Positions 1 to 64,000 of a stretch of DNA of 64,000 nt are shown here, piece after piece. The number at the start of each line of letters is the position of its first letter. Position 1 is the first letter of the stretch. Both the position numbers and the translations under genes were made by a program. The notes below the pieces were generated by a model. That model did not search any database. It was given only the letters and a program-made list of their open reading frames with translations, and had not been told where the DNA came from. Origin of the DNA: Flavobacteriia bacterium (GTDB lineage Bacteria; Bacteroidota; Bacteroidia; Flavobacteriales_D; Crocinitomicaceae); the NCBI GenBank assembly GCA_947450325.1, contig CANFUT010000004.1:62001-126000 (forward strand). Direction: 5' to 3'.

Positions 1-372
1 TCGGTTGTTGTTTCAAATGAAGAATTTATTGGAGCGATTATCATTCCCGTAAAAACGTTAAAAGATTACCCAAATGCCGAGTATTTTACTGTCGAAGCAA
101 AAGGAAAACTTCCCAATGGAAGTCCGTTGTTTTTAGTAGCGACTTTAGAGCGCGATGGGAAAATGTTGATGGCTGGAGAAAATGCGGTTTTGTATGCTGC
201 ATACGACCAAGTACGGTTGTTGGACACAGCTACAAATGTGAAGTTCTTCAATGCTTTTTCCTTGCCAGAAAATGTGTTGGATTCTGACGTAATTCACATT
301 TACTTTTGGAATACGAATAAGGAAAAGGTTGAAATCTCAAAACCTGAAGTGTTTCAAGTAAAGATAGATTAA
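1..372 (+). CDS. Hypothetical protein, C-terminal part (5' end outside window)
   Basis: The reading frame is open from base 1 to a TAA at 370-372, giving about 123 residues of a protein whose start lies outside the window. An internal TTG at 127 could be mistaken for the start, but the codons before it read as ordinary protein in the same frame. The segment has alternating hydrophobic and charged residues typical of a beta-rich soluble or periplasmic domain, and no cysteines, membrane segment or known motif. It ends one base before the stop of the convergent nucleotidase gene. I do not recognise the family. Confidence 0.7.
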   Translation, partial: SVVVSNEEFIGAIIIPVKTLKDYPNAEYFTVEAKGKLPNGSPLFLVATLERDGKMLMAGENAVLYAAYDQVRLLDTATNVKFFNAFSLPENVLDSDVIHIYFWNTNKEKVEISKPEVFQVKID

Positions 373-373
373 T

Positions 374-1084
374 CTACCTTCCAATCATCGTCAGCAATAG
401 CGGAAGCTCATTTAAATTTTCAATCTTTGGTTCGCCTTTTGTTTTTGAATATTGATTCTCAGGATCGAATAAAATCGCTTGCATACCAACTTGCATTGCG
501 CCGAAAATATCCACTTCGCGATCATCTCCTATCATGAAACTTTCGTTGGCATTGGTTTGCGCTTTTTGCATGGCATATTGGAAAACACGCGGATCTGGTT
601 TGTTGAAACCAACTGCTTCTGAACAAACAATCACATCGAAAAACGGCGCCAATTTAGAATGTTCTAGCTTGATATATTGCACTTCTTCAAATCCGTTGGT
701 GATGATGTGCATGTTGTATTTCATGCGCTGCAATTCTTCCAATGTTTCTAAAGTATCTGGAAATAAATTGGTTTGTTTGGGGGAAATTTCTATGTAACCG
801 TTACTCAACGTGGTTGCGAGCTCAGCATCATGAATTTCGTGGTATTTCAATGTTTCTATAAACCGCGCATCGCGCAATTCTTCTTTTTTCAGTTTTCCTT
901 TGCCATACAATTTCCAAAGTTCTGCATTGATGCGCGTGTAGGTATGGTGAAAGTGATTGAAATGTTCAATTTTATCATCCAATTTCAAGTCCTTGAATAA
1001 AATTTGAAGTGCTTTTTTGGAGTTTTTTTCGAAATCCCAAAGCGTTCGATCGAGATCAAAAAAAAGGTGTTTTTTAGCAGACAT
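374..1084 (-). CDS. yjjG: YjjG family noncanonical pyrimidine nucleotidase (HAD superfamily)
   Basis: This 236-residue protein is a haloacid dehalogenase-type phosphatase. Motif I is FFDLDRTLWD near residues 8-17, with the nucleophile and acid/base aspartates two residues apart. The motif III lysine is in the NKPDPRVF segment around residue 165, and motif IV is GDDREVDIFGA near residue 190. The helical cap insertion between motif I and the core, the length and the 'DLDRTLWDFEKNS' start match the YjjG/YfnB group, which dephosphorylates nucleoside 5'-monophosphates and helps exclude non-canonical pyrimidines. It is cytosolic, with no signal peptide. It is followed upstream on the same strand by a membrane protein and upp, so a pyrimidine-salvage theme is possible (inference). 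Confidence 0.85.
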   Translation of the reverse strand: MSAKKHLFFDLDRTLWDFEKNSKKALQILFKDLKLDDKIEHFNHFHHTYTRINAELWKLYGKGKLKKEELRDARFIETLKYHEIHDAELATTLSNGYIEISPKQTNLFPDTLETLEELQRMKYNMHIITNGFEEVQYIKLEHSKLAPFFDVIVCSEAVGFNKPDPRVFQYAMQKAQTNANESFMIGDDREVDIFGAMQVGMQAILFDPENQYSKTKGEPKIENLNELPLLLTMIGR

Positions 1085-1090
1085 GAAAAT

Positions 1091-1570
1091 TTAGAAAAGT
1101 GATTTAGCGAAATAAGCCAAACTGGTTGTGATCAAACCGGTTGTGCAAATGCCAAGTAAAATCAATGGGAAAGTCTTTTTCTCTTTGCCGTAAAATTTAG
1201 CAGTTACAATCGAACCTAGAGGCACAGAAAGAATAAACGGTGCAAACATCGAAATGCCGTAAATGCCAAATCTACGTTTCAAAACGACAATCAATTTATT
1301 GAATCGGGTGAATTTCTTTTTGTATTTCAATTCGATTCCTGCTTCAATGGCTTTTCTGATTTTTTCTTTTCTCAATTGGTGTGCGCGTTTTAAGAAAAAT
1401 TCGCTGGAGAAATAGAAGATAAATGCTGCTAGAAATGCACCAGCAACGCAAGATAAATAAGTTTCAAAGAAGCTTAGTTTCAAATTCGGACCCACGAAAG
1501 GAGCGAACATGAATTTAATCATGGAAAAACTGAAAAGCGAAAAATAGAGGTGCCACTGCATAATTAACAT
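1091..1570 (-). CDS. Small integral membrane protein, possibly small multidrug export (SMR-export/VTT-like) family
   Basis: A 159-residue protein with about four hydrophobic stretches (near residues 5-20, 33-55, 105-130 and 135-157) and a strongly basic cytoplasmic stretch in the middle (RKEKIRKAIEAG and KKKFTRFNK). The 'GIYGISMFAPFILSVPLGS' segment resembles the putative small multidrug export family, but I assign that only tentatively. The ATG at 1570 lies inside the end of upp, with a 7-base overlap, so the two genes are probably translationally coupled. Internal ATG codons at residues 4 and 17 are possible alternative starts. No transport substrate can be inferred. Confidence 0.6.
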   Translation of the reverse strand: MLIMQWHLYFSLFSFSMIKFMFAPFVGPNLKLSFFETYLSCVAGAFLAAFIFYFSSEFFLKRAHQLRKEKIRKAIEAGIELKYKKKFTRFNKLIVVLKRRFGIYGISMFAPFILSVPLGSIVTAKFYGKEKKTFPLILLGICTTGLITTSLAYFAKSLF

Positions 1571-2211
1571 TTTACACCGTAAGCCAAATCACCTGCATCG
1601 CCCAAGCCTGGGACAATGTATGATTGAGCGGTTAATTCTGTATCAATTGCGCCCACATAAATGTGAACTGTTTCTGGCAAATGTTTGCGAATGTAATCCA
1701 ACGCTTCAGGCGCCGCAATAGCAGAAACGATATAGACATGCGCAGGTTTACCTTGTTTGAGCAAAGCTTTGTAAACCATGACCATCGAACTTCCTGTGGC
1801 CAACATTGGATCAGAAATAACGACCGTTTTGTTGTCAATCAATGGAGAAGCCATGTATTCCACATGAATTTCGAAATCTTCCGCAGTAGAATGTTTTCTG
1901 TATGCCGATACAAAAGCGCTTTCCGCCTTGTCGAAATAATTCAATAAACCTTGGTGCATCGGCAAGCCAGCTCTTAAAATGGTCGCCAAAACGGGTTGAG
2001 ATTTGAGTAAATGTGTATCCGCTTCGCCCAATGGCGTAGTCACTTTTTGTGTGGTGAAATCCATTGTTTTGGAAATCTCATACGCCATGATTTCAGCCAT
2101 GCGCTCCAAATTTCGTCTGAATCTCATCGGATCTTTTTGAATTTGAACATCTCTTAATTCTGCTAAAAAAGTCCCAAAAATGGATTGCGTGTTACTCAAA
2201 TTGTGAATCAT
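1564..2211 (-). CDS. upp: Uracil phosphoribosyltransferase
   Basis: The 215-residue protein converts uracil and PRPP to UMP in pyrimidine salvage. The PRPP-binding loop is seen as ISDPMLATGSSM around residues 127-138, and the uracil-binding C-terminus carries the family hallmark YIVPGLGDAGDLAYG. Length is typical of the family. It is the first gene of a minus-strand group with the small membrane protein and the YjjG nucleotidase, and it is divergent from the DUF2339 gene across a 176-base gap that holds a 10-base inverted repeat. The start ATG at 2211 gives the normal N-terminal helix (MIHNLSNTQS). Confidence 0.93.
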   Translation of the reverse strand: MIHNLSNTQSIFGTFLAELRDVQIQKDPMRFRRNLERMAEIMAYEISKTMDFTTQKVTTPLGEADTHLLKSQPVLATILRAGLPMHQGLLNYFDKAESAFVSAYRKHSTAEDFEIHVEYMASPLIDNKTVVISDPMLATGSSMVMVYKALLKQGKPAHVYIVSAIAAPEALDYIRKHLPETVHIYVGAIDTELTAQSYIVPGLGDAGDLAYGVKC

Positions 2212-2281
2212 GGCTTGCGGTTTGGGTTAAAGATACTTTATTTTTCAAAAAAATGGAATTAGAATGGGATAAAATTTATGA

Positions 2282-2316
2282 AAAGTCTTAATTCAATGGT
2301 TTTGATTTAAGACTTT
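2282..2316. repeat. 10-base inverted repeat between upp and the DUF2339 gene
   Basis: AAAGTCTTAA at 2282-2291 is repeated exactly as its reverse complement TTAAGACTTT at 2307-2316, with 15 bases between. It is AT-rich with no T-run after it, so it does not look like a terminator. It lies next to the presumed promoter of the DUF2339 gene and could be an operator for one or both divergent genes (inference). Confidence 0.45.
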
Positions 2317-2346
2317 AACCGTTCCCCAATAATATTTTTATATTTG
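2314..2346 (+). promoter_or_regulatory. Predicted promoter of the DUF2339 gene
   Basis: TATATTTG at 2339-2346 matches the Bacteroidetes -7 consensus TAnnTTTG in every fixed position. A weaker TTTA at 2314-2317 stands 21 bases upstream in place of the -33 TTTG. The start codon is 41 bases downstream of the box. Confidence 0.45.
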
Positions 2347-2387
2347 TTTGAAAGTGAAGTTCAATTTCATTCAAAAAAAGGCTTAAA

Positions 2388-4796
2388 ATGGATGCTCAAA
2401 ACCAGTTAGAACAGTTGAAACTTAAATTGGAAAATTTAAAACAACGACAATCTTATTTTGAAAATGACATCAAAGCCTTGGAGCTGGAGATTGAAGCACT
2501 AGCTGCGCTGATCAAGGGGCAAACTGCAACACAGGAAACTATTTCGGTGGTGAACGATGAGGTGAAACCAATCATTCTATTGGCTGAACCAAAACCAACG
2601 ACTGTCGAGGAAAAGGTGCAAGCGCCCATTGTTGAAGCGCCCAAACCAATGGTTGAAGCGCCCAAACCAACGATTGAGACACCCAAACCACAACCCAAAG
2701 TTGAGCCGATTAAAACAGCCATAAATTCTTCTTCAAATTCAAGTTTAGAAAAATACATTGGCCAGAATTTAATTCCTGTGATTGGAATTATCATCACTGT
2801 AATCGGTGTTGGAATTGGCGCGAAATATGCGATTGACCACAAATTAGTCAGTCCATTGACGAGAATTATTTTGGGCTACGTGATGGCTTCAGGATTGTTG
2901 TTTTTTGCCTTGAAATTGAAAGCAAAATACAAACAATTTAGCGCCATTTTATTGAGTGGTTCGATGGCAATTTTTTACTTTATCACCTTTTTTGCCTACA
3001 GTTTTTATGCGCTATTTCCCGTCCAGGTCGCATTTATCGCCATGCTGGTGATTACAGCTGCCACGGTTTACGCTTCCATTAAGTACAATTTGATTATCAT
3101 CTCACACATTGGTTTGGTCGGTGCATATGCTGTCCCGTTTTTACTGAGTGACGGATCGGGTAGAGTAGGCATTTTCTTTTCATATATTTCGATTATCAAT
3201 ATTGGAATTTTAGCAGTTTCGTTTTTTAGAGATTGGAAATCATTGTACTATGTTTCGTTTGGTTTGACTTGGTTCATCTTCCTTTTGTGGTTTGCGACAG
3301 GTTTCAACGACGTCAAACATTTCAAGTTGGCAATGATATTCGTTACGGTTTTCTTCGTGATTTTCCATGCTACGAATTTGGCTTACAAGCTTGTCAAAAA
3401 AGAGATTTTTGATGAGTTGAACGTGATGATGGTATTACTCAATTCATTTTTGTTTTACGGTTTGGGAATTGCCATTTTAATGCGACACGAATCACTAAAC
3501 GATTACCAAGCTTGGTTTACATTGTTCAATGGAATAATTCATTTAGCTGTCGCTGCTTTGCTTTATTTCTTGAAAACAGAAGACAAAAAATTCCACACGT
3601 TATCAGTCGGTTTGGCGATTTCGTATTTCACGTTGTATGTACCAATAGAGTTAGATGGTCGTTGGATTACTTTCTTATGGATTTTCGAAGCGGCATTGTT
3701 GTTTTGGATAGGAAGAACGAAAGCCAGTCGAATTTATGAATTTTTCGCCTATCCGCTGATGTTGCTTGGCTTCGGTAGTTTGGTCATCAATTGGGTGGAT
3801 GTTTATGCTGATTATTATCAAAATGTCAAAGATTTTAATCTTTTCTTAAATATCAACTTCCTGACTTCATTGATTTATGGATTGATCTTATTGTTCATCT
3901 ACAAAGTGTCGAAATTATCGAAATTTCAATCGCCTTTTGCCAACAATCCAGGCATGTTGTATTTGACGCAAAATTTGATTTTCATCTTATTGTTGATCGT
4001 TTTGTATATGGGAATTCACTTAGAATTGAATCATTTTTGGGTGGTGAAATACGAACAGTCAATCACAAAAGTTGCTTTTGCAAATGATTTCATACCAAGC
4101 ATCGGCGACGGTGTATTGAAATCGATGAAAACCGTTTCAAGCATCTTTTACGGGCTGATTTTTATTTCTGTACTTGGCTTTTTCAAAAGAAAAACGAACA
4201 ACTCAGAAGAGTTCAACATGATCTTTTTCATGGGCTTTATCTTTGCCTTATTTTTCTTCCTGACTTTAGGGTTGTATGAATTAAATTCCATGCATTTAAA
4301 ATACATTTATGCGGCAAAAAGTCATGTTTTCTACCGTGGTTTTGGTTTGGTTGGCATCAGGTATATTGGCTATGCGATTGTGGCGTTTGCGATGTTCATC
4401 ATGCATCATTTCGTTAAAAATCAGATGAAATGGAACTCGATGAAAATCATTACGGAATACATTCTACATACGGTGATTGTTTGGATCATCAGTGCTGAAA
4501 TCGTGAATTGGATGCATACTTTTGGCTCAAATCAAGCCTACAAATTGGCGTTGAGTATTTTTGCTGGCTTTTATTCTCTATTCATGATTGTACTCGGAAT
4601 TTGGAAAAACAAAATCTACCTCAGAATTGGCGCTTTTGCGTTGTTTGGAATCACATTAATCAAATTGTTCTTCTATGACATCGCACAACTCGACACGATT
4701 TTCAAAACGGTGATTTTTATCTCCTTAGGATTGTTGCTGTTGGTAATTTCATTTTTGTATAATAAGTACAAGAAACGTTTGTTTGGGGAAGAGTAA
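2388..4796 (+). CDS. DUF2339 domain multi-pass membrane protein
   Basis: An 802-residue protein with three parts. Residues 1-45 are a coiled-coil rich in Gln, Leu and Glu. Residues about 60-110 are a Pro/Lys-rich linker containing a 7-residue repeat (VEAPKPM, VEAPKPT, IETPKPQ) encoded by 21-base DNA repeats at 2631-2693. From about residue 120 onward there are some twenty or more hydrophobic helices. This layout of coiled coil, linker, then an IGQNLIPVIGIIITVIGVG helix and many transmembrane segments is that of the DUF2339 family, whose function is not established. It stands alone on the plus strand, divergent from upp and convergent with a lipoprotein gene. Confidence 0.75.
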   Translation: MDAQNQLEQLKLKLENLKQRQSYFENDIKALELEIEALAALIKGQTATQETISVVNDEVKPIILLAEPKPTTVEEKVQAPIVEAPKPMVEAPKPTIETPKPQPKVEPIKTAINSSSNSSLEKYIGQNLIPVIGIIITVIGVGIGAKYAIDHKLVSPLTRIILGYVMASGLLFFALKLKAKYKQFSAILLSGSMAIFYFITFFAYSFYALFPVQVAFIAMLVITAATVYASIKYNLIIISHIGLVGAYAVPFLLSDGSGRVGIFFSYISIINIGILAVSFFRDWKSLYYVSFGLTWFIFLLWFATGFNDVKHFKLAMIFVTVFFVIFHATNLAYKLVKKEIFDELNVMMVLLNSFLFYGLGIAILMRHESLNDYQAWFTLFNGIIHLAVAALLYFLKTEDKKFHTLSVGLAISYFTLYVPIELDGRWITFLWIFEAALLFWIGRTKASRIYEFFAYPLMLLGFGSLVINWVDVYADYYQNVKDFNLFLNINFLTSLIYGLILLFIYKVSKLSKFQSPFANNPGMLYLTQNLIFILLLIVLYMGIHLELNHFWVVKYEQSITKVAFANDFIPSIGDGVLKSMKTVSSIFYGLIFISVLGFFKRKTNNSEEFNMIFFMGFIFALFFFLTLGLYELNSMHLKYIYAAKSHVFYRGFGLVGIRYIGYAIVAFAMFIMHHFVKNQMKWNSMKIITEYILHTVIVWIISAEIVNWMHTFGSNQAYKLALSIFAGFYSLFMIVLGIWKNKIYLRIGAFALFGITLIKLFFYDIAQLDTIFKTVIFISLGLLLLVISFLYNKYKKRLFGEE
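2631..2693 (+). repeat. 21-base tandem repeat, three copies, inside the DUF2339 gene
   Basis: Units 2631-2651, 2652-2672 and 2673-2693 encode seven residues each (VEAPKPM, VEAPKPT, IETPKPQ). The first two units differ in only two bases and the third is degenerate. Copy number could vary by slippage without a frameshift, changing only linker length. Confidence 0.8.
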
Positions 4797-4834
4797 AACA
4801 AGAAGTATTCGAAAACGGGGTTTATTTTGTGTTT

Positions 4835-5695
4835 TTAATCCAAAATCAACGCTCCATCTTGGGTCAAAATTGTTTTTCCATCTTTCTCGACGATCAACCT
4901 GATTTCGGGTGAATCGCCTTCTCCTAGAATGATTCGATTAACTTTGTAGGTATATTTGCCATTCACAAAAGTGATGACGTGATTTCCTCCGCTACCGCCA
5001 AATTCGATTGTGCCATTTTGAATAACGATTTCAGGTTTGGAAGATTCATTGTCACTTACTTTCCATGAGGCGTATCGGTATTTTTCATTCTCCAATTCAT
5101 CAATTCGAATCAAGTAGTTTTTCGTTTTGATTTTGTAGGTTGGAAGTCTAAACGTTTTGAGCGAAGGATGGATTTTTTCTTTGTCTTCAGCAATCAATGT
5201 TTCCTTGCGTTGCTTTTCAAATTCACTTTGGTAGTTCACGCTTGTGATAGTGCCATCAGAATTTCCCATCCAGACTTCTCCATTGTCCAACATGATTCCT
5301 CTCCAACCAACTTCCGACCAATCCTCAATCTTCGAATTGGTAATTTTAGCGACCAAAAAAGCATCAAAAACCTCCTGAAAACGCTGTTTGAATTCCGCTT
5401 TGTCTTTGATTGAAGGAATAGGATATTCGCGTTCCAAAGGATAACTGATCTTTTCAGAAATCGCGTCGATGTTTTTGGCTTTGAATAATGAAATCATTCG
5501 CAAAATACTGTCTTTCTCGGCAACTTCTAGTTCATCCGAAGCTTCCATTGCTTCTTGAATTTCTGGTGCAGCAGAATCAATTCTTGTAGTATCACCAAGA
5601 GGCACGTTGGACTCAGCAGAGTCTTTACCATTCTGTTGGTTGCATGAACAGAGTAGAAGCGCAAAAAGGAGATAAATTGAATATGATTGTTTCAT
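4835..5695 (-). CDS. Hypothetical lipoprotein
   Basis: This 286-residue protein starts with a lipoprotein signal peptide ending at Cys18 (LLLCSC), followed by a polar linker rich in Ser, Asp and Glu. The rest is a mixed alpha/beta domain; the motif around residues 60-160 (DSILRMISLFKAKNIDAISE, then WGMGNSDG-like glycine turns) looks like an NTF2-like or exported enzyme-inhibitor fold, but this is a loose impression. The C-terminal 100 residues are beta-rich. It is probably anchored in the cell envelope facing the periplasm. It is convergent with the DUF2339 gene. The family is not recognised. Confidence 0.65.
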   Translation of the reverse strand: MKQSYSIYLLFALLLCSCNQQNGKDSAESNVPLGDTTRIDSAAPEIQEAMEASDELEVAEKDSILRMISLFKAKNIDAISEKISYPLEREYPIPSIKDKAEFKQRFQEVFDAFLVAKITNSKIEDWSEVGWRGIMLDNGEVWMGNSDGTITSVNYQSEFEKQRKETLIAEDKEKIHPSLKTFRLPTYKIKTKNYLIRIDELENEKYRYASWKVSDNESSKPEIVIQNGTIEFGGSGGNHVITFVNGKYTYKVNRIILGEGDSPEIRLIVEKDGKTILTQDGALILD

Positions 5696-5797
5696 GGAGT
5701 GCGTTTTGATTTCTTTTTCGATTTTTTATAATTGTCGTTTATAACAGATACCTTTTTTCTTTATTGTGAACTTTTCAAACATAGTTTTACTTTTCCG

Positions 5798-5989
5798 TCA
5801 AAAGTTTTTATCTTCTTCCTTTTTCCACAATTGTTCTCGCCAATCTGCTGTAATGTCAATCAAATCATTTAAATCCCAAGAATCTGACAAATAGCTTAGT
5901 CCTTTATAAACCGGTGATTCTGCTCCAAGTTTGTGTGAATATTTACCATCTTCTAAATCGTAATTATTTTTGTATTCAATCTCTAAATT
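5798..5989 (-). pseudogene. In-frame 3' remnant after a premature stop (second half of the gene at 5990-6358)
   Basis: Directly after the TAA that ends the 122-residue frame, the same frame stays open for 63 more codons to a TGA at 5798-5800. It reads as normal protein (DLEDGKYSHKLGAESPVYKG, then LSDSWDLNDLIDITADWREQ). There is no ATG in this piece. One changed base would restore a single protein of about 186 residues, so I read this as the tail of a gene broken by a nonsense mutation or a sequencing error. Confidence 0.6.
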
Positions 5990-6358
5990 TTAAAGATGTT
6001 TTGCAGTGTGTTCATATAATTTTTCAGGCAAATCTCGATGTTTATAATAATTTGCCATTGCGATGATTAATTCAATTCTAGTCGTTTTAGAATTATTTAT
6101 TTCTTCGTCTATTTTATATTTTAAGTTTATCTTCTGAAGGTCAGGATATAAATCGGAAATGCTACTGTTAATATAATTTTGAAGTATAATAAAAACTATT
6201 CCAACTAAATGTTCCGCATCATCCGAGTAAACACTATCCCAATAGATATATTCTTCTTTTTTATTGTGAATAATTATCTTTTCAAATTCTATTTGAATTG
6301 GCTTTATAAGTTTTTTAACCGCATTAATTCTGGAATCACTTCTTAAACAATGGTGCAT
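5990..6358 (-). CDS. Hypothetical protein, probably truncated by an in-frame stop
   Basis: A 122-residue, mostly helical and charged protein (MHHCLRSDSRINAVKKLIKP onward) without a signal peptide or membrane segment. The start ATG at 6358 is fixed by a TAA four codons upstream. It ends at a TAA that interrupts an otherwise open frame, which continues for 63 codons (see the remnant). The region is clearly richer in A and T than the dcw operon next to it. Size and context (small cytosolic protein alone among lipoproteins) would fit an accessory or immunity-like gene, but that is speculation; the family is not recognised. Confidence 0.5.
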   Translation of the reverse strand: MHHCLRSDSRINAVKKLIKPIQIEFEKIIIHNKKEEYIYWDSVYSDDAEHLVGIVFIILQNYINSSISDLYPDLQKINLKYKIDEEINNSKTTRIELIIAMANYYKHRDLPEKLYEHTAKHL

Positions 6359-6414
6359 AATTCCGAATTAGTTTAATAAATTATTTATCAAATCAAAAAT
6401 AATCAATTTTTCTG

Positions 6415-7101
6415 TCAATCCTTTAGGCATCTGATTGAAAGACCGTGATTTATATCGTAAATATCGAAATAAATACTTCCAAGGGAAGGATGGATTACAC
6501 AACCTAAAAAAAATGGTACTCCACCTGGTTCAAAATTAAGTCCTTGGATGTCAGCGCTCCAATAAGCACAAACATGAAAATATTCGCCATTTTCATACCT
6601 TGTTCCGATTGGTAATGCGGAAAAACCACTGCTGTTTGTCCCATTAAACCTTTCTTTTGATTTCATTTTTGCACCAGCAATTTCCTCACCACCTAAATAG
6701 TCTATCAATGTGGACCACTCGTCCGAACTTGGAATGTGCCATCCTTTTGGAGCAAGTCCTCTTGGATCGGTCACTGTCCAGCCATTGTATAATTTTCCGT
6801 TATAATATTTATTTTTGGATTTGTCTTCATAATAACACCATGCAGGTTCATGAGCTTGCACATATGATTTCCATTGCTCGTTATTTTCTGCATATGGTAT
6901 TGTATCTCCATTTCGAAATGTGATGACGTCAAGGTTTTTACGGCTCCAAGTTTGAGTGCCAATAACAATTTGTTCTATTGAAGTATCAGCAACTAAGTTA
7001 TTTTTATTAAAGTTTTTACTGAAACTTTTTGAGTTTGTATTGCTACAAAAGATTATTAAAACTGAAATAGATACTGCTAATAAAAAACTAATTTTTCTCA
7101 T
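6415..7101 (-). CDS. Exported protein with Fibrobacter succinogenes major paralogous domain
   Basis: The 228-residue protein carries the Fib_succ_major domain seen in many Bacteroidetes surface proteins. Its marks are IGTQTWSRKNLDV near residue 47, then the conserved GWTVTDPRGLAPKGWHIPSS segment with WSTLIDYLGG, a YWSAD block, and a final GLSIRCLKD. A hydrophobic N-terminus (residues 4-19) ends at a Cys (LIIFCS); phenylalanine just before the Cys is not a standard lipobox, so it may be a lipoprotein or have a normal signal peptide. The domain's biochemical role is unknown. It sits in the same AT-rich patch as the broken gene. Confidence 0.75.
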   Translation of the reverse strand: MRKISFLLAVSISVLIIFCSNTNSKSFSKNFNKNNLVADTSIEQIVIGTQTWSRKNLDVITFRNGDTIPYAENNEQWKSYVQAHEPAWCYYEDKSKNKYYNGKLYNGWTVTDPRGLAPKGWHIPSSDEWSTLIDYLGGEEIAGAKMKSKERFNGTNSSGFSALPIGTRYENGEYFHVCAYWSADIQGLNFEPGGVPFFLGCVIHPSLGSIYFDIYDINHGLSIRCLKD

Positions 7102-7311
7102 GATTTTACAATTTATGTTTTATGCCGATGTTTTTGTTCCAAATTTTATTTTGCCTGCCTAAATATTCTTTAAAGATATCAAGTATTTTTAAATTGTATT
7201 CTAGTTTAAATTTTAATACTTGTAATTTATCTCTTTTTATATCAGTGTATTTGGATAGTTTTCAAAATCCTTATTCTCACAGTATCTAATTACATCACCC
7301 CAAAAACTAAA

Positions 7312-7340
7312 AAAGCTGCCTGAAAATATCAGACAGCTTT
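7312..7340 (-). terminator. Intrinsic terminator at the end of the dcw operon
   Basis: A 12-base stem (7312-7323 with 7329-7340) closes a 5-base loop. The single mismatch becomes a G-U pair only when read on the minus strand, and an A-run at 7301-7314 gives a U-tract there. It lies about 50 bases after the yqeY stop and ends the long minus-strand operon. The rest of 7102-7389 is AT-rich with no visible gene. Confidence 0.8.
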
Positions 7341-7389
7341 TAAACAACATCTAGTGAAGTTATTCCCTCACCGGAAAATAAAGCCTAAT

Positions 7390-7836
7390 TTATTTGCTTA
7401 ACTCTTCTTTAACAAGCGAAGAAATGACTTTTCCGTCTGCTTTTCCTGCTAATTTAGATGTTAAGATGCCCATCACTTTGCCCATTTCTTGTGGTCCTGA
7501 AGCGCCGGTTTGGGCGATTGCTCCTTGCACTTCCGCACGAATCTCGTCTTCTGACAACATCTTTGGAAGGTAAGCTTCGATGATTTGCGCTTGAAAAATT
7601 TCATCATGCGCCAAATCTTCTCTATTTTGCTCGATATAAAGCGTATAAGTATCCATGCGTTGTTTGTGCAACTTCATCACGATTTTCATCGCAACTTCCT
7701 CGGAAACTTCTCCTGCGCCCGAAGTAGCTTCAAGCATCAGTTTCGACTTTATATCTCTCAAAGCAGCCAATTTTTCCTTTTCTTTGGCAAGCATGGCCGC
7801 TTTAATATCTGCATTGATTCTTTCTGTGAAAGTCAT
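7390..7836 (-). CDS. yqeY: GatB/YqeY domain protein
   Basis: A 148-residue protein starting MTFTERINADIKAAMLAKEK, the usual start of the YqeY family. I chose the ATG at 7836; a TTG two codons upstream overlaps the ftsZ stop but adds nothing. The C-terminal region (EMGKVMGILTSKLAGKADGK) is the helical tail domain shared with the GatB subunit of the tRNA amidotransferase, which is thought to bind tRNA. Its precise role is not known. It begins two bases after the ftsZ stop and is the last gene of the dcw operon. Confidence 0.9.
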   Translation of the reverse strand: MTFTERINADIKAAMLAKEKEKLAALRDIKSKLMLEATSGAGEVSEEVAMKIVMKLHKQRMDTYTLYIEQNREDLAHDEIFQAQIIEAYLPKMLSEDEIRAEVQGAIAQTGASGPQEMGKVMGILTSKLAGKADGKVISSLVKEELSK

Positions 7837-7838
7837 AA

Positions 7839-9467
7839 TCAATCTACGTTATCGTGTAAAAATGAATTGTTACTTCTCAACGTTGCTGTTCCATTTTGTC
7901 CATCTGTCAAACCAAATCTAGAAACAGTTGAATCTGTACTTGGGTTTGATGCATCTAAATTGATGTTTCTACGAACGTAAGCTGGCTCATTTTCCAATGC
8001 GCTGATTCCGTCTGTTTTTCTCAATTTTTGCGTGTACAATTGGATTCTTTCCAAACGTTCTTGCGCTAATCTTTGAGACTCTTCTGGAGAAGCCGTTGTT
8101 CTTGGAGTTGCGTTGTTTAAATCTAATTTAGCTTCAACATCATCATCCAATCCCCAAACTTTCACTTTCGGAGTTTCAGTTTTAACTTCATTGTGAACAG
8201 GAGTTGGGGTAATTTCCCAATCTAATTCCAATGTTGGCTCGTCTTTTTTGAATTCAATTTTTGTTTCTTCAGGGAAAGAAATGATTGGTTGCGTAATTTC
8301 AACTTTCGCTTCTACAGCATTCAAATCTTCCGCTTTCAAATATGGCTCTGGCGTTACAGGCGTTTCAATTTTTGCTTCAACAACTGGCGTTACAACTGCA
8401 GTTGCAGCTTGTGTTGGAGATTGAAGAGGTGCTGTAATTTCATTTTTTGGCTCTTGGTCTAAAGTAACTACAGTGCGCTCAGGCGCTTTTTCAAATCCAG
8501 TAATTGGAGATGATTTAAAACCTGTAGCAATCAAAGTAACACTTAATTTATCACCCAAAGTTGGATCATAACCATGTCCCCAAATAACGTCAGCAGAAGA
8601 ACCAGCTTCTTGTTGAATGTAATCTGTAATGATACCGATTTCATCCATCAATACTTCTTTATCACCGTAAGTGATGTTCAACAAGACGTAATTTGCACCT
8701 TCAATATTATTGTCGTTCAACAAAGGAGAATTCATTGCATTTTGAACACATTCTAATGCACGATTTTCACCTTCAGCACTTGCAGAACCCATGATTGCAA
8801 CACCTGAATCTTTCATTACAGTGTTTACGTCATTGAAGTCAACATTTACTGCTCCAGTCACAGAAATTACTTCTGCGATTCCTTTTGCAGCGGTAGAAAG
8901 TACGTTGTCAGCTTGAGAGAAAGCATTACCAATAGATAAATTACCAGTGATTTCTCTTAAACGTTCATTATTGATTACCAATAAAGTATCAACATTTTTA
9001 CGCATTCCTTCCAAACCTTCTTCAGCTTGTTGACGGCGTTTTCTTCCTTCAAAACTGAAAGGTACAGTTACAATACCTACAGTCAAAATTCCCATTTCTT
9101 TGGCAACTTGCGCAATCACAGGCGCGGCACCAGTTCCAGTTCCACCACCCATTCCCGCAGTTACGAAAACCATTTTGGTTCCGTTGCTTAAAAATTCGCG
9201 AATTTCCTCAATATTTTCAATCGCTGCATTTTTTCCAATTTCAGGAATTGCTCCTGCTCCGCGTCCTTCTGTCAAACTCAAACCTAATTGAATTTTAATT
9301 GGAACTGGAGAAATGTCTAATGCTTGGCGGTCTGTGTTACATACTATGAAGTCAACACCTTTGATGCCTTGACTGTACATGTGGTTAACGGCATTGCTAC
9401 CACCACCACCAACTCCAATCACTTTAATGATTGAAGAAATGTCTTTTGGTAAATCGAATTCCATCAT
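7839..9467 (-). CDS. ftsZ: Cell division protein FtsZ
   Basis: The 542-residue tubulin homologue forms the Z ring. The nucleotide-binding loop GGGSNAV is near residues 21-27, the tubulin signature GGGTGTG at 107-113, and the T7 catalytic segment with NVDFNDV near 208-214. The GTPase core ends near residue 320 and is followed by a long, low-complexity Pro/Glu/Thr/Val linker of about 140 residues. A conserved Bacteroidetes tail follows ([18 protein letters not shown], then PAYVRR), ending NSFLHDNVD. It lies 42 bases after ftsA and just before yqeY. The two adjacent ATG codons at 9467 and 9464 are both acceptable starts. Confidence 0.97.
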
Positions 9468-9509
9468 TTTTGCTTTATTTATTTGTTGTTTTATTGTTGT
9501 TCAATTTTC

Positions 9510-10811
9510 TTATTCTTCATCTTCTTTGATAAAATCTTTAACACCTGTCAAAATTTTACCGAAGAAACTTCCTTTTTTTCCATCTTCACTTGAGTGACCG
9601 ATCACGCCTGTTGGCTCAGTTTTCATCAATTTTGCATTGGCAGCTTCACTTCTTTCCAACGCTTCAAATCCTTTCAACACCAAACCAATTCCTGTTGAAT
9701 AAATTGGGCTTGTCAAGTTTTCAATTGAATTTGAACTTGCCAAATGCTCTGTTGGATAACCAATTCTTGTATCCATTCCTGTCAAGTATTCAAACAATTG
9801 TGTGATGTGTCTCAATTGAGAGCCTCCACCAGTAACCACAATTCCTGCGATCAATTTTTTCTCATAACCTGAATTTCGGATTTCATGGTAAACATGTTCA
9901 ATGATTTCCTCCATTCTAGCTTGGATGATGCTCGCCAAATTGCGCACTGTAATTTCTTTCGGTTTATGACCGCGAATTCCAGGAATACAGACGATTTCAG
10001 TGTCTTGACTTTCACTTGCCAAAGCTGAACCGAAACGAACTTTCAATTTCTCAGCTTGTGGTCTCATGATTGTGCAACCGTCTTTGATGTCGTTTGTAAT
10101 CACATTTCCTCCAAATGGAATCACATGCGTATGGCGAATAATTCCTTCGTGGAAAATCGCGATATCCGTTGTTCCACCACCGATGTCAACCAACACAACT
10201 CCTGCTTCTTTTTCATCTTCAGACAAAACAGCTTCAGCAGATGCCAACGGCTCTAAAATCGTGTCTTTAACATCTAATCCCGATCTTTCGATGCATTTGT
10301 GAATGTTTTTCGCAGCAGTTACATGTCCAGTAATGATATGGAAATTTGCTTCCAATCTCACACCCGACATTCCGATTGGATCTTTGATTCCTTGTTCGTT
10401 GTCAACAATGTATTCTTGTGGCAATACATGGATAATTTCTTCTCCAGGTTGCATTACCAATTTGTACATGTCGTCAATCAACGCATCAATATCTTTTTGA
10501 GAAATTTCGTCCTCAACTTGATTTCTTGTATATATTCCTCTGTGTTGCAAGCTTTTGATGTGTTGACCAGCAATACCAACGTTCACAGTTCGAATGATTA
10601 ATTGTCCATCCACACGCTCTTGCGCTTCAGTAACTGCAGCTTTGATAGATTGAACTGTTCTGTCGATGTTAGAAACCATTCCACGCGAAACGCCAAGGGA
10701 ATCACTTTTCCCCATAGATAGAATTTCAATTTTACCATGTTCGTTTTTAGTTCCAACGAAGCATGCAATTTTGGTAGTTCCAATATCCAGTCCAACAATT
10801 ATCTGTGCCAT
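9510..10811 (-). CDS. ftsA: Cell division protein FtsA
   Basis: A 433-residue actin-like ATPase that anchors FtsZ to the membrane. The phosphate-1 motif is VGLDIGTTKIACFVG at residues 5-19, phosphate-2 is VLVDIGGGTTDIA near 215, and the adenosine motif is GIVVTGGGSQLRH near 335. The C-terminal end (FFGKILTGVKDFIKEDEE) is an amphipathic membrane-targeting helix. I use the ATG at 10811, because the frame's upstream TTG at 10841 adds ten residues absent from the family. It lies between ftsQ (50-base gap) and ftsZ. Confidence 0.97.
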   Translation of the reverse strand: MAQIIVGLDIGTTKIACFVGTKNEHGKIEILSMGKSDSLGVSRGMVSNIDRTVQSIKAAVTEAQERVDGQLIIRTVNVGIAGQHIKSLQHRGIYTRNQVEDEISQKDIDALIDDMYKLVMQPGEEIIHVLPQEYIVDNEQGIKDPIGMSGVRLEANFHIITGHVTAAKNIHKCIERSGLDVKDTILEPLASAEAVLSEDEKEAGVVLVDIGGGTTDIAIFHEGIIRHTHVIPFGGNVITNDIKDGCTIMRPQAEKLKVRFGSALASESQDTEIVCIPGIRGHKPKEITVRNLASIIQARMEEIIEHVYHEIRNSGYEKKLIAGIVVTGGGSQLRHITQLFEYLTGMDTRIGYPTEHLASSNSIENLTSPIYSTGIGLVLKGFEALERSEAANAKLMKTEPTGVIGHSSEDGKKGSFFGKILTGVKDFIKEDEE

Positions 10812-10861
10812 ATTACTTTTTCTTTTAATGACTAAAATCAAACTTCATTTGAAATTTGACC

Positions 10862-11671
10862 TCATTCACTGATTATCTTTTTTTTCTTACAAACAATTTG
10901 CCTTTCATATTTTAAGTTGATGACTTCGTATTTGTCCCAACCTTCGTAAGGCAAGCCTTCTTTGTAAAAAACGGTCAATTTTTTAAATTTTTCAGCAACA
11001 TCTTCGTTTGTACGGGCTGAGCCAAAAATTATTTTTTGACCACCAACTTGAGGTACAAGGACAAAATCTCCGTTCTTTTCGAGGTTGATTTGACCTATCT
11101 GTGCACTCAAGAAAGCATCATTACAAACATAACTCGAAATTCGATAGATTTCATCTAAATTTCGAATACTTATCAAGGTATCATTGTTAATAATTCTATT
11201 AACAGATTCTGAGTTTTTTCTGTCTTTTATAAATCCTGTAACTACCACAACACGAGCTGTATAAAGGTAGGATGGAGCCATGGTATTTCCTTCTTCATCG
11301 AGGTAAAAATCTTCTCCATACATGTTGAAAATTCTTGCGATTGGTTTTCTGATGACTGCATCGATGTTCCAAGTGCCTCCCAAATTGGAATAAACTTTCA
11401 CTTCTTTGACCTCCGTCATTTGCCCAACGAATTTTTCAATTTCAGCAATTTTGAGGTTCTCTATTTTTTGACCTGGATACACAAATCCTGCTCTTTTCAA
11501 TCTGGTTAATAAATCTGCCTTTGTTAAAAATACATTTTCACCTTTGATATTGATATTAATATCTGGTTCTTGAAGTTCTGATTCTAACTGAGCAGTTTTG
11601 GCCATACTCAATAGCACAAACACTGCAATCGTAAAAGCACTCCAAAATGATATTTTTAGCCATTTTTTCAT
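10862..11671 (-). CDS. ftsQ: Cell division protein FtsQ
   Basis: A 269-residue bitopic membrane protein with one transmembrane helix at residues 8-25 and a periplasmic region. The latter includes a POTRA-like part (residues 37-110, with the TKADLLTRLKRAGF and VKEVKVYSNLGGTWNIDA elements) and a beta domain to the end. FtsQ links the cytoplasmic ring to FtsL and FtsI in the divisome. Sequence similarity in this family is weak; the assignment rests on topology, POTRA layout and position between murC and ftsA. It overlaps murC by four bases. Confidence 0.9.
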   Translation of the reverse strand: MKKWLKISFWSAFTIAVFVLLSMAKTAQLESELQEPDININIKGENVFLTKADLLTRLKRAGFVYPGQKIENLKIAEIEKFVGQMTEVKEVKVYSNLGGTWNIDAVIRKPIARIFNMYGEDFYLDEEGNTMAPSYLYTARVVVVTGFIKDRKNSESVNRIINNDTLISIRNLDEIYRISSYVCNDAFLSAQIGQINLEKNGDFVLVPQVGGQKIIFGSARTNEDVAEKFKKLTVFYKEGLPYEGWDKYEVINLKYERQIVCKKKKIISE

Positions 11672-13029
11672 CGACTCAATTTTTCTTTTAATTGCAGCAC
11701 AATTCTATCAATATCCCCTGCGCCTATGGTCAAAATGACTCCTTCTGTTCTTTCGCTCAATAACGATACAGCATCGTTTGGTAACATGACTTTTTTATTG
11801 TTCAAAGTGCACATTTCCAACAACGCTTCGCTGGTAATGCCTTCCATTGGTTCCTCACGTGCTGGATAGATTGGCAGCAGAATCAATTCGTCCACTTTGG
11901 ATAATTCTTGCGCAAAATCGTTCATGAAATCTTTCGTTCTAGAAAACAAATGCGGTTGAAAAATTCCTGTAATTGATTGAGTTGGATAAAGTAATTTTAC
12001 TGAATCAACCAATGCTTTTATTTCTGTTGGATGGTGCGCATAATCATCAATATATACCAATTTTGGTGTACGAATTAGATATTCAAATCTGCGTTTTACA
12101 CCTTTGAAAGTTTTTAATCCAAATCTAATTTCTTCTTCTGAAAGTCCTAGAAACAAGCAGAATGCGATACATGCCAAGGCATTCTCTGCGTTGTGAATTC
12201 CAGGCAATCCCAATTCAATGTTTTTCCAATTGTGTTTTTCAGAAACTATATCCATGGCAAAAACACCCGATTCCACTTTCAAATTTTCACCTTTGAAATC
12301 TGCGTCTTCATTGATTGCGTAGGTGATTATCGGCGCCGAAGAAGTCAAGTTCAACCCTTTTTTCAGAATCAATATTCCTGCTGGATTGATTTGATCGGCA
12401 TAATCTTGAAAACCTTTCAAAAAGGTTTGTGCATCGCCATAAATATCCAAATGATCCGCATCGGTGGAAGTAATAATCGACCCAAAAGGCGACAATTGCA
12501 AAAATGAACGATCAAATTCATCTGCTTCAATTACTGTAAATTCTGAGGTTTTGGAAGCGACAAAATTGGTATTGAAATTGGCAGAAATCCCACCTAAAAA
12601 AGCATTGCATTTCAAATGAGATTCATTCAAAATGTGTGTGAGCATGGAACTTGTTGTGGTTTTACCATGCGTTCCAGCGACACCTAAACCTTTCGATGTT
12701 CTGGTGATTAATCCCAAAACTTCAGCGCGTTTTAGAAGTGTGAATCCGTTGTTTTTGAAGAAATCAAATTCTCCTAATTTTTTGATTGCAGGCGTGTAAA
12801 CGACTAAAGTTTCAGAAGCATTTGAAAAATTCGATGGAATTTGAGAACCTAAATCTTCAAAGTGAACTTCGATGCCTTCTTTTTGCAATTCGTTTGTAAG
12901 TGGAGTTGGAGTTTTGTCATAGCCAGAAACGTTCAATCCTTTCAAATTGAAATAGCGCGCCAAAGCTGACATTCCAATTCCCCCAATACCAAGGAAATAG
13001 ATTTTTTTATATGTTTCTAATGTTCTCAT
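11668..13029 (-). CDS. murC: UDP-N-acetylmuramate--L-alanine ligase
   Basis: The 453-residue ligase adds L-Ala to UDP-MurNAc in the cytoplasm, the first peptide step of peptidoglycan synthesis. It begins with the Rossmann motif FLGIGGIGMSALA (residues 12-24), followed by the ATP-binding loop VAGTHGKTTTSSM near 117-129. It also has EADEFDRSF and the C-terminal domain block DDYAHHPTEI near 322. All are Mur ligase hallmarks. Start ATG at 13029 gives MRTLETYKKIYFLGIGG, normal for Bacteroidetes MurC. The 103-base gap to murG is filled by a repeat array. Confidence 0.96.
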   Translation of the reverse strand: MRTLETYKKIYFLGIGGIGMSALARYFNLKGLNVSGYDKTPTPLTNELQKEGIEVHFEDLGSQIPSNFSNASETLVVYTPAIKKLGEFDFFKNNGFTLLKRAEVLGLITRTSKGLGVAGTHGKTTTSSMLTHILNESHLKCNAFLGGISANFNTNFVASKTSEFTVIEADEFDRSFLQLSPFGSIITSTDADHLDIYGDAQTFLKGFQDYADQINPAGILILKKGLNLTSSAPIITYAINEDADFKGENLKVESGVFAMDIVSEKHNWKNIELGLPGIHNAENALACIAFCLFLGLSEEEIRFGLKTFKGVKRRFEYLIRTPKLVYIDDYAHHPTEIKALVDSVKLLYPTQSITGIFQPHLFSRTKDFMNDFAQELSKVDELILLPIYPAREEPMEGITSEALLEMCTLNNKKVMLPNDAVSLLSERTEGVILTIGAGDIDRIVLQLKEKLSR

Positions 13030-13042
13030 TCGTATTTCATAA

Positions 13043-13147
13043 TTGCAGATTGTTAAATTGTAAATTCCAGATTGTCAAATTCCAGATTGCAAATTATTAA
13101 ATTATATCCCAATTTGTTAATCTTCTAATTTCCTAATCTGCCAATTT
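13043..13147. repeat. Degenerate short-repeat array between murC and murG
   Basis: The gap and the last codons of murG consist of repeated 7-8 base units. The left half has units of the type AGATTNN/AAATTNN (for example CCAGATTGT and CCAGATTGC). The right half has the reverse-complement type NNAATCT/NNAATTT (TTAATCTTC, CTAATTTCC, CTAATCTGCC). The array therefore has dyad symmetry at the level of units. It interrupts an otherwise tightly packed operon and runs into the 3' end of murG. Confidence 0.6.
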
Positions 13148-14239
13148 ATTTATCTTCTCCAATTCATCCACAATCATCGCACTTGCATTTGGTTTTCCTA
13201 GTTGAGCGATTGCTTCACTTAATTTATGTAATTTTTCTTCAGATTTTAATAGGACAATTGTCGATAAAATCAAGTCTTTTTTCGCATCGATGTCTTTCAC
13301 CAAAACCGCTGCGTGTTTATTCACCAAAGCCATTGCATTTTTGGTTTGGTGGTCTTCCGCAACGTTCGGCGAAGGAACTAAAACAGTTGGTTTTTGAATC
13401 AAACACAATTCTGAAACGGAAATTGCTCCAGCACGAGAAATGATAATGTCTGCTGCTGCGTAAGCTAAATCCATGCGCGCAATAAATTCATTCAAATGAA
13501 TGCCATCATGTTTGGTTTGACTCAGTGTTTCTTTCATTTTTTCGAAATAGAATTTACCACATTGCCAAAGCACTTGCACTTGATTTTCTTCTATCAATTT
13601 CATTCCTTCTAGTACACTTTCGTTCAAAGTGCGTGCACCCAAACTTCCACCAATGACTAAAATTGTTTTTTTGTTTGGATTGAGTCCAAAGAATTGATAA
13701 GCTTCGTCTTTTTTTCCTTTAATGTCAATCATTTCTGATCGCACAGGATTTCCAGTTTCGACAATTTTATTTTTTGGAAAGAACTTTTCTAAACCATCAT
13801 AGGCTGTACAAATCGTATTTACTTTTCCAGAAAGAATTTTATTTGTTTTCCCTGGAAAAGAATTTTGTTCTTGAATCAAGGTTGGAATTCCTGCAAAAAT
13901 CGCGGCTCTCAATGTTGGTCCACTGGCGTATCCTCCAACTCCAACAACAACATCTGGCTTGAAATTCTTTACTATCTTATAAGCCTTAAGTAAGCTGTTA
14001 ATCAATTTAAAAGGCAAAACGAAATTTGAAAGAGTCAATTTTCTTTGTAAACCAGCGATTGGTAAACCGATGATTTTGTAGCCAGCGGCAGGTACTTTTT
14101 CCATCTCCATTTTTCCCAAAGCACCCACAAAAAGAATTTCCGCATCCGGATTTCTTCGTTTGATTTCATTGGCAATGGCCAAAGCAGGAAAAATATGACC
14201 TCCCGTTCCACCACCTGATATGATTGCTCTTTTTATCAT
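13133..14239 (-). CDS. murG: UDP-GlcNAc--undecaprenyl-PP-MurNAc-pentapeptide GlcNAc transferase
   Basis: A 368-residue GT-B fold glycosyltransferase that turns lipid I into lipid II on the inner membrane face. The N-terminal glycine loop GGTGGHIFPALAIA is at residues 10-23 and the second loop VGVGGYASGPTLRA near 100. The C-terminal donor site has GGSLGARTLN near 198 and SRAGAISVSELCL near 270. It overlaps ftsW by four bases. The last residues INKLAD are encoded in the repeat array, which may have replaced the original C-terminus. Confidence 0.96.
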   Translation of the reverse strand: MIKRAIISGGGTGGHIFPALAIANEIKRRNPDAEILFVGALGKMEMEKVPAAGYKIIGLPIAGLQRKLTLSNFVLPFKLINSLLKAYKIVKNFKPDVVVGVGGYASGPTLRAAIFAGIPTLIQEQNSFPGKTNKILSGKVNTICTAYDGLEKFFPKNKIVETGNPVRSEMIDIKGKKDEAYQFFGLNPNKKTILVIGGSLGARTLNESVLEGMKLIEENQVQVLWQCGKFYFEKMKETLSQTKHDGIHLNEFIARMDLAYAAADIIISRAGAISVSELCLIQKPTVLVPSPNVAEDHQTKNAMALVNKHAAVLVKDIDAKKDLILSTIVLLKSEEKLHKLSEAIAQLGKPNASAMIVDELEKINKLAD

Positions 14240-15441
14240 CCTACAAAAGCATTTTGAATTTCTTTCTCTTTCTCGTCGGTTTTCTCATCTTTAGTTTGTT
14301 GTCTGGTGGCAATACTTTGCACAATCCCGATTCCTACACAAGTCATAATGAGTGCAGATCCACCCATGGCTAGGAGTGGCATATTTTGTCCCGTAACAGG
14401 AAAAATTCCAGTACAAACCAACATATTTACAGTTGCTTGGGAAAGGAGTAAAATACCTATTCCCAAGACAGTATAAGTTTCAAATAATTTATCCGATTTT
14501 AGTGCTATTTTAATCATACGATATAGTAAAATCAAATAAAGCATGACTAAAATAATGGCGCCAAGAAGTCCATATTCTTCGACAAAACTGGCGAAGAAAA
14601 AATCGGCGTAAGCTTCAGGAACATATTCTTTCACTTTTCCGTCTCCAGGACCTTGACCTAAAATACCGCCATTGAAAATTCCTAATTCAGCATTTTTTGC
14701 TTGCGCATTGTCGACAACTTCGATTTCATCAGCAATTTCAGGTTTCATGTCAAATCGACTCAAAATACGATTTTCCCAAGTTTGATAACGTGGGAGTAAA
14801 TTTAAGTTCGGCAAAGCTTTATGGGTCGCAACAACCAGTGCAAAAAGCAAGATTCCACCGACTACCAAACTACCTATTTTGACTAATGGAACTTTTCCTA
14901 AAAAGAGAATGACTAAACAAATCATGAAAACGATGGCTGCGGTCGAAAAATTATCTTTTACAATCAATCCACAAACAACAATAATTGGAATTAAAATCGG
15001 CCAGAAGCCTTGTTTCCATGAGTTTAAAACGTCTTTCTTTTTGGCTAGAAGTCTTGAAATGTATAGTATTAGCGCAAGTTTTGCAAAATCTGACGCTTGA
15101 AATGTCAATCCAACAAACGGAATCGGAATCCACCTTCCTGCACCATTTACTTTGGTTCCGAAGAAGAAAGTAAAAATCAATAATCCGATGGAAGCATAAA
15201 AGCTAAAGCGCGCCAACTTCGAAAAATAGATTGGATTTTTTTTGTGAATCCAAAACATCGTTGTAAATGCAATGGACACATAAACCATGTGTTTGAATAA
15301 ATATTTAAAAGGAGTTCCGCCTTCCATTTTCACCAGAATGGGGACAAAACTATAGACGCTCACTAATGAGAATGCGAGTAACAAGAGTGTGATCACCCAA
15401 ATTACGCCGTCGCCTTTTAGATATTTAAAGTATTTTTTCAC
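14236..15441 (-). CDS. ftsW: Peptidoglycan polymerase / division protein FtsW
   Basis: A 401-residue SEDS-family protein with about ten membrane segments. The extracellular loop segment with NGGILGQGPGDGKVKEYVPE and ADFFFASFVEEYGLLGA near residues 255-295 is the SEDS hallmark, with the conserved Asp of the catalytic site in PEAYADFFF. FtsW polymerises lipid II at the septum together with the FtsI transpeptidase in this operon. The C-terminus is a charged tail (TKDEKTDEKEKE). It overlaps murG and the unknown 157-aa gene by four bases each, so all three are probably coupled in translation. Confidence 0.94.
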   Translation of the reverse strand: MKKYFKYLKGDGVIWVITLLLLAFSLVSVYSFVPILVKMEGGTPFKYLFKHMVYVSIAFTTMFWIHKKNPIYFSKLARFSFYASIGLLIFTFFFGTKVNGAGRWIPIPFVGLTFQASDFAKLALILYISRLLAKKKDVLNSWKQGFWPILIPIIVVCGLIVKDNFSTAAIVFMICLVILFLGKVPLVKIGSLVVGGILLFALVVATHKALPNLNLLPRYQTWENRILSRFDMKPEIADEIEVVDNAQAKNAELGIFNGGILGQGPGDGKVKEYVPEAYADFFFASFVEEYGLLGAIILVMLYLILLYRMIKIALKSDKLFETYTVLGIGILLLSQATVNMLVCTGIFPVTGQNMPLLAMGGSALIMTCVGIGIVQSIATRQQTKDEKTDEKEKEIQNAFVG

Positions 15442-15911
15442 TTAGTTTGATGTATGTCTAAAAACAATTCAAATGAATTTTTGTCTTTTTTCCAATTTTC
15501 GCCTTTTGCTGTGAAAAGTAAAATGCCATTTTCTTTTTTGAAAGTTTTGAGCATTTTCAAAGCATCGTCGATTTCTTTAGCGCCGAAAAATGTTTCAATC
15601 TGATTCATCACTTCAAACGGAAGAAATAAATCCGCTTGGTCATGACAGCAAATCATTTTTAAGTTGGATAAGCAATCGGTATTCGAAGTCAGCAACTTAG
15701 AAATATCGACTGAATTTCCAAACCACAATACCGGCGTAGGGAAACTGTTTAAAACGTTTTCAATTTCATACGTCATGGGATTATACCAAGAGAATACATC
15801 CATTCCCCAAAGTTTGCCATGTGGCCGCAAGGCGCTTTTTTCAACTTGCTCAAGATTTCTATTTCTTGCTTCTAGAAGTTGATTTGCTAATTTACTGATT
15901 GATTTTTCCAT
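15438..15911 (-). CDS. Uncharacterised protein encoded inside the dcw operon (between murD and ftsW)
   Basis: A 157-residue cytosolic-looking protein without membrane segment or signal peptide. Its N-terminus is helical (ISKLANQLLEARNRNLEQV), followed by HGKLWGMDVFSWYNPMTY, a short VLWFGNS strand, a two-Cys segment KMICCHDQADLFLP, and a C-terminal helix-strand unit EIDDALKMLKTFKKENGILL. The last unit faintly recalls the end of Mur ligase C-terminal domains, but no ATP or substrate motif is present. It starts 50 bases after murD ends and overlaps the ftsW start by four bases. This position argues for a real role near MurD or FtsW. I do not recognise the family. Confidence 0.7.
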   Translation of the reverse strand: MEKSISKLANQLLEARNRNLEQVEKSALRPHGKLWGMDVFSWYNPMTYEIENVLNSFPTPVLWFGNSVDISKLLTSNTDCLSNLKMICCHDQADLFLPFEVMNQIETFFGAKEIDDALKMLKTFKKENGILLFTAKGENWKKDKNSFELFLDIHQTK

Positions 15912-15961
15912 CGAATTGAAATTGGGTGATGTTGAAAATTAGAGCGAATTATCGAATTGAT

Positions 15962-17308
15962 TTACAAAGAACGAACCGCTGCTTTGAACTGATTTCCTCT
16001 GTCTTCGTAGTTTTCGAATAAATCAAAACTTGCACAAGCAGGAGAAAGCAAAACAGTTTCATCTTTTTTCGCCAATCGGTAACCATAACCAACCGCGTCC
16101 ATTGCTGAACCTGCTTCCACAATCGTTTCAACTACACCAGAAAAAGCATCGATGATTTTTTGATTGTCTGTTCCCAAGCAAATGATTGCTTTTACTTTTT
16201 CGCGAACCAATTCTGTCAATTCAGAATAGTCGTTTCCTTTATCAACACCTCCAACAATCCAAACTGTTGGGTTTTCCATACCTTCAAGCGCAAACCAAGT
16301 TGAATTTACATTGGTTGCTTTTGAATCGTTGATAAATTCAATTCCGTGAACTTTTGCTACAAATTCCAAACGGTGTTCAACGTTTACGAAATCTGAGAAA
16401 CTTTCGCGCACAACATCTTTGCGGATGTCTAAAATTCTTGCTCCTAAACCTGAAGCCAAAGTATTTTGGGTATTGTGCTTACCCTTCAAAGCTAAATCGT
16501 GGATTGACATGGTGAATGTTTCGTTTATGTTTATTGTTATTTGTTTATCGTCTGCAAAAGCGCCTTGCTCTTGAAATTCTTGTTTTAAAGAAAATGGAGC
16601 CAATTGCGCTTCTGGTTTTCTTTTGCTTATTTCGTTGACTATCGTTTCATCGTCTGCATTGTAGATGAACCAGTCATTGGAAGTTTGATTTTGCAAAATG
16701 CGGAATTTTGAATCCACGTAATTTTGCATTTCGTAATTGTATCGATCTAAGTGATCTGGAGAAATGTTTAGCAACATCGCGATATCCGCTTTGAAGTCAA
16801 TCATTCCATCCAATTGGAAAGAACTTAATTCAAGCACATACCAATCGAAATTTTCATTCGCGACTTGTTTGGCGAAACTTTTTCCAATGTTTCCTGCCAA
16901 TCCTACATTGAATCCAGCTTTTTTCAAAATGTGGAAAGTCAACATCGTGGTAGTCGTTTTACCATTACTTCCTGTGATGCAAATCGTTTTTGCAGTATTG
17001 TAGTATCCAGCAAATTCAATTTCAGAAATAATCGGAATTGATTTGTATTTCAATTCTTGGATGACGGCAACTTTGTCAGGAATTCCAGGAGATTTTACCA
17101 CCAAATCCGCCGCCAAAACTTTTTCAAAAGTGTGCTGTCCAGCTTCCCATTCAATGCCAAGTTCATTCAACTCGTCTTGAAATTCTTCTTTGATTTGACC
17201 AAAGTCTGAGACAAAAACGTTCCATCCTTTTTTCAAAGCCAAGATTGCTGTTCCAACGCCACTTTCGCCAGCGCCCAAAATCACGATATTTTTTCCTTCG
17301 CCGTTCAT
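15962..17308 (-). CDS. murD: UDP-N-acetylmuramoylalanine--D-glutamate ligase
   Basis: A 448-residue Mur ligase adding D-Glu to UDP-MurNAc-L-Ala. The N-terminal UDP-binding motif is ILGAGESGVGTAI (residues 10-22), the ATP loop is ITGSNGKTTTTMLTF near 112-126, and the central LNISPDHLDRYNY is near 187-199. The C-terminal NDSKATNVNS block and the ending SPACASFDLFENYEDRGNQF are diagnostic of MurD. Its ATG shares one base with the mraY stop (TAATG), which implies coupled translation. Confidence 0.96.
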   Translation of the reverse strand: MNGEGKNIVILGAGESGVGTAILALKKGWNVFVSDFGQIKEEFQDELNELGIEWEAGQHTFEKVLAADLVVKSPGIPDKVAVIQELKYKSIPIISEIEFAGYYNTAKTICITGSNGKTTTTMLTFHILKKAGFNVGLAGNIGKSFAKQVANENFDWYVLELSSFQLDGMIDFKADIAMLLNISPDHLDRYNYEMQNYVDSKFRILQNQTSNDWFIYNADDETIVNEISKRKPEAQLAPFSLKQEFQEQGAFADDKQITININETFTMSIHDLALKGKHNTQNTLASGLGARILDIRKDVVRESFSDFVNVEHRLEFVAKVHGIEFINDSKATNVNSTWFALEGMENPTVWIVGGVDKGNDYSELTELVREKVKAIICLGTDNQKIIDAFSGVVETIVEAGSAMDAVGYGYRLAKKDETVLLSPACASFDLFENYEDRGNQFKAAVRSL

Positions 17309-18555
17309 TATCTTAATTTCAGCGTTACAATCGTGATTACAGCTAGTAAAATGGAAACAATCCAGAAGCGCGCAACAATTTTAGCTTCGTGGATTCCTTT
17401 TTTCTGATAGTGGTGATGCAGTGGCGCCATGAGGAAAATTCTTCTTCCTTCTCCGAAGCGTTTTTTAGTCAATTTGAAATAACCAACTTGTAAAATCACA
17501 GATAAATTTTCAACCAAGAATACACCGCAAAGCACAGGAATCAAAAGTTCTTTTCTTACTGAAATTGCGAAAACTGCAATGATTCCTCCCAAAGCTAAAC
17601 TTCCTGTGTCGCCCATAAAAACTTGTGCAGGGTAGGAGTTGTACCACAAAAATCCGATACAAGCACCAACGAATGCGGAGATGAAAATCACGAGTTCTTC
17701 TGCATGAGGAATGTACATCACATCCAAATAATCAGCGAAACGAATGTTTGAACTTACATAAGCGAAAATCGCCAATGCAATTCCAATGAAAGCGGAAGTT
17801 CCTGTTGCCAATCCGTCCAATCCATCGGTCATATTAGCACCGTTTGAAACAGCAATCACAATGAAAATAACAATCGGAATGAAAAGCATCCAACCGTAAG
17901 ACTTGTGTGTATCGCCAATCAACCAATTGTAGTTGAATTCATTTCCTTTCACAAATGGAACAGTGGTTGTCATGTCGCGCGTTTCGATCCACATAAAATT
18001 GGAATCTTTTGAAAACTCAGAATGTTTGTGTGTTACAACCGTTTCGTCTTGTGTCAATTTGTGTGTTACAGGCACTTTTTTGTGTACACGTACGTCGTTG
18101 TTGAAATACAAAATGCATCCGACGATTAACCCTACACCAATTTGACCAACGATTTTAAATCTTCCTTTTAAACCTTCTTTGTTTTTCTTGAAAACTTTGA
18201 TGTAATCATCTAAAAACCCGATCAATCCTAACCAAACCGTTGCCAACAACATCGTGATTACATACACATTGTGCAATTTTGCAAACAAAAGTGTTGGAAT
18301 GAAAATAGCACTCAAGATGATTATTCCACCCATGGTTGGCGTTCCAGATTTTTCGATTTGACCAGCCAAGCCAAGGTCTCTGACAGTTTCCCCAATTTGT
18401 TGGCGTCTCAAAAGATTGATCAATCTCTTTCCAAAAACGATTGAAACTATCAAAGATGTAATCAAAGCCAATGCAGCTCTAAACGAAATAAATTGAAATA
18501 ATCCCGCTCCAGGAAAATCAATTGAATCTAAATAATTAAATAAATAATACAACAT
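17308..18555 (-). CDS. mraY: Phospho-MurNAc-pentapeptide transferase (MraY)
   Basis: A 415-residue, roughly ten-helix membrane enzyme that makes lipid I from UDP-MurNAc-pentapeptide and undecaprenyl phosphate. Catalytic blocks are visible: [12 protein letters not shown] near 114, [15 protein letters not shown] near 244, [12 protein letters not shown] near 324 and [11 protein letters not shown] near 380. It is longer than the about 360 residues of E. coli MraY because of an inserted polar loop of roughly 55 residues (about 158-215, rich in His, Thr and Lys). I believe such a loop is typical of Bacteroidetes. It lies 41 bases after murE. Confidence 0.96.
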
Positions 18556-18596
18556 ATTCTATCTTTTACTAATGCTTACTTTCTATCTTGTAATTC

Positions 18597-20063
18597 CTAT
18601 TTCCCCAACTTTTCAAAAAGTTCCTTCACCGTTTTCATATCGTCGAAATCATGTTTTATACCTTTGATTTCTTGGTATTTCTCATGTCCTTTTCCAGCGA
18701 TTAGAATAATATCTCCTGGTTCTGCCATGGCACATGCTGTTTTGATTGCTTGCGCTCGGTCTTGGATGCTCAATGTTTTTTTGAAATATTGACCTTCAAC
18801 GCCTGCCATCATTTCTTCGATGATAATTTCTGGTTCTTCCGAACGTGGATTGTCAGAAGTGATGATTACTTTGTCGCTCAATTCACAAGCGATTTTGGCC
18901 ATCACAGGACGTTTTGCTTTGTCGCGATCACCACCACAACCTACTACTGTGAAAACAGTTTCGTTTTTCGTGCGGATATTGGCAATCGTTTTCAACACAT
19001 TTTCCAATGCGTCTGGCGTGTGCGCGTAATCAACAATAGCAGTGATTCCGCCGTTGCTTCTGATATATTCAAATCGGCCTTCAACAGATTCGAGGTTACT
19101 CAAAATCGTCAAAACTTCAATTTTGTCTTGTTCCAATAGTTGACTGATTGCATAAACTGTCAATAAATTATATGCATTGAAATCACCAATCAATCTTGAC
19201 CAAAGTTCAGTTCCAGCCATGTTAACGACCAATCCAGAAAATTGATTTTCGATTACTTTCGCTTTGAAATCTGCTGGTGTTTTCAGTGCGTAAGTATATT
19301 TTTTGGCTTTCGTGTTTTGCAACATCACCATGCCGTTTTTGTCGTCGACATTCGTCAGTGCAAAAGCACTTGTTGGCAACATATCGAAAAATCCTTTTTT
19401 GGCTTCGATGTATGCTTTGAAAGTTCCGTGATAATCTAAGTGATCGTGCGAAATGTTTGTGAACGCAGCGCCTGCAAATTCAAGTCCTGCAATTCTGTGT
19501 TGAGAAACTGAGTGTGAACTCACCTCCATGAAACAATATTCACAGCCTTCATATACCATTTTCGCCAACAATTCATTCAGCGCAACAGGATTTGGCGTGG
19601 TGTGCGTGGATGGAATTTCCTCATTTCCAATTTTATTCACAACCGTAGAAAGCAAGCCAGATTTATGACCCAATTCCATGAAAAGTTTGTGAAGTAATGT
19701 TGTTGTCGTTGTTTTTCCGTTTGTACCAGTAATTCCGACCAATTTTAATTGTTGACTTGGGTTGTCGAAAAAGTTTGCCGACATAATTCCCAATGCTTTC
19801 GCAGTGTCGTTCACAATAATCAAATTGATGTTTTCAGCTACTTCAACTGCTTTTTGTGCGATGATTGTGGTGCAACCTTGCTCAATTACTTTAGGGATGA
19901 AATTGTGTGCATCGACTGTTGTTCCTTCGATTGCAACAAAAACAACACCTGGTTTTGCCAATCTTGAATCGAAAACTACGGCATCAACAGCAGTGTCCAT
20001 GTTTCCTTTCACAGAAACGATAGAAACGCCATATAATATGTCTTTTATAATTTTTGTCATCAT
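18597..20063 (-). CDS. murE: UDP-MurNAc-L-Ala-D-Glu--meso-diaminopimelate ligase
   Basis: A 488-residue Mur ligase adding the third amino acid. The ATP loop GITGTNGKTTTTTLL is near residues 110-124, NISHDHLDYHGT near 209-220, and DYAHTPDALENVLKT near 343. The specificity motif SDNPRSEEP near 402-410 is the DNPR form associated with meso-diaminopimelate rather than lysine, so the wall is probably of the A1-gamma type. The final GKGHEKYQEI segment is also canonical. It overlaps ftsI by four bases. Confidence 0.96.
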   Translation of the reverse strand: MMTKIIKDILYGVSIVSVKGNMDTAVDAVVFDSRLAKPGVVFVAIEGTTVDAHNFIPKVIEQGCTTIIAQKAVEVAENINLIIVNDTAKALGIMSANFFDNPSQQLKLVGITGTNGKTTTTTLLHKLFMELGHKSGLLSTVVNKIGNEEIPSTHTTPNPVALNELLAKMVYEGCEYCFMEVSSHSVSQHRIAGLEFAGAAFTNISHDHLDYHGTFKAYIEAKKGFFDMLPTSAFALTNVDDKNGMVMLQNTKAKKYTYALKTPADFKAKVIENQFSGLVVNMAGTELWSRLIGDFNAYNLLTVYAISQLLEQDKIEVLTILSNLESVEGRFEYIRSNGGITAIVDYAHTPDALENVLKTIANIRTKNETVFTVVGCGGDRDKAKRPVMAKIACELSDKVIITSDNPRSEEPEIIIEEMMAGVEGQYFKKTLSIQDRAQAIKTACAMAEPGDIILIAGKGHEKYQEIKGIKHDFDDMKTVKELFEKLGK

Positions 20064-22168
20064 TCTAAAATTAATTCTACCAAACCACCTTTGTAAGCTT
20101 CTGATCCTGGAGGAACGGTTTGTTTTGTTACTGAGCCAACACCTCGAATGACCACGTGCATTCCTGTTTTTTCGATCAAGTAAACTGCATCTTTCGCTGA
20201 CATTCCGACAACATTTGGAATGGTGTTTTTACCAACAACTCTTTGGAAAAATTCGATTTTGTTGCCTTGTGCTTTGGTAATTACCCATTCGTTGTGCTCA
20301 TTCTGCGTGTATGGAATATTCAATTTTTTCAAAATGATTTTTAAATCGTAGAAATTGCCATTTTTAGAAACAGGTGCTTTGTAAATTCTTTGGTTCGCTT
20401 CGTTGATTGCGCGGTGATATTTCAAACTGGTTGCATATACTTTGTTGGCAATTGCTGAGAAAACTTTCCCAGAAACCGTTGAACCGTAAATATTATTTCC
20501 AACTGCATTTACTGAAACAATACAAGAATATATTGGATTTTTTACTGGAAAATAACCAACGAAAGAAGCCAAATATCTTTCTTCACCTTCTTTGCCGTAA
20601 CCTTTGCCATTTTCGTTCAAGATTCTAGCAGTTCCTGTTTTACCTGCAATCTTGAAATAAGAAGAAGTCAAATTTCGACCTGTTCCTTCTGTCATTACGC
20701 CTTCCAAACAGTCTTTTAAAATTCTCAATGTTTGATCACTACAAACCTTGTCCTTAATCACAATTGGATTGAATTGTTTTACAACTTCTGTTCCTCGTCG
20801 AATTTCTTTCACGAATTGCGGCTTTACCAGTTTTCCATTGTTCGCCACTGCATTGTAAAAAGCGAGTGTTTGCATTGGTGTTTGTTGAAATTCGTATCCA
20901 ACCGCCATCCATGCAATTGAGCCTGCCCACCAGTTTTTTGAACCCGGTTCGTAAAGTGTAGGTTTTGCTTCACCTTCGATATCCAATCCCAATGGTTGGT
21001 CAATTCCAAACGACTTCAAACGGTCGATGAATGCTTGCGGCTCATTTCTGTAAGCTTTCGAAATCACTTTCGAAATCACATTTGAAGATTTTTCAAAGGC
21101 TTGTTTGATTGTGATTCTTCCATAATTTGCACCATGCGCCTCGTTCAATGTTTTTCCGTAATACATGTATTTAGGTTGCGCTAAAACTGTATCAGTGATT
21201 TTGATCAAACCATCTTCCAAAGCGGCCATCAAGGAAACCAATTTGAAAGTTGACCCTGGAACTTCTTTTGTTCCAATCGCATGGTTGTACAATTCGTAAT
21301 ATTCGCCATCACCAGCTTTAGTGAGGTTCACAATGGCTTTGACAAATCCAGTTTTCACATCCATTACAATGACAGAACCACTGGTTGCATTGTTGGTTTT
21401 CATTTGTCGCTGCAACTCTGTGTGCGCCACTTCTTGAATTTCTTTGTCGATCGAAGTGATTACGTCTGCACCTTCAACAGCATCTTTTACAATTTGGCCG
21501 GTTTTTTTCCAACCTGTTGAAATTCTTTGTTCAACTTCTTCGCCAGCTTCGCCTTCTAAGTAGTTGTGAAATGCTCCTTCAATTCCTACACGATATTCTT
21601 TGCTGTTTGCAGTTGCAGGTTGGTAATAACCCAATGTTCTGCGCAAAATCTCTCCGTGTGGTCGTTTTCTGATAATCGTTTCGTCGTTGTCGATGATTCC
21701 ACCTTTGTATCGACCTAAATTGAAAAGCGGCAATTCGTTGATTAATCTTCTTTCAGCGTTGGTAACTTTCTTCTTGATTAATAAATAGCGCGTTTTAATC
21801 GTTCTTCCACGTCTGATATGAGCTTCAAATTCTCTTGCACTCATATCTGGAAAAAGTTTAGACAAACCGATGCTTAAATCTGTTACGTATTTGTCAAAAT
21901 TCTCTTGACTTGGAACCATTGGATCCATGTAAATGTCAAACTTGGAGACAGATGTCACCAATGGAGTTCTGTTGGCGTCCAAAATTTCGCCCAATCTTGG
22001 CGATCTTTTAACAATGCGGGTAGGAATTTTTTCGACTGGCGTTTCAAAGACGTTTGTAACACCTTCGGATTGAATCGAAATGGTTTTGAAAATAACGACA
22101 ATCATCGCTACAACAAACCCGAAATAAACCAGGTAAGCCTTCCACAATATGTCTTTTTTTTCATTCAT
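20060..22168 (-). CDS. ftsI: Septal transpeptidase FtsI / penicillin-binding protein with PASTA domain
   Basis: A 702-residue class B penicillin-binding protein that cross-links septal peptidoglycan with FtsW. One N-terminal transmembrane helix (residues 8-28) is followed by a pedestal dimerisation domain. The transpeptidase domain has the serine nucleophile motif GSTFKL near 303-308, KSSN near 359-362 and KTGTA near 509-513. The C-terminal 60 residues form a PASTA domain (NVVGMSAKDAVYLIEKTG). It lies four bases after ftsL and overlaps murE by four. Confidence 0.95.
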   Translation of the reverse strand: MNEKKDILWKAYLVYFGFVVAMIVVIFKTISIQSEGVTNVFETPVEKIPTRIVKRSPRLGEILDANRTPLVTSVSKFDIYMDPMVPSQENFDKYVTDLSIGLSKLFPDMSAREFEAHIRRGRTIKTRYLLIKKKVTNAERRLINELPLFNLGRYKGGIIDNDETIIRKRPHGEILRRTLGYYQPATANSKEYRVGIEGAFHNYLEGEAGEEVEQRISTGWKKTGQIVKDAVEGADVITSIDKEIQEVAHTELQRQMKTNNATSGSVIVMDVKTGFVKAIVNLTKAGDGEYYELYNHAIGTKEVPGSTFKLVSLMAALEDGLIKITDTVLAQPKYMYYGKTLNEAHGANYGRITIKQAFEKSSNVISKVISKAYRNEPQAFIDRLKSFGIDQPLGLDIEGEAKPTLYEPGSKNWWAGSIAWMAVGYEFQQTPMQTLAFYNAVANNGKLVKPQFVKEIRRGTEVVKQFNPIVIKDKVCSDQTLRILKDCLEGVMTEGTGRNLTSSYFKIAGKTGTARILNENGKGYGKEGEERYLASFVGYFPVKNPIYSCIVSVNAVGNNIYGSTVSGKVFSAIANKVYATSLKYHRAINEANQRIYKAPVSKNGNFYDLKIILKKLNIPYTQNEHNEWVITKAQGNKIEFFQRVVGKNTIPNVVGMSAKDAVYLIEKTGMHVVIRGVGSVTKQTVPPGSEAYKGGLVELILE

Positions 22169-22172
22169 TTGA

Positions 22173-22574
22173 TTAATCCTCTTTTTTAACTCTTATTACT
22201 TTCGCTGGATTCGTTGTTTCTTTCAATCCTCTCGGACCAAGTTTGTCAACCAATTCGCTTCGTTTTGTTTCTTCTTCTAATTTTGCTTTTGCTTCAACAT
22301 ATTCTGCTGATGAAGCATCTAATTTCTTTTGTGCGGTATCAATATCTTTCGTCAATTGTTTACCGTAATATCCTTTCGCAACCAGCATGATCATCATGAA
22401 AACCAAGAAGAAAACAAAAGCCAAATTGTTGAGAACAAAATCTTTCGCTAAAAACTCACCGTTCAAAATTTGAACAAACGCATTTGGTTTGGCGCGTTTT
22501 TCTGCTTTTTTAGCTTGCTTTGATTTTATTTTTTCTTTCTCAGCAGCTTCGTCTTTGTCAATGAATTCATTCAT
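22173..22574 (-). CDS. ftsL: FtsL-like cell division protein
   Basis: A 133-residue bitopic protein with a basic cytoplasmic N-terminus of about 45 residues, one membrane helix (NNLAFVFFLVFMMIMLVAKG, about 48-67) and a periplasmic coiled coil (about 70-110). This is the usual FtsL architecture, and it sits exactly where ftsL is found, between rsmH and ftsI. Sequence identity to proteobacterial FtsL is not expected. The N-terminal cytoplasmic part is longer than in E. coli, as I recall for Bacteroidetes. It overlaps rsmH by eight bases. Confidence 0.88.
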   Translation of the reverse strand: MNEFIDKDEAAEKEKIKSKQAKKAEKRAKPNAFVQILNGEFLAKDFVLNNLAFVFFLVFMMIMLVAKGYYGKQLTKDIDTAQKKLDASSAEYVEAKAKLEEETKRSELVDKLGPRGLKETTNPAKVIRVKKED

Positions 22575-23487
22575 GATTGCGTTCTGCTATTCTTAGTTTT
22601 GCACTTCTTGCCCTGGAATTCAAAGCAATTTCTTCTTCTGTTGGCACGATTGGCTTTCTGGTGATTTCTGTCAATGGTTTCAATACATTTCCAAAGAAAT
22701 CTTTCTCAATCGAACCGTCTAAATGACCTCTTTTCATGAAGTTTTTCACCAATCGGTCTTCCAAAGAATGATACGACATCACCACCAATCTTCCGCCAGG
22801 CACAAGCACGTCTGGACATTGAATCAGAAATTTTTCCAATACGTCCATTTCATTGTTCACTTCAATTCTCAATGCTTGAAAAACTTGTGCGAAAAATTTG
22901 TGGTCTTTGAATTTGGGTGCGATTGGAAACAAAACATCCATCAATTCGCCAGTTGTTTGAATGGGCGCTTTTTGTCTTCCTCTGCAAATGGTACCAGCAA
23001 TTTTTCCAGGAGAAGTCAATTCACCGTATTTTCTTAAGATTTTGATGAGGTCATCTTCTTCGTATTCGTTCACCACGTTGAAAGCAGAAAATTCACCTTT
23101 CTGATTCATGCGCATATCCAATGGATCGTTGGTGCGAATAGAAAAACCGCGATTCCCAGCATCAAATTGATGAGAAGAAACGCCTAAATCAGCCAAGATT
23201 CCGTCCACTTTGTCGATTTTCATCATGCGCAAGTGATTCTTCAAAAAAGAAAAATTGGCGGCAATAAAATGAAAATTGGGCGCTTCCCACGCATTGGCTA
23301 ACGCGGCTGGATCTTGGTCAAAAACAATCAGTTTTCCTGCTGGAGAAAGTTGTTTGAAAATTTCGCGTGAATGTCCTCCGCCACCGAAAGTGACGTCAAT
23401 ATATGTTCCGTCGGGACGAATATTTAATCCATCCAAACAAGGCTGCAACATTACAGGAACGTGGTATGTTTCTTCGTTATTCGTCAT
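22567..23487 (-). CDS. rsmH: 16S rRNA (cytosine(1402)-N(4))-methyltransferase
   Basis: A 306-residue SAM-dependent methyltransferase (old name MraW) that modifies C1402 of 16S rRNA in the decoding site. It starts with YHVPVMLQPCLDGL and has the SAM loop DVTFGGGGHSREI near residues 33-45. It also has GILADLGVSSHQFD near 101-114, RGFSIRTNDPLDMRM, and YHSLEDRLVKNF near 242. These are strong family marks and the length is typical. It overlaps both mraZ (11 bases) and ftsL (8 bases). Confidence 0.97.
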   Translation of the reverse strand: MTNNEETYHVPVMLQPCLDGLNIRPDGTYIDVTFGGGGHSREIFKQLSPAGKLIVFDQDPAALANAWEAPNFHFIAANFSFLKNHLRMMKIDKVDGILADLGVSSHQFDAGNRGFSIRTNDPLDMRMNQKGEFSAFNVVNEYEEDDLIKILRKYGELTSPGKIAGTICRGRQKAPIQTTGELMDVLFPIAPKFKDHKFFAQVFQALRIEVNNEMDVLEKFLIQCPDVLVPGGRLVVMSYHSLEDRLVKNFMKRGHLDGSIEKDFFGNVLKPLTEITRKPIVPTEEEIALNSRARSAKLRIAERNHE

Positions 23488-23935
23488 TTCCTAAATCACC
23501 CATTACTTCATCCGCCAAATCAGCGAAGTCCGTCATGTTTCCTTCGATCAATTCGAAGTATTTGGTCTTATCCCAAATTTCAATGCGGTCATTGTAGGCG
23601 ATGAGCATCACGTCTTTGTTCAATCCAACGCGTTCCATGTGTGTCACAGGAATTAATATTCTGCCAGCGCTGTCAAGTGCCAATGCTTTTGCTCCTTGGT
23701 GGAACAAACGGTAGAACATTCTGTTTTTGGGCTTGAACAAATTCATTTTAGACAATTTTTCACTCAATTTTTCCCATTCATTCATAGGATAAAGTGTCAA
23801 ACAGTCCTCAAAACCTTTGTTGAGCATGAAATTTTCTTGGGCAGCAGGAGAAAGCTGTTTCCTCAAACTTGATGGAAACAAGAAACGTCCTTTGACGTCT
23901 AACTTTACTTCATATTCTCCTACTAAACCTGCCAT
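23477..23935 (-). CDS. mraZ: Transcriptional regulator MraZ
   Basis: A 152-residue DNA-binding protein with two SpoVT-AbrB-like repeats. The first is GEYEVKLDVKGRFLFPSSLR (residues 5-24) and the second ALALDSAGRILIPVTHMERV (about 87-106). MraZ forms rings and represses its own dcw operon in species studied. I start at the ATG at 23935 (MAGLVGEYEVKLD), the standard N-terminus; the upstream GTG at 23974 would add 13 residues overlapping a putative operator. It is the first gene of the operon and is preceded by two GTGG repeat sites. Confidence 0.95.
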   Translation of the reverse strand: MAGLVGEYEVKLDVKGRFLFPSSLRKQLSPAAQENFMLNKGFEDCLTLYPMNEWEKLSEKLSKMNLFKPKNRMFYRLFHQGAKALALDSAGRILIPVTHMERVGLNKDVMLIAYNDRIEIWDKTKYFELIEGNMTDFADLADEVMGDLGNDE

Positions 23936-23970
23936 AACGGTAATAATGGGTAAAAATAAGGAGAAAACTT

Positions 23971-23987
23971 CCACTTTTTACCACCAA
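23971..23987 (-). promoter_or_regulatory. Putative MraZ operator, proximal copy
   Basis: On the minus strand the sequence is GTGGTAAAAAGTGG, that is two GTGG half-sites starting exactly ten bases apart, so on the same face of the helix. It lies 36 bases upstream of the mraZ ATG. Known MraZ sites are short G-rich direct repeats at about one-turn spacing, so the match in design is good. An identical 14-mer in opposite orientation lies 120 bases further upstream. Confidence 0.6.
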
Positions 23988-24090
23988 TGATTACTATGTT
24001 GATAACTTCTTACTGTATTTGGTTCAATAAGGTTACATGAATGTTTGAAAAAGTATTGATTTTATTGAATTTAATCTTGAAAATGTGCTT

Positions 24091-24110
24091 GTGGTAAAAA
24101 GTGGTAGAAA
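24091..24110 (+). promoter_or_regulatory. Putative MraZ operator, distal inverted copy
   Basis: GTGGTAAAAAGTGGTAGAAA is two ten-base units. Its first 14 bases equal the proximal site but on the plus strand. It sits 156 bases upstream of mraZ, between the terminator of the neighbouring gene and the operon start. It could serve looping or cooperative MraZ binding (inference). Confidence 0.5.
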
Positions 24111-24185
24111 ATGTTTTGATGTGGATAATTTTTGGATTGTTGATTTCTTTTGATTGGATATTTTTCAAAAAAAAGGACAAAAAAA

Positions 24186-24213
24186 ATCCTGACTACTTTT
24201 CTGTAATCAGGAT
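24186..24213 (-). terminator. Intrinsic terminator after the S74/T9SS cargo gene
   Basis: An 11-base stem (24186-24196 with 24203-24213) with one mismatch that becomes G-U on the minus strand, followed on that strand by a run of Us from the A-run at 24177-24185. It starts 23 bases after the stop of the 944-residue gene and isolates it from the dcw operon. Confidence 0.8.
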
Positions 24214-24235
24214 AAAAAAAGAAAGGTAAGAAAAC

Positions 24236-27070
24236 TTATTCCTTCACCATTTTCTTAGTTGAAACGATTTGTCCATCAGCTACTAAAGTGTATGTATAAG
24301 TTCCAGAAGATAGATCTTCTCCGAAAACATTCAATTGCCCTGCACCGCGTTCGTTTATATCTACAACTTTAATCAATTTGCCTTGAAGATCATAAAAATG
24401 AATTTGGGCTTTCCCAACTGTTGCTGGAATTGAGTAAGTAATAATTGTTGATTCAGCAAAAGGATTTGGTACATTTTGATCTAAAATAATTGTGTTTTTA
24501 TCAGACAGATTAACATTGATTGCTGTTCTAATTTGTTCTTGAACCATTTCAGGTGTTTGCTGAATGGAAGAATTGCTCAATTGACATAAAAACGGTAAAA
24601 TACCACTCAAGCAGTTTTCTAATTGAGTAAGACGATTATTTAAGTCACCAACTACCGTATTTAAGCTGTCAATTTTTTCATCTTGTGCATCTATTTTTTC
24701 ATCTTGCTCTTTAACCGCTGAAATTAAAATTGGAATAAATGCATTGTAATTTAAGCTTTTGTAAGTTATTTCTTGCGTTAGCATATTTCCTAGTGAGTCA
24801 TATCTTGCTGGTTTTGTTATTTCAGAAACCAAAGAAGGTAAAACTTGTTCTACATCTTGCGCAATCATTCCGTATTGCAATGTTCCAGGAAAATTAATTC
24901 CATAGTTGTTATTTGTGTCTAAATAATAAGTTTTAGGCGAGATTTCTTCTAAGATTTCAAGTCCATTGGAAAAATTATTAACGTCATTTTTGAATTGTTG
25001 GTCAGAAGCAATCAAATAGCCAGAACCTGAAGTAGCTCCTCCATTTACGTATACATCTCCTTCAAAATAACCTGCATAATTGACGTAAGTTCCTCCGCTT
25101 GCTTGTCCATAAACACCTACTGAATATGCTCCTCCTGCTCCAATTCCTGCTACTCCTACAGATTGTCTTGCGCTACTTGCATAAAATAATCCACCTAAAT
25201 TTAGGCTTCCATCTAACATGTTGTATCCATTTGCTTCGCCATATACTCCTGCAAAAAGTGTTTTGAAGGTGTTAGAGGTATCTGTATTTAGAAAATGACC
25301 AGCAAATGTTTGGGTGCCCGGTAAAGAAATTATCGAAGGATGTGTTTGTAAGGAACTAATTTTCCCTGGTAGGATATCACCACACGCATACCCAACTCCG
25401 AAATGATTTACACCAAGGCTATCATTTTTTGTAAAATAGAAATTATGATTATTCAAATCTTCTTTTGTATCTGAAAATAATTTTCCATTTACTGTGTCGC
25501 CGCATGGAACTCCAAACTGGCCTGGTACTGAACTCGCCCAACGCAATACTCCCATTGAATCAACCATCACAATTTTATTTACAGTAGAATCAGCAAAATA
25601 GAGTGAATCTGGTAAAAATCTGAAACGACCATTTCCAACAACATCTAATTTATGTGTCGGTTCTTCATTTACTCCAAGTACCGTGAAGTCTCCAATTCCA
25701 ACACGACCATAATTTGTCACAGTGTCTAAATAGGTGAATGTGGTGTCTCTAAATGGTACGATGCGCATAGTTTCTAAACCGCTGTTAGATTGTGAGACAG
25801 GATCTCCTTGCCCAGGAGGAAATGCTGTGGTTGTAGAGGTGAAAATAAAACGAAGTTTATCTGGTCCGTTTGGTGTAATTCCTGCAACTTGATTATCTCC
25901 CCAATTGATTATTGCGTCAGCTCTGTCTGGACCTTCTCTTTTCAGCCCAACATACATGTTATCAGTTCCATCTGATATAAAAGTACCTATGTCCATCCAT
26001 TTTCGCCATCCATCTGTACTAGGTCCCGATGCATTTGCACCTGTGTTGTAACCAAGATGAAGTAAACTTAATGGTTTTGTGATTGGATTGGAACCGTTGT
26101 GACTAATCGCTATCCTTGTTATATTTGTTGGGTTAGTTATTCCGCCGTAAGTAAGACCTTGAGTATTTACAAGCGCACCAACTGAAGTAACTCTTAATCT
26201 CTCGCCTTGTGCCACACCGCCGGCGGTATTATCCCAATCTGTTTGCACTATAAACGGAGTATTTTCTTGCCATTGCAAAAAGGCAGTTTGCCTTGGTGCG
26301 CCATTCGAGATAATTGGCTGAATACCGAACTTCAAACCATCAAGTGCTGTATTTCCAGTTCCTTGTACAAGCGGAGAATTGGTGCTTGATATTTGTAAAT
26401 AATTTGGCAATGCACTCTCTGCATTCATGTGCAAGCGATTGCGCGGTGTAAATTGCGGGCCAATGGCGACATGACCTGAAAGCGTACCAACATGATTTAT
26501 AGGACCTGATGATTCCATACGCATAAATTCGTACCCTTCAAATGAACTCGCACTTAAAGGGTTGGCAATGTCTCCGTTTCCATTTAGCGAAGTTGCGGTG
26601 AATAAAAAGCGCAAGCGGTCTGTACCCATATCGTCACTCCAACTCACAATCGCATCACTTCTATTATTTCCCGGTTCTTGCTTCAAGCCAACATACATCG
26701 CGTCTGAATTTTCGCGCATGAATAGCCCCGTTTTCATCCAACTTCTCCATTGACCACCTGTAAATTGCGGTACATTATTTGGCCCCTCCAAGTGCAACAT
26801 TGACCATGGAGAATTATTGGTGAAATAGCCACTAGGTGCAATACCCAAATAACCGCTTGTGTTTTGATTTACAAAATTGATTAAGGTATTTTGATTGCCG
26901 TTTAAACGCATTCTATTAATGCCATTCGTTTTAGTGAAAAGAGGATTAGCAAAATTCGAAAAATCGTAACCAAGATATTTATTGTTTGCCCAAGTATTAT
27001 TATTGGTAGTACTTTGACTAAAAGCAAAGCTATACAATACAAGAAAATTAGCTAATAATATTTTTTTCAT
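24236..27070 (-). CDS. Large secreted protein with S74 intramolecular chaperone domain and T9SS type A sorting domain
   Basis: A 944-residue exported protein. It has a signal peptide (residues 1-18, ending SFAFSQ) and a long beta-rich region with two related blocks of about 65 residues, near 88-150 and 335-395 (SMLHLEGP and SLLHLGYN, then MYVGLK and DAIxxWxD). An S74/endosialidase-chaperone-type domain follows near 675-790 (SDQQFKNDVNN, YGMIAQDVEQVLP, NYNAFIPILISAVKEQ), then a coiled coil. The C-terminus is a type A T9SS sorting domain (NPFAESTIITYSIP to STKKMVKE). S74 domains trimerise fibres and often self-cleave. It is probably a surface fibre, directly downstream of a type B T9SS gene (11-base gap). 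Confidence 0.85.
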   Translation of the reverse strand: MKKILLANFLVLYSFAFSQSTTNNNTWANNKYLGYDFSNFANPLFTKTNGINRMRLNGNQNTLINFVNQNTSGYLGIAPSGYFTNNSPWSMLHLEGPNNVPQFTGGQWRSWMKTGLFMRENSDAMYVGLKQEPGNNRSDAIVSWSDDMGTDRLRFLFTATSLNGNGDIANPLSASSFEGYEFMRMESSGPINHVGTLSGHVAIGPQFTPRNRLHMNAESALPNYLQISSTNSPLVQGTGNTALDGLKFGIQPIISNGAPRQTAFLQWQENTPFIVQTDWDNTAGGVAQGERLRVTSVGALVNTQGLTYGGITNPTNITRIAISHNGSNPITKPLSLLHLGYNTGANASGPSTDGWRKWMDIGTFISDGTDNMYVGLKREGPDRADAIINWGDNQVAGITPNGPDKLRFIFTSTTTAFPPGQGDPVSQSNSGLETMRIVPFRDTTFTYLDTVTNYGRVGIGDFTVLGVNEEPTHKLDVVGNGRFRFLPDSLYFADSTVNKIVMVDSMGVLRWASSVPGQFGVPCGDTVNGKLFSDTKEDLNNHNFYFTKNDSLGVNHFGVGYACGDILPGKISSLQTHPSIISLPGTQTFAGHFLNTDTSNTFKTLFAGVYGEANGYNMLDGSLNLGGLFYASSARQSVGVAGIGAGGAYSVGVYGQASGGTYVNYAGYFEGDVYVNGGATSGSGYLIASDQQFKNDVNNFSNGLEILEEISPKTYYLDTNNNYGINFPGTLQYGMIAQDVEQVLPSLVSEITKPARYDSLGNMLTQEITYKSLNYNAFIPILISAVKEQDEKIDAQDEKIDSLNTVVGDLNNRLTQLENCLSGILPFLCQLSNSSIQQTPEMVQEQIRTAINVNLSDKNTIILDQNVPNPFAESTIITYSIPATVGKAQIHFYDLQGKLIKVVDINERGAGQLNVFGEDLSSGTYTYTLVADGQIVSTKKMVKE

Positions 27071-27081
27071 ATTTCATTTGA

Positions 27082-28038
27082 TTACCTAATCAAATGAATA
27101 AACCCGTTTTTAAAACTTTTTTTGTCTTTGAAAATAATTTGATAGAAATAGACCCCATCAGAAAGCAAATTTTTATTAAAATCAGTGCCATCCCAGCCAT
27201 CCTTCATATTGATGGTATTTATCTTTTCACCCCATCTATTAAAGATATTAACTTTGAAATCATTAGAGACATTAACGTTTTTGAAAGCAATTTCATTAAC
27301 ACCGTCTCCATTTGGAGTAAGGCAGTTTTCGTAATTAAAATCTAGTTCAGTTAAGGTGACTAAATCTAGATAATAGTAACAATCTTTTCCTGAAATAATA
27401 TTCAATGTATCAATTTTGGTATTGAGATCAGAGGAAAAGTTTCCAATTATAATATAATTTTCATTGCCTTGCGATTCGAAAAAAAAAGAAATTTTTATCC
27501 AATTGGTTGAATCTAATACTAAAGTATCACTCACTAAAATTGAATTTGCTTGAATTAAACTATTTGTATTAAAATGAACACTATCACCCGAAAATCCGAA
27601 TCCGAATTGACTGGATGCAATTGGACTTGAAGTTGCTAGATTTACATAATAAGCTGCTTCATAGATTTTATTGGCTGCAAGTTGCTTACTTAACTTACAA
27701 GAAATGTATTCTCGGTAGTCAGTTCCTTGACCGTAAGGTACAATTCCAACATATCCATTTCCTTCTTTTGCATATTGATATCCTAATCCATTTAGAGGAA
27801 CACTATTATTAAAAGACAAATCTGAACAAATATTGTATATGTCAGGGGTTGAATTACTTGGGCTAAACCAACCAATGGCTTTATTTAATGATATTGCATC
27901 AAATGGACAATCACTCAAAATTTCAAAACTCCCATTAGGCACTAAATTCTCTTGCGCTTTCAGATTGAAACCGATTAAAAACAAAAAGATATAAAAAACG
28001 AATTTATTCAATTGATAAGAATTGTTTTTAAAAAACAT
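27082..28038 (-). CDS. Secreted protein with type B T9SS (gliding-motility-type CHU_C) sorting domain
   Basis: A 318-residue protein starting at the ATG at 28038 (MFFKNNSYQLNKFVFYIFLF); a TTG seven codons upstream is less likely. The signal peptide ends near KAQENLVPNGSFE. The NLVPNGSFE start followed by a carbohydrate-binding-like jelly roll is common in Bacteroidetes surface proteins. The C-terminal 85 residues are a type B sorting domain: LTPNGDGVNE, FNRWGEKINTINMKDGWDG, LLSDGVYFYQIIF, ending NGFIHLIR. It is therefore exported by the T9SS, whose machinery is not in this window. It forms a two-gene unit with the S74 protein. Confidence 0.87.
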   Translation of the reverse strand: MFFKNNSYQLNKFVFYIFLFLIGFNLKAQENLVPNGSFEILSDCPFDAISLNKAIGWFSPSNSTPDIYNICSDLSFNNSVPLNGLGYQYAKEGNGYVGIVPYGQGTDYREYISCKLSKQLAANKIYEAAYYVNLATSSPIASSQFGFGFSGDSVHFNTNSLIQANSILVSDTLVLDSTNWIKISFFFESQGNENYIIIGNFSSDLNTKIDTLNIISGKDCYYYLDLVTLTELDFNYENCLTPNGDGVNEIAFKNVNVSNDFKVNIFNRWGEKINTINMKDGWDGTDFNKNLLSDGVYFYQIIFKDKKSFKNGFIHLIR

Positions 28039-28216
28039 ACATTTTCCAATACTAAACAACGAAAATTTGGCACATTCAGTTGAAAAGAAAATGTATTTTA
28101 ACTCTGTTTTCTAAATGTCTGAACCAAAAACAGGAAAGGGTCGCCTTCATTCAGGTCTTTTTAAGTTTTAGCAATTTTGTAACATGCTTTTCCAAACAAG
28201 ATTTTTATTTTTGTCC

Positions 28217-28298
28217 TTGATATAGGTCATCGAAAATTTATATCAAAAGGGAGATAATTGAGAAGCAGCATGTTTTTTGGTTGTCTCCTTTCTTTTTT
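28217..28298 (+). ncRNA. Candidate small RNA or terminated leader upstream of terC
   Basis: Two adjacent hairpins are visible. TTGATATA at 28217-28224 pairs exactly with TATATCAA at 28239-28246. AAAGG-AGATAA at 28246-28257 (one bulged G) pairs with TTGTCTCCTTT at 28281-28291. The second is followed by C and six Ts (28293-28298), as in an intrinsic terminator. TATTTTTG at 28206-28213 matches the -7 consensus just upstream, although no good -33 box is at the right distance. It may be an independent RNA or an attenuated leader of terC. Confidence 0.4.
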
Positions 28299-28411
28299 AA
28301 TTAGTAGTTAATAAGTGTTTCGGATACGAAAATAAAAAAGTATTTTTTAAAAAACAATGGTATTTGTACTAAAAAACTAGTAAAATAGTTCTAAAATAAT
28401 TTTTTCACATT

Positions 28412-28443
28412 TTTGGTTTAAATTAGGCAAATTTTATCTTTTG
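28412..28443 (+). promoter_or_regulatory. Predicted promoter of terC
   Basis: TTTG at 28412-28415 and TATCTTTTG at 28435-28443 are separated by 19 bases, the normal spacing of the Bacteroidetes housekeeping promoter (TTTG, then TAnnTTTG). The start codon follows about 80 bases after the -7 box. Confidence 0.6.
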
Positions 28444-28526
28444 CTATTTCCCGCCAAAACCCTTAATTTTACACCCAAATTCAAAAGTTCCAAATTGGAA
28501 TTTCAAAAACGAAAACAAAATTCAAC

Positions 28527-29528
28527 ATGCTCGATCATCCTTTATTAATTGCAGGTTTTTCAATTGTTGTAGTAGTAATGTTGTTGCTCGATTTGGGGAT
28601 TTTCAACAAAAAAGGGCATGTCATTTCCAACAAAGAAGCGGTCGTTTGGTCGTTGGTTTGGATTGGATTGTCGATGGCTTTCAGCGGAGTCATTTATTTC
28701 ACTTTTGGCTATAAAAATGGGGTGAATGTAGGCCTGGAAAAATTCTCGCAATTTCAATCCGCTTATTGGATCGAGAAATCACTTTCAGTAGATAATTTGT
28801 TTGTTTTTATCCTCGTTTTTGGCTTTTTTCAAGTGCCGAAAGAAAACCAACACAAAGTCCTTTTTTGGGGAATTATCGGTGCATTGATTTTGCGCGCGTT
28901 CTTCATTTTTGCAGGCATCGGCTTGATAAAATTGACTTATTTACCTGATTTCAATTTGTTTGGAGTGTTGTTCCACAAAGTAAATGTGGTGTTGACATTA
29001 TTTGGTTTGTTTTTGATTTATGCTGGAATCAAATCTTGGTTTGCGCATGATGATTCCGATGAGGAAAAAGATTTCACGAAAAGTGCTGGCGCAAAATTCA
29101 TTTACCGCTTTTTTAAAGTGAGCAAGAACTACGATGGCGATCGTTTTTTCACCATCGAAAACGGATTGAAAGTTGCCACGCCAATGTTGGTCGTGATTGG
29201 CGTAATTGAGTTCACAGATTTGCTTTTCGCCGTAGATTCCATTCCAGCAATTTTTGCCATCGCACCTGATGATCCATTCATTCTCTACACCTCCAATATT
29301 TTTGCCATTTTGGGATTGCGTTCTTTGTATTTTATTTTGGCGAATTTCATCCACATGTTCAGCAAATTGCAATATGGTTTGGCGATTATTTTGTCATTCA
29401 TCGGATTGAAAATGGTGATTTCGCCTTTCTTCCACATCAGTTCAGCGCATTCGTTGATTGTGGTGGCGGGTGTTTTGCTTTTGTCTGTTGTGGTTTCGCT
29501 GCTTTTTCCAGAGAAAGAAGGGGAGTAG
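28527..29528 (+). CDS. terC: TerC/Alx family membrane protein
   Basis: A 333-residue protein with about nine transmembrane helices. The paired acidic membrane motifs of the family are clear: EKSLSVDNLFVF near residues 83-94 and IEFTDLLFAVDSIPAI near 227-242. TerC/Alx proteins are linked to tellurite resistance and, for Alx/MntP-type systems, manganese efflux; which substrate applies here cannot be told. It stands behind a long leader with a candidate terminated RNA and is 58 bases upstream of engB. Confidence 0.88.
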   Translation: MLDHPLLIAGFSIVVVVMLLLDLGIFNKKGHVISNKEAVVWSLVWIGLSMAFSGVIYFTFGYKNGVNVGLEKFSQFQSAYWIEKSLSVDNLFVFILVFGFFQVPKENQHKVLFWGIIGALILRAFFIFAGIGLIKLTYLPDFNLFGVLFHKVNVVLTLFGLFLIYAGIKSWFAHDDSDEEKDFTKSAGAKFIYRFFKVSKNYDGDRFFTIENGLKVATPMLVVIGVIEFTDLLFAVDSIPAIFAIAPDDPFILYTSNIFAILGLRSLYFILANFIHMFSKLQYGLAIILSFIGLKMVISPFFHISSAHSLIVVAGVLLLSVVVSLLFPEKEGE

Positions 29529-29586
29529 CGACAAGTCTTCTCTTGCAACAACAAAGTTTATCCGTACCTTTGCCAAAAATTTTACC

Positions 29587-30195
29587 ATGAATATCAAATC
29601 CGCAACATTTGTTGTAAGTAACAGTGACCACAAACTTTGTCCTACGGATGGAAAACCAGAATTTGCGTTTATTGGTCGCTCGAATGTTGGAAAATCGTCT
29701 TTGATTAACATGTTGACGAACCAAAAAAAGTTGGCAAAAACGTCTTCTACGCCTGGAAAAACACAATTGATTAATCACTTTGAAATCAACAAAGATTGGT
29801 ATTTGGTCGATTTGCCGGGTTATGGTTTTGCGAAAGCTTCCAAAGTGGCGCGATTGAAATGGGAAAAATTTATTTCTGAATACTTGACGCAGCGCCAGCC
29901 TTTGATGAATATTTTTGTATTGATCGATTCACGCCTTGAACCACAACAAATTGATATAGAATTCATGAATTGGTGCGGTGAAAAAGGATTGCCATTTTCG
30001 ATGGTTTTCACTAAAATCGACAAACTTTCATCTTCCGCTTTGCAAAAGAATTTAGCTGCATACAAAAAAGAAATGCTGAAATTTTGGGATGATTTGCCAC
30101 CAGTTTTTACGACGTCAAGTGAATCTAAATTTGGTCAAGAAAAATTGTTGAATTACATCGATGAGATTTTGAAATCATTGAAAGAAGCGAAGTAA
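29587..30195 (+). CDS. engB: Ribosome biogenesis GTPase EngB (YsxC/YihA)
   Basis: A 202-residue circularly normal TRAFAC GTPase needed for 50S ribosome assembly. The motifs are G1 GRSNVGKSSLIN near residues 36-47, G2 TSSTPGKTQ near 61-69, G3 DLPGYGFAKA near 82-91 and G4 TKID near 145-148. I start at the ATG at 29587 (MNIKSATFVVSNSD); the frame is open upstream into terC but those codons do not fit the family. The N-terminal stretch PEFAFIGRSNVGKSS is diagnostic. Confidence 0.95.
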   Translation: MNIKSATFVVSNSDHKLCPTDGKPEFAFIGRSNVGKSSLINMLTNQKKLAKTSSTPGKTQLINHFEINKDWYLVDLPGYGFAKASKVARLKWEKFISEYLTQRQPLMNIFVLIDSRLEPQQIDIEFMNWCGEKGLPFSMVFTKIDKLSSSALQKNLAAYKKEMLKFWDDLPPVFTTSSESKFGQEKLLNYIDEILKSLKEAK

Positions 30196-30204
30196 TTCAC
30201 AAGA

Positions 30205-31017
30205 TCAAAATTGTTTTTCTAAATATTCGTAAGCGACCTGAATTTCAATAAATTTTTGTTGCGCAGCTTGATAAATATGTTCTTCCGCATTGATGAATTT
30301 ATCAGGATGATGTTCCATCGCTAATTTGCGATATGCTTTCTTGACTTCCTTCAAATCCGCAGTGACTGCAATTCCTAGAATCGCGCAATATTTTGCTTTG
30401 TAATTTGGGCTTGAATAATTGCTCGTGGTCCTATTTTTCCAAGATTCTTGTTCTTGTCGAGCGCGTCGTTCTTGGGTTTCTTTCATTGGTAGAATAATTT
30501 CTTCTACCAGTTTTTTATCTAAAAGAATTTTTTCTCCGAAAGATTCAATCACTTGTAATTCAAGCGGATGAATTTGTTGGTCGATAAACGCAAAATCTGC
30601 TAAAAATTGGATTAGTTTGAATTTGTAATTTTCACTAAATCCATGTCTATTGATATAGCCAGCGACAGAATTGATTTGAATTGGATATTTTCTAGCTTGA
30701 AGCAAGGATGTTTTTACTTCATTGAAATAATTATTATATCTATCTTCAGATTGTTGTAAACTACTATCATTGAGCAAGTATTTGTACAAAAAAACCAATT
30801 TTTTATGCACTTCAACTGGATGCTGACCAACCAAAAGTCCTGCGAGCGAAATGTGAATCAACGCTAAACTATCGGCATTGTGATCTAGATTTGGGGGAAC
30901 AATTCCTTTGCTCCAATATTTCGTAAAATTAGAACCAAATCCTAGAAACTTTGGGAATCCTAAAAATAATGAAGAGAAAATTATGAGCGCAATGACAAGA
31001 CCAGTTAGAATCTCCAT
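30205..31017 (-). CDS. DnaJ domain protein with N-terminal TerB-like region (DjlA-like)
   Basis: A 270-residue protein with one N-terminal membrane helix (residues 5-25), a helical middle region (about 50-185) like the acidic TerB fold, and a C-terminal J domain from about 205. The J domain holds YCAILGIAVTADLKEVKKAY, the HPD tripeptide in MEHHPDKF, and QVAYEYLEKQF. Membrane anchor plus TerB-like plus J domain is the order seen in DjlA-type co-chaperones, which stimulate DnaK at the membrane. It is convergent with engB and near terC, but I would not infer a link with TerC from that alone. Confidence 0.8.
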   Translation of the reverse strand: MEILTGLVIALIIFSSLFLGFPKFLGFGSNFTKYWSKGIVPPNLDHNADSLALIHISLAGLLVGQHPVEVHKKLVFLYKYLLNDSSLQQSEDRYNNYFNEVKTSLLQARKYPIQINSVAGYINRHGFSENYKFKLIQFLADFAFIDQQIHPLELQVIESFGEKILLDKKLVEEIILPMKETQERRARQEQESWKNRTTSNYSSPNYKAKYCAILGIAVTADLKEVKKAYRKLAMEHHPDKFINAEEHIYQAAQQKFIEIQVAYEYLEKQF

Positions 31018-31044
31018 GTTGAATAAAAAAATTAGACCGTAAAA

Positions 31045-31317
31045 TTATCTTTTTCTCGCTTCTTTTTTCAATCTTTTGTTATTTCTTTTGATTCTGTTTT
31101 TTGCTTCTTTGGTTTGCATGCTCCAATAGCGATCATAAGCTGCTTTTTGCGCCTTTTTGTTGATTTTTGCTTGTTCTTTTTTCTGTTTTGCGAGCTGTTC
31201 TTCCGCTTCTTTGACCGATTGTGGATTGTTGCTGCCAGGCGCATCAGTGGATTTACATGAAGAAATACTTCCTGTTAAAAGCAATAATAAAATGAAAATT
31301 ATCGTTTTGATTTGCAT
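31045..31317 (-). CDS. Small highly basic lipoprotein
   Basis: A 90-residue protein with a lipobox at residues 18-21 (ISSC) after a hydrophobic leader. The mature part is almost wholly helical and very rich in Lys and Arg (KKEQAKINKKAQKAAYDRYW, ending RLKKEARKR). It looks like a small basic envelope protein, perhaps binding acidic surface polymer or nucleic acid (speculation). It lies 27 bases upstream of the DnaJ-like gene on the same strand and is divergent from the next lipoprotein gene with only 26 bases between starts. Confidence 0.65.
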   Translation of the reverse strand: MQIKTIIFILLLLLTGSISSCKSTDAPGSNNPQSVKEAEEQLAKQKKEQAKINKKAQKAAYDRYWSMQTKEAKNRIKRNNKRLKKEARKR

Positions 31318-31343
31318 AACTTTGTAAATATCCTTTCAATGAT

Positions 31344-31766
31344 ATGAAGATACGATTTTTTTTATTCGCTGCATTGTTACTGATTTTTTCTTGCAACAAA
31401 AGCAAAAATAATCCAGTGCCAAGCATTCCATTTGATATTAGCATCAATATCGGTTTGCCTAGTTATTCTGATTTACAAGGAGTAGGAAGTTGGGCGTACG
31501 TAAATGGCGGCGCAAAAGGAATTATAGTTTACAGAAAATCTTATGATCAATTTGTGGCGTTCGATAGACAATCACCAGCAGATGGCGGTGCGAATTGTGC
31601 AACACCATTGACGCCAGATTCTACTAATTTTTTGCAGTTAAACGATGTTTGTTCAGGTGCTCGATTCTCTTTATATGACGGTTCGCCTATGTCTGGTTCA
31701 GATTATGGTTTGCGCCAATATCAAGTTGTTTGGGATGGAAATTTAATCCTTAGAATCTACAATTAA
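31344..31766 (+). CDS. Rieske-fold-like lipoprotein lacking iron-sulfur ligands
   Basis: A 140-residue lipoprotein (lipobox IFSC at 14-17). The order of elements resembles a Rieske domain: GAKGIIVYRKSYDQFVAFDR (beta strands), a cysteine-containing loop ending NC near residue 85, and LNDVCSGARFSLYDGSPMSG where the second ligand box would be, then VVWDGNLILRIYN. The Cys-x-His pairs that bind the 2Fe-2S cluster are absent; only two cysteines remain, which could form a disulfide. I infer a Rieske-derived, redox-inactive envelope protein; confidence in this reading is moderate. Its stop codon shares TTAA with the stop of the convergent glycosyltransferase gene. Confidence 0.55.
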   Translation: MKIRFFLFAALLLIFSCNKSKNNPVPSIPFDISINIGLPSYSDLQGVGSWAYVNGGAKGIIVYRKSYDQFVAFDRQSPADGGANCATPLTPDSTNFLQLNDVCSGARFSLYDGSPMSGSDYGLRQYQVVWDGNLILRIYN

Positions 31767-33379
31767 CGGTAATTAGTTTTCCAAACTTCGATGTATTGAT
31801 TGGTGTTTTTTGGATTCAATGTGAATAGAATCTTGTCAATCAAACTTGGGTCACATTGACTAAACTTAACCATTTTAGGATAAATCTTCTTGTATTCCCC
31901 AATTCTTTTAGCCAAATCATCTTCTCCAAAAAAGAAAATGTAATTGTATTGAGAGCTATCTTTGACAATCAAAGGTTCTATAGGCTCTTCGCGCTGTTCA
32001 AAATTACAATACCAACTATTTGCATAAAATTTAGGCATCATCGAAGTACTTGATTTTCCTGACGCTTCTAATAATATATTTTTGTGATCGAGGTGTTCAT
32101 GGCGCAAGGAATACATCGCATCAATCCTTGATTTTTTAGAAGATGCAACAGTAAAAAACAACAATAATGGAATGTTTAAAATCCAAAAAGCGACCCACGA
32201 AATGCGCCATGTTTTGTTCCAAAATTCACTTTTTCTCAAACTTTCAAAACCGATAACGCCTAAAATAATCACCAATGGCAAAACGGTTAATACAAATCTT
32301 TCTTGTCGATTTGGATAAAAAGTGTGGAATAAAATAAAGAAAATGGTTGGTAGATAGATAATCCAAAGTGATTGAATGTTTTTCAGTTTCCCCAAGAATG
32401 CAGCTGTAACGAGTGCTAAAAAGACAAGTAAAATCCACCAAATTTGCAAGTTTGGAAGAAATATGTGTAACAGCAACATTACGCCAGCAGGAGCAATTAC
32501 AAACCACTGATGTTTGGGAGATCTGAAAAATCCAATAGCGATTAAAATCCCGAGTGGAACGAGTAAAACGCCAAAAATCACATAGAAATACATGAAATAA
32601 TTGGTGTTTGCCATGTATTCAGTTCCTTCGTGCATATTGTACACGATGTACCCAGCCAATTCAGCAAATGGATAACCCCAGATGAAGTAATCAACCAATC
32701 CTTGTGTCATGCAAAAAGTGAGTACAACGCCCAAACTGAAAAGGAAGAATTTTTTCCATTCCCATTTAAAAAAGTAGAAAGCGGCAACGCCAATGGCGAA
32801 AATTCCCACCTGAAATCTGAAAGAAATTGCTAGTCCAATGAGTAATCCAGCAAAAAGTAAATCTAATTTGTGATTGTCTTTGATTGTCAACCATACGCCC
32901 CAAATCAAGAAAGGAATACTGGCCATTTCTACCAAATTTCTGACTGAAAGAAATGGTAAAACCCAAAGAATCGCTAAAATCCAACCCGCAGTAACTGCAT
33001 TTTTTCGATTGGAAATTTTTTCTGTGATTTTAATTCCAAAATGAACAACGAGCATCGAAATTAATCCGTGAATCAGTCGATTGAAAATCATCAATGTTTT
33101 AGGATCGGTAATTCCAAAGAACTTGAAAACGACAAAAAACAAATAATTCAAACCTACATAAGTGAAACTATGACCTTCAGGTGTGCCAGCATTTCCGGGT
33201 GACCATGGCAACCAATGATTGTAGTCAAATCCATCAGACCAAGAAGATGCAGCCTCAACAATCAGGAAATGATCGTCGTGCATGCCGTAACCTTCAGAGA
33301 AAATTGCCGCAATCAATCTAAAGATTAATGCTACAAATAGAATGGTTTTATAGGAAGTGAAATCGATTTTTTTTAACAT
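31763..33379 (-). CDS. Multi-pass membrane glycosyltransferase, mannosyltransferase-like (GT-C type)
   Basis: A 538-residue protein starting at the ATG at 33379 (MLKKIDFTSYKTILFVALIF); a TTG eight codons upstream is unlikely. Roughly twelve hydrophobic helices follow. An acidic loop right after the first helix (FSEGYGMHDDHFLIVEAASS, with two Asp near residue 35) is the GT-C signature position, and the ending is a soluble domain of about 120 residues. The layout resembles Alg9/PIG-B-type mannosyltransferases using polyprenyl-phosphate sugars, or a PMT-like enzyme. Donor and acceptor are unknown. Confidence 0.65.
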   Translation of the reverse strand: MLKKIDFTSYKTILFVALIFRLIAAIFSEGYGMHDDHFLIVEAASSWSDGFDYNHWLPWSPGNAGTPEGHSFTYVGLNYLFFVVFKFFGITDPKTLMIFNRLIHGLISMLVVHFGIKITEKISNRKNAVTAGWILAILWVLPFLSVRNLVEMASIPFLIWGVWLTIKDNHKLDLLFAGLLIGLAISFRFQVGIFAIGVAAFYFFKWEWKKFFLFSLGVVLTFCMTQGLVDYFIWGYPFAELAGYIVYNMHEGTEYMANTNYFMYFYVIFGVLLVPLGILIAIGFFRSPKHQWFVIAPAGVMLLLHIFLPNLQIWWILLVFLALVTAAFLGKLKNIQSLWIIYLPTIFFILFHTFYPNRQERFVLTVLPLVIILGVIGFESLRKSEFWNKTWRISWVAFWILNIPLLLFFTVASSKKSRIDAMYSLRHEHLDHKNILLEASGKSSTSMMPKFYANSWYCNFEQREEPIEPLIVKDSSQYNYIFFFGEDDLAKRIGEYKKIYPKMVKFSQCDPSLIDKILFTLNPKNTNQYIEVWKTNYR

Positions 33380-33480
33380 AATCCTTTCATGTTGGAAACT
33401 CAAATGACAAGATTATTCTTGCATTAGCCACAAAATTAGCCAAAAAAAACCGATTTTCTTTTTTCTAAGAAATTTCAGAA

Positions 33481-33798
33481 TTAATACTTTTGAATTTTAA
33501 CTCTTTTTGTTTCACTCCCAATTTTCATTTCGATAAAATAGTATCCAATTGGCATATCAATTAGCGAAATAATTTGTGCATTGTTGATTCCTGTTTGCAC
33601 GATTCTTCCTTGGAAGTCAAAGATTTGATAAGAATCTATCATTTCTCCATTTTTGATAAAGATAATTTCACTTGTTGGATTCGGAAATAATTGAATTTCT
33701 TCAAATACAGAAGTTTCTTCGATTTTTTTCGGGTCAGTTTCTTGCGCACTCAATTGAAAGGCAAAAAACAAAAACGGAAGGAGAGAGAGCGTTTTCAT
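33481..33798 (-). CDS. Short secreted protein consisting mainly of a T9SS type A sorting domain
   Basis: A 105-residue protein: signal peptide (residues 1-19, ending QLSAQ), a short acidic linker, then a type A sorting domain from about residue 35 (IQLFPNPTSEIIFIKNG, YQIFDFQGRIVQTG, MPIGYYFIEMKIGSETKRVK). No cargo domain is left between signal and sorting domain. It may be a remnant of a larger cargo gene or a small surface protein in its own right. The frame is intact and has a normal ATG. Confidence 0.75.
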   Translation of the reverse strand: MKTLSLLPFLFFAFQLSAQETDPKKIEETSVFEEIQLFPNPTSEIIFIKNGEMIDSYQIFDFQGRIVQTGINNAQIISLIDMPIGYYFIEMKIGSETKRVKIQKY

Positions 33799-33910
33799 GT
33801 TTTCTGGTTTTTTTAGTGGAACGCATGTTTGTTTGCAGGTTACAGTTTTTACAGCATTAAATTTTTTGATTCAATAATGTTTGGCTATTTTTAAAAACTC
33901 AAGAGCGATT

Positions 33911-34261
33911 ATGATTCAGAAATTATCAGAAAAAAACAAGGATTTCTTTGACCAAGTGTATGATGTTGTGCGTTTGATTCCGCAAGGTCGCGTAACTTCA
34001 TACGGCGCAATTGCCAATTATCTAGGTACGAAAAGTGGAGCAAGAATGGTTGGCTGGGCGATGAATGCTGCACACGTTTTGCCCGATGTTCCTGCGCACA
34101 GAGTTGTGAATCGCAACGGAATGCTTACTGGAAAAATGCACTTTGCGCATGAAAATGAAATGGAAAGGCTCTTAAAAGTTGAAAATATTGCAATCGAAAA
34201 TGATCAAGTTCTGAATTTTAAACTGTTGTTTTGGGATCCAATAATTGAATTAGAACTATAA
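33911..34261 (+). CDS. Alkyltransferase-like protein (MGMT homologue without catalytic Cys)
   Basis: A 116-residue protein beginning at the ATG at 33911 (MIQKLSEKNKDFFDQVYDVV); a TTG at 33881 is upstream in frame. It contains the DNA-binding helix region of O6-alkylguanine-DNA alkyltransferases (IPQGRVTSYGAIANYLG, RMVGWAMNA). Where the enzyme has PCHR with the acceptor cysteine, this one has PAHRVV, so it cannot transfer alkyl groups. ATL proteins bind O6-alkylguanine and hand the lesion to nucleotide excision repair. It stands alone. Confidence 0.88.
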   Translation: MIQKLSEKNKDFFDQVYDVVRLIPQGRVTSYGAIANYLGTKSGARMVGWAMNAAHVLPDVPAHRVVNRNGMLTGKMHFAHENEMERLLKVENIAIENDQVLNFKLLFWDPIIELEL

Positions 34262-34273
34262 AAAAACAATGGA

Positions 34274-34522
34274 TTAGTTATTCCAAATTTCCTTTAGAAA
34301 CAATTGCTCGTTACCAGAAATCGTTGCATGAAAACGGATTTCTTTTTTGATTTCACTCAGTTGAGTTATCAAATTTGGATTTTTTGTGTTTTGCAAATGA
34401 ATGTGCACTTTTTGGTATTCTCTTTTAAGCTGAAGGGCTTTTTTCATTCTTTCCCCGTATTCTGATTGACATGAAGTTACCAGAATTCCCAATCCTAAAA
34501 TTATAAAACTTATCCTTTTCAT
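34274..34522 (-). CDS. Small hypothetical lipoprotein
   Basis: An 82-residue protein starting at the ATG at 34522 (MKRISFIILGLGILVTSC) with lipobox VTSC at 15-18; an ATG six codons upstream gives a worse signal peptide. The mature part is helical and charged (MKKALQLKREYQKVHIHLQN). It is convergent with the alkyltransferase-like gene. No family recognised. Confidence 0.6.
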   Translation of the reverse strand: MKRISFIILGLGILVTSCQSEYGERMKKALQLKREYQKVHIHLQNTKNPNLITQLSEIKKEIRFHATISGNEQLFLKEIWNN

Positions 34523-34644
34523 AATGTCAAAATTACACATACATTTTATGTTTTTTAGTGATTTTTTAACATTTCTTTCAAAATAGACTTTTTATTGAAC
34601 ATTTCAAGTTTCCCAGTAAACATTCGGTTTTTCGACTAAATAAT

Positions 34645-34658
34645 GTAACAATTGTTAC
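34645..34658. promoter_or_regulatory. Perfect 14-base palindrome upstream of the epimerase gene
   Basis: GTAACAATTGTTAC is identical to its reverse complement and lies 86 bases before the epimerase start. A second, shorter inverted repeat, TGTAAA-TT-TTTACA, lies at about 34685-34698. Perfect even palindromes of this size suit a dimeric helix-turn-helix regulator. The regulator is not evident in the window. Confidence 0.45.
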
Positions 34659-34743
34659 CAAAAAGAATGTTTGAAATAGATAAGTGTAAATTTTTACATT
34701 TTTTCTGATTAATATCAAATTTAACTGCCGTATCTTAGTACCC

Positions 34744-35754
34744 ATGATTTTTGTCACCGGAGGAACAGGACTTTTAGGAAGTCATTTACTTTACAAATTG
34801 TCGCAACAAGATGTTTCTATCCGCGCGATTTTTCGTGACGAATCAAAAATCAAACAAACCTTCAAGATTTTCCAATTTTATTCAGCTGAAAATGCAGAAA
34901 CTTTATTCTCAAAAATTGAATGGGTAAATTGTGATGTCTTGGATGTCATGACTTTGGAAGAATTGATGCAAGGTTCTGAAATTGTATATCATTGTGCAGC
35001 AATTGTTTCCTTTGCGAGAAGAGATTTTTTCAAGATGATGAAAATCAATCGTCGCGGTACTGCAAATATTGTCAATATCGCTCTTGGTTTAAATGTCAAA
35101 AAACTTTGTTTTGTTTCTTCAACTGCAGCGGTTTCAAACGATGTTGATCATCCCGATAATCCACTGGTTGAAAAAAATAAATGGGTTCAAACACCAGAAA
35201 CGAGTGGTTATGCTATTTCTAAATATTCCTCAGAAAAAGAAGTTTGGCGAGGAATCGAGGAAGGTTTGGATGCAATAATCGTTAATCCAAGTATGATTAT
35301 TGGTCCAGGAAATTGGGATGAAAGTTCATTGAAGATTTTGAGAACCATCTCCAAGGGTTTTAAATTTTATACAGCTGGCTCAAATGCATTTGTAGACGTG
35401 AGAGATGTTGCCTCTGCAATGGTCCGACTAATGGATTCAGAAATAAAAAATGATCGATTCTTAGTTACAGGAACCAATATCAGTTTCAAATCATTTTTTG
35501 ATAAGGTTGCCATTCAAATGGGAGTAAAGGCTCCAACAATTTTAGCGGGTCCATTTTTGAGTGCCCTAGCATGCAATTTATCTTGGTTTACGAGTCTGTT
35601 TACTGGTAAGCGAACATTAACCAAAGATTCCGTTAGAAGTGCGCAGGCTACCACAACTTACAGCAGCGAAAAATTATTACATGCCTTGGACGACTTTCAA
35701 TTTAAATCAATCGATGAAACCATCGAAAATGCTGTGAAAGGCAGAATTCAATAA
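34744..35754 (+). CDS. NAD-dependent epimerase/dehydratase family protein
   Basis: A 336-residue extended short-chain dehydrogenase. The NAD(P) loop is TGGTGLLGSHLL (residues 5-16), NCDVLD is near 60, HCAAIVSF near 82, a serine-rich FVSSTAAVS strand near 125, and the catalytic YxxxK as YAISK near 155. The substrate-side half is helical. Comparable Bacteroidetes proteins are annotated as 3-beta-HSD or dihydroflavonol reductase-like, without known substrate. The gene is alone, preceded by palindromes and followed by a shared terminator. Confidence 0.85.
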   Translation: MIFVTGGTGLLGSHLLYKLSQQDVSIRAIFRDESKIKQTFKIFQFYSAENAETLFSKIEWVNCDVLDVMTLEELMQGSEIVYHCAAIVSFARRDFFKMMKINRRGTANIVNIALGLNVKKLCFVSSTAAVSNDVDHPDNPLVEKNKWVQTPETSGYAISKYSSEKEVWRGIEEGLDAIIVNPSMIIGPGNWDESSLKILRTISKGFKFYTAGSNAFVDVRDVASAMVRLMDSEIKNDRFLVTGTNISFKSFFDKVAIQMGVKAPTILAGPFLSALACNLSWFTSLFTGKRTLTKDSVRSAQATTTYSSEKLLHALDDFQFKSIDETIENAVKGRIQ

Positions 35755-35781
35755 ATCTTACCCTAAAATTTAAGTACAAAA

Positions 35782-35811
35782 AAAACGGAATACCCTAAAG
35801 TATCCCGTTTT
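35782..35811. terminator. Bidirectional terminator between convergent genes
   Basis: A 12-base stem (35782-35793 with 35800-35811, one mismatch) around a 6-base loop, with an A-run on the left and a T-run on the right, so it works in both directions. It separates the epimerase gene from the convergent lamin-tail T9SS gene. Confidence 0.8.
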
Positions 35812-35831
35812 CAAGTATTGAATTATTTTTA

Positions 35832-37559
35832 TTAGTTTCTTACAACTCTTAAAATAGATGTTCCTTTTTCAGTCGCTACATGAATCAAGTAAACTCCATT
35901 TGGATTGTTACTCAAATCAATCGCAGCACCATTTTGAACATTGCTGTAGTTCGCAATTACTTTTCCTAAAGCGTTGTATACAGATACATTCGCTTGTTCT
36001 GTGGGAATAGTCAAATTAATTTTTCCTTTGGTTGGATTTGGATAAACAGAAATAGTTGATTCTTCTTTGTTCTCATTGATTCCAGCTGAATTAACTGTGA
36101 CACAAGAAGAGGTACTTGAGCATCCATTTGTATTTGTTACTACCACTGAATAATTTCCATTTGCAGTTGCTACATAAGTTGCACTCGTAGCTCCACTGAT
36201 TGGTTGGCTAGTTGCACAATTGATCCATTGGTATGATTGACCAGCTGGACCAGCAACTAAAGTAGTTCCTGTTGAAATTGTTGCGGTTGCTGTCGGTACA
36301 GGATTAACAGTTACCGTAACTTGGTCCGTATTTGAACAACCATTTGCATCAGTTCCTGTTAAAGTATATGTTCCTGTTGCAGTTGGAGTAAAATCTGTTC
36401 CATCAATTACGCCATTGTTCCATGCTAAGTTAGTTACACCTGAACCAACAAGTGTCACAGATTCTCCCGCACAAACTGTTTGATCAGCTCCTGCACTAAC
36501 TGTTGGAAGCGAATTAACTGTTACCAACACTTGATCAGTATTTGAACATGCACCGCTAGTCAAAGTTACAGTATAGGTAGTTGTTGCTGAAGGATTAAAT
36601 GCAACACCATTTGTAACACCATTATCCCATGAGATTGTGCCAGTTCCAGTAGCAGTCAAAATTACACTTGCACCTGCACAAATTGTTTGATCGTTTCCAG
36701 CATTTACAGTTGGCGCTGTTCCTGAAACAGTAACTACAACCTCTGTTCTTGGACTTGGAGGGCAACCTACGATTGTTTCTTCAACCCAAAATGAAGTAGT
36801 GGAAGGCAATGCGCCCGTTGTGAATGAAGTTCCATTTCCAATCGAAGTTCCGCCAACGTTAACATCATACCAATATAAAGTGGAATTTGTTAAACTTGCT
36901 GTTGCACTCAAATTGGCAGTTGCACCGCTACAAATTGTTGCTCCGGTTGCAGTTGGTGCAGCGATAGGATTACATGGAACACCACCACAGTTTGAAGTAT
37001 GAGCACCTAAATTTGTAATATCATCAACAGCTCCAACGATCCACTCAGATGAACTAGCATCAGTTCCTGCAGAAATTGTCCAGTTTGCATTCGGAGAGCA
37101 AATTGAAGATTTTCTAACAAGTGTTTTATCCAATGAACCAGCTAAATCTCCAGCAACAGCCCAAGAAGTTCCAGGGTCAGTTCCAACAGTTCCAATTACA
37201 TCAATGGCAACACTGTTTTTTTCTAGGGTTACAGCGTCATCACCGTTAAATCCAGTGACTCCTGAAGTTACATCGGCTAGTGCTAAAATAGCTGTACTTG
37301 CTTGAGCGCTTGCTACAACGTAAACATCTTGATCGGCAAGTGTGCCTGTAAGCGCCAAAGTTACATTTGGAGTTAAAGATCCATTGTTGTATAGTTTCAA
37401 AGCGTAAACAGATAAATCAACTGAAGCACCAGTACCATTGTAAATTTCAATGTATTTATTGTTGCTTGTTCCTTCTCCGTATTCAGAGATAAATAAGTCT
37501 GTTGTTTGAGAAAATCCTAAGAAAGGAACTAAAAGTAAAAGCAGTGTAAAAATTTTCAT
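35832..37559 (-). CDS. Secreted lamin-tail domain protein with Ig-like repeats and T9SS type A sorting domain
   Basis: A 575-residue protein: signal peptide (1-17, ending GFSQ), a lamin-tail domain at about 20-190 (LFISEYGEGTSNNKYIEIYN, GDDAVTLEKN, STSWAV-like and NANWTIS segments), and Ig-like modules. Two of these are near copies of about 70 residues (NAGNDQTICAGASVILTATG and SAGADQTVCAGESVTLVGSG, each ending in QVxVTVN). The C-terminus is a type A sorting domain (ISVYPNPTKGKINLTIP to TSILRVVRN). It is a cell-surface or released protein; lamin-tail domains often accompany nucleases or adhesins, but no catalytic domain is present. Confidence 0.87.
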   Translation of the reverse strand: MKIFTLLLLLVPFLGFSQTTDLFISEYGEGTSNNKYIEIYNGTGASVDLSVYALKLYNNGSLTPNVTLALTGTLADQDVYVVASAQASTAILALADVTSGVTGFNGDDAVTLEKNSVAIDVIGTVGTDPGTSWAVAGDLAGSLDKTLVRKSSICSPNANWTISAGTDASSSEWIVGAVDDITNLGAHTSNCGGVPCNPIAAPTATGATICSGATANLSATASLTNSTLYWYDVNVGGTSIGNGTSFTTGALPSTTSFWVEETIVGCPPSPRTEVVVTVSGTAPTVNAGNDQTICAGASVILTATGTGTISWDNGVTNGVAFNPSATTTYTVTLTSGACSNTDQVLVTVNSLPTVSAGADQTVCAGESVTLVGSGVTNLAWNNGVIDGTDFTPTATGTYTLTGTDANGCSNTDQVTVTVNPVPTATATISTGTTLVAGPAGQSYQWINCATSQPISGATSATYVATANGNYSVVVTNTNGCSSTSSCVTVNSAGINENKEESTISVYPNPTKGKINLTIPTEQANVSVYNALGKVIANYSNVQNGAAIDLSNNPNGVYLIHVATEKGTSILRVVRN

Positions 37560-37644
37560 AAGCTATATTTATATATTCAGTCGTAAAGGTAAGGCAACAA
37601 AATGATACTTAAAAATAAATTGGTGTCAAATTTAGATTAATTCA

Positions 37645-38214
37645 TCAAGGATTTAAACGTTTTGTAACATATTGATTCACTCTTTCATAAAACTGAAAAG
37701 GGGAAAATGTTCGCCATTCAATTTCATCCAAATCACCTCCCATTACAAAATAGCTGTCGATGTGAATGTGTTCAAATTCTTTTACAACGTGGTCGTGAAA
37801 ATTGATGAGTGCAATCCAGCCGTCTTCAACTTCGTCAAACCATTCTTCATAATAACAATCGTCGGAATAGTGAAAATTCAATACATTTTCTCCAATCAAA
37901 ATGAATTTATTGATTCCATGTTCAATTAAAGGCTCGATAATTTCACGTTTAAAAGTCATGATGTCATTTTCTATTGCATCGTTCCATTCGCCAAACATTT
38001 CAATAATGGCATAGGATTCATCGTATTCAACAAACAATATTTTAATAACCAAAGTCCGTGACCCCATGTTGTCCCACTGCGGATGAATTAAGTAATTGTA
38101 AATTTGATCTGTAAATTCAAATTCGCTGTAATCTCTGTTGAAAAATGGGGAAGAAGGATCTTCGGAAGCAATATAAAAATCGCGCCATTGATAATATGGT
38201 TCTATGAAATGCAT
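37645..38214 (-). CDS. Conserved-looking acidic hypothetical protein
   Basis: A 189-residue, strongly acidic and aromatic protein without signal peptide or membrane segment. It begins MHFIEPYYQWRDFYIASEDP; other marks are IMTFKREIIEPLIEHGINKF, a VLNFHYSDDCYYEEWFDEVE stretch, and YFVMGGDLDEIEWRTFSPFQ. Good codon use over the whole length supports a real gene. I recall similar uncharacterised proteins in Flavobacteriales but no function. It stands alone. Confidence 0.65.
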   Translation of the reverse strand: MHFIEPYYQWRDFYIASEDPSSPFFNRDYSEFEFTDQIYNYLIHPQWDNMGSRTLVIKILFVEYDESYAIIEMFGEWNDAIENDIMTFKREIIEPLIEHGINKFILIGENVLNFHYSDDCYYEEWFDEVEDGWIALINFHDHVVKEFEHIHIDSYFVMGGDLDEIEWRTFSPFQFYERVNQYVTKRLNP

Positions 38215-38327
38215 GTCAGAATTTTAAATTTGGAATAGAATTTGCAAATAAATTGTAAAATATAAAAAGTAGCTTGAACGTTCTTAATTTTCAATTACTT
38301 TTGAATACGAATTGTAAATACAAAAAT

Positions 38328-39758
38328 ATGTCTTTGAAACAAATTTTACCAATTTTAGCAGGCTTTTTATTCTTAGTTGCTTGCTCAGGAAACAATGATC
38401 GACCAATTAAGGAATCTGTTTCCGCTTTTATGAATGACAATGAGTCTATTATCGCTTTTGGTTCTTTGAATTACAACCAGATTCTTAATAAAGCTGAATA
38501 CAAGAAAATAGATAAATTGGGGAGCTTGATCGAAGAGAGATTATCTGATGCGTTGAATCCTGAATCGCCCATTTATTTTGCTATGGAAGGTCCGTTTGAT
38601 AGAAATGGAAATCCAAAATCGACTTATGTCTTTTTAGATGTTCAAAATAAAGATACTTTGGAAGATCGTTTGGCTTCATCAGGACTTTTCATTGAAGAAG
38701 CAGGCGAAATGAAATATTCTGTCAACGATGATTTAAGCGTGGGAATCAAAGGGAATTTGGCAATTGTTGTAATCAAAAATGAAGACTACGACGGAAAACT
38801 AGCACTTGAAGCCGCTTTCAATAAGACGAAAGGAGAAATTTCTGGTGGTAAAATGGATGAATTGTTAAGCAAAAACAATGACATCGCGCTCAATGCCAAT
38901 TTGGAAAACTTATATGGAACGTCAAATACAAGTTTGTCGAAGTTGAGTAAACCAAAACAAAAAGAATTGACTGAAATGGTCAAAGATTCTTATCTGCATG
39001 CCACGCTAAATTTCGAAAAAGGTAAAATGGTTTTCAAAACTGAAAATCTTTTTTCAGCAGCATTACAAAAACGCATGTTTTTCAAAGATGATGCAAATGC
39101 AAGCGTTTTGTCAAATCTTGGAAAAGGAAAAGCAAGAATTGGAATTGCGGCGAGCATCGACATGAAAAAAGCGGAAAGCTTTATCGATGATTTTGCGGCT
39201 GATTTTAAAGAAAAAATGATCAATAGCGACACAAAATCTGCGCTTGCCGTAATGCTTTTGGGTGACGGACCACTAAACAAAGTTTTCAGTGGCATCGCAG
39301 GATTGGTTTTGGTTGGTGAACCACAGATGATGGGATTTGTTCCTGAATTGAATTTTACTGTAGGTATAGGAAAAGAAGGTAAGCCGTTGTTCGAACTTTG
39401 GGCTGCAAGCAAAAGTGGTGGTCGATTTATTTACAAAATCACAGACAAAAATTTAATTGGTTCTTCGCCAAATGCTGGCGCAGGCATGTCGTCGTTGGTG
39501 ATTCCAAGTTGTGGCAAAGATTTCGGCAAAAAAGGAATTTCAGGTTTCATCAATTTTGAAGGCTTAGATGTTGAATCGTTTTATTTGCCAGGCGCATACA
39601 AATCGATTTATGTAGTCAAAAACATCACTTTTAAAGTCGACAATAAAGGCAGTGAACTGGTGATTAATTCTACGAATCCAAATCAAAATATTTTAAAACA
39701 AATCATCGATTTAAATACCCAAGATTTGAAAGATATGATGGGCAATATGGCGATTTAA
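38328..39758 (+). CDS. DUF4836-like lipoprotein
   Basis: A 476-residue lipoprotein starting at the ATG at 38328 (MSLKQILPILAGFLFLVACS), lipobox VAC at 17-19; the frame is open further upstream but that gives no signal peptide. The mature protein is a repeat of alpha/beta parts resembling the DUF4836 family of Bacteroidetes: DNESIIAFGSLNYNQIL, a strand-rich middle, and a LEDRLASSG helix. Function unknown, probably envelope-located. A good terminator follows directly. Confidence 0.6.
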   Translation: MSLKQILPILAGFLFLVACSGNNDRPIKESVSAFMNDNESIIAFGSLNYNQILNKAEYKKIDKLGSLIEERLSDALNPESPIYFAMEGPFDRNGNPKSTYVFLDVQNKDTLEDRLASSGLFIEEAGEMKYSVNDDLSVGIKGNLAIVVIKNEDYDGKLALEAAFNKTKGEISGGKMDELLSKNNDIALNANLENLYGTSNTSLSKLSKPKQKELTEMVKDSYLHATLNFEKGKMVFKTENLFSAALQKRMFFKDDANASVLSNLGKGKARIGIAASIDMKKAESFIDDFAADFKEKMINSDTKSALAVMLLGDGPLNKVFSGIAGLVLVGEPQMMGFVPELNFTVGIGKEGKPLFELWAASKSGGRFIYKITDKNLIGSSPNAGAGMSSLVIPSCGKDFGKKGISGFINFEGLDVESFYLPGAYKSIYVVKNITFKVDNKGSELVINSTNPNQNILKQIIDLNTQDLKDMMGNMAI

Positions 39759-39780
39759 AATAAAATTTGAATTGAACTTG

Positions 39781-39819
39781 AAAGTTTGTTTTGGCTGTGC
39801 TGAGACAAACTTTTTTTTT
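39781..39819 (+). terminator. Intrinsic terminator after the DUF4836-like gene
   Basis: AAAGTTTGT at 39781-39789 pairs with ACAAACTTT at 39805-39813, followed by a run of Ts to 39819. It lies 23 bases after the stop codon. Confidence 0.8.
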
Positions 39820-39855
39820 GTATCTTTATTTAACCGATTTAAAAACTAAACCAAA

Positions 39856-40227
39856 ATGAAAAGTGGATGGATGTATATATTAGTTTGTAATGATGGCAGT
39901 TATTATACTGGAAGTACAATCGATATACATAGAAGGTTAAATCAGCATCAATCTGGTCAAGGTGCAAATCATACTAAAAAGCGATTGCCAGTAGAATTGG
40001 TTTATTTTGAAGAATATAGCAGAGTTTCAACAGCTTTCTATCGCGAAAAGCAAGTTCAAGGATGGAGTCGCAGAAAAAAAGAAGCGTTGATTCGAGGTGA
40101 ATATGAGAAATTACCGGAATTGTCAAGAGCTTACAAGGACGTTGACTTCGACAAGCTCAGTCAACCAGACAAGCTCAGTCAACCTCACGGTCAAACTCAA
40201 AATGATAAAAGTCCAATTGCAGACTGA
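39856..40227 (+). CDS. GIY-YIG nuclease domain protein with repeat-encoded C-terminus
   Basis: A 123-residue small GIY-YIG protein of the UvrC/Slx1 N-terminal type. The domain fills residues 3-85: MYILVCNDGSYYTGSTIDIH (GIY as MYI, YIG as YTG), then RRLNQHQSGQGANHTKKRLP with the catalytic-region Arg, and VYFEEYSRVSTAFYREKQVQ with the metal-binding Glu. KGWSRRKKEALI-type residues follow. The last 30 residues are not domain but read-through of short DNA repeats (DKLSQPDKLSQP), and the stop codon lies inside a 13-base hairpin arm. Members of this family are stand-alone endonucleases with unclear function. Confidence 0.85.
   Translation: MKSGWMYILVCNDGSYYTGSTIDIHRRLNQHQSGQGANHTKKRLPVELVYFEEYSRVSTAFYREKQVQGWSRRKKEALIRGEYEKLPELSRAYKDVDFDKLSQPDKLSQPHGQTQNDKSPIAD
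40141..40184 (+). repeat. REP-like palindromic direct repeats in the 3' end of the GIY-YIG gene
   Basis: GACAAGCTCAGTCAACC occurs at 40150-40166 and again at 40168-40184 (18-base period). The first copy is part of a hairpin, GTTGACT (40141-40147) pairing with AGTCAAC (40159-40165). It contains CTTCGACAAGCTCAG, which I remember as a short dispersed repeat in several bacterial genomes. Confidence 0.7.
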
Positions 40228-40263
40228 GGCACTCGAAGTCTGCAATTGGCGATCGAAGTCTGC
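40213..40263. repeat. Perfect 13-base inverted repeat and 11-base direct repeat overlapping the GIY-YIG stop
   Basis: CCAATTGCAGACT at 40213-40225 pairs exactly with AGTCTGCAATTGG at 40237-40249 over an 11-base loop. TCGAAGTCTGC at 40233-40243 recurs at 40253-40263. The stop TGA (40225-40227) lies at the top of the left arm. No T-run follows, so this is more like a REP element than a terminator. Confidence 0.7.
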
Positions 40264-40357
40264 TTTTGCAATCAGTTATAAATTATACTTTGATATTGTA
40301 TTTTTGCAGATTAAACCTTTTTCATTCTAAACTGTTCATATAAACAAAAACTAAATC

Positions 40358-40729
40358 ATGTTAGACAAATCAAATTTCAACAATTTAACTGCTGAAGAAA
40401 AAAGAGTCATTCTTCACAAAGGAACAGAAATGCCATTTACTGGCGAATTTAATTCTTGGAAAAAGGCGGGAACTTTTATTTGTCGCCAATGCGAAGCGCC
40501 TTTGTATCATTCGAATGCAAAATTTGATTCAGGTTGCGGTTGGCCATCTTTTGATGATGAAATTCCCGGAGCTGTGCGACAAGTTCCTGATGCTGATGGA
40601 CGCAGGGTGGAAATAATTTGCAACCATTGCGAAGGACATTTAGGACACGTTTTTGTTGGTGAGCGATTTACAGACAAAAATACACGTCATTGTGTCAATT
40701 CAATTTCTTTGAAATTTATTGAAGATTGA
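40358..40729 (+). CDS. msrB: Peptide-methionine (R)-S-oxide reductase
   Basis: A 123-residue cytosolic enzyme reducing methionine R-sulfoxide in proteins. The structural zinc is held by two pairs, CRQC near residue 43 and CNHC near 90. SGCGWPSF near 62 and the catalytic RHCVNSISL near 112 are canonical. No signal peptide, so it acts in the cytoplasm. A perfect -7 type box (TATTTTTG, 40299-40306) lies 52 bases before the ATG. It runs convergently almost into the transglycosylase gene. Confidence 0.96.
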   Translation: MLDKSNFNNLTAEEKRVILHKGTEMPFTGEFNSWKKAGTFICRQCEAPLYHSNAKFDSGCGWPSFDDEIPGAVRQVPDADGRRVEIICNHCEGHLGHVFVGERFTDKNTRHCVNSISLKFIED

Positions 40730-40730
40730 T

Positions 40731-41672
40731 TTATTCAACGCAATCAAACAATTTTACACATTCGCTTTTCGTCATGTCGTGCAAAATGAATTGCGACGCC
40801 AATGCCAGTTGCGTGTAGTTTTGAGAAGAGTTTCCAAAGGATGCTGCGTGCGTTTGCCACATGGCTTTGATCAAACTTTGTCCGCCTTCAGTCGGATTGA
40901 TTTTATTCACTACTGCGCGCACATTCATTGAACCAGCGTGGTAAACATGCAACACAAACAAGCGAAACCACAAATCAGACTCATTGTACACGATGTTGTG
41001 GTCATTCAAGATTTTCTTTGCTTCAGGAATACAAGTTCTATTGATTAATCGCGCTGCGCCGTAGGCAGATTTATTGAAATCTTTGCGTTCGTCTGTGGTT
41101 TTATTGACAATCAATCCTTGCGCTCTTGCTACTCCTGGCATCAATTGAAAAGCACCATAAGCACCAGCCGAAGATTTTTTCAACTGTCCTGGACTTTCAA
41201 TCAACAAGATGGCTTGCGCATACCAAGGATCAACGCCTTGACTTTCAAAAGCTAAAATGCCATTTGAAATGCTTGGATAAACTTCATTGAATTTGTAAAA
41301 ATCATTTTTACCAGTGGTTACGAATATTTTGTCGGTAGAATCAATATTGTTCGCCAATTTGAGGCTGTCTTTGAAAATCGTTTTGCGAGCTTCTGATTGT
41401 TTAGACCAATCTTTGTTCGACATTTTCATGATGATTTGTCGATTCGATGCGACATTTATCAAACAAGAATCTGGAGACAATTTCATGATTTCTTTCCAAA
41501 ACGCAGGTTGAGGTAAGGTGTCCCACAATCCATCAAACAATGGTTGGGAATTCATCAAAATACCACTTTTTTCAGGATTGGTTACTTCAACCAATTCATG
41601 ATCCCAACTTGGAAGTTGCGCATAAAATGGTGTTAAAAAAGCGGAGAAAACTAAAATTAAAAAATATCGCAT
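40731..41672 (-). CDS. Exported lytic transglycosylase (SLT domain)
   Basis: A 313-residue protein with a signal peptide (1-18, ending PFYAQ). The soluble lytic transglycosylase fold is at about residues 140-260: QAILLIESPGQLKKSSAGAY holds the catalytic Glu (in LIESP), followed by GAFQLMPGVARAQGL and the YHAGSMNVRAV segment. It cleaves peptidoglycan glycan strands to anhydro ends in the periplasm. The N-terminal 130 residues are specific to this protein. Cysteines near the C-terminus (ECVKLFDCVE) may form a disulfide. The stop is one base from the msrB stop. Confidence 0.88.
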   Translation of the reverse strand: MRYFLILVFSAFLTPFYAQLPSWDHELVEVTNPEKSGILMNSQPLFDGLWDTLPQPAFWKEIMKLSPDSCLINVASNRQIIMKMSNKDWSKQSEARKTIFKDSLKLANNIDSTDKIFVTTGKNDFYKFNEVYPSISNGILAFESQGVDPWYAQAILLIESPGQLKKSSAGAYGAFQLMPGVARAQGLIVNKTTDERKDFNKSAYGAARLINRTCIPEAKKILNDHNIVYNESDLWFRLFVLHVYHAGSMNVRAVVNKINPTEGGQSLIKAMWQTHAASFGNSSQNYTQLALASQFILHDMTKSECVKLFDCVE

Positions 41673-41864
41673 GGAGAGTGCTTTAAGTTTGAATCTCTAA
41701 GATACGGTTTTTTATCGAAAAATGAAGTTTTTTATTCGATTTTAACGTTTTCTGCTCGTTATTATCCCTTTTTTTAACCAAAAAGTGATTTTTTGCAACG
41801 TTTGCAAAATAATGATTTTAGTGGCATTGAATCATTCTAATCTCAAAAGTAGTACTTTTAGCCT

Positions 41865-42113
41865 GTGAAAATCATTCGAAAAATCATCCAATTTCCGTTG
41901 ATTCTGTTGGTCAAAATTTACCAATGGATAATTAGTCCATTATTTCCCGCAGTTTGCAGATACGAACCTACTTGCTCCAATTACATGATCGAAGCGATTC
42001 AAGTTTGGGGGATTTTTAAAGGAACTTATTTGGGTTTGAAACGCATCGCTTCATGCCATCCTTGGGGCGGACATGGACACGATCCTGTGCCGAAACGGCA
42101 TAAAAAACACTAA
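41865..42113 (+). CDS. yidD: Membrane protein insertion efficiency factor YidD
   Basis: An 82-residue protein with the family hallmark [20 protein letters not shown] (near residues 19-38), [11 protein letters not shown], and the [12 protein letters not shown] ending. It starts with GTG at 41865; no ATG is available before the conserved part. YidD helps YidC insert membrane proteins. In many bacteria it sits beside rnpA and yidC, but here it is alone. A weak hairpin (42108-42137) overlaps its stop codon. Confidence 0.95.
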
Positions 42114-42137
42114 AAAGTCAAAGACTACCTTTTAGTG
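42108..42137. terminator. Weak hairpin between yidD and the OsmC-like gene
   Basis: CACTAAAA at 42108-42115 pairs with TTTTAGTG at 42130-42137 over a 14-base loop. It overlaps both convergent stop codons. Low GC content makes it a doubtful terminator. Confidence 0.3.
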
Positions 42138-42536
42138 CAAGAATGTAAATTCCACCTCCACATTATCACCCAAGGTTTTCGCAACAGGACAAGCTTTTCC
42201 GGCGGCAATCACTTTTTGAGTTTGGTGTTCATCCCAATCATTTCCGCTTAAATCCATTTCAATCACGATTTTTTGGATTCTCCTTGGACTTTCAGCCATG
42301 ATTTTGGTAATTGTTGCATCAGCTTTTTTAAGTAAAAGTCCGTGATTGTTGCAGTAAATTCCCATGATGGTAATCATACATGATGCGTAAGAAGTTGCTA
42401 CCAAATCTGTGGGAGAAAATGCTTCGCCTTTGCCGTTGTTGTCGATGGGTGCATCAGTGATAATCTTCGTTCCAGATGCCAAATGTTCGCATGAAGTTCT
42501 TAAATTGCCGAGATATGTTACTTTGGATGTTGCCAT
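42132..42536 (-). CDS. OsmC/Ohr family peroxiredoxin-like protein
   Basis: A 134-residue protein from the ATG at 42536 (MATSKVTYLGNLRTSC); 13 upstream codons in frame look non-coding. The two catalytic cysteines of the family are visible, one in ATSYASCMITIMG near residue 58 and one in GKACPVAKTLG near 115, in the OsmC order. These proteins reduce organic hydroperoxides in the cytoplasm. It is closest to the general OsmC group (YhfA-like) rather than to Ohr. It is convergent with yidD. Confidence 0.88.
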   Translation of the reverse strand: MATSKVTYLGNLRTSCEHLASGTKIITDAPIDNNGKGEAFSPTDLVATSYASCMITIMGIYCNNHGLLLKKADATITKIMAESPRRIQKIVIEMDLSGNDWDEHQTQKVIAAGKACPVAKTLGDNVEVEFTFLH

Positions 42537-42652
42537 TGTTTTTTTGTTTGAAAAGTAAAGGTAGGAAAAAACCATTGACGATGAATTTAGACTTTAACTT
42601 TATTCTTTTTGACGAACTAAAAAGTTGTATTTTTGTTTAAGATTTTAGTAAA

Positions 42653-43399
42653 ATGTTTCGAAAATTTACGCTTTTGATTTTATTGGTTTTTCCGTTCTTT
42701 TTGAATGGACAAACTCCTGTGGCTGAAAGCGTGGATGTGATTTACAAAAATCAATTTGGAGGTGGAATCATGTTGGCAACAACTGGTGTAGGAGCGGAAG
42801 GATTTTATGGATTTCAAAAGCAAAAGAAAACGACTTGGTTGATCAGTTTGGCGATTGGGAATTTAAAAAGTGAAAAGCAATCCAAAATTTACAACAACAA
42901 TTACAAAGATGCTCGCGGTTATTATTTTGGAAAAATCAATAGTTTATTTTACCTAAATGCATCCTTTGGAGCTTCACATTTATTGTATGAAAGTAAAAGA
43001 TTTCAAGGCGTTGAAATTAGCGGTGTTTGGAGTGCAGGATTGAATTTGGCTTATTTGAAACCTATTTACTTATTGATTAGAGAGCCTTACATTGGCGGTC
43101 AAGGTTATGAAGAGCCTGTGAATGTGCGATATGATCCTGAAATTCACTATCAAGAAAATATTTATGGCAAATCCACTTTCCTGACGGGAATTAAGGAAGG
43201 AAAATTTACATCAGGACTGCAATTAAAAGCGGGAGTTTTGTTCAATTTGAGTAAATTTGACCAGTCAATTAGAGCAATCGAAATCGGCGCGAAAATAGAT
43301 TATTTCTTCAAACCTGTTGATTTAATGTATGCTTCGCCATCGAAATCTTTATTTAACGCTTTGTACGCCAAATTTTTAATTGGTACAAAAAGAACTTAG
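42653..43399 (+). CDS. Probable outer-membrane beta-barrel protein
   Basis: A 248-residue protein with a signal peptide (1-19, ending FFLNGQ). It is followed by alternating hydrophobic and aromatic stretches typical of beta strands ([30 protein letters not shown]-like, [19 protein letters not shown]). Short turns with KEK/NNN spacers and a strand-like end ([13 protein letters not shown]) support a small barrel. The stop is two bases before lipA, so it heads a three-gene unit with lipA and the ABC exporter. A perfect -7 box (TATTTTTG, 42628-42635) precedes the gene. Family not recognised. Confidence 0.65.
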
Positions 43400-43401
43400 T
43401 T

Positions 43402-44283
43402 ATGAGTGAAATCATTGAAAAAGATAACAATTCAGTAAGAATTAAAAAACCAAAATGGTTGCGTGTAAAATTGCCAACTGGCGAAAATTACCGCAAAGTA
43501 CGCGCTTTGGTCGACGAACATAAATTGCACACCATCTGTGAAAGTGGAAGTTGTCCAAATATGGGCGAGTGCTGGGGTGAAGGAACTGCGACATTCATGA
43601 TTTTGGGAAATATTTGTACCAGAAGTTGTGGTTTTTGCGCGGTTCAAACGGGACGACCGTTGGAAGTTGACATTTATGAGCCAGGAAGAGTGGCGCATAG
43701 TGTTAAAACAATGGGCGTGAAACATGCCGTTTTGACTTCAGTTGACCGTGACGATTTGAAAGATGGCGGTTCTGAAATTTGGGTGCAAACGGTGAAAGCA
43801 ATCAGACATCAGTCGCCACAAACGACCATGGAAACCTTGATTCCAGATTTTGCTGGGAAATGGGAAAATTTGCAAAACATCATTGATGTGGCACCAGAAA
43901 TTGTTTCGCATAACTTGGAAACAGTTCGTCGCTTGACCAAACAAGTGCGCATTCAAGCAAAATATGACCGAAGTTTGGAAGTATTGTTTCGCTTGAAAAA
44001 AGGTGGAATGAGAACCAAATCTGGTGTAATGTTGGGCTTGGGAGAATCACACGAAGAAGTGTTGGAAACGATGGAAGATTTGCGCAGTGTAAATGTGGAT
44101 ATTCTGACTTTAGGACAATATCTGCAACCAACGCCAAAACACTTGCCAGTGCAAGAGTTTATCACTCCTGAAAGATTCGAAGAATACAGAATCAAAGGTT
44201 TGGAAATGGGTTTCCGTTATGTTGAAAGTGGACCGTTGGTGCGTTCTTCTTATCATGCTGAAAAACATATTTTTGATTTATAA
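43402..44283 (+). CDS. lipA: Lipoyl synthase
   Basis: A 293-residue radical SAM enzyme that inserts sulfur at C6 and C8 of octanoyl groups on lipoate-dependent enzymes. The auxiliary cluster cysteines are C46, C51 and C57 ([12 protein letters not shown]), and the radical SAM cluster is C72, C76 and C79 (CTRSCGFC). The C-terminal RSSYHAE serine ligand is also present. No lipB is next to it. It sits two bases after the barrel gene and eight bases before the ABC exporter. Confidence 0.97.
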
Positions 44284-44291
44284 GTTTTTCA

Positions 44292-46055
44292 ATGTCAGAG
44301 CAGTCGAAATTAGATTTTAAAGTTTTTAAAAGATTGATGTTTTTTGTAAAATCTTACAAGAAATATTTACTCTTTTCGCTGTTCTGTACCCTGACATTGT
44401 CTGCCTTAACTCCGTTGCGACCAATGTTAATTGGAACAATGGTGAGCGATTTCATCATCAATAGCCAAAATGAATCCGCTTTATTTAATTGGTTCATGAT
44501 GTTGCTATTATTGCTGCTTGTAGAAGGCGTTTTTCAATTTATGAATTCCTACTTCAGTAATTTATTGGCCCAAACTGTTATCAGCGATATTCGAAAAAGA
44601 TTGTTTGAACATTTTATTTCATTCAGGATGAAGTATTTTGATCAAACTCCCATTGGAAATTTAGTTACTCGATTGGTTTCTGATATCGAAGCAATTTCCG
44701 AAGTTTTTTCTTCTGGATTGATTGACATTTTAGGCGATTTATTGATGCTGATTTTCATTATTATCATGATGATGTTTACCAATTGGCAACTGACCTTGAT
44801 GACATTGATTCCAATTCCGTTGTTGATCTTAGCAACCAGGATTTTTGCACGAGCGATGCGCAATTCGTTTCAATCAGAGCGCTTGCAAGTCACGCGATTG
44901 AATACTTTCGTCCAAGAGCACATTTCTGGAATGTCGATTGTGCAACTTTTCAATAGAGAAAAGCAAGAACAAAAAGAGTTTGAATCAATCAACAACGATC
45001 ATAAACAAGCGCAAGTAAATGCGATTTGGGCCTTTTCAATTTTCTTTCCAGTTGTTGAAATTTTGTCTTCTCTTTCCATCGCTTTGATGTTAGTTTGGGG
45101 CGCATTTCAATTGATTGGAGAAAATACGCCCGAGCCAGCCAAATTGTATGAACAAATTTTCGAATTTACCTTGTGGATTCACATGTTGTTTCGACCAATC
45201 AGACAGTTGGCGGATAAATTCAATATTTTGCAACGCGGAATTGTGCGTGCTGAAAGGGTTTTTGAAGTGCTCGACATGCACGAAGATGTTCAAATTGAAG
45301 GAGAAATTAAAGACATCAATTTCAATCAAGACATTCATTTTAAGGACATTTATTTTGCTTACAAAGAAGAAGATTGGGTTTTGAAAAACATCAATTTGAC
45401 GATTGAAAGCGGTAAAACGGTAGCTTTTGTTGGTGCAACTGGAGCCGGAAAATCTTCGATTGTGAATCTACTCGGACGGTTTTATGAATTCCAAAAAGGA
45501 ACGATTTCCTTGGGTGAAACAGATATCAAATCGCTTCAATTGAATTATTTAAGAAAAAATATTGCGATTGTACTGCAAGATGTATTTTTATTTTCTGGGA
45601 CGATTTTTGAAAATATTACGTTGGGAGACCCTTCCATTACCAAAGCGCAGGTAATTGAAGCCGCAAAAGCGGTGAGCGCGCACGATTTCATAGATAAATT
45701 GCCTCAAGGCTATGATTATGAAGTGGGAGAAAGAGGAGGTGTTTTGTCTATCGGTCAGCGACAATTGTTGGCTTTTATTCGCGCTTATGTTTACAATCCG
45801 CACATTTTAATTTTAGATGAAGCGACTTCAAGCGTGGACAATGAATCAGAAGAATTGATTCAAAAAGCCACTGAAAAATTGACCCAAGGCAGAACATCAA
45901 TCGTCATTGCACACCGTTTATCGACTATTCAAAACGCTGATAAAATTGTGGTGATGGATCATGGAGAAATTATCGAAACGGGTACACACAATGAATTACT
46001 TGCAACAGATGGATACTATCGTAAATTGTATGATATTCAATTTGCTGAAAAGTAA
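44292..46055 (+). CDS. ABC transporter, fused permease and ATPase (MsbA-like exporter)
   Basis: A 587-residue half transporter: six transmembrane helices in residues 1-320 (type IV ABC exporter domain), then the ATPase. Walker A is GATGAGKSS near 380-388, the Q-loop IVLQDVFLF is near 428, the signature LSIGQRQ is near 484-490 and Walker B ILILDEATS near 505-513. The switch His is in IAHRLST. It exports a lipid, drug or peptide as a homodimer or heterodimer; the substrate is not evident. It closes the lipA unit. Confidence 0.9.
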   Translation: MSEQSKLDFKVFKRLMFFVKSYKKYLLFSLFCTLTLSALTPLRPMLIGTMVSDFIINSQNESALFNWFMMLLLLLLVEGVFQFMNSYFSNLLAQTVISDIRKRLFEHFISFRMKYFDQTPIGNLVTRLVSDIEAISEVFSSGLIDILGDLLMLIFIIIMMMFTNWQLTLMTLIPIPLLILATRIFARAMRNSFQSERLQVTRLNTFVQEHISGMSIVQLFNREKQEQKEFESINNDHKQAQVNAIWAFSIFFPVVEILSSLSIALMLVWGAFQLIGENTPEPAKLYEQIFEFTLWIHMLFRPIRQLADKFNILQRGIVRAERVFEVLDMHEDVQIEGEIKDINFNQDIHFKDIYFAYKEEDWVLKNINLTIESGKTVAFVGATGAGKSSIVNLLGRFYEFQKGTISLGETDIKSLQLNYLRKNIAIVLQDVFLFSGTIFENITLGDPSITKAQVIEAAKAVSAHDFIDKLPQGYDYEVGERGGVLSIGQRQLLAFIRAYVYNPHILILDEATSSVDNESEELIQKATEKLTQGRTSIVIAHRLSTIQNADKIVVMDHGEIIETGTHNELLATDGYYRKLYDIQFAEK

Positions 46056-46158
46056 ACTCTAAGACGTCGAAAACTGATGTAAATCATTTCTGAATGTGAC
46101 TTTTGTATCAAAGAAAGAGATGTCAATCTTTTAAATTTGTTCTATAAAATTTACAATC

Positions 46159-47571
46159 ATGAAAATCGAACAAATTTACACAGGATGCATCGCACACGCA
46201 GCGTATTATTTAGAAAACAACGGAGAAGCTGCTATTTTTGACCCATTGAGAGAAGTTGGTCCATATTTGGATCGCGCCAAGGCCGACAACGCCAAAATCA
46301 AATATGTTTTTGAAACCCATTTCCACGCAGATTTTGTCAGTGGACATTTAGATTTAGCTAAGAAATCAGGTGCCCAAATTGTTTATGGTCCAACAGCGAA
46401 ACCAGGATTTGAAGCTATTGTTGCAGAAGACAATCAACTATTCAAAGTAGGAAATTATACTGTAAAAGTATTGCACACGCCAGGTCACACCATGGAAAGT
46501 ACAACTTATTTACTCATCGACGAAAACGGTAAAGAGCACGGAATTATTTCTGGCGATACTTTGTTTATCGGCGATGTAGGTCGTCCAGATTTGGCACAAC
46601 ATGTAATAGCTGATTTAACACAAGATAAATTGGCTGCACATTTATTTGATTCTTTGAGAAATAAAATCATGCCTTTGTCGGATGATTTAATTGTTTATCC
46701 AAATCACGGCGCTGGTTCTGCTTGCGGCAAGAAAATGAGCAAGGAAACAACTGATACTTTGGGCAATCAGAAAAAAACGAATTATGCATTGCGCGCAGAT
46801 ATGACTAAAGATGAATTCATCAAAGAATTATTGACGGGTTTGACAAATCCTCCAGGATATTTTCCTAAAAATGTATTGATGAATATCCAAGGGTATGAAA
46901 GTTTAGATACGGTGTTGGAAAGAGGATTACATGCCTTGGATGCAACTGCGTTCGAATTGGTTGCCAACGAAACCAACGCATTGGTTTTAGATACAAGAGA
47001 TGCTACGACTTTCGCAAAAGGGTTTGTTTCAAACTCTATAAACATTGGAATCGATGGAAATTTTGCGATGTGGGTTGGAGAAATGATTCCTGATATCAAA
47101 CAAGAAATTTTGTTGATTACCGAGCCTGGAAGAGAAGAGGAAGCGGTAATTCGTTTGTCACGAGTTGGATATGATCACGCGATTGGATTTTTGAAAGGTG
47201 GTTTTGAAACTTGGAAAAATGCTGGAAAAGCGATTGAAACGGTTGAAAGAATCGATGCGCAAACTTTCGAATCAGTTTATAAATCAGCTCCAATCATCAT
47301 TGACATCCGCAAGAAAAGTGAATTTGAATCAGAACATGTGGTTGGGGCGATTAACATTCCATTGAATGAAATCAATCAACATTTGGCTGAGTTTCCTAAA
47401 AACGAATCTTTCATCCTACATTGCGCAGGAGGATATAGAAGTATGATTGCGGCTTCCATCTTGAAACAAAGAGGTTGGGACAATTTCAAAGATGTAGATT
47501 CTGGTTTTGCTGGAATAGCCAAAACATCTGTTGAGAAAACAGCTTATGTATGTCCGAGTACATTGCTGTAA
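46159..47571 (+). CDS. MBL-fold hydrolase fused to two rhodanese domains (persulfide dioxygenase-like)
   Basis: A 470-residue cytosolic protein. Residues 1-245 are a metallo-beta-lactamase fold with the metal ligands in THFHADFVSGH (H54, H56, D58, H63), then LHTPGHTMEST and SGDTLFIGDVGRPDL, as in ETHE1-type persulfide dioxygenases. Two rhodanese domains follow: the first (about 260-345) has no catalytic Cys, and the second (about 365-465) has it in LHCAGGYRS near 422. Such fusions process sulfane sulfur from thiols. A strong shared terminator follows. Confidence 0.87.
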   Translation: MKIEQIYTGCIAHAAYYLENNGEAAIFDPLREVGPYLDRAKADNAKIKYVFETHFHADFVSGHLDLAKKSGAQIVYGPTAKPGFEAIVAEDNQLFKVGNYTVKVLHTPGHTMESTTYLLIDENGKEHGIISGDTLFIGDVGRPDLAQHVIADLTQDKLAAHLFDSLRNKIMPLSDDLIVYPNHGAGSACGKKMSKETTDTLGNQKKTNYALRADMTKDEFIKELLTGLTNPPGYFPKNVLMNIQGYESLDTVLERGLHALDATAFELVANETNALVLDTRDATTFAKGFVSNSINIGIDGNFAMWVGEMIPDIKQEILLITEPGREEEAVIRLSRVGYDHAIGFLKGGFETWKNAGKAIETVERIDAQTFESVYKSAPIIIDIRKKSEFESEHVVGAINIPLNEINQHLAEFPKNESFILHCAGGYRSMIAASILKQRGWDNFKDVDSGFAGIAKTSVEKTAYVCPSTLL

Positions 47572-47594
47572 GATTAAAAATAGTTATCAAAGAA

Positions 47595-47624
47595 AAAGGC
47601 TGCTCAATGATTTGAGCAGCCTTT
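47595..47624. terminator. Strong bidirectional terminator
   Basis: A perfect 13-base stem (47595-47607 with 47612-47624) around TGAT, with As on the left and Ts on the right. It serves the MBL/rhodanese gene and the convergent exported-protein gene. Confidence 0.9.
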
Positions 47625-47645
47625 TGAATTTATAGATAATTGGAA

Positions 47646-49217
47646 TTATTCTTTGAAATTCATTCTTCCTACCATTTCTTTAGAACCCAATCTTGTGTAC
47701 ATCAAGATAGATGAATTTTCCTTGTCAGGAATACAAAGTCTTGGTATCAAAATTGAACCTAGTTCTTTGGTTCCTTTTAATGCATTGCGTTCTATTTTTC
47801 CATCTTCGATGTTTACTGAGACCACAGCGATTGCGTTGTTCTTTTTTGAAAATGTCATCGGATATTGAACGTCACTATTCAAGTATTTGAAACTAACTGG
47901 ATCGTAGTTTTTTAAATGGTCGTTGAAAATCATATACGCTTTTTCACCTACTTGTCTCATAACGAATGAAGATCGATAACCACCATCATTGCTTGTTATT
48001 TGTGCTTTTTGAATTTTCTTTTTCCATAGCATTTCTCCATTTTTGTCAAGTTTAAACACAATCAAATCCATATAGTAATAAACGTATGTTGTCGTTGTAG
48101 CACCAGTTTTTGGATTGGTATAAGTTCGTTCAACAATATAACTTTCCTCTGCAACACCTAAATATCCTCCATCAGTTGTAGATTCAAATTTTCTCATTTT
48201 GAAATTATACAAACTTGGTTCAATTCCCTTTTTTTCTTTTTTCTTTTCAGTTTTTTCAATTTGACGTTTTGAAAGTCCTTCCATGATAAATTTGTCATCA
48301 AATTCATGGTAACCTGAACTTACAATTTCTTCACTTCTCGGATCCATTACAGCATAGAAAACACCTTTTACTCCAGTTCCTTTTGTTTGTCCTTTGATTC
48401 CTCTTTCACCGTAAAATCCTGAAACAACAAAGTTTTCTTTTTGATCTACAGCAATACTTAGTTGACTGGTATATTTTGCACCAAGATTAAATTCCAATGC
48501 ACTGAATTCATCACCAGTAACTTTATAAAATTTAATTGTTGTTGGTTCGTCCTTTACAACCAGGCTTGTAATCAAAAACAATGTTCCTTGATTAGACAAT
48601 TTGTAATCTGTGATTGTTTCTCCTTTTTCTTCTAAAATATCCTCAAAACTTCCTTGCGATTCAATTGCTAAATTTGCATCAAGTACAAAATACCCATAAA
48701 CTCCATTTTTTGAATCGTTTCTCTTTCTAGTAGAAGAATAATAAGTTACACAGATTTTTTGTTTGTTTTCAGATGCCAAAAGCTTGAATCCAGAGCGGCG
48801 TTTGTTTTTTCTGTCATAATCAAACGACGCGATTTTTTTACCTTCAACTTCTCTTTTTTCCATTGATTCTTTGAACTCATGAGCATACAAAGACTTGGTT
48901 GTTTTGTCCGCGTTATCCTCAGAAGTAAAAGTATAAATTGTACCATCAATTTCATAAGTTCCTTCATAGTCGGAAGGTTTACCATTTACCAGATTCTTAA
49001 AATAGGAAGTGTTGTTATAAGTTAGATTCTTATATGACATGATTCTGCCATAGCTTCCTTTACTGTATGTCCATGCATAAAATGAATTTCCATTGACTTG
49101 ATATATATCTAAAATGGAAGTTTTTGTTTTTACTTGGTCTCCCCACTCAAAGGAGTAGTCTTGGGTAAAGCCTACAAAAGAAATAAGTAGAGCAATAAAA
49201 GTCGATTTAAATTTCAT
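47646..49217 (-). CDS. Large exported hypothetical protein, probably beta-propeller-like
   Basis: A 523-residue protein with signal peptide (1-18, ending VGFTQ). The mature part is almost all beta-strand-like, with recurring short blocks (xxGxxFLITS, NFVVSGFYG, GGYLGVAEE, GYRSSFVMRQV) that suggest blades of a propeller or repeat fold. Charged loops rich in Lys and Glu (QIEKTEKKKEKKG) lie between blades. No sorting domain is present, so it is probably periplasmic or released through another route. Family not recognised; one of several long exported proteins in the window. Confidence 0.7.
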   Translation of the reverse strand: MKFKSTFIALLISFVGFTQDYSFEWGDQVKTKTSILDIYQVNGNSFYAWTYSKGSYGRIMSYKNLTYNNTSYFKNLVNGKPSDYEGTYEIDGTIYTFTSEDNADKTTKSLYAHEFKESMEKREVEGKKIASFDYDRKNKRRSGFKLLASENKQKICVTYYSSTRKRNDSKNGVYGYFVLDANLAIESQGSFEDILEEKGETITDYKLSNQGTLFLITSLVVKDEPTTIKFYKVTGDEFSALEFNLGAKYTSQLSIAVDQKENFVVSGFYGERGIKGQTKGTGVKGVFYAVMDPRSEEIVSSGYHEFDDKFIMEGLSKRQIEKTEKKKEKKGIEPSLYNFKMRKFESTTDGGYLGVAEESYIVERTYTNPKTGATTTTYVYYYMDLIVFKLDKNGEMLWKKKIQKAQITSNDGGYRSSFVMRQVGEKAYMIFNDHLKNYDPVSFKYLNSDVQYPMTFSKKNNAIAVVSVNIEDGKIERNALKGTKELGSILIPRLCIPDKENSSILMYTRLGSKEMVGRMNFKE

Positions 49218-49346
49218 AAGTTGATTTTAATAGATTAAATAATTTGACTAAATTAACAATTATTTTGAAAAAATCGTGTTTTGTTGCAAATCAGGAGTGA
49301 ATGCGTTCCTTTATATTTGTAAGGCAAAAATTCAATCAATTCAAGT

Positions 49347-50249
49347 ATGCAAAACAGCTACATTCCAAGTCAGCCCAATTTTTCTCGAATTATCCACGGT
49401 CATTGGCGTTTGCGTGAATGGAATTTGTCTTCACAAGAACTGATAACTTTGGTTTCACAAGCGCTAGAATTGGGAATTTCAACCATTGACCATGCTGATA
49501 TTTATGGAGATTACAGTTGCGAAGCGATTTTTGGAGAAGCACTTGCGATTCAGCCGGGATTGAGAAAAGATTTACAGTTAGTTTCAAAATGTGGAATCAA
49601 ATTGTTGTCTGAAAAATTTCCTGACCGACAAATCAAACACTATGATTATAGCAAAAAGTACATCATTCAATCCGTTGAAAATTCACTTTCTAATTTGAAT
49701 ACGGATTACCTCGACGTATTACTATTGCATCGACCTTCGCCGTTTTTCAATGCTGACGAAGTGGCTGAAACGTTTGTCGAATTGAAACAAAGTGGAAAAG
49801 TATTGCATTTTGGCGTTTCCAACTTTTTGCCACATCAAATGGATTTATTGAATGCTTTTTTGCGCGATCCGTTGGTGACCAATCAAGTTGAAATTTCTCC
49901 ATTCTGTTTGGATTATTTCCAAAATGGCACGGTTGAAATGATGCAAAAAAATCAAGTAAAACCGATGGCTTGGTCGCCTTTGGCAGGCGGAAAATTAATG
50001 AATCCAACAGACGAAAAAGGAAATCGAATTTTCAAATCGCTCCAAGAAGTTGCACATGAATTGAATGAAGAATCCATCGAAAAAGTGGTTTACTCTTGGT
50101 TGATGAAACATCCATCCAATATTTTGCCTGTGGTCGGAACGGGGAAAATTGAAAGACTAAAATTGGCCATCGAAGCGCAAGAACTGGAAATGTCGCTCGA
50201 ACAGTGGTTTAAAATTTATATCGCAGGATTGGGAAATTCTTTGCCTTGA
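49347..50249 (+). CDS. Aldo/keto reductase (YdhF-like)
   Basis: A 300-residue NADPH-dependent oxidoreductase. The catalytic tetrad is visible: Asp and Tyr in DHADIYGDYSCE near residues 48-59, Lys in VSKCGIK near 84, and His in LLLHRPSP near 127. The C-terminal phosphate/NADPH region VVGTGKIERL near 268 is also typical. The pattern is closest to the YdhF branch. The substrate is unknown. A perfect -7 box (TATATTTG, 49312-49319) is 28 bases before the ATG. Confidence 0.9.
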   Translation: MQNSYIPSQPNFSRIIHGHWRLREWNLSSQELITLVSQALELGISTIDHADIYGDYSCEAIFGEALAIQPGLRKDLQLVSKCGIKLLSEKFPDRQIKHYDYSKKYIIQSVENSLSNLNTDYLDVLLLHRPSPFFNADEVAETFVELKQSGKVLHFGVSNFLPHQMDLLNAFLRDPLVTNQVEISPFCLDYFQNGTVEMMQKNQVKPMAWSPLAGGKLMNPTDEKGNRIFKSLQEVAHELNEESIEKVVYSWLMKHPSNILPVVGTGKIERLKLAIEAQELEMSLEQWFKIYIAGLGNSLP

Positions 50250-50256
50250 ATTAACC

Positions 50257-51582
50257 TTAAATTTTCATTCGAATCCGCCATTCTTTTGGATACAAATTAT
50301 TGAAGCGATTCCCAATGTGTTTAATCCACCCCAAAGGTTCATTTTGGAATTTCATCACATTGAATCCGTGTTTACCTTCGATTGAAAAAGTATCACCATG
50401 TAAATATGATAACGCTTGATTTAAATCCAATTCAATTTTGGGTAAATCGCTGCGTAATAACTTTGGATTCAGTGCCAAAGCATCATGTGGAATAAGTCCC
50501 TTTTTGGCAATTTCGCCCAATTCAGTTCCCATTTTGATGACGCGCATTTGGTTTTGAAGATAGATAATTTCCTCCGTAAAGTTTTCAGGAACTGCGAATG
50601 AATAATTGGTCCACTGAATTGCTTTCATTTCATTTAAGTCAGCGAATTCGGTCAGCGCTGAAATGTCTTTGATTGTGGTGACTTCCGCTTTTTTATTCAA
50701 CTTCAATTTAAGCTGATTTCTCGTTCCCTGTTTTTGCAACACGCAAATGAAAAATCCTTCAGTGTCCACCAACGAAGGCAACGCGTAATTGCCAACATCG
50801 TTTCTTCCTTTTTTGAAATGCGTCGTTTCAATCGGAACAATTTCAGCTTGCAATTCATACAAAAGCCAAGCGATATTTTCTTCGTTTTCTTGGGTGTTGA
50901 AAGTGCAAGTGGAATAAACCAAAAAACCTCCCGGTTGCAAGCTTTCCCATACGTCCATCACAATGCGCTTTTGGCGTGCTGCACACAAATCAACATTCGA
51001 TTGCGACCACTCATTGCGCGAAGCGTGGTCTTTGCGAAACATTCCTTCGCCAGAGCACGGTGCATCCACAACAATCAAATCGAAAAAATCAGGAATGCGC
51101 TGAAAGTCTGCAGGATCGTTGTTGGTGACAATGGAATTGGTGACGCCCCATTTGGTCATGTTTTCCTTCAAAATCTTCGAGCGCGCTTGAATCACTTCGT
51201 TGGAAACGAGCAGTCCTTCACTGTTTAAAAAACTGGCAATCAGTGTGCTTTTTCCACCTGGAGCCGCGCATAAATCCAACACAAAAGGATTTTCTGGCAA
51301 AGCGAGTTGATTCAAAACGGTTTCTAAAAACATCGAACCTGCTTCTTGCGGATAATAAGTTCCTGCATGAAACAAAGGATCTTTGGTGAAAAAAGGCCTT
51401 TCAGTCAAATAAAAAGCATCATTACACCACGGAATTTCTTTTAAAATCGGTAATTCAGCTTCGGTCTTCAAAGGATTTCTGCGAATCGAAACAGGAGAAT
51501 CTGTTTCCAAAGCGGCTAACAATTCAACACTTAAAAAGGCATCATTTTCAACACGTTTTTTGAAATCTTCTGGAAGTGACAT
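50257..51582 (-). CDS. rRNA (cytosine-C5)-methyltransferase, RsmF-like (NOL1/NOP2/Sun family)
   Basis: A 441-residue SAM-dependent RNA methyltransferase. The SAM loop LDLCAAPGGKSTLI is near residues 101-114, the catalytic-site motif VVDAPCSGEGMFRKD near 173-187, and the second conserved cysteine in VYSTCTFNTQENE near 226-238. The order PCSGEG then STCT is that of m5C methyltransferases. The C-terminal 150 residues form a separate domain like the RsmF tail, with a PUA-like end. It probably modifies 16S rRNA. It is convergent with the aldo/keto reductase gene. Confidence 0.88.
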   Translation of the reverse strand: MSLPEDFKKRVENDAFLSVELLAALETDSPVSIRRNPLKTEAELPILKEIPWCNDAFYLTERPFFTKDPLFHAGTYYPQEAGSMFLETVLNQLALPENPFVLDLCAAPGGKSTLIASFLNSEGLLVSNEVIQARSKILKENMTKWGVTNSIVTNNDPADFQRIPDFFDLIVVDAPCSGEGMFRKDHASRNEWSQSNVDLCAARQKRIVMDVWESLQPGGFLVYSTCTFNTQENEENIAWLLYELQAEIVPIETTHFKKGRNDVGNYALPSLVDTEGFFICVLQKQGTRNQLKLKLNKKAEVTTIKDISALTEFADLNEMKAIQWTNYSFAVPENFTEEIIYLQNQMRVIKMGTELGEIAKKGLIPHDALALNPKLLRSDLPKIELDLNQALSYLHGDTFSIEGKHGFNVMKFQNEPLGWIKHIGNRFNNLYPKEWRIRMKI

Positions 51583-51610
51583 GAGCTAAATTTACGATTA
51601 TTGCTTTGAT

Positions 51611-52633
51611 TTAAAATTCCATTCTTGCTTGCGCACTGACACTTTGGTCAGTAAATATTTTTTCTTGATACATAAAATAGCCCGTCATGGCAATCATTGC
51701 TGCATTGTCGGTGCAAAATTCAAACTTCGGAATATATACTTCCCAACCGTTTGCTTTCCCAACTTCTTGCAATTTTTTGCGCAAACCAGAATTGGCAGAA
51801 ACACCTCCAGCAATGGCGATTTGTTTGATGTTTAAATCTTTACTTGCTTTCAATAATTTCACAAACAAAATATCTAAAATGGATTTTTGAACTGACGCAC
51901 AAATATCATTCAATTCAGTTTCCATGAAATCAGCTTGAATTTTGGTTTGTTTTTGCAAGAAATAAAGAATCGACGTTTTCAATCCGCTGAAACTGAAATC
52001 GTAATTTGGCATATTTGGTTTCGCAAATTCAAAGCGATTTTCATTTCCCAATTGCGCATATTTGTCAATCAAAGGTCCGCCAGGATAAGGCAAACCGAGA
52101 ATTTTGGCTGTTTTATCAAAAGCTTCTCCAGCAGCGTCGTCGATGGTCGTTCCGATGATTTCCATTTCCAAATAATTTTTCACCAAAACGATTTGCGTGT
52201 GTCCGCCAGAAACTGTCAAACATAAAAATGGAAACTGAGGTTTGGATTGATTTTCTTGGTCGATAAAATGCGCCAAAACGTGACCATGCATGTGATTGAC
52301 GTCAATCAAAGGAATGTTTTTTGCCATGGCAAAAGCTTTCGCAAATGACGTTCCAACAACCAACGAACCGAGTAAACCAGGACCACGTGTGAAGGCAATC
52401 GCATCAATATCATCGGCAGAAATTCCCGCTTGTTTGATCGCCGCATCAACCACTGGAATGATATTTTGTTGATGTGCACGAGAAGCCAATTCGGGAACCA
52501 CGCCACCGTACTTTTCATGAACCGCTTGACCTGCAATTACGTTTGATAAAATGGTGCTGTTTTTGATTACAGCAGCCGAAGTATCGTCGCAAGATGACTC
52601 AATGCCTAAAATGATAGTAAGATTATCGTCCAA
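51611..52633 (-). CDS. tsaD: tRNA N6-adenosine threonylcarbamoyltransferase
   Basis: A 340-residue enzyme for the t6A37 modification of ANN-decoding tRNAs. It starts with the family mark ILGIESSCDDTSAA and has HQQNIIPVVD, NHMHGHVLAHF (metal-binding His pair) and SGGHTQIVLV near 140-150, plus VSANSGLR and the ending FCTDNAAMIAMTG. No ATG is available at the right place; the best start is the TTG at 52633 (codons L-DDNLTIILGIESS), which gives the usual family length. The upstream frame to 52789 would add 52 residues not seen in the family. It starts 22 bases from tamB on the opposite strand. Confidence 0.9.
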   Translation of the reverse strand: MDDNLTIILGIESSCDDTSAAVIKNSTILSNVIAGQAVHEKYGGVVPELASRAHQQNIIPVVDAAIKQAGISADDIDAIAFTRGPGLLGSLVVGTSFAKAFAMAKNIPLIDVNHMHGHVLAHFIDQENQSKPQFPFLCLTVSGGHTQIVLVKNYLEMEIIGTTIDDAAGEAFDKTAKILGLPYPGGPLIDKYAQLGNENRFEFAKPNMPNYDFSFSGLKTSILYFLQKQTKIQADFMETELNDICASVQKSILDILFVKLLKASKDLNIKQIAIAGGVSANSGLRKKLQEVGKANGWEVYIPKFEFCTDNAAMIAMTGYFMYQEKIFTDQSVSAQARMEF

Positions 52634-52655
52634 TTTCCTTAAATTTGTATTTAGA

Positions 52656-55600
52656 ATGTCAAAATTACTCAAAATTGTAGGAAGATTAACGGGCGGACTC
52701 TTAGAGTGGTTCTTAATTCTTTTTATAATTTTTGCTTTTGCGATTAGAACCAGTCCAGTACAAACTTTTTTGGCACAGCAAGTTACCAATTATCTTTCTA
52801 AAGAGCTCAAAACCAAATTTAAGGTCGATAAAGTTTCAATTATCTTTTTCAATAAAGTCGCTTTAGATGGCGTATTTGTGTTGGATCAGAAAAAAGACAC
52901 GTTGGCTTCCATTAATTCAGTTTTTGTAACGTTAAAGTCTTTCAATCAATACAGTAGGAAAATTGCATTGGATGAATTGCATTTGCAAGGAGGAATTGTC
53001 AAATTGAGTCGTGAAAAAGTGACTGGAGAGTACAATTATGGATTCATTGTAGATTATTTTGATTCAGGAAAAAAATCCACAAAAAGCTCGCCTTATCAAA
53101 TCACTTTAGACAATATCGGCTTGGAACGCGTTCGTTTTCATTACGATGACAACCGAAAAGGCTACAACACTTTTGGAATGGACTATGACCATTTGCAGTT
53201 CAATAATGTGTATTTGTATGCAAGTCGTTTCAAATCAGACAATGGTGTTTTAACTGGATTTATCAAACATCTTTCGGTTCGAGAAAAATGTGGATTTAGG
53301 CTTAAAAAATTCTCTACCGATTTCAATGTTTCTGACGAAGGAATAAAGCTAAAACGCTTACACATCATCACAGAAAATTCCCAAGTTTATTTTCCTAAAA
53401 TGTTCATGTTGATGAACGAAATGGAAGATTTTCAGGAATTTGAGGACAGTGTGACCTTTGATGCAGTGCTAAATGAGAGCAATGTTTCGATGAAAGACAT
53501 TTCCTATTTCGGAACAGCTTTGGAAGGAATGGATCAGCAAGTGATCATAAAAGCAGATGTTACGAACAAAATAAAAAACTTAAAAATTGCACATTTATTG
53601 TTAAAAACTGGAAATCGCACAAGGTTGGAAGGAACGGTCAATTTGCCAGATTTCAGGGAATTTAATCAAGCATTTTTTCAGGAGAAATTGGATTATGTTT
53701 ATGTTGATTTGAAAGATTTGCAGCAAATCAAATTGCCGAAAGATGTCGGAAATAAATATGTTTCACTGAATGAAACCGTCAATCGATTGGGGTATTTCCG
53801 TGCCATAGATTTGAAAGTAGATGGCTTTTATTCCCAGTTTGTGGTTGAATCTGATAAAATTTCTACTGCCTTGGGAAGTGTGAGATTGGATCACGGAATC
53901 ATGTTTAGCGAAAGCGAAAACAAGAAATCTTTCACTTTTGAGGAATCCCAAGCAAGTGAATACGATGTTAAAATTGACAGTTTTCAATTGGGGAAATTTT
54001 TCAATGAATCCACTTTAGGCAGTGTTTACGGAACTTTTTTCATGAATGGAGAAATTTTCGGCGATGGAAAAATCAATTTCAACAAAATCAATGGTGAAGT
54101 TTCTCGCATTGATTTTAACGGATATCCTTATAGAAATGTGATTGTAAATGAGGCGAGTTATATTGATAAAATTTTTACTGGAAACATTGATGTTAAAGAC
54201 GAGAATGCGGAATTGAATTACAATGGTTTTTTGGATTTTAATACAATCCAACATTTTAATTTTGATGTTGTTGTCAATCAAGCGCGGTTAAATAAATTGC
54301 ACTTGATAGATTCCGATACGCTTTTGACTTTAAATACGATTTTTCAAGCAGATATATCAGGTACAGAAATCAATAATTATTCTGGTTTTGTTGGTTTGCA
54401 ATCATTGAAATATCAAGCGGGAAAGAAATCATTTGATATTCCAAAAATGGATATCAATTTGGATAGAAGTCTAGAAAATGATCAATTAAGATTGGATAGT
54501 AAAATGATGCGTGCAACGATAAATGGAAAGATTGATTTCAAAACAATTGCAAATGATTTTAACAATCAGTTTAGTGTTGTTTTTCCAGCTTTATTTGCTT
54601 ACCAGAAACCGCCTAAATCTAGTATTCAGAATCACTTCAACTACAATATTACTGTCCAAGATATCAATGATTTATTGGCTGTTTTTGTTCCAAAATTGAA
54701 AGTGAGCAAGGGCACAGCGATTTATGGAGATTATGACGGATATACCAACGACTTTTCCATGAATTTAAATTCGAGTAAAGTCAGTTATGGAATATTTGAA
54801 TCAAAAATTCTAAATCTTCAACAATCATTTAGCGATTCTACCCTGACTGCTGATTATCAATTGGGAACATTCTCTATGAATGATACCTTGGAAGTGAAAA
54901 ATGTAGCTTTTTTAACTTCAGGTGTAAAAGGTAATTTGCATTCTTCACTCAATTGGAATCCTTCAACAGACAATGAATCCAATTTTATTTGGGATACCAA
55001 AGTAAAAGGAATTAGCAGTTATATTTTTGATTTACAACCTTCGTTTTTTAGTATCAACAAACACCGTTGGGATATAGAAAATGCAGCTGAAATTGGTTTT
55101 CTTCCTCAAGATATTCATATTGATCAGTTTAAGATGCACAGAGACAACCAATTTATATCTTTAAATGGAGCACTTTCTGCTGACACTTCAGAATCTTTGG
55201 ATATTAAAATCAATGCTTTTCAATTAGAAGATTTTAGTAGTTTAATGGGATTCAAAACGGTAATCAAAGGAGAAGTGAATGGAGAGGTGAACATGTCAAA
55301 TCCTTTCGAGAAGATTAACTTTTTTGGTGATGCTGTTGTTTCTAATTTCTTTTTAAATAACCAAGAAGTTGGCGAAGTTAACCTTCATGGAAAATGGAAT
55401 AAATTGAAAGAAAGTATTGTTTTGAATGGCGATTTGTATTATAAAAAGAACAAAACATTCAATTTTGATGGAGATTATTACATCTACAAAGACAAAAACA
55501 ATATCAATTTTGTGTTGGATTTTGATCAAACAAATATTCAATTTGCAAGTGCATTTTTGGACCCAAAAGTGGTTAGCAATGTAAAGGGATTATTGGACGG

Positions 55601-57227
55601 AAAAATGCATATCACAGGAACTCCAGAATCACCTGAATTAGAAGGTGACGTTGATCTACTAGGAGGAAATGCTAAGATCGAAATGTTTGGCGTTAATTTC
55701 GGTTTCAATGGTAGAATTGAAATTGAAAAAGACATGTTCATCGTCAATAATATGCCAGTAATTGATGAAGAAGGAAACACAGGTTCGATGAACGGAACTG
55801 TTTTACATACCGATTTTGAGGATTGGAATTTTGATTTGTTTTTTAACATCGAGGAATACTATGACGTCGACCAAAGAAAGTTGGTAAAAGTTGACAATTT
55901 TCTGGTGTTGAACACCCAATACGAGGAGGGAAGTGTTTATTATGGAAAAGGTTACGCTACAGGAAATGCAAATATATCTGGTTATGCAGATAACTTGGAA
56001 GTAATTGTAAACATGAAAACTGAGCGCAATACACACATCAATTTCCCCATGTATGGCGTTACTGAATTGGAAGACGAATTGAGTTTCAAATGGGAGAATT
56101 TAATCAAAGATTCTGTCATTGTTTTACCTGAAATAGATTTTACTGGAGTCGATTTAGATTTGAATTTCAATGTGACACCAGATGCAACTTTAAAATTGAT
56201 TTTTGACGATCAAACGGGCGATGAAATTACGGCACAAGGAAGAGGTCAAATTGGCATTAAATTGACCAATTTGAATGATTTATCAATGGATGGTACTTAT
56301 ACAGTTACACATGGGAATTATAACTTCGTATTGGGCGTTTTGAAAAAATCATTTAACATCGATAATGGTGGAACGATTTCATGGAATGGAGGAGGAGCAG
56401 AAGATGCAACCTTGAATTTGAAATCAAATTATTTAGTCAGCGCGAATGTAAACGATATTGTTCAAGATTTGGAAAGCAAGAAATCGACAGCATCGAATCA
56501 ACCAGTTTTTTGTAATTTGTATTTGACAGGAATGTTGTCAGATCCGCAAATTCGATTTGAAATAAAATCTCCCAAAGCTTCGGAAAGTGCCCGCGCAGCA
56601 ATTGAGCGTATCAACAGCAATTCCGATGAGTTGAACAAACAATTTTTCTCCTTGTTGATAGCCAATCGTTTCCAGCCAAATGTTGGTGTTTCGGGAACAG
56701 GTTCTGGAAGCAATGCTGCGTTGGACGCTTTGTCTGGTCAGATCAATAGTTTGTTGGGTGAACTTTCAAAAGACGTTCGTTTGAATGTGGATTTGAAAAA
56801 CGACATCATCACTGGGCAAAATTCTCAAAAAATTGGATTTTCGACAAATGCTTTGAATGATAAATTGATTATTACTGGCGTTTTTGGTGTAGAAAAAAAT
56901 GCAGGCGGTTCCAATCAAAGTACATTTATTGGAGATTTAAATTTGGAGTATATTTTAGATGACAATGGAAATTTTAGGGTGAGTATTTTCAATGAATCCA
57001 ACGATTATACTGTAATCCAAGATAGAAATTTGGGTCGATTTACTCAGGGTGTTGGTCTGCAGTATCAGGAAGATTTTCAAACTTTGAATGATTTTAAATT
57101 GTTACAAACGTTTTTTGATTTCTTTCGAAAAGATAAAAAAGTAACGCTAACCAGAAAACGAAAACGAACACCAGTTCCACCTATCAAACAACCAGAAAAT
57201 ATTTCCAAACCTGACGAGGAAAATTAA
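52656..57227 (+). CDS. tamB: TamB-like translocation and assembly module protein (DUF490)
   Basis: A 1523-residue protein from the ATG at 52656 (MSKLLKIVGRLTGGLLEWFL). One N-terminal membrane helix (about 12-34) is followed by a very long beta-strand repeat region, the beta-taco fold of the AsmA/TamB superfamily, and the C-terminal DUF490 domain (about 1080-1480). The latter contains GNANISGYADNLEVIVNMKT and FTGVDLDLNF-type repeats. These proteins span the periplasm and are thought to move lipids or help autotransporter assembly with an outer membrane partner. It lies 101 bases before the biotin carboxylase gene. Confidence 0.88.
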   Translation: MSKLLKIVGRLTGGLLEWFLILFIIFAFAIRTSPVQTFLAQQVTNYLSKELKTKFKVDKVSIIFFNKVALDGVFVLDQKKDTLASINSVFVTLKSFNQYSRKIALDELHLQGGIVKLSREKVTGEYNYGFIVDYFDSGKKSTKSSPYQITLDNIGLERVRFHYDDNRKGYNTFGMDYDHLQFNNVYLYASRFKSDNGVLTGFIKHLSVREKCGFRLKKFSTDFNVSDEGIKLKRLHIITENSQVYFPKMFMLMNEMEDFQEFEDSVTFDAVLNESNVSMKDISYFGTALEGMDQQVIIKADVTNKIKNLKIAHLLLKTGNRTRLEGTVNLPDFREFNQAFFQEKLDYVYVDLKDLQQIKLPKDVGNKYVSLNETVNRLGYFRAIDLKVDGFYSQFVVESDKISTALGSVRLDHGIMFSESENKKSFTFEESQASEYDVKIDSFQLGKFFNESTLGSVYGTFFMNGEIFGDGKINFNKINGEVSRIDFNGYPYRNVIVNEASYIDKIFTGNIDVKDENAELNYNGFLDFNTIQHFNFDVVVNQARLNKLHLIDSDTLLTLNTIFQADISGTEINNYSGFVGLQSLKYQAGKKSFDIPKMDINLDRSLENDQLRLDSKMMRATINGKIDFKTIANDFNNQFSVVFPALFAYQKPPKSSIQNHFNYNITVQDINDLLAVFVPKLKVSKGTAIYGDYDGYTNDFSMNLNSSKVSYGIFESKILNLQQSFSDSTLTADYQLGTFSMNDTLEVKNVAFLTSGVKGNLHSSLNWNPSTDNESNFIWDTKVKGISSYIFDLQPSFFSINKHRWDIENAAEIGFLPQDIHIDQFKMHRDNQFISLNGALSADTSESLDIKINAFQLEDFSSLMGFKTVIKGEVNGEVNMSNPFEKINFFGDAVVSNFFLNNQEVGEVNLHGKWNKLKESIVLNGDLYYKKNKTFNFDGDYYIYKDKNNINFVLDFDQTNIQFASAFLDPKVVSNVKGLLDGKMHITGTPESPELEGDVDLLGGNAKIEMFGVNFGFNGRIEIEKDMFIVNNMPVIDEEGNTGSMNGTVLHTDFEDWNFDLFFNIEEYYDVDQRKLVKVDNFLVLNTQYEEGSVYYGKGYATGNANISGYADNLEVIVNMKTERNTHINFPMYGVTELEDELSFKWENLIKDSVIVLPEIDFTGVDLDLNFNVTPDATLKLIFDDQTGDEITAQGRGQIGIKLTNLNDLSMDGTYTVTHGNYNFVLGVLKKSFNIDNGGTISWNGGGAEDATLNLKSNYLVSANVNDIVQDLESKKSTASNQPVFCNLYLTGMLSDPQIRFEIKSPKASESARAAIERINSNSDELNKQFFSLLIANRFQPNVGVSGTGSGSNAALDALSGQINSLLGELSKDVRLNVDLKNDIITGQNSQKIGFSTNALNDKLIITGVFGVEKNAGGSNQSTFIGDLNLEYILDDNGNFRVSIFNESNDYTVIQDRNLGRFTQGVGLQYQEDFQTLNDFKLLQTFFDFFRKDKKVTLTRKRKRTPVPPIKQPENISKPDEEN

Positions 57228-57270
57228 GGCAAAAGTTTTCAATTTTGTGTAATATTTTAGGCTAAAAATC

Positions 57271-57300
57271 CTTGTTTTTATAAGTTTATACTTACTTTTG
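57271..57300 (+). promoter_or_regulatory. Predicted promoter of the biotin carboxylase gene
   Basis: TACTTTTG at 57293-57300 matches the -7 consensus fully, with CTTG at 57271-57274 as a weaker -33 box 18 bases upstream. The box overlaps the palindrome at 57296-57313. Confidence 0.5.
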
Positions 57301-57313
57301 AAGACTTTCAAAA
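57296..57313. promoter_or_regulatory. Inverted repeat overlapping the biotin carboxylase promoter
   Basis: TTTTGAA-GACT-TTCAAAA, seven-base arms with a four-base spacer, lies 15 bases before the ATG and covers the end of the -7 box. The half-site TTTGAA recurs in the palindrome before fadN (spacer five). It may be a repressor site (inference). Confidence 0.4.
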
Positions 57314-57328
57314 CTTAATTCCAAATAG

Positions 57329-58813
57329 ATGAAAAAAGTACTCGTTGCCAATAGAGGAGAAATTGCTAGAAGAGTAATTCGAACTTTGAAAAAAATGAAC
57401 ATTGCGAGCGTTGCAGTTTATTCTGATTCAGACGCAAATGCACCGCATGTTTTGGAAGCTGACGAGGCTGTTTATTTGGGAAAATCTCCTTCTGCAGAAA
57501 GTTATTTGCGACAAGATGCGATTTTAGACTATTGCAAAGAATTGGGCGTAGATGGAATTCATCCTGGATATGGATTTTTGTCTGAAAATGCTGTTTTTGC
57601 AGAAAAAGTAAAAGCGGCAGGAATCACTTTTATCGGACCTTCTGCACATGCAATGAATTTGATGGGAGATAAATTGTCTGCCAAACAAGCGGTTGCAGCT
57701 TACAATGTACCTTTGGTTCCTGGTGTTGACAGAGCAATCACAGATCCTGAAGAAGCGATTCAAATTGCGCAACAAGTTGGGTTGCCTGTATTGATCAAAG
57801 CGTCTGCTGGAGGCGGTGGAAAAGGAATGCGTTTGGTGGAAACATTGGAAGAATTGCCAGAACAAATGAAAATGGCGCAAAGTGAAGCACGTTCTTCTTT
57901 TGGCGATGATGCCGTTTTTATCGAAAAATTTGTGACCAAACCTAGACACGTCGAAATTCAAGTTTTTTCTGATTCTTTGGGAAATCACGTATATCTTTTT
58001 GAAAGAGAATGCAGCATTCAACGTCGACACCAAAAGGTGATCGAAGAAGCGCCAAGTGCAGTTTTAACGCCAGAAATCAGACAAAAAATGGGTGAATCTG
58101 CCGTTGCGGTTTGCAAAGCTTGTAACTACGAAGGCGCAGGAACCGTTGAGTTTTTGTTAGATGCAGATTTGAATTACTACTTCTTGGAAATGAATACCCG
58201 CTTGCAAGTGGAGCATCCAGTGACAGAAGAAATTACAGGATTGGATTTAGTTGAATGGCAAATTCGTGTTGCGCGCGGAGAACGTTTACCAAAATTACAA
58301 GATGAATTGAAAATCAATGGTCATGCAATTGAAGTGCGCGTTTATGCAGAAGATGCGTTAAACGGATTTACACCAGATATTGGAAATTTAAGAAGATATA
58401 GAATCCCTGTTGGAAAACATGTTCGTGTGGACGATGCTTTCGAAGAAGGAATGGACATTCCAATTTATTACGATCCAATGATTGCGAAATTGTGCGTTTG
58501 GGGTGAAACAAGAGAAATCGCCATCGAAAACACCATCAAAGCCATTGACGATTATCAAATTTCAGGATTAAAGACAACGTTGGATTTCGGAAAATACGTG
58601 ATGAAACACGAAGCTTTCCGCTCTGGAGATTTTGATACCAATTTCGTGAAACAATATTTTTCTGATCCAACAGTAATCAAAGATGCGATGGAAGAGGAGA
58701 AAGCAGCATTGTTGTCATCTGTTGATCAAATCTGGAATCAAATTCAAAAAAACAAACAAAAAGAATTCGTTTCAAAACCAATTCACGGTGCTTGGAAATT
58801 GATGAAGAAATAG
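57329..58813 (+). CDS. accC: Acyl-CoA carboxylase, biotin carboxylase subunit
   Basis: A 494-residue ATP-grasp enzyme that carboxylates biotin on its carrier protein. It starts MKKVLVANRGEIARRVIRTL and has the ATP-grasp loop KASAGGGGKGMR near residues 160-171 and ECSIQRRHQKV near 232. The catalytic EMNTRLQVEHPVTE is near 288-301 and the biotin carboxylase C domain with HAIEVRVYAEDA near 335. The C-terminal 40 residues extend beyond typical AccC. No biotin carrier or carboxyltransferase gene is adjacent, so it may serve acetyl-, propionyl- or methylcrotonyl-CoA carboxylase. Confidence 0.9.
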   Translation: MKKVLVANRGEIARRVIRTLKKMNIASVAVYSDSDANAPHVLEADEAVYLGKSPSAESYLRQDAILDYCKELGVDGIHPGYGFLSENAVFAEKVKAAGITFIGPSAHAMNLMGDKLSAKQAVAAYNVPLVPGVDRAITDPEEAIQIAQQVGLPVLIKASAGGGGKGMRLVETLEELPEQMKMAQSEARSSFGDDAVFIEKFVTKPRHVEIQVFSDSLGNHVYLFERECSIQRRHQKVIEEAPSAVLTPEIRQKMGESAVAVCKACNYEGAGTVEFLLDADLNYYFLEMNTRLQVEHPVTEEITGLDLVEWQIRVARGERLPKLQDELKINGHAIEVRVYAEDALNGFTPDIGNLRRYRIPVGKHVRVDDAFEEGMDIPIYYDPMIAKLCVWGETREIAIENTIKAIDDYQISGLKTTLDFGKYVMKHEAFRSGDFDTNFVKQYFSDPTVIKDAMEEEKAALLSSVDQIWNQIQKNKQKEFVSKPIHGAWKLMKK

Positions 58814-58830
58814 AGAAAATCTAAATATTA

Positions 58831-58863
58831 AAAAAGCGTTTGAAAAATCTCAAACGCTTTTTT
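58831..58863 (+). terminator. Intrinsic terminator after the biotin carboxylase gene
   Basis: A 13-base stem (58831-58843 with 58850-58862) around a 6-base loop, followed by a T-run. It is symmetric enough to work on both strands between convergent genes. Confidence 0.88.
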
Positions 58864-58893
58864 TATTCTTTTTAATCAAAGATCAAAATCAAT

Positions 58894-59298
58894 TTACCCT
58901 ATCATCTGCGCATTTGGATCCATCCAAAAAACTTCCCACAAATGTCCGTCTAAATCCTGAAATCCCCATTGATACATGAATCCGTGATCTTGCGGGTCAT
59001 TGGGCGTTGTCGCTCCAGCTTGTACTGCTTTTTCTACAAAAGGCACCACTTTTTCTTTTGAATCTACTTCCAAAGAAAGGATTACTTCAGTTGTTTGATT
59101 TGCATCAGCAATTTCTTTGTTGGTGAATGTTTTGAAGAATTCACGTTTCAGCAACATCACAAAAATATTTTTGTCAACGACCATACACGTTGCATTGTCA
59201 TCAGTCATTTCAGATTCAAATTCGTAATCCAAAGATTTGAAAAACGCCGTACTTTTTTCTAAGTCAGTCACTGGAAGGTTAATGAAGATTCTTGCCAT
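58894..59298 (-). CDS. VOC family (glyoxalase-like) protein
   Basis: A 134-residue protein from the ATG at 59298 (MARIFINLPVTDLEKSTAFF); an upstream in-frame start is implausible. It has the beta-alpha-beta-beta-beta module of the vicinal oxygen chelate fold: INLPVTDLEKSTAFFKSLDY, then the C-terminal GFQDLDGHLWEVFWM with the usual metal-ligand Glu. It resembles uncharacterised lactoylglutathione-lyase-like proteins; the reaction is unknown. It is convergent with the biotin carboxylase gene. Confidence 0.85.
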   Translation of the reverse strand: MARIFINLPVTDLEKSTAFFKSLDYEFESEMTDDNATCMVVDKNIFVMLLKREFFKTFTNKEIADANQTTEVILSLEVDSKEKVVPFVEKAVQAGATTPNDPQDHGFMYQWGFQDLDGHLWEVFWMDPNAQMIG

Positions 59299-59459
59299 TT
59301 TTGAGTTTTTTAAAATAAAATTGAAGGTGTAAAAATTCCACCTAAGCAAATATAATAGAATCTCAGAAAAGGAAGCGCAATGTTTGGGTGGATTTCAAAA
59401 ATTACTCGTTCAATTTCATAAATATTGTAACTTTACACTTTAAAATAAAAACATTTCAA

Positions 59460-59942
59460 ATGAGCCAAGTTTCCATAAAAAGTATTGAAAATGCGATAAA
59501 CATTGTTGACAATTTAGACGATGACGGACTAGAGCAATTGTCTGAACGTCATTCGTTGGCTCAACCGACGTTGTTGGGATATATTATGTCTGCAGCAATC
59601 GAATATCAAAATGAAAAATTAGAAGGATTGTTATTGTACTACTATTGCTTGATTTCTGAAAGTTTCACGCAAGAAGGTTTGGTAACAAATACTGTTACAG
59701 ATGATGACATCGACGCTTTCGAAGAACCTTATTTTGAAATGTTGGATGCTTATTTCGACAACAATGAAGACGATATTTTGGAAGATTTTTGTGATCAACC
59801 AGAGTTGGCGCGATTCATTTCAATTGAATTGAGCGAACCAGATGACGATGGAACTGAGTTAGACGATGAAACTGCAACACAATTGTTTATCGTCATGATT
59901 GCATTTACTACATTGCTTTCAAGATCTGTAAAAGCAGCATGA
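59460..59942 (+). CDS. Acidic hypothetical protein coupled to the PaaI-like thioesterase
   Basis: A 160-residue, strongly acidic helical protein from the ATG at 59460 (MSQVSIKSIENAINIVDNLD). A Leu/Tyr-rich helix (LEGLLLYYYCLISES) lies near residues 55-70 and an Asp/Glu-rich stretch near 95-145. No signal peptide. Its stop overlaps the thioesterase start by four bases, which argues for a linked role in acyl-CoA metabolism. A TAACTTTA box (59428-59435) close to the -7 consensus precedes it. I do not recognise the family. Confidence 0.65.
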   Translation: MSQVSIKSIENAINIVDNLDDDGLEQLSERHSLAQPTLLGYIMSAAIEYQNEKLEGLLLYYYCLISESFTQEGLVTNTVTDDDIDAFEEPYFEMLDAYFDNNEDDILEDFCDQPELARFISIELSEPDDDGTELDDETATQLFIVMIAFTTLLSRSVKAA

Positions 59943-60346
59943 AAACGGCACAAGAAATAGTCAATCTGATGATGCAAAATGATGCATTCAGTCAATGGAT
60001 GAACGTTGAGGTTCTTAAAATTGGCGCAGGTTTTTGCACTGTTTCTTGTAAAGTGAATTCAGATATGCTCAACGGATTTCATATATTACACGGCGGAATT
60101 AGTTATTCTTTGGCTGATTCCGCTTTGGCTTTTGCCTCCAATAGTTATGGAAATCAATGTGTAAGCACCGAAACATCCATTTCTCACACCAAACCTGCCA
60201 AATTAGGCGATACCCTTTTCGCAACTTGTGAAGAACTTCACCGTGGAAAAACCACTGGAATTTATGAAGTTAAAGTCACCAACCAAGACCAAAAATTGAT
60301 CGCTTTATTCAAAGGAACGGTGCACGTTTCTGAAAAGAAGTGGTAA
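59939..60346 (+). CDS. paaI: PaaI-like hotdog-fold thioesterase
   Basis: A 135-residue hotdog thioesterase. The active-site block LHGGISYSLADSALAFASN near residues 50-68 has the Asp of the PaaI type, and the VSTETSISHTKPAKLGDTLF strand-turn follows. PaaI hydrolyses hydroxyphenylacetyl-CoA and related thioesters, protecting the CoA pool in phenylacetate degradation. The neighbours (MarR, FadN-like enzyme, thiolase) fit acyl-CoA breakdown. Whether the substrate is aromatic cannot be told here, as paaA-E are not in the window. Confidence 0.85.
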   Translation: MKTAQEIVNLMMQNDAFSQWMNVEVLKIGAGFCTVSCKVNSDMLNGFHILHGGISYSLADSALAFASNSYGNQCVSTETSISHTKPAKLGDTLFATCEELHRGKTTGIYEVKVTNQDQKLIALFKGTVHVSEKKW

Positions 60347-60444
60347 AATTGAAACTTTAATTTATAAAGAATTTTTCCATTCTTTTGCTATGTATGCATA
60401 ATTTTTTTAACAAAATTTTATTGTGCGTGCTTAGAATATTTTTA

Positions 60445-60469
60445 TATCTTTAGGTCAACTTTAAAGATA
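60445..60469. promoter_or_regulatory. Inverted repeat on the -7 box just before the MarR gene
   Basis: TATCTTTA at 60445-60452 is repeated exactly as TAAAGATA at 60462-60469 with nine bases between. The left arm doubles as a -7-like box and the right arm ends four bases before the ATG. The placement is that of an autorepressor site for the MarR protein. Confidence 0.5.
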
Positions 60470-60472
60470 CAA

Positions 60473-60919
60473 ATGGAAAACAATCAAGATCCAACCATAG
60501 ATTTTTTTATTCGTCAAACTTGGCACAAAATTTCTCGCATGTACAATCAGCAAGCAGCTGAGCACAACATGACTATTTCCACGGGTTACATTTTATTGAT
60601 TATCGATAAAAATGGAACGCCAAGCACTCAACTTGGTCCAAGAATGGGAATGGAACCAACGAGTTTGTCACGCACTTTAAAAACCATGGAAGATGATGGT
60701 TTTATCTACAGAAAAGTGGATGAAGTGGACAAACGAAAAGTCTTGATTTTCTTGACTGAAAAAGGCTTGGAGCAGCGAAAAATTTCTAAAAAAGTAGTGT
60801 TGGATTTTAACAACAAATTGCTTTCAAAAATTCCGAAAAACAAATTGAAAGTTTATTTCGAAGTGATGGTCAAAATTGATCAAATCGCAGAAGATGAACT
60901 TCAAAAATTAGCTCAATAA
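60473..60919 (+). CDS. MarR family transcriptional regulator
   Basis: A 148-residue winged-helix dimer. The recognition region ISTGYILLIIDKNGTPSTQL (near 37-56) and LGPRMGMEPTSLSRTLKTME (near 56-75) is the MarR DNA-binding helix pair, followed by the wing DGFIYRKVDEVDKRKVLIFL (near 77-96). The ligand is likely an acyl- or aryl-CoA, judging from its place between paaI and fadN. It is preceded by a palindrome covering its own promoter and followed by another upstream of fadN. Confidence 0.9.
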   Translation: MENNQDPTIDFFIRQTWHKISRMYNQQAAEHNMTISTGYILLIIDKNGTPSTQLGPRMGMEPTSLSRTLKTMEDDGFIYRKVDEVDKRKVLIFLTEKGLEQRKISKKVVLDFNNKLLSKIPKNKLKVYFEVMVKIDQIAEDELQKLAQ

Positions 60920-60931
60920 ATTATAAACTTG

Positions 60932-60950
60932 GTTTGAAAGTTCTTCAAAC
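60932..60950. promoter_or_regulatory. Palindrome upstream of fadN
   Basis: GTTTGAA-AGTTC-TTCAAAC has perfect seven-base arms and a five-base spacer, and lies 17 bases before the fadN ATG. It is a candidate site for the MarR protein encoded just upstream. Confidence 0.5.
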
Positions 60951-60967
60951 TTAAAATTAGATCAAAA

Positions 60968-63373
60968 ATGAATAGAAACATTCGAAAAGTAGCCGTTCTC
61001 GGCTCAGGTGTAATGGGTTCTCGCATTGCTTGTCACTTTGCCAATATCGGCTGTGAAGTGCTTTTGCTGGATATTCAGCCCAAAGAACTGACAGAGAAAG
61101 AGCTAAAATCAGGTTTGTCCGCAGATTCACCGCAATTTAAAAACAGAATTGTAAACGAATCTTTGGAATTTGCGGTAAAATCAAATCCGTCACCGATTTA
61201 CAGAAAATCTTTCGCGAGTCGCATTAAGACTGGAAATTTCACCGATGACATGGCGCAAATTTCCACTGCAGATTGGATCATCGAAGTGGTTGTGGAAAGA
61301 TTGGACATCAAAAAAACAGTTTTTGATCAAGTTGAAAAATTTCGCAAAGCTGGTACAATTATTTCTTCCAACACATCTGGAATTCCGATTCATTTGATGT
61401 TGGATGGCAGAAGCGACGATTTCAAAGCACATTTTTGTGGAACGCACTTCTTCAATCCACCAAGGTATTTGCAATTGTTGGAGATCATTCCTACGCCTGC
61501 AACGAATCCTGAAATTGTTGATTTCTTGATGGATTTTGGTAGCAGAATGTTGGGCAAGAAAACAGTGCTTTGTAAAGATACTCCAGCATTTATTGCGAAT
61601 CGAGTAGGAGTTTATTCCATCATGGCACTTTTCCACGCGGTGAAAGACATGGGATTCACTGTTGAAGAAGTGGATAAATTGACTGGTCCGGTGTTGGGTC
61701 GACCAAAATCAGCGACTTTCAGAACGTGTGATGTTGTTGGTTTGGATACTTTGGTGCACGTTGCCAACGGATTGAAAGCGAATTGTCCGGACGATGAAGA
61801 AAAAGACTTGTTTGAATTGCCAGATTACGTTGCCAAAATGGTTGAAAACGGCTGGTTGGGATCAAAATCAAAACAAGGATTTTACAAAAAAGTGACCAAC
61901 GCAGAAGGAAAATCTGAGATTTTAAGCTTGGATTTGACCACTTTGGAATACCGTTCTGCTTCGAAAGTGAAATTTCCAACTTTGGACATGGCGCGACCAA
62001 TTGACGATTTGAAACAACGCACCAAAATGTTGTTTATGGGAATGGACAAAGCTGGTGAGTTTTATCGTACACTTTTCGGTGGTTTATTTGCATACGTTTC
62101 CAACAGAATTCCTGAAATTTCTGACGAACTATATAAAATTGACGATGCCATCAAAGCTGGTTTTGGATGGGAATTAGGTCCTTTCGAAACTTGGGATATA
62201 TTAGGTTTTGATCAAGGATTGAAAATGTTGGAGAAATCAGGGAAAAAGCCTGCCGCTTGGATTTTAGAGATGAAATCAAAAGGCGCTACTTCGTTTTATC
62301 AACAATCCAAAGGACAAAAATCTTACTACGATATTCCAACAGGAACGTATAAAATCATTCCTGGAACAGAGAATTTGGTCATTCTAGATGCATTGCGCGC
62401 TGAGAATACCCTTTGGAAAAATTCAGATGCAACTTTGGTTGATTTGGGAGATGGAATCTTGAATTTAGAATTCCACACCAAAATGAATACCATTGGTGGT
62501 GGCGTGATTGAAGGAATCAATAAAGCGATTGATTTTGCAGAGAAAGATCAAAAAGGTTTGGTAATTTCCAATACGGGGCAGAATTTCTCTGCGGGAGCAA
62601 ATGTCGGAATGATTTTCATGATGGCAGCTGAGCAAGATTACGATGAATTGAATTTTGCTGTTAAAGCTTTTCAAGACACAATGATGCGTGTGCGCTATTC
62701 GAATATTCCTGTAATTGTTGCGCCACACAATATGGCGCTAGGTGGAGGTTGTGAACTTTCGATGCATTCAGACAAAGTGGTTGCGCATGCAGAATTGTAT
62801 ATGGGACTGGTTGAGTTTGGCGTTGGTTTGATTCCCGGCGGCGGCGGTTCGAAAGAATTTGCAAAACGACTTTCCGATGAAATGCGTGAAGGCGATATCA
62901 AAATCAATCGTTTGAGAGAAAAATTCTTGACAATCGGTCAAGCAAAAGTCTCAACATCAGCTTATGAAGCTTTTGATTTAGGTTATTTGCGTGAAGGAAC
63001 TGATGAGGTTGTTGTGAGCCGTGATCACCAATTATTGCGCGCAAAACAAGCGTGTTTGGAAATGGCAAACAAAGGCTACATCGCACCAAAACGCGAGAAA
63101 AACATAACGGTTTTAGGTCAAGAAGGCTTAGGAATTGTCTATGTCGGCGCCAGTTCGATGGTTTCAGGAAACTACATGTCGGTCCACGACCAAGTGATTT
63201 CCGAAAAACTAGGATTCGTACTTTGCGGCGGCGATTTATCAGCAAATACAATTGTTTCAGAACAATATTTGCTTGACTTGGAACGAAAAAAATTCCTAGA
63301 GCTCTGCCAAGAACGCAAAACCTTAGAGCGCTTGGAAAGTTTGGTTAAGAATGGGAAAATTTTAAGAAATTGA
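60968..63373 (+). CDS. fadN: 3-hydroxyacyl-CoA dehydrogenase / enoyl-CoA hydratase (FadN-like)
   Basis: An 801-residue bifunctional beta-oxidation enzyme with the dehydrogenase first and the hydratase last, the order of Bacillus FadN and the reverse of E. coli FadB. The NAD loop VLGSGVMGSRIA is at residues 9-20, the dehydrogenase catalytic His is in GTHFFNPPRYLQLLE near 158, and the C-terminal hydratase has NFSAGANVGMIF near 538 and GGGCELSMHSD near 594. It works with a thiolase, and the start of one follows after the inserted four-helix-bundle gene. Confidence 0.92.
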   Translation: MNRNIRKVAVLGSGVMGSRIACHFANIGCEVLLLDIQPKELTEKELKSGLSADSPQFKNRIVNESLEFAVKSNPSPIYRKSFASRIKTGNFTDDMAQISTADWIIEVVVERLDIKKTVFDQVEKFRKAGTIISSNTSGIPIHLMLDGRSDDFKAHFCGTHFFNPPRYLQLLEIIPTPATNPEIVDFLMDFGSRMLGKKTVLCKDTPAFIANRVGVYSIMALFHAVKDMGFTVEEVDKLTGPVLGRPKSATFRTCDVVGLDTLVHVANGLKANCPDDEEKDLFELPDYVAKMVENGWLGSKSKQGFYKKVTNAEGKSEILSLDLTTLEYRSASKVKFPTLDMARPIDDLKQRTKMLFMGMDKAGEFYRTLFGGLFAYVSNRIPEISDELYKIDDAIKAGFGWELGPFETWDILGFDQGLKMLEKSGKKPAAWILEMKSKGATSFYQQSKGQKSYYDIPTGTYKIIPGTENLVILDALRAENTLWKNSDATLVDLGDGILNLEFHTKMNTIGGGVIEGINKAIDFAEKDQKGLVISNTGQNFSAGANVGMIFMMAAEQDYDELNFAVKAFQDTMMRVRYSNIPVIVAPHNMALGGGCELSMHSDKVVAHAELYMGLVEFGVGLIPGGGGSKEFAKRLSDEMREGDIKINRLREKFLTIGQAKVSTSAYEAFDLGYLREGTDEVVVSRDHQLLRAKQACLEMANKGYIAPKREKNITVLGQEGLGIVYVGASSMVSGNYMSVHDQVISEKLGFVLCGGDLSANTIVSEQYLLDLERKKFLELCQERKTLERLESLVKNGKILRN

Positions 63374-63420
63374 GACTATAGACAGAAGACATTAGACTAA
63401 AGACAATAGACGAAAGACAT
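63373..63420 (+). repeat. AGACNNN heptad array, upstream side of the four-helix-bundle gene
   Basis: Directly after the fadN stop, AGAC recurs every seven bases in seven units (spacers TAT, AGA, ATT, TAA, AAT, GAA, ATT). The array leads up to the four-helix-bundle gene. A matching array in opposite orientation (GTCTNNN) lies at its other end. Confidence 0.75.
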
Positions 63421-63426
63421 TTGATT

Positions 63427-63774
63427 ATGAAACATAATTTTAGAGAACTTAAGATTTGGAAAGATTCTATTGAGATCGTGAAGTCGATTTATCTTTTGAC
63501 TAGTGAATTGCCTGATGATGAAAAGTTTGGTTTAAAATCTCAATTGCAAAGATGTGCAGTGTCTATTCCATCTAATATTGCAGAAGGTTCTGGTAGATCT
63601 ACAAATAAAGATTTTAGAAATTTTCTGAATATGGGTCTTTCATCTTCTTATGAATTAGAAACTCAACTAATTATTGTTAGCGAGTTATTCAACTTTGAAA
63701 TTGTTGAATTAATTGAAAAACTTCACGAAATACAAAGAATGATTATTGGATTTAAGAAAACATTAGAAGTCTAG
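63427..63774 (+). CDS. Four-helix-bundle protein (23S rRNA intervening-sequence type)
   Basis: A 115-residue protein from the ATG at 63427 (MKHNFRELKIWKDSIEIVKS); a TTG two codons upstream is also in frame. The hallmark RCAVSIPSNIAEGSGR is near residues 41-56, followed by FRNFLNMGLSSSYELETQLI. The family is named from proteins encoded in intervening sequences of 23S rRNA in some bacteria; many copies, like this one, stand alone. Function is unknown. Its stop overlaps the start of the GTCTNNN array. Confidence 0.9.
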   Translation: MKHNFRELKIWKDSIEIVKSIYLLTSELPDDEKFGLKSQLQRCAVSIPSNIAEGSGRSTNKDFRNFLNMGLSSSYELETQLIIVSELFNFEIVELIEKLHEIQRMIIGFKKTLEV

Positions 63775-63806
63775 TCTCGAGTCTTAGGTCTCATGTCTTC
63801 AGTCTA
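63769..63806 (-). repeat. GTCTNNN heptad array, downstream side of the four-helix-bundle gene
   Basis: GTCT occurs at the gene's last codons and then five times at seven-base period (spacers CGA, TAG, CAT, TCA, AAA). It is the reverse complement of the AGACNNN type on the other side, so the two arrays are inverted relative to each other. Confidence 0.75.
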
Positions 63807-63821
63807 AAAAAAAGTATAAAA

Positions 63822-64000
63822 ATGGCAAATACAGCATACATAGTAGCAGGCTACCGCTCGGCGGTGGGGAAAGCGGGGAAAGGTGGATTTAGATTCTATC
63901 GTCCTGATGATTTAGCGGCAGATGTGATCAAGCATTTGATGAAACAATTTCCACAGTTGGACTCTGGTCGCGTGGATGATGTGATCGTTGGAAATGCGAC
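63822..64000 (+). CDS. fadA: Acetyl-CoA acyltransferase (thiolase), N-terminal part, cut by window end
   Basis: The first 59 codons from the ATG at 63822 (MANTAYIVAGYRSAVGKAGK) run off the window end in frame. The YIVAGYRSAVGK start, the RPDDLAADVIKHLM helix and VDDVIVGNA strand are those of the thiolase N-terminal domain; the catalytic Cys lies beyond the window. It matches the partner thiolase of the FadN-like enzyme. The fadN-fadA pair would be adjacent without the inserted four-helix-bundle cassette. Confidence 0.88.
   Translation, partial: MANTAYIVAGYRSAVGKAGKGGFRFYRPDDLAADVIKHLMKQFPQLDSGRVDDVIVGNA

Follow-up and report, generated by a model that had tools for sequence, protein, structure and literature searches.

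Small open reading frames (ORFs) of the S23p/IVP family are known from intervening sequences (IVSs) in the 23S rRNA of Leptospira, Coxiella and Brucella, where the ORF lies between complementary arms. In the Coxiella IVS, as described in excerpts of the published report, the gene sits in a stem that is cut by RNase III, tandem GACAGAT heptamers lie directly 5′ of the S23p start and the ORF is undergoing reductive evolution (PMC4990558). Tandem repeats with a 7-nt period also occur dispersed in bacterial intergenic DNA. These include GGGAATC in Xanthomonas, GGGGATT in Nostoc, TAACTGA in Beggiatoaceae/Bacteroidetes and the heptameric repeats of cyanobacteria, which are called STRRs. The Xanthomonas heptamers mostly lie close to the ORF on their 5′ side, in many cases as convergent inverted pairs (PMC4692102; PMC4679880), and the authors of SPADE found ‘no clear clue’ to the function of heptamer repeats (PMC6344855). 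The excerpts of these three reports do not link the repeats to IVP genes (PMC4692102; PMC4679880; PMC6344855). Homology between Avd (4DWL) and the PF05635 structure 2GSC has been noted, again in an excerpted source (PMC10053308). Avd, from diversity-generating retroelements, is a related four-helix bundle. Some homing elements and transposons have repeated binding sites at their ends.

In our window (the whole 64,000-nt stretch of DNA that was analysed, from contig CANFUT010000004.1 of a Flavobacteriia bacterium), a 115-aa four-helix-bundle gene of the 23S_rRNA_IVP family (PF05635/TIGR02436; 63427..63774, + strand; ATG at 63427, TAG at 63772-63774) is flanked by two protein-coding genes and is not inside a 23S rRNA gene. 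Upstream is an 801-aa gene that we take to be fadN (60968..63373, + strand), and downstream a thiolase gene, presumably fadA (63822..64000, + strand), which starts at 63822 and is truncated by the window end. The 5′ arm, read directly from the sequence, is (AGACNNN)x7 (63373..63421, + strand), with AGAC at 63373, 63380, 63387, 63394, 63401, 63408 and 63415 in exact 7-nt spacing, and its first A doubles as the final base of the fadN stop codon (TGA, 63371-63373). The 3′ arm (63769..63808, - strand), found by sequence reading and inverted-repeat detection, overlaps the stop codon of the PF05635 gene and consists of (GTCTNNN)x5 in exact 7-nt spacing (GTCT at 63774, 63781, 63788, 63795 and 63802), with an extra GTCT 5 nt earlier at 63769. 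The arms of this 63373-63806 unit are periodic and 79% complementary over 33 nt. When 381 ORFs from 464 kb of this genome were scored, the pair ranked first, with a score of 38, and therefore is not due to chance; a score of 36 was reached by 2/381 ORFs, the second being a plain repeat without an array. The original prediction of opposed AGAC/GTCT heptad arrays framing a 115-residue gene, in a unit that starts at the fadN stop and ends before the thiolase, agrees with these positions.

The 115-aa product matched PF05635 (E 7.1e-33; 113.4 bits, cut-off 33.8; profile positions 1-105/106) and TIGR02436, ‘four helix bundle protein’ (9e-32; 109.5 bits, cut-off 24; 1-109/109), and has homologous solved structures in 2gsc, of XCC0516 from Xanthomonas campestris, and in 2rld, each with five chains. 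The protein scored far below the cut-offs of the bAvd (E 0.026; 15.5 bits, cut-off 40) and DivGenRetAVD profiles (E 0.029; 14.7 bits, cut-off 80). Pfam and NCBIfam scans of the ORF between the arms gave no transposase family and no endonuclease domain, and an Rfam search of 62800-64000 gave no match. Phage carriage was rejected, as a search of a phage collection gave no match. Like the 23S rRNA IVSs, the unit resides in a transcribed host unit, but its host is a protein-coding operon and not rRNA, and both of its arms are periodic arrays of a cassette-specific word. Unlike the Coxiella ORF, the family was under purifying selection in the 13 pairs of related genes that were compared (codon-position differences 129:71:409). 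The predicted kinship with rRNA IVSs is supported in spirit by the heptamers 5′ of the Coxiella S23p gene, as excerpted (PMC4990558).

Inverted arrays with a score of at least 30, a threshold picked after the first scores were seen, framed 112/159 PF05635 loci, nearly all from Bacteroidota (159 of 161 loci were counted, leaving out those too near a contig end). The same score was reached by 5.2% of mismatched upstream/downstream pairs, 11/211 neighbouring ORFs and 10/159 loci when reversed but not complemented. In the framed loci the array period was mostly 7-8 nt, with 2059 repeats at lag 7 and 751 at lag 8 versus 138-227 at lags 3-6 and 9-13. At this score 47/159 loci were unframed, 32/159 had direct repeats instead of or besides inverted ones, and one clade (L004, L042, L044 and kin) was framed at only 2/7 loci. 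A 60-genome search gave a PF05635 match in 54/60 genomes, and part of these matches was taken. The means of one set of array scores were set aside because one row, L046 at a contig end, was faulty. Another subset comprised the best 80 of at least 581 loci and is therefore weighted towards the window protein's close kin; 79/80 were used for framing, and their titles were nearly all Bacteroidota, with one each from Chlorobiota, Limnohabitans, Patescibacteria and Gracilibacteria. On plasmids, 20 of 40 matched records were taken and 13/20 were framed, or 11/17 after removal of near-duplicates (L334/L341, L343/L344 and L345/L346). ORFs were called mechanically and left uncurated, and host gene names were read from translations, except in annotated plasmid records. 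Framed genes occurred in Bacteroidota, in Cyanobacteria, on one Gemmatimonadota plasmid and in the loci titled Patescibacteria and Gracilibacteria. Relatives that carry the gene in the same fadN-fadA spacer mostly had inverted arrays too, of other words, and their own arms scored 34.4 versus 21.1 for mismatched arms (21 genomes, permutation p 5e-5). This goes against the first refuting condition named originally, in which all relatives would have the gene here and lack the arrays. At the level of sequence comparison, we demonstrated that the array frame goes with the PF05635 gene family. Unit number varied among near-identical cassette copies.

The word AGAC itself is not a universal end signal. 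The pattern (AGACNNN)x3AGAC had 76 exact occurrences in this genome versus 0 for the reversed control, and AGAC arrays are therefore a dispersed family; of ~32 such arrays, all but two lie away from its four PF05635 genes, three of which had an inverted-array score of 38-44 and the fourth 22. The exact pattern was found in 20/60 family genomes. Other cassettes have words such as AATTC, in an atp clade, and GGGAACA, in Nostoc. As cassette words differ and some 30 arrays are away from PF05635 genes, the proposal that an AGAC core defines the element's ends was abandoned: the signature of the cassette is its layout. The second refuting condition named originally holds by half: arrays are indeed common apart from the gene, but many match cassette words of the same genus (8/15 in G000 and 4/4 in G060). 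Two genomes that lack a PF05635 match had no strong 7/8-nt intergenic array in the 394 kb sampled, and none was dispersed in 200 kb of G008, which has 8 IVP genes. The G008 result gives no support to the idea that dispersed arrays simply mirror how many IVP genes a genome has; the IVP-less sample comprised only two genomes.

Word similarity was correlated with protein similarity between cassettes at different sites and in different genomes (rho 0.23, p 0.001; 110/112 framed loci, two being dropped for an in-frame stop). The correlation was 0.226 where both flanks were called and 0.164 in the phylum set alone (p 0.009), and it held when words were shuffled within multi-copy genomes (p 0.001); within single genomes it was not significant (rho 0.17, p 0.097, 75 pairs). 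Unrelated IVPs in one genome showed no excess of word similarity (0.188 versus 0.213), which rejects same-genome word sharing as the source. These comparisons show that the word varies among cassettes yet follows the protein lineage, not the genome or site. A correlation of this modest size could reflect co-inheritance of arms and gene without recognition.

Cassettes were co-directional with both neighbours at 108/112 loci, compared with 166/346 ORFs in G000 (119 loci with at least 2 kb were examined and 7 dropped because a neighbour was uncalled). A cassette was present in 21/43 fadN-fadA spacers, and 8/22 empty ones were no longer than 21 nt. Between G000 and G004, fadN and fadA are 94.9% and 97.7% identical, whereas the cassette gene is 64.2% identical in nucleotides and the words are AGAC and AGGAT; the cassette apparently was replaced wholesale between the two species. 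An rpsO-pnp unit is present in G052 and absent from its congeners G039 and G020, and no array is left there or in the fadN-fadA spacer of G002, where the whole unit is absent. In a pair of Nostoc plasmids, the cassette gene is identical at 362/363 positions and the arms at 97-100%, compared with 82.6-94.5% for the flanking genes. The identity profile of this pair is mosaic elsewhere too. Across these genomes we showed that the gene and its arms share one fate at fixed operon sites, both present, both absent or both different, as expected from the original view of array, gene and array as one cassette within host operons. Monophyly of the fadN-fadA IVPs was not upheld: 19/21 fall in one branch of weak support (83), along with 8 IVPs of other sites, and a larger fasttree needed 9 changes. 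Both long residence and movement are compatible with this branching.

On our preferred reading, the 63373-63806 unit belongs to a widespread group of small mobile cassettes, probably selfish, in the spacers of transcribed operons. We infer, with a probability of about one half, that it is mobile and IVS-like and that its own protein recognises its arms. Such a cassette consists of one PF05635 gene between inverted arrays of a 7-8 nt word; its four-helix bundle, which is pentameric in a relative of solved structure, would bind its own heptads on DNA or RNA, perhaps with one unit per subunit, tying the two ends together and thereby defining them. Movement may occur by homing-like conversion or excision, with the operon supplying transcription, and the arrays that lie without the gene at other places in the genome would be remnants of these cassettes or their targets. 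As with homing elements and transposons, the unit is discrete, has inverted ends and recurs at fixed sites with apparent replacement there (21/43 fadN-fadA spacers, the G000/G004 difference and the Nostoc plasmid identity peak); unlike them, it showed no endonuclease or transposase domain in profile scans.

Since its arms are complementary, the unit might instead be an mRNA intervening sequence, in which the arms pair in the operon transcript and RNase III cuts the stem, which would split the fadN message from the fadA message and free that of the IVP. The arms would then serve RNA pairing and not reading by a protein, in parallel with the 23S rRNA IVS, and the RNase III-cut Coxiella stem with heptamers before a gene of the same family is a precedent in the excerpted report (PMC4990558). 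Co-direction with the operon at 108/112 loci favours this, as does the excess of G over C in the 5′ arm at 104/112 framed loci (reverse 6, ties 2), which gives the arms a fixed sense relative to transcription. Pairing of the arms in RNA, as first proposed, was recovered in the predicted fold, although the whole-unit z was only -1.58, and a mark of selection on base pairing was missing: G.U mismatches showed no excess over A.C (147 versus 145 over 112 arm pairs), and unit order gave pairing at or below 0.05 for 21.4% of 84 own arms versus 22% of 250 mismatched same-word arms. An apparent register effect (p 9e-15) was discarded as selection bias, because mismatched same-word pairs gave an equal effect. 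These results lend no support to selection for an RNA stem, a 7-nt period is superfluous for a simple stem, and we consider this alternative rather unlikely.

Symmetric mismatches fit copying at the DNA level, and array hairpins could have arisen by replication slippage and hairpin template switching, with IVP genes landing or surviving in their loops without any functional tie. In agreement, sister species carry array hairpins that lack the gene in the very same spacers (deoC-ALDH in G000/G004, rpsO-pnp in G000/G003/G004 and fadN-fadA in G040/G053), and unit number differs between near-identical copies. A hairpin-first order is possible, because 8/14 empty fadN-fadA spacers of at least 48 nt hold a hairpin that beats 30 shuffles, some being other repeat types. 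Such passengers would not explain why, at different sites and in different genomes, the word goes with the protein lineage, why the G000 and G004 arms differ along with the gene or why no array is left where the whole unit is absent; the lack of strong arrays in the 394 kb of the PF05635-less genomes also argues against them, though the 200 kb of G008 had none either. We regard this origin as improbable. Very improbable is a host regulatory element, in which the arrays act as terminators or 3′-end stabilisers of operon messages and the gene encodes a host regulator that binds them. The protein is conserved, several inverted pairs end in T runs and, by our count, at ~11/25 array loci an array starts within ~15 nt after a same-sense stop codon; against this stand the patchy presence in fadN-fadA spacers, the apparent replacement by a divergent version in G000/G004 and the lack of shared words among unrelated cassettes of one genome.

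On the preferred reading of a mobile cassette recognised by its own protein, a tentative extension is that PF05635 proteins are the readers, perhaps makers, of bacterial heptamer repeats, each lineage with its own 7-nt word. Inverted arrays would delimit mobile cassettes of a new class that needs no known transposase or nuclease, dispersed heptamers in Bacteroidota, Cyanobacteria and, by prediction, Xanthomonas would be solo ends or copies acted on in trans, and the rRNA IVS a special case that landed in rRNA. rRNA would then be just one of the habitats open to a broader class of cassettes that live in operons, with the intervening sequences as its members there. The link to one protein family makes the unexplained heptamer repeats testable and raises a direct question: does each PF05635 protein bind its own word? 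Cyanobacterial plasmid copies of the gene were often heptamer-framed too, and two cassettes, in Nostoc and Calothrix, lay antisense to both neighbours.

Between fadN and fadA, the window carries seven AGACNNN units (5′ arm), which begin at 63373, where the fadN stop codon ends, and five GTCTNNN units with one offset GTCT (3′ arm), which end at 63805; both arms were read directly from the sequence. They enclose a 115-residue gene (63427–63774), and fadA starts at 63822, 16 nt past the 3′ arm. These arrays, in opposite orientation around the gene, are exactly those described in the original prediction. The gene product matched PF05635 (‘23S rRNA-intervening sequence protein’, hence IVP; E = 7.1e-33) and TIGR02436 (‘four helix bundle protein’, E = 9e-32) in profile searches. 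When 381 ORFs were scored across 464 kb of the window's genome (G000), the arms of this cassette were the top-scoring inverted pair. Host gene names here and below are our readings of translations, except for annotated plasmid records.

The array frame accompanies the PF05635 family. We scored 159 PF05635 loci, of which 80 came from 36 genomes of the window's genus and family (our count) and the other 79 were named loci almost exclusively from Bacteroidota, and 112 had inverted complementary flanks scoring at least 30, a threshold set after the first scores were known. Mismatched flank pairs reached the same score in 5.2% of cases, neighbouring ORFs in 11 of 211 and reversed but not complemented flanks in 10 of 159; in direct orientation, 32/159 PF05635 loci did so. 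Loci titled Patescibacteria (L230) and Gracilibacteria (L239) scored 48 and 40. The array period in the framed loci was sharp, with 2059 same-trinucleotide pairs at lag 7 and 751 at lag 8, against 138–227 at lags 3–6 and 9–13, and the median aligned arm was 33 nt (4.7 heptads). In a plasmid set of 20 IVP loci (19 cyanobacterial and one Gemmatimonadota), 13 were framed (11/17 with near-duplicates removed), by words including AGGGAGT, GGGAACA and AGGTGAC. Three cyanobacterial plasmid IVP genes (L335, L347 and L340) were located within CRISPR operons, twice between cas6 and cas4 and once between cas10/cmr2 and cmr3, with flanking 7–8 nt arrays that are direct, not inverted, in L335.

The repeated word appears to belong to the cassette. 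Using 4-mer profiles of both arms as the measure of word similarity, closer proteins had closer words across different sites and genomes (rho 0.23, P = 0.001), where different sites are those whose flanking ORFs lack a blastp match, a definition that may miss short ORFs. The correlation was 0.226 with both flanking ORFs called and, when only the phylum set was used, 0.164 (P = 0.009). Chance was also rejected when words were shuffled among loci within multi-copy genomes (P = 0.001), and words of unrelated IVPs were no more similar within a genome (0.188, n = 56) than between genomes (0.213, n = 965). Within single genomes alone, the word–protein correlation was not significant (rho 0.17, P = 0.097). 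Arrays without a gene matched the cassette words of their own genus better than random sets in 8/15 cases in G000 and 4/4 in the related genome G060.

Comparison of relatives suggests that the cassette is a unit gained, lost and exchanged. We found fadN in 50 loci, 43 with fadA adjacent within the sequence examined; an IVP gene lay between them in 21 (spacers 419–630 nt) and was absent from 22 (spacers 1–148 nt). The site in the window provides the clearest example: between G000 and its relative G004, fadN and fadA are 94.9% and 97.7% identical, yet the cassette genes share only 64.2% identity (54% for protein) and the words differ (AGAC versus AGGAT). In the more distant G003, fadN is 90.5% identical to that of G000, yet the cassette gene is 85.3% identical. 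This looks like whole-cassette replacement at one site. The rpsO–pnp spacer of G052 contains a full unit that its congeners G039 and G020 lack, and in G000, G003 and G004 (L319, L317 and L318) this spacer is filled by AGAC/GTCT array hairpins without an IVP gene. In a pair of Nostoc plasmids, the IVP gene is identical at 362/363 positions and the arms are 97–100% identical, against 82.6, 94.5 and 86.9% for flanking genes, although their profile is mosaic elsewhere too. Empty fadN–fadA spacers of at least 48 nt held a hairpin stronger than all 30 shuffles in 8/14 cases, some of other repeat types, and an array hairpin is kept in the deoC–ALDH spacer of G000 and G004; gene loss, or insertion into an already existing hairpin, therefore probably also happens. 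By eye, the G020 sdhA–sdhB spacer (L287) has an apparent decayed IVP remnant between arrays, those of G003 and G027 seem to retain one or both arms but no gene, and the fadN–fadA spacers of G056, G059 and G060, which have no IVP gene, hold a different hairpin repeat (CCCCCTTTGGAGGGGG type).

The cassette appears to rely on operon transcription. It was co-directional with both neighbours in 108/112 loci versus 166/346 ORFs in G000, and its 5′ arm had more G than C in 104 of the 112 framed loci (the reverse in 6, ties in 2). Co-direction is not absolute, since two cyanobacterial cassettes are antisense to both neighbours. Differences summed over 13 related IVP pairs (129, 71 and 409 at codon positions 1, 2 and 3) indicate that the protein is conserved.

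The arms might act as an RNA stem or as arrays of recognition sites. Pairing in RNA, as originally predicted, is seen in the predicted transcript fold, and RNase III cuts at a comparable stem in rRNA intervening sequences (IVSs) of this family (PMC4990558). However, two signs expected of a selected stem were absent: among framed arm pairs, wobble-type mismatches were no commoner than A·C-type (147 versus 145), and the unit order of own arms gave no better pairing than that of mismatched same-word arms. An apparent unit-order (register) effect was withdrawn on this last comparison. Each locus preserves its word, inverted between the arms, and this favours recognition-site arrays over a simple duplex; neither is proven. 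Related solved structures (2gsc and 2rld) have five chains each, and a solved relative is described as a pentamer. TRAP-like ring proteins, which read spaced RNA triplets, offer a possible parallel to the IVP protein. We propose that it would bind its own heptads at both ends, its subunits matched to heptad units, and draw the ends together, and that the cassette could move or be exchanged by a homing-like route.

Kinship with rRNA IVSs extends to the protein family and to heptamers, but not to location. The Coxiella IVS is described as having three tandem GACAGAT heptamers (in some strains two) 5′ of the S23p start (PMC4990558), which independently points to an association of heptads with the family. 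Unlike a 23S rRNA IVS, the window cassette lies outside 23S rRNA and so is not classed as one, although by analogy it appears to work like a relative. The cassette interpretation is partly upheld and widened. Xanthomonas campestris, which encodes the PF05635 relative XCC0516 (entry 2gsc), is reported to have 186 GGGAATC-type arrays, whose mean distance to the next 5′ neighbouring ORF is 28 nt, with 70 cases of convergent inverted pairs (PMC4692102). Heptamers have been described as the most abundant intergenic tandem DNA repeats, without a clear clue to function (PMC6344855). Among open-licence papers, we found none linking heptad arrays to the PF05635 family as its frame.

In G000, arrays are dispersed across the genome, whereas the frame around a gene is not. 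(AGACNNN)x3AGAC occurred 76 times (reversed control, 0), in ∼32 separate arrays by our count, so the AGAC word is not restricted to the cassette. Inverted pairs with no intervening gene also occur among the arrays, and in ∼11/25 inspected loci an array begins no more than ∼15 nt downstream of a same-sense stop codon. A search for further four-helix-bundle genes gave four PF05635 genes in total, three of them framed, each by its own word: AGAC (fadN–fadA), AGATTG (sufB–sufC) and AGAAT (atpA–atpG). Elsewhere in the window, TRF and the sequence revealed an inverted AGATTG/AAATT-type array pair (13041–13158) with no evident gene between its arms, resembling the type that frames the sufB–sufC IVP gene. 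A recurrent intergenic motif resembling GCGAAGCGGGTCTTT was seen by eye near arrays at four G000 loci (L005, L007, L077 and L080), and is possibly a terminator family.
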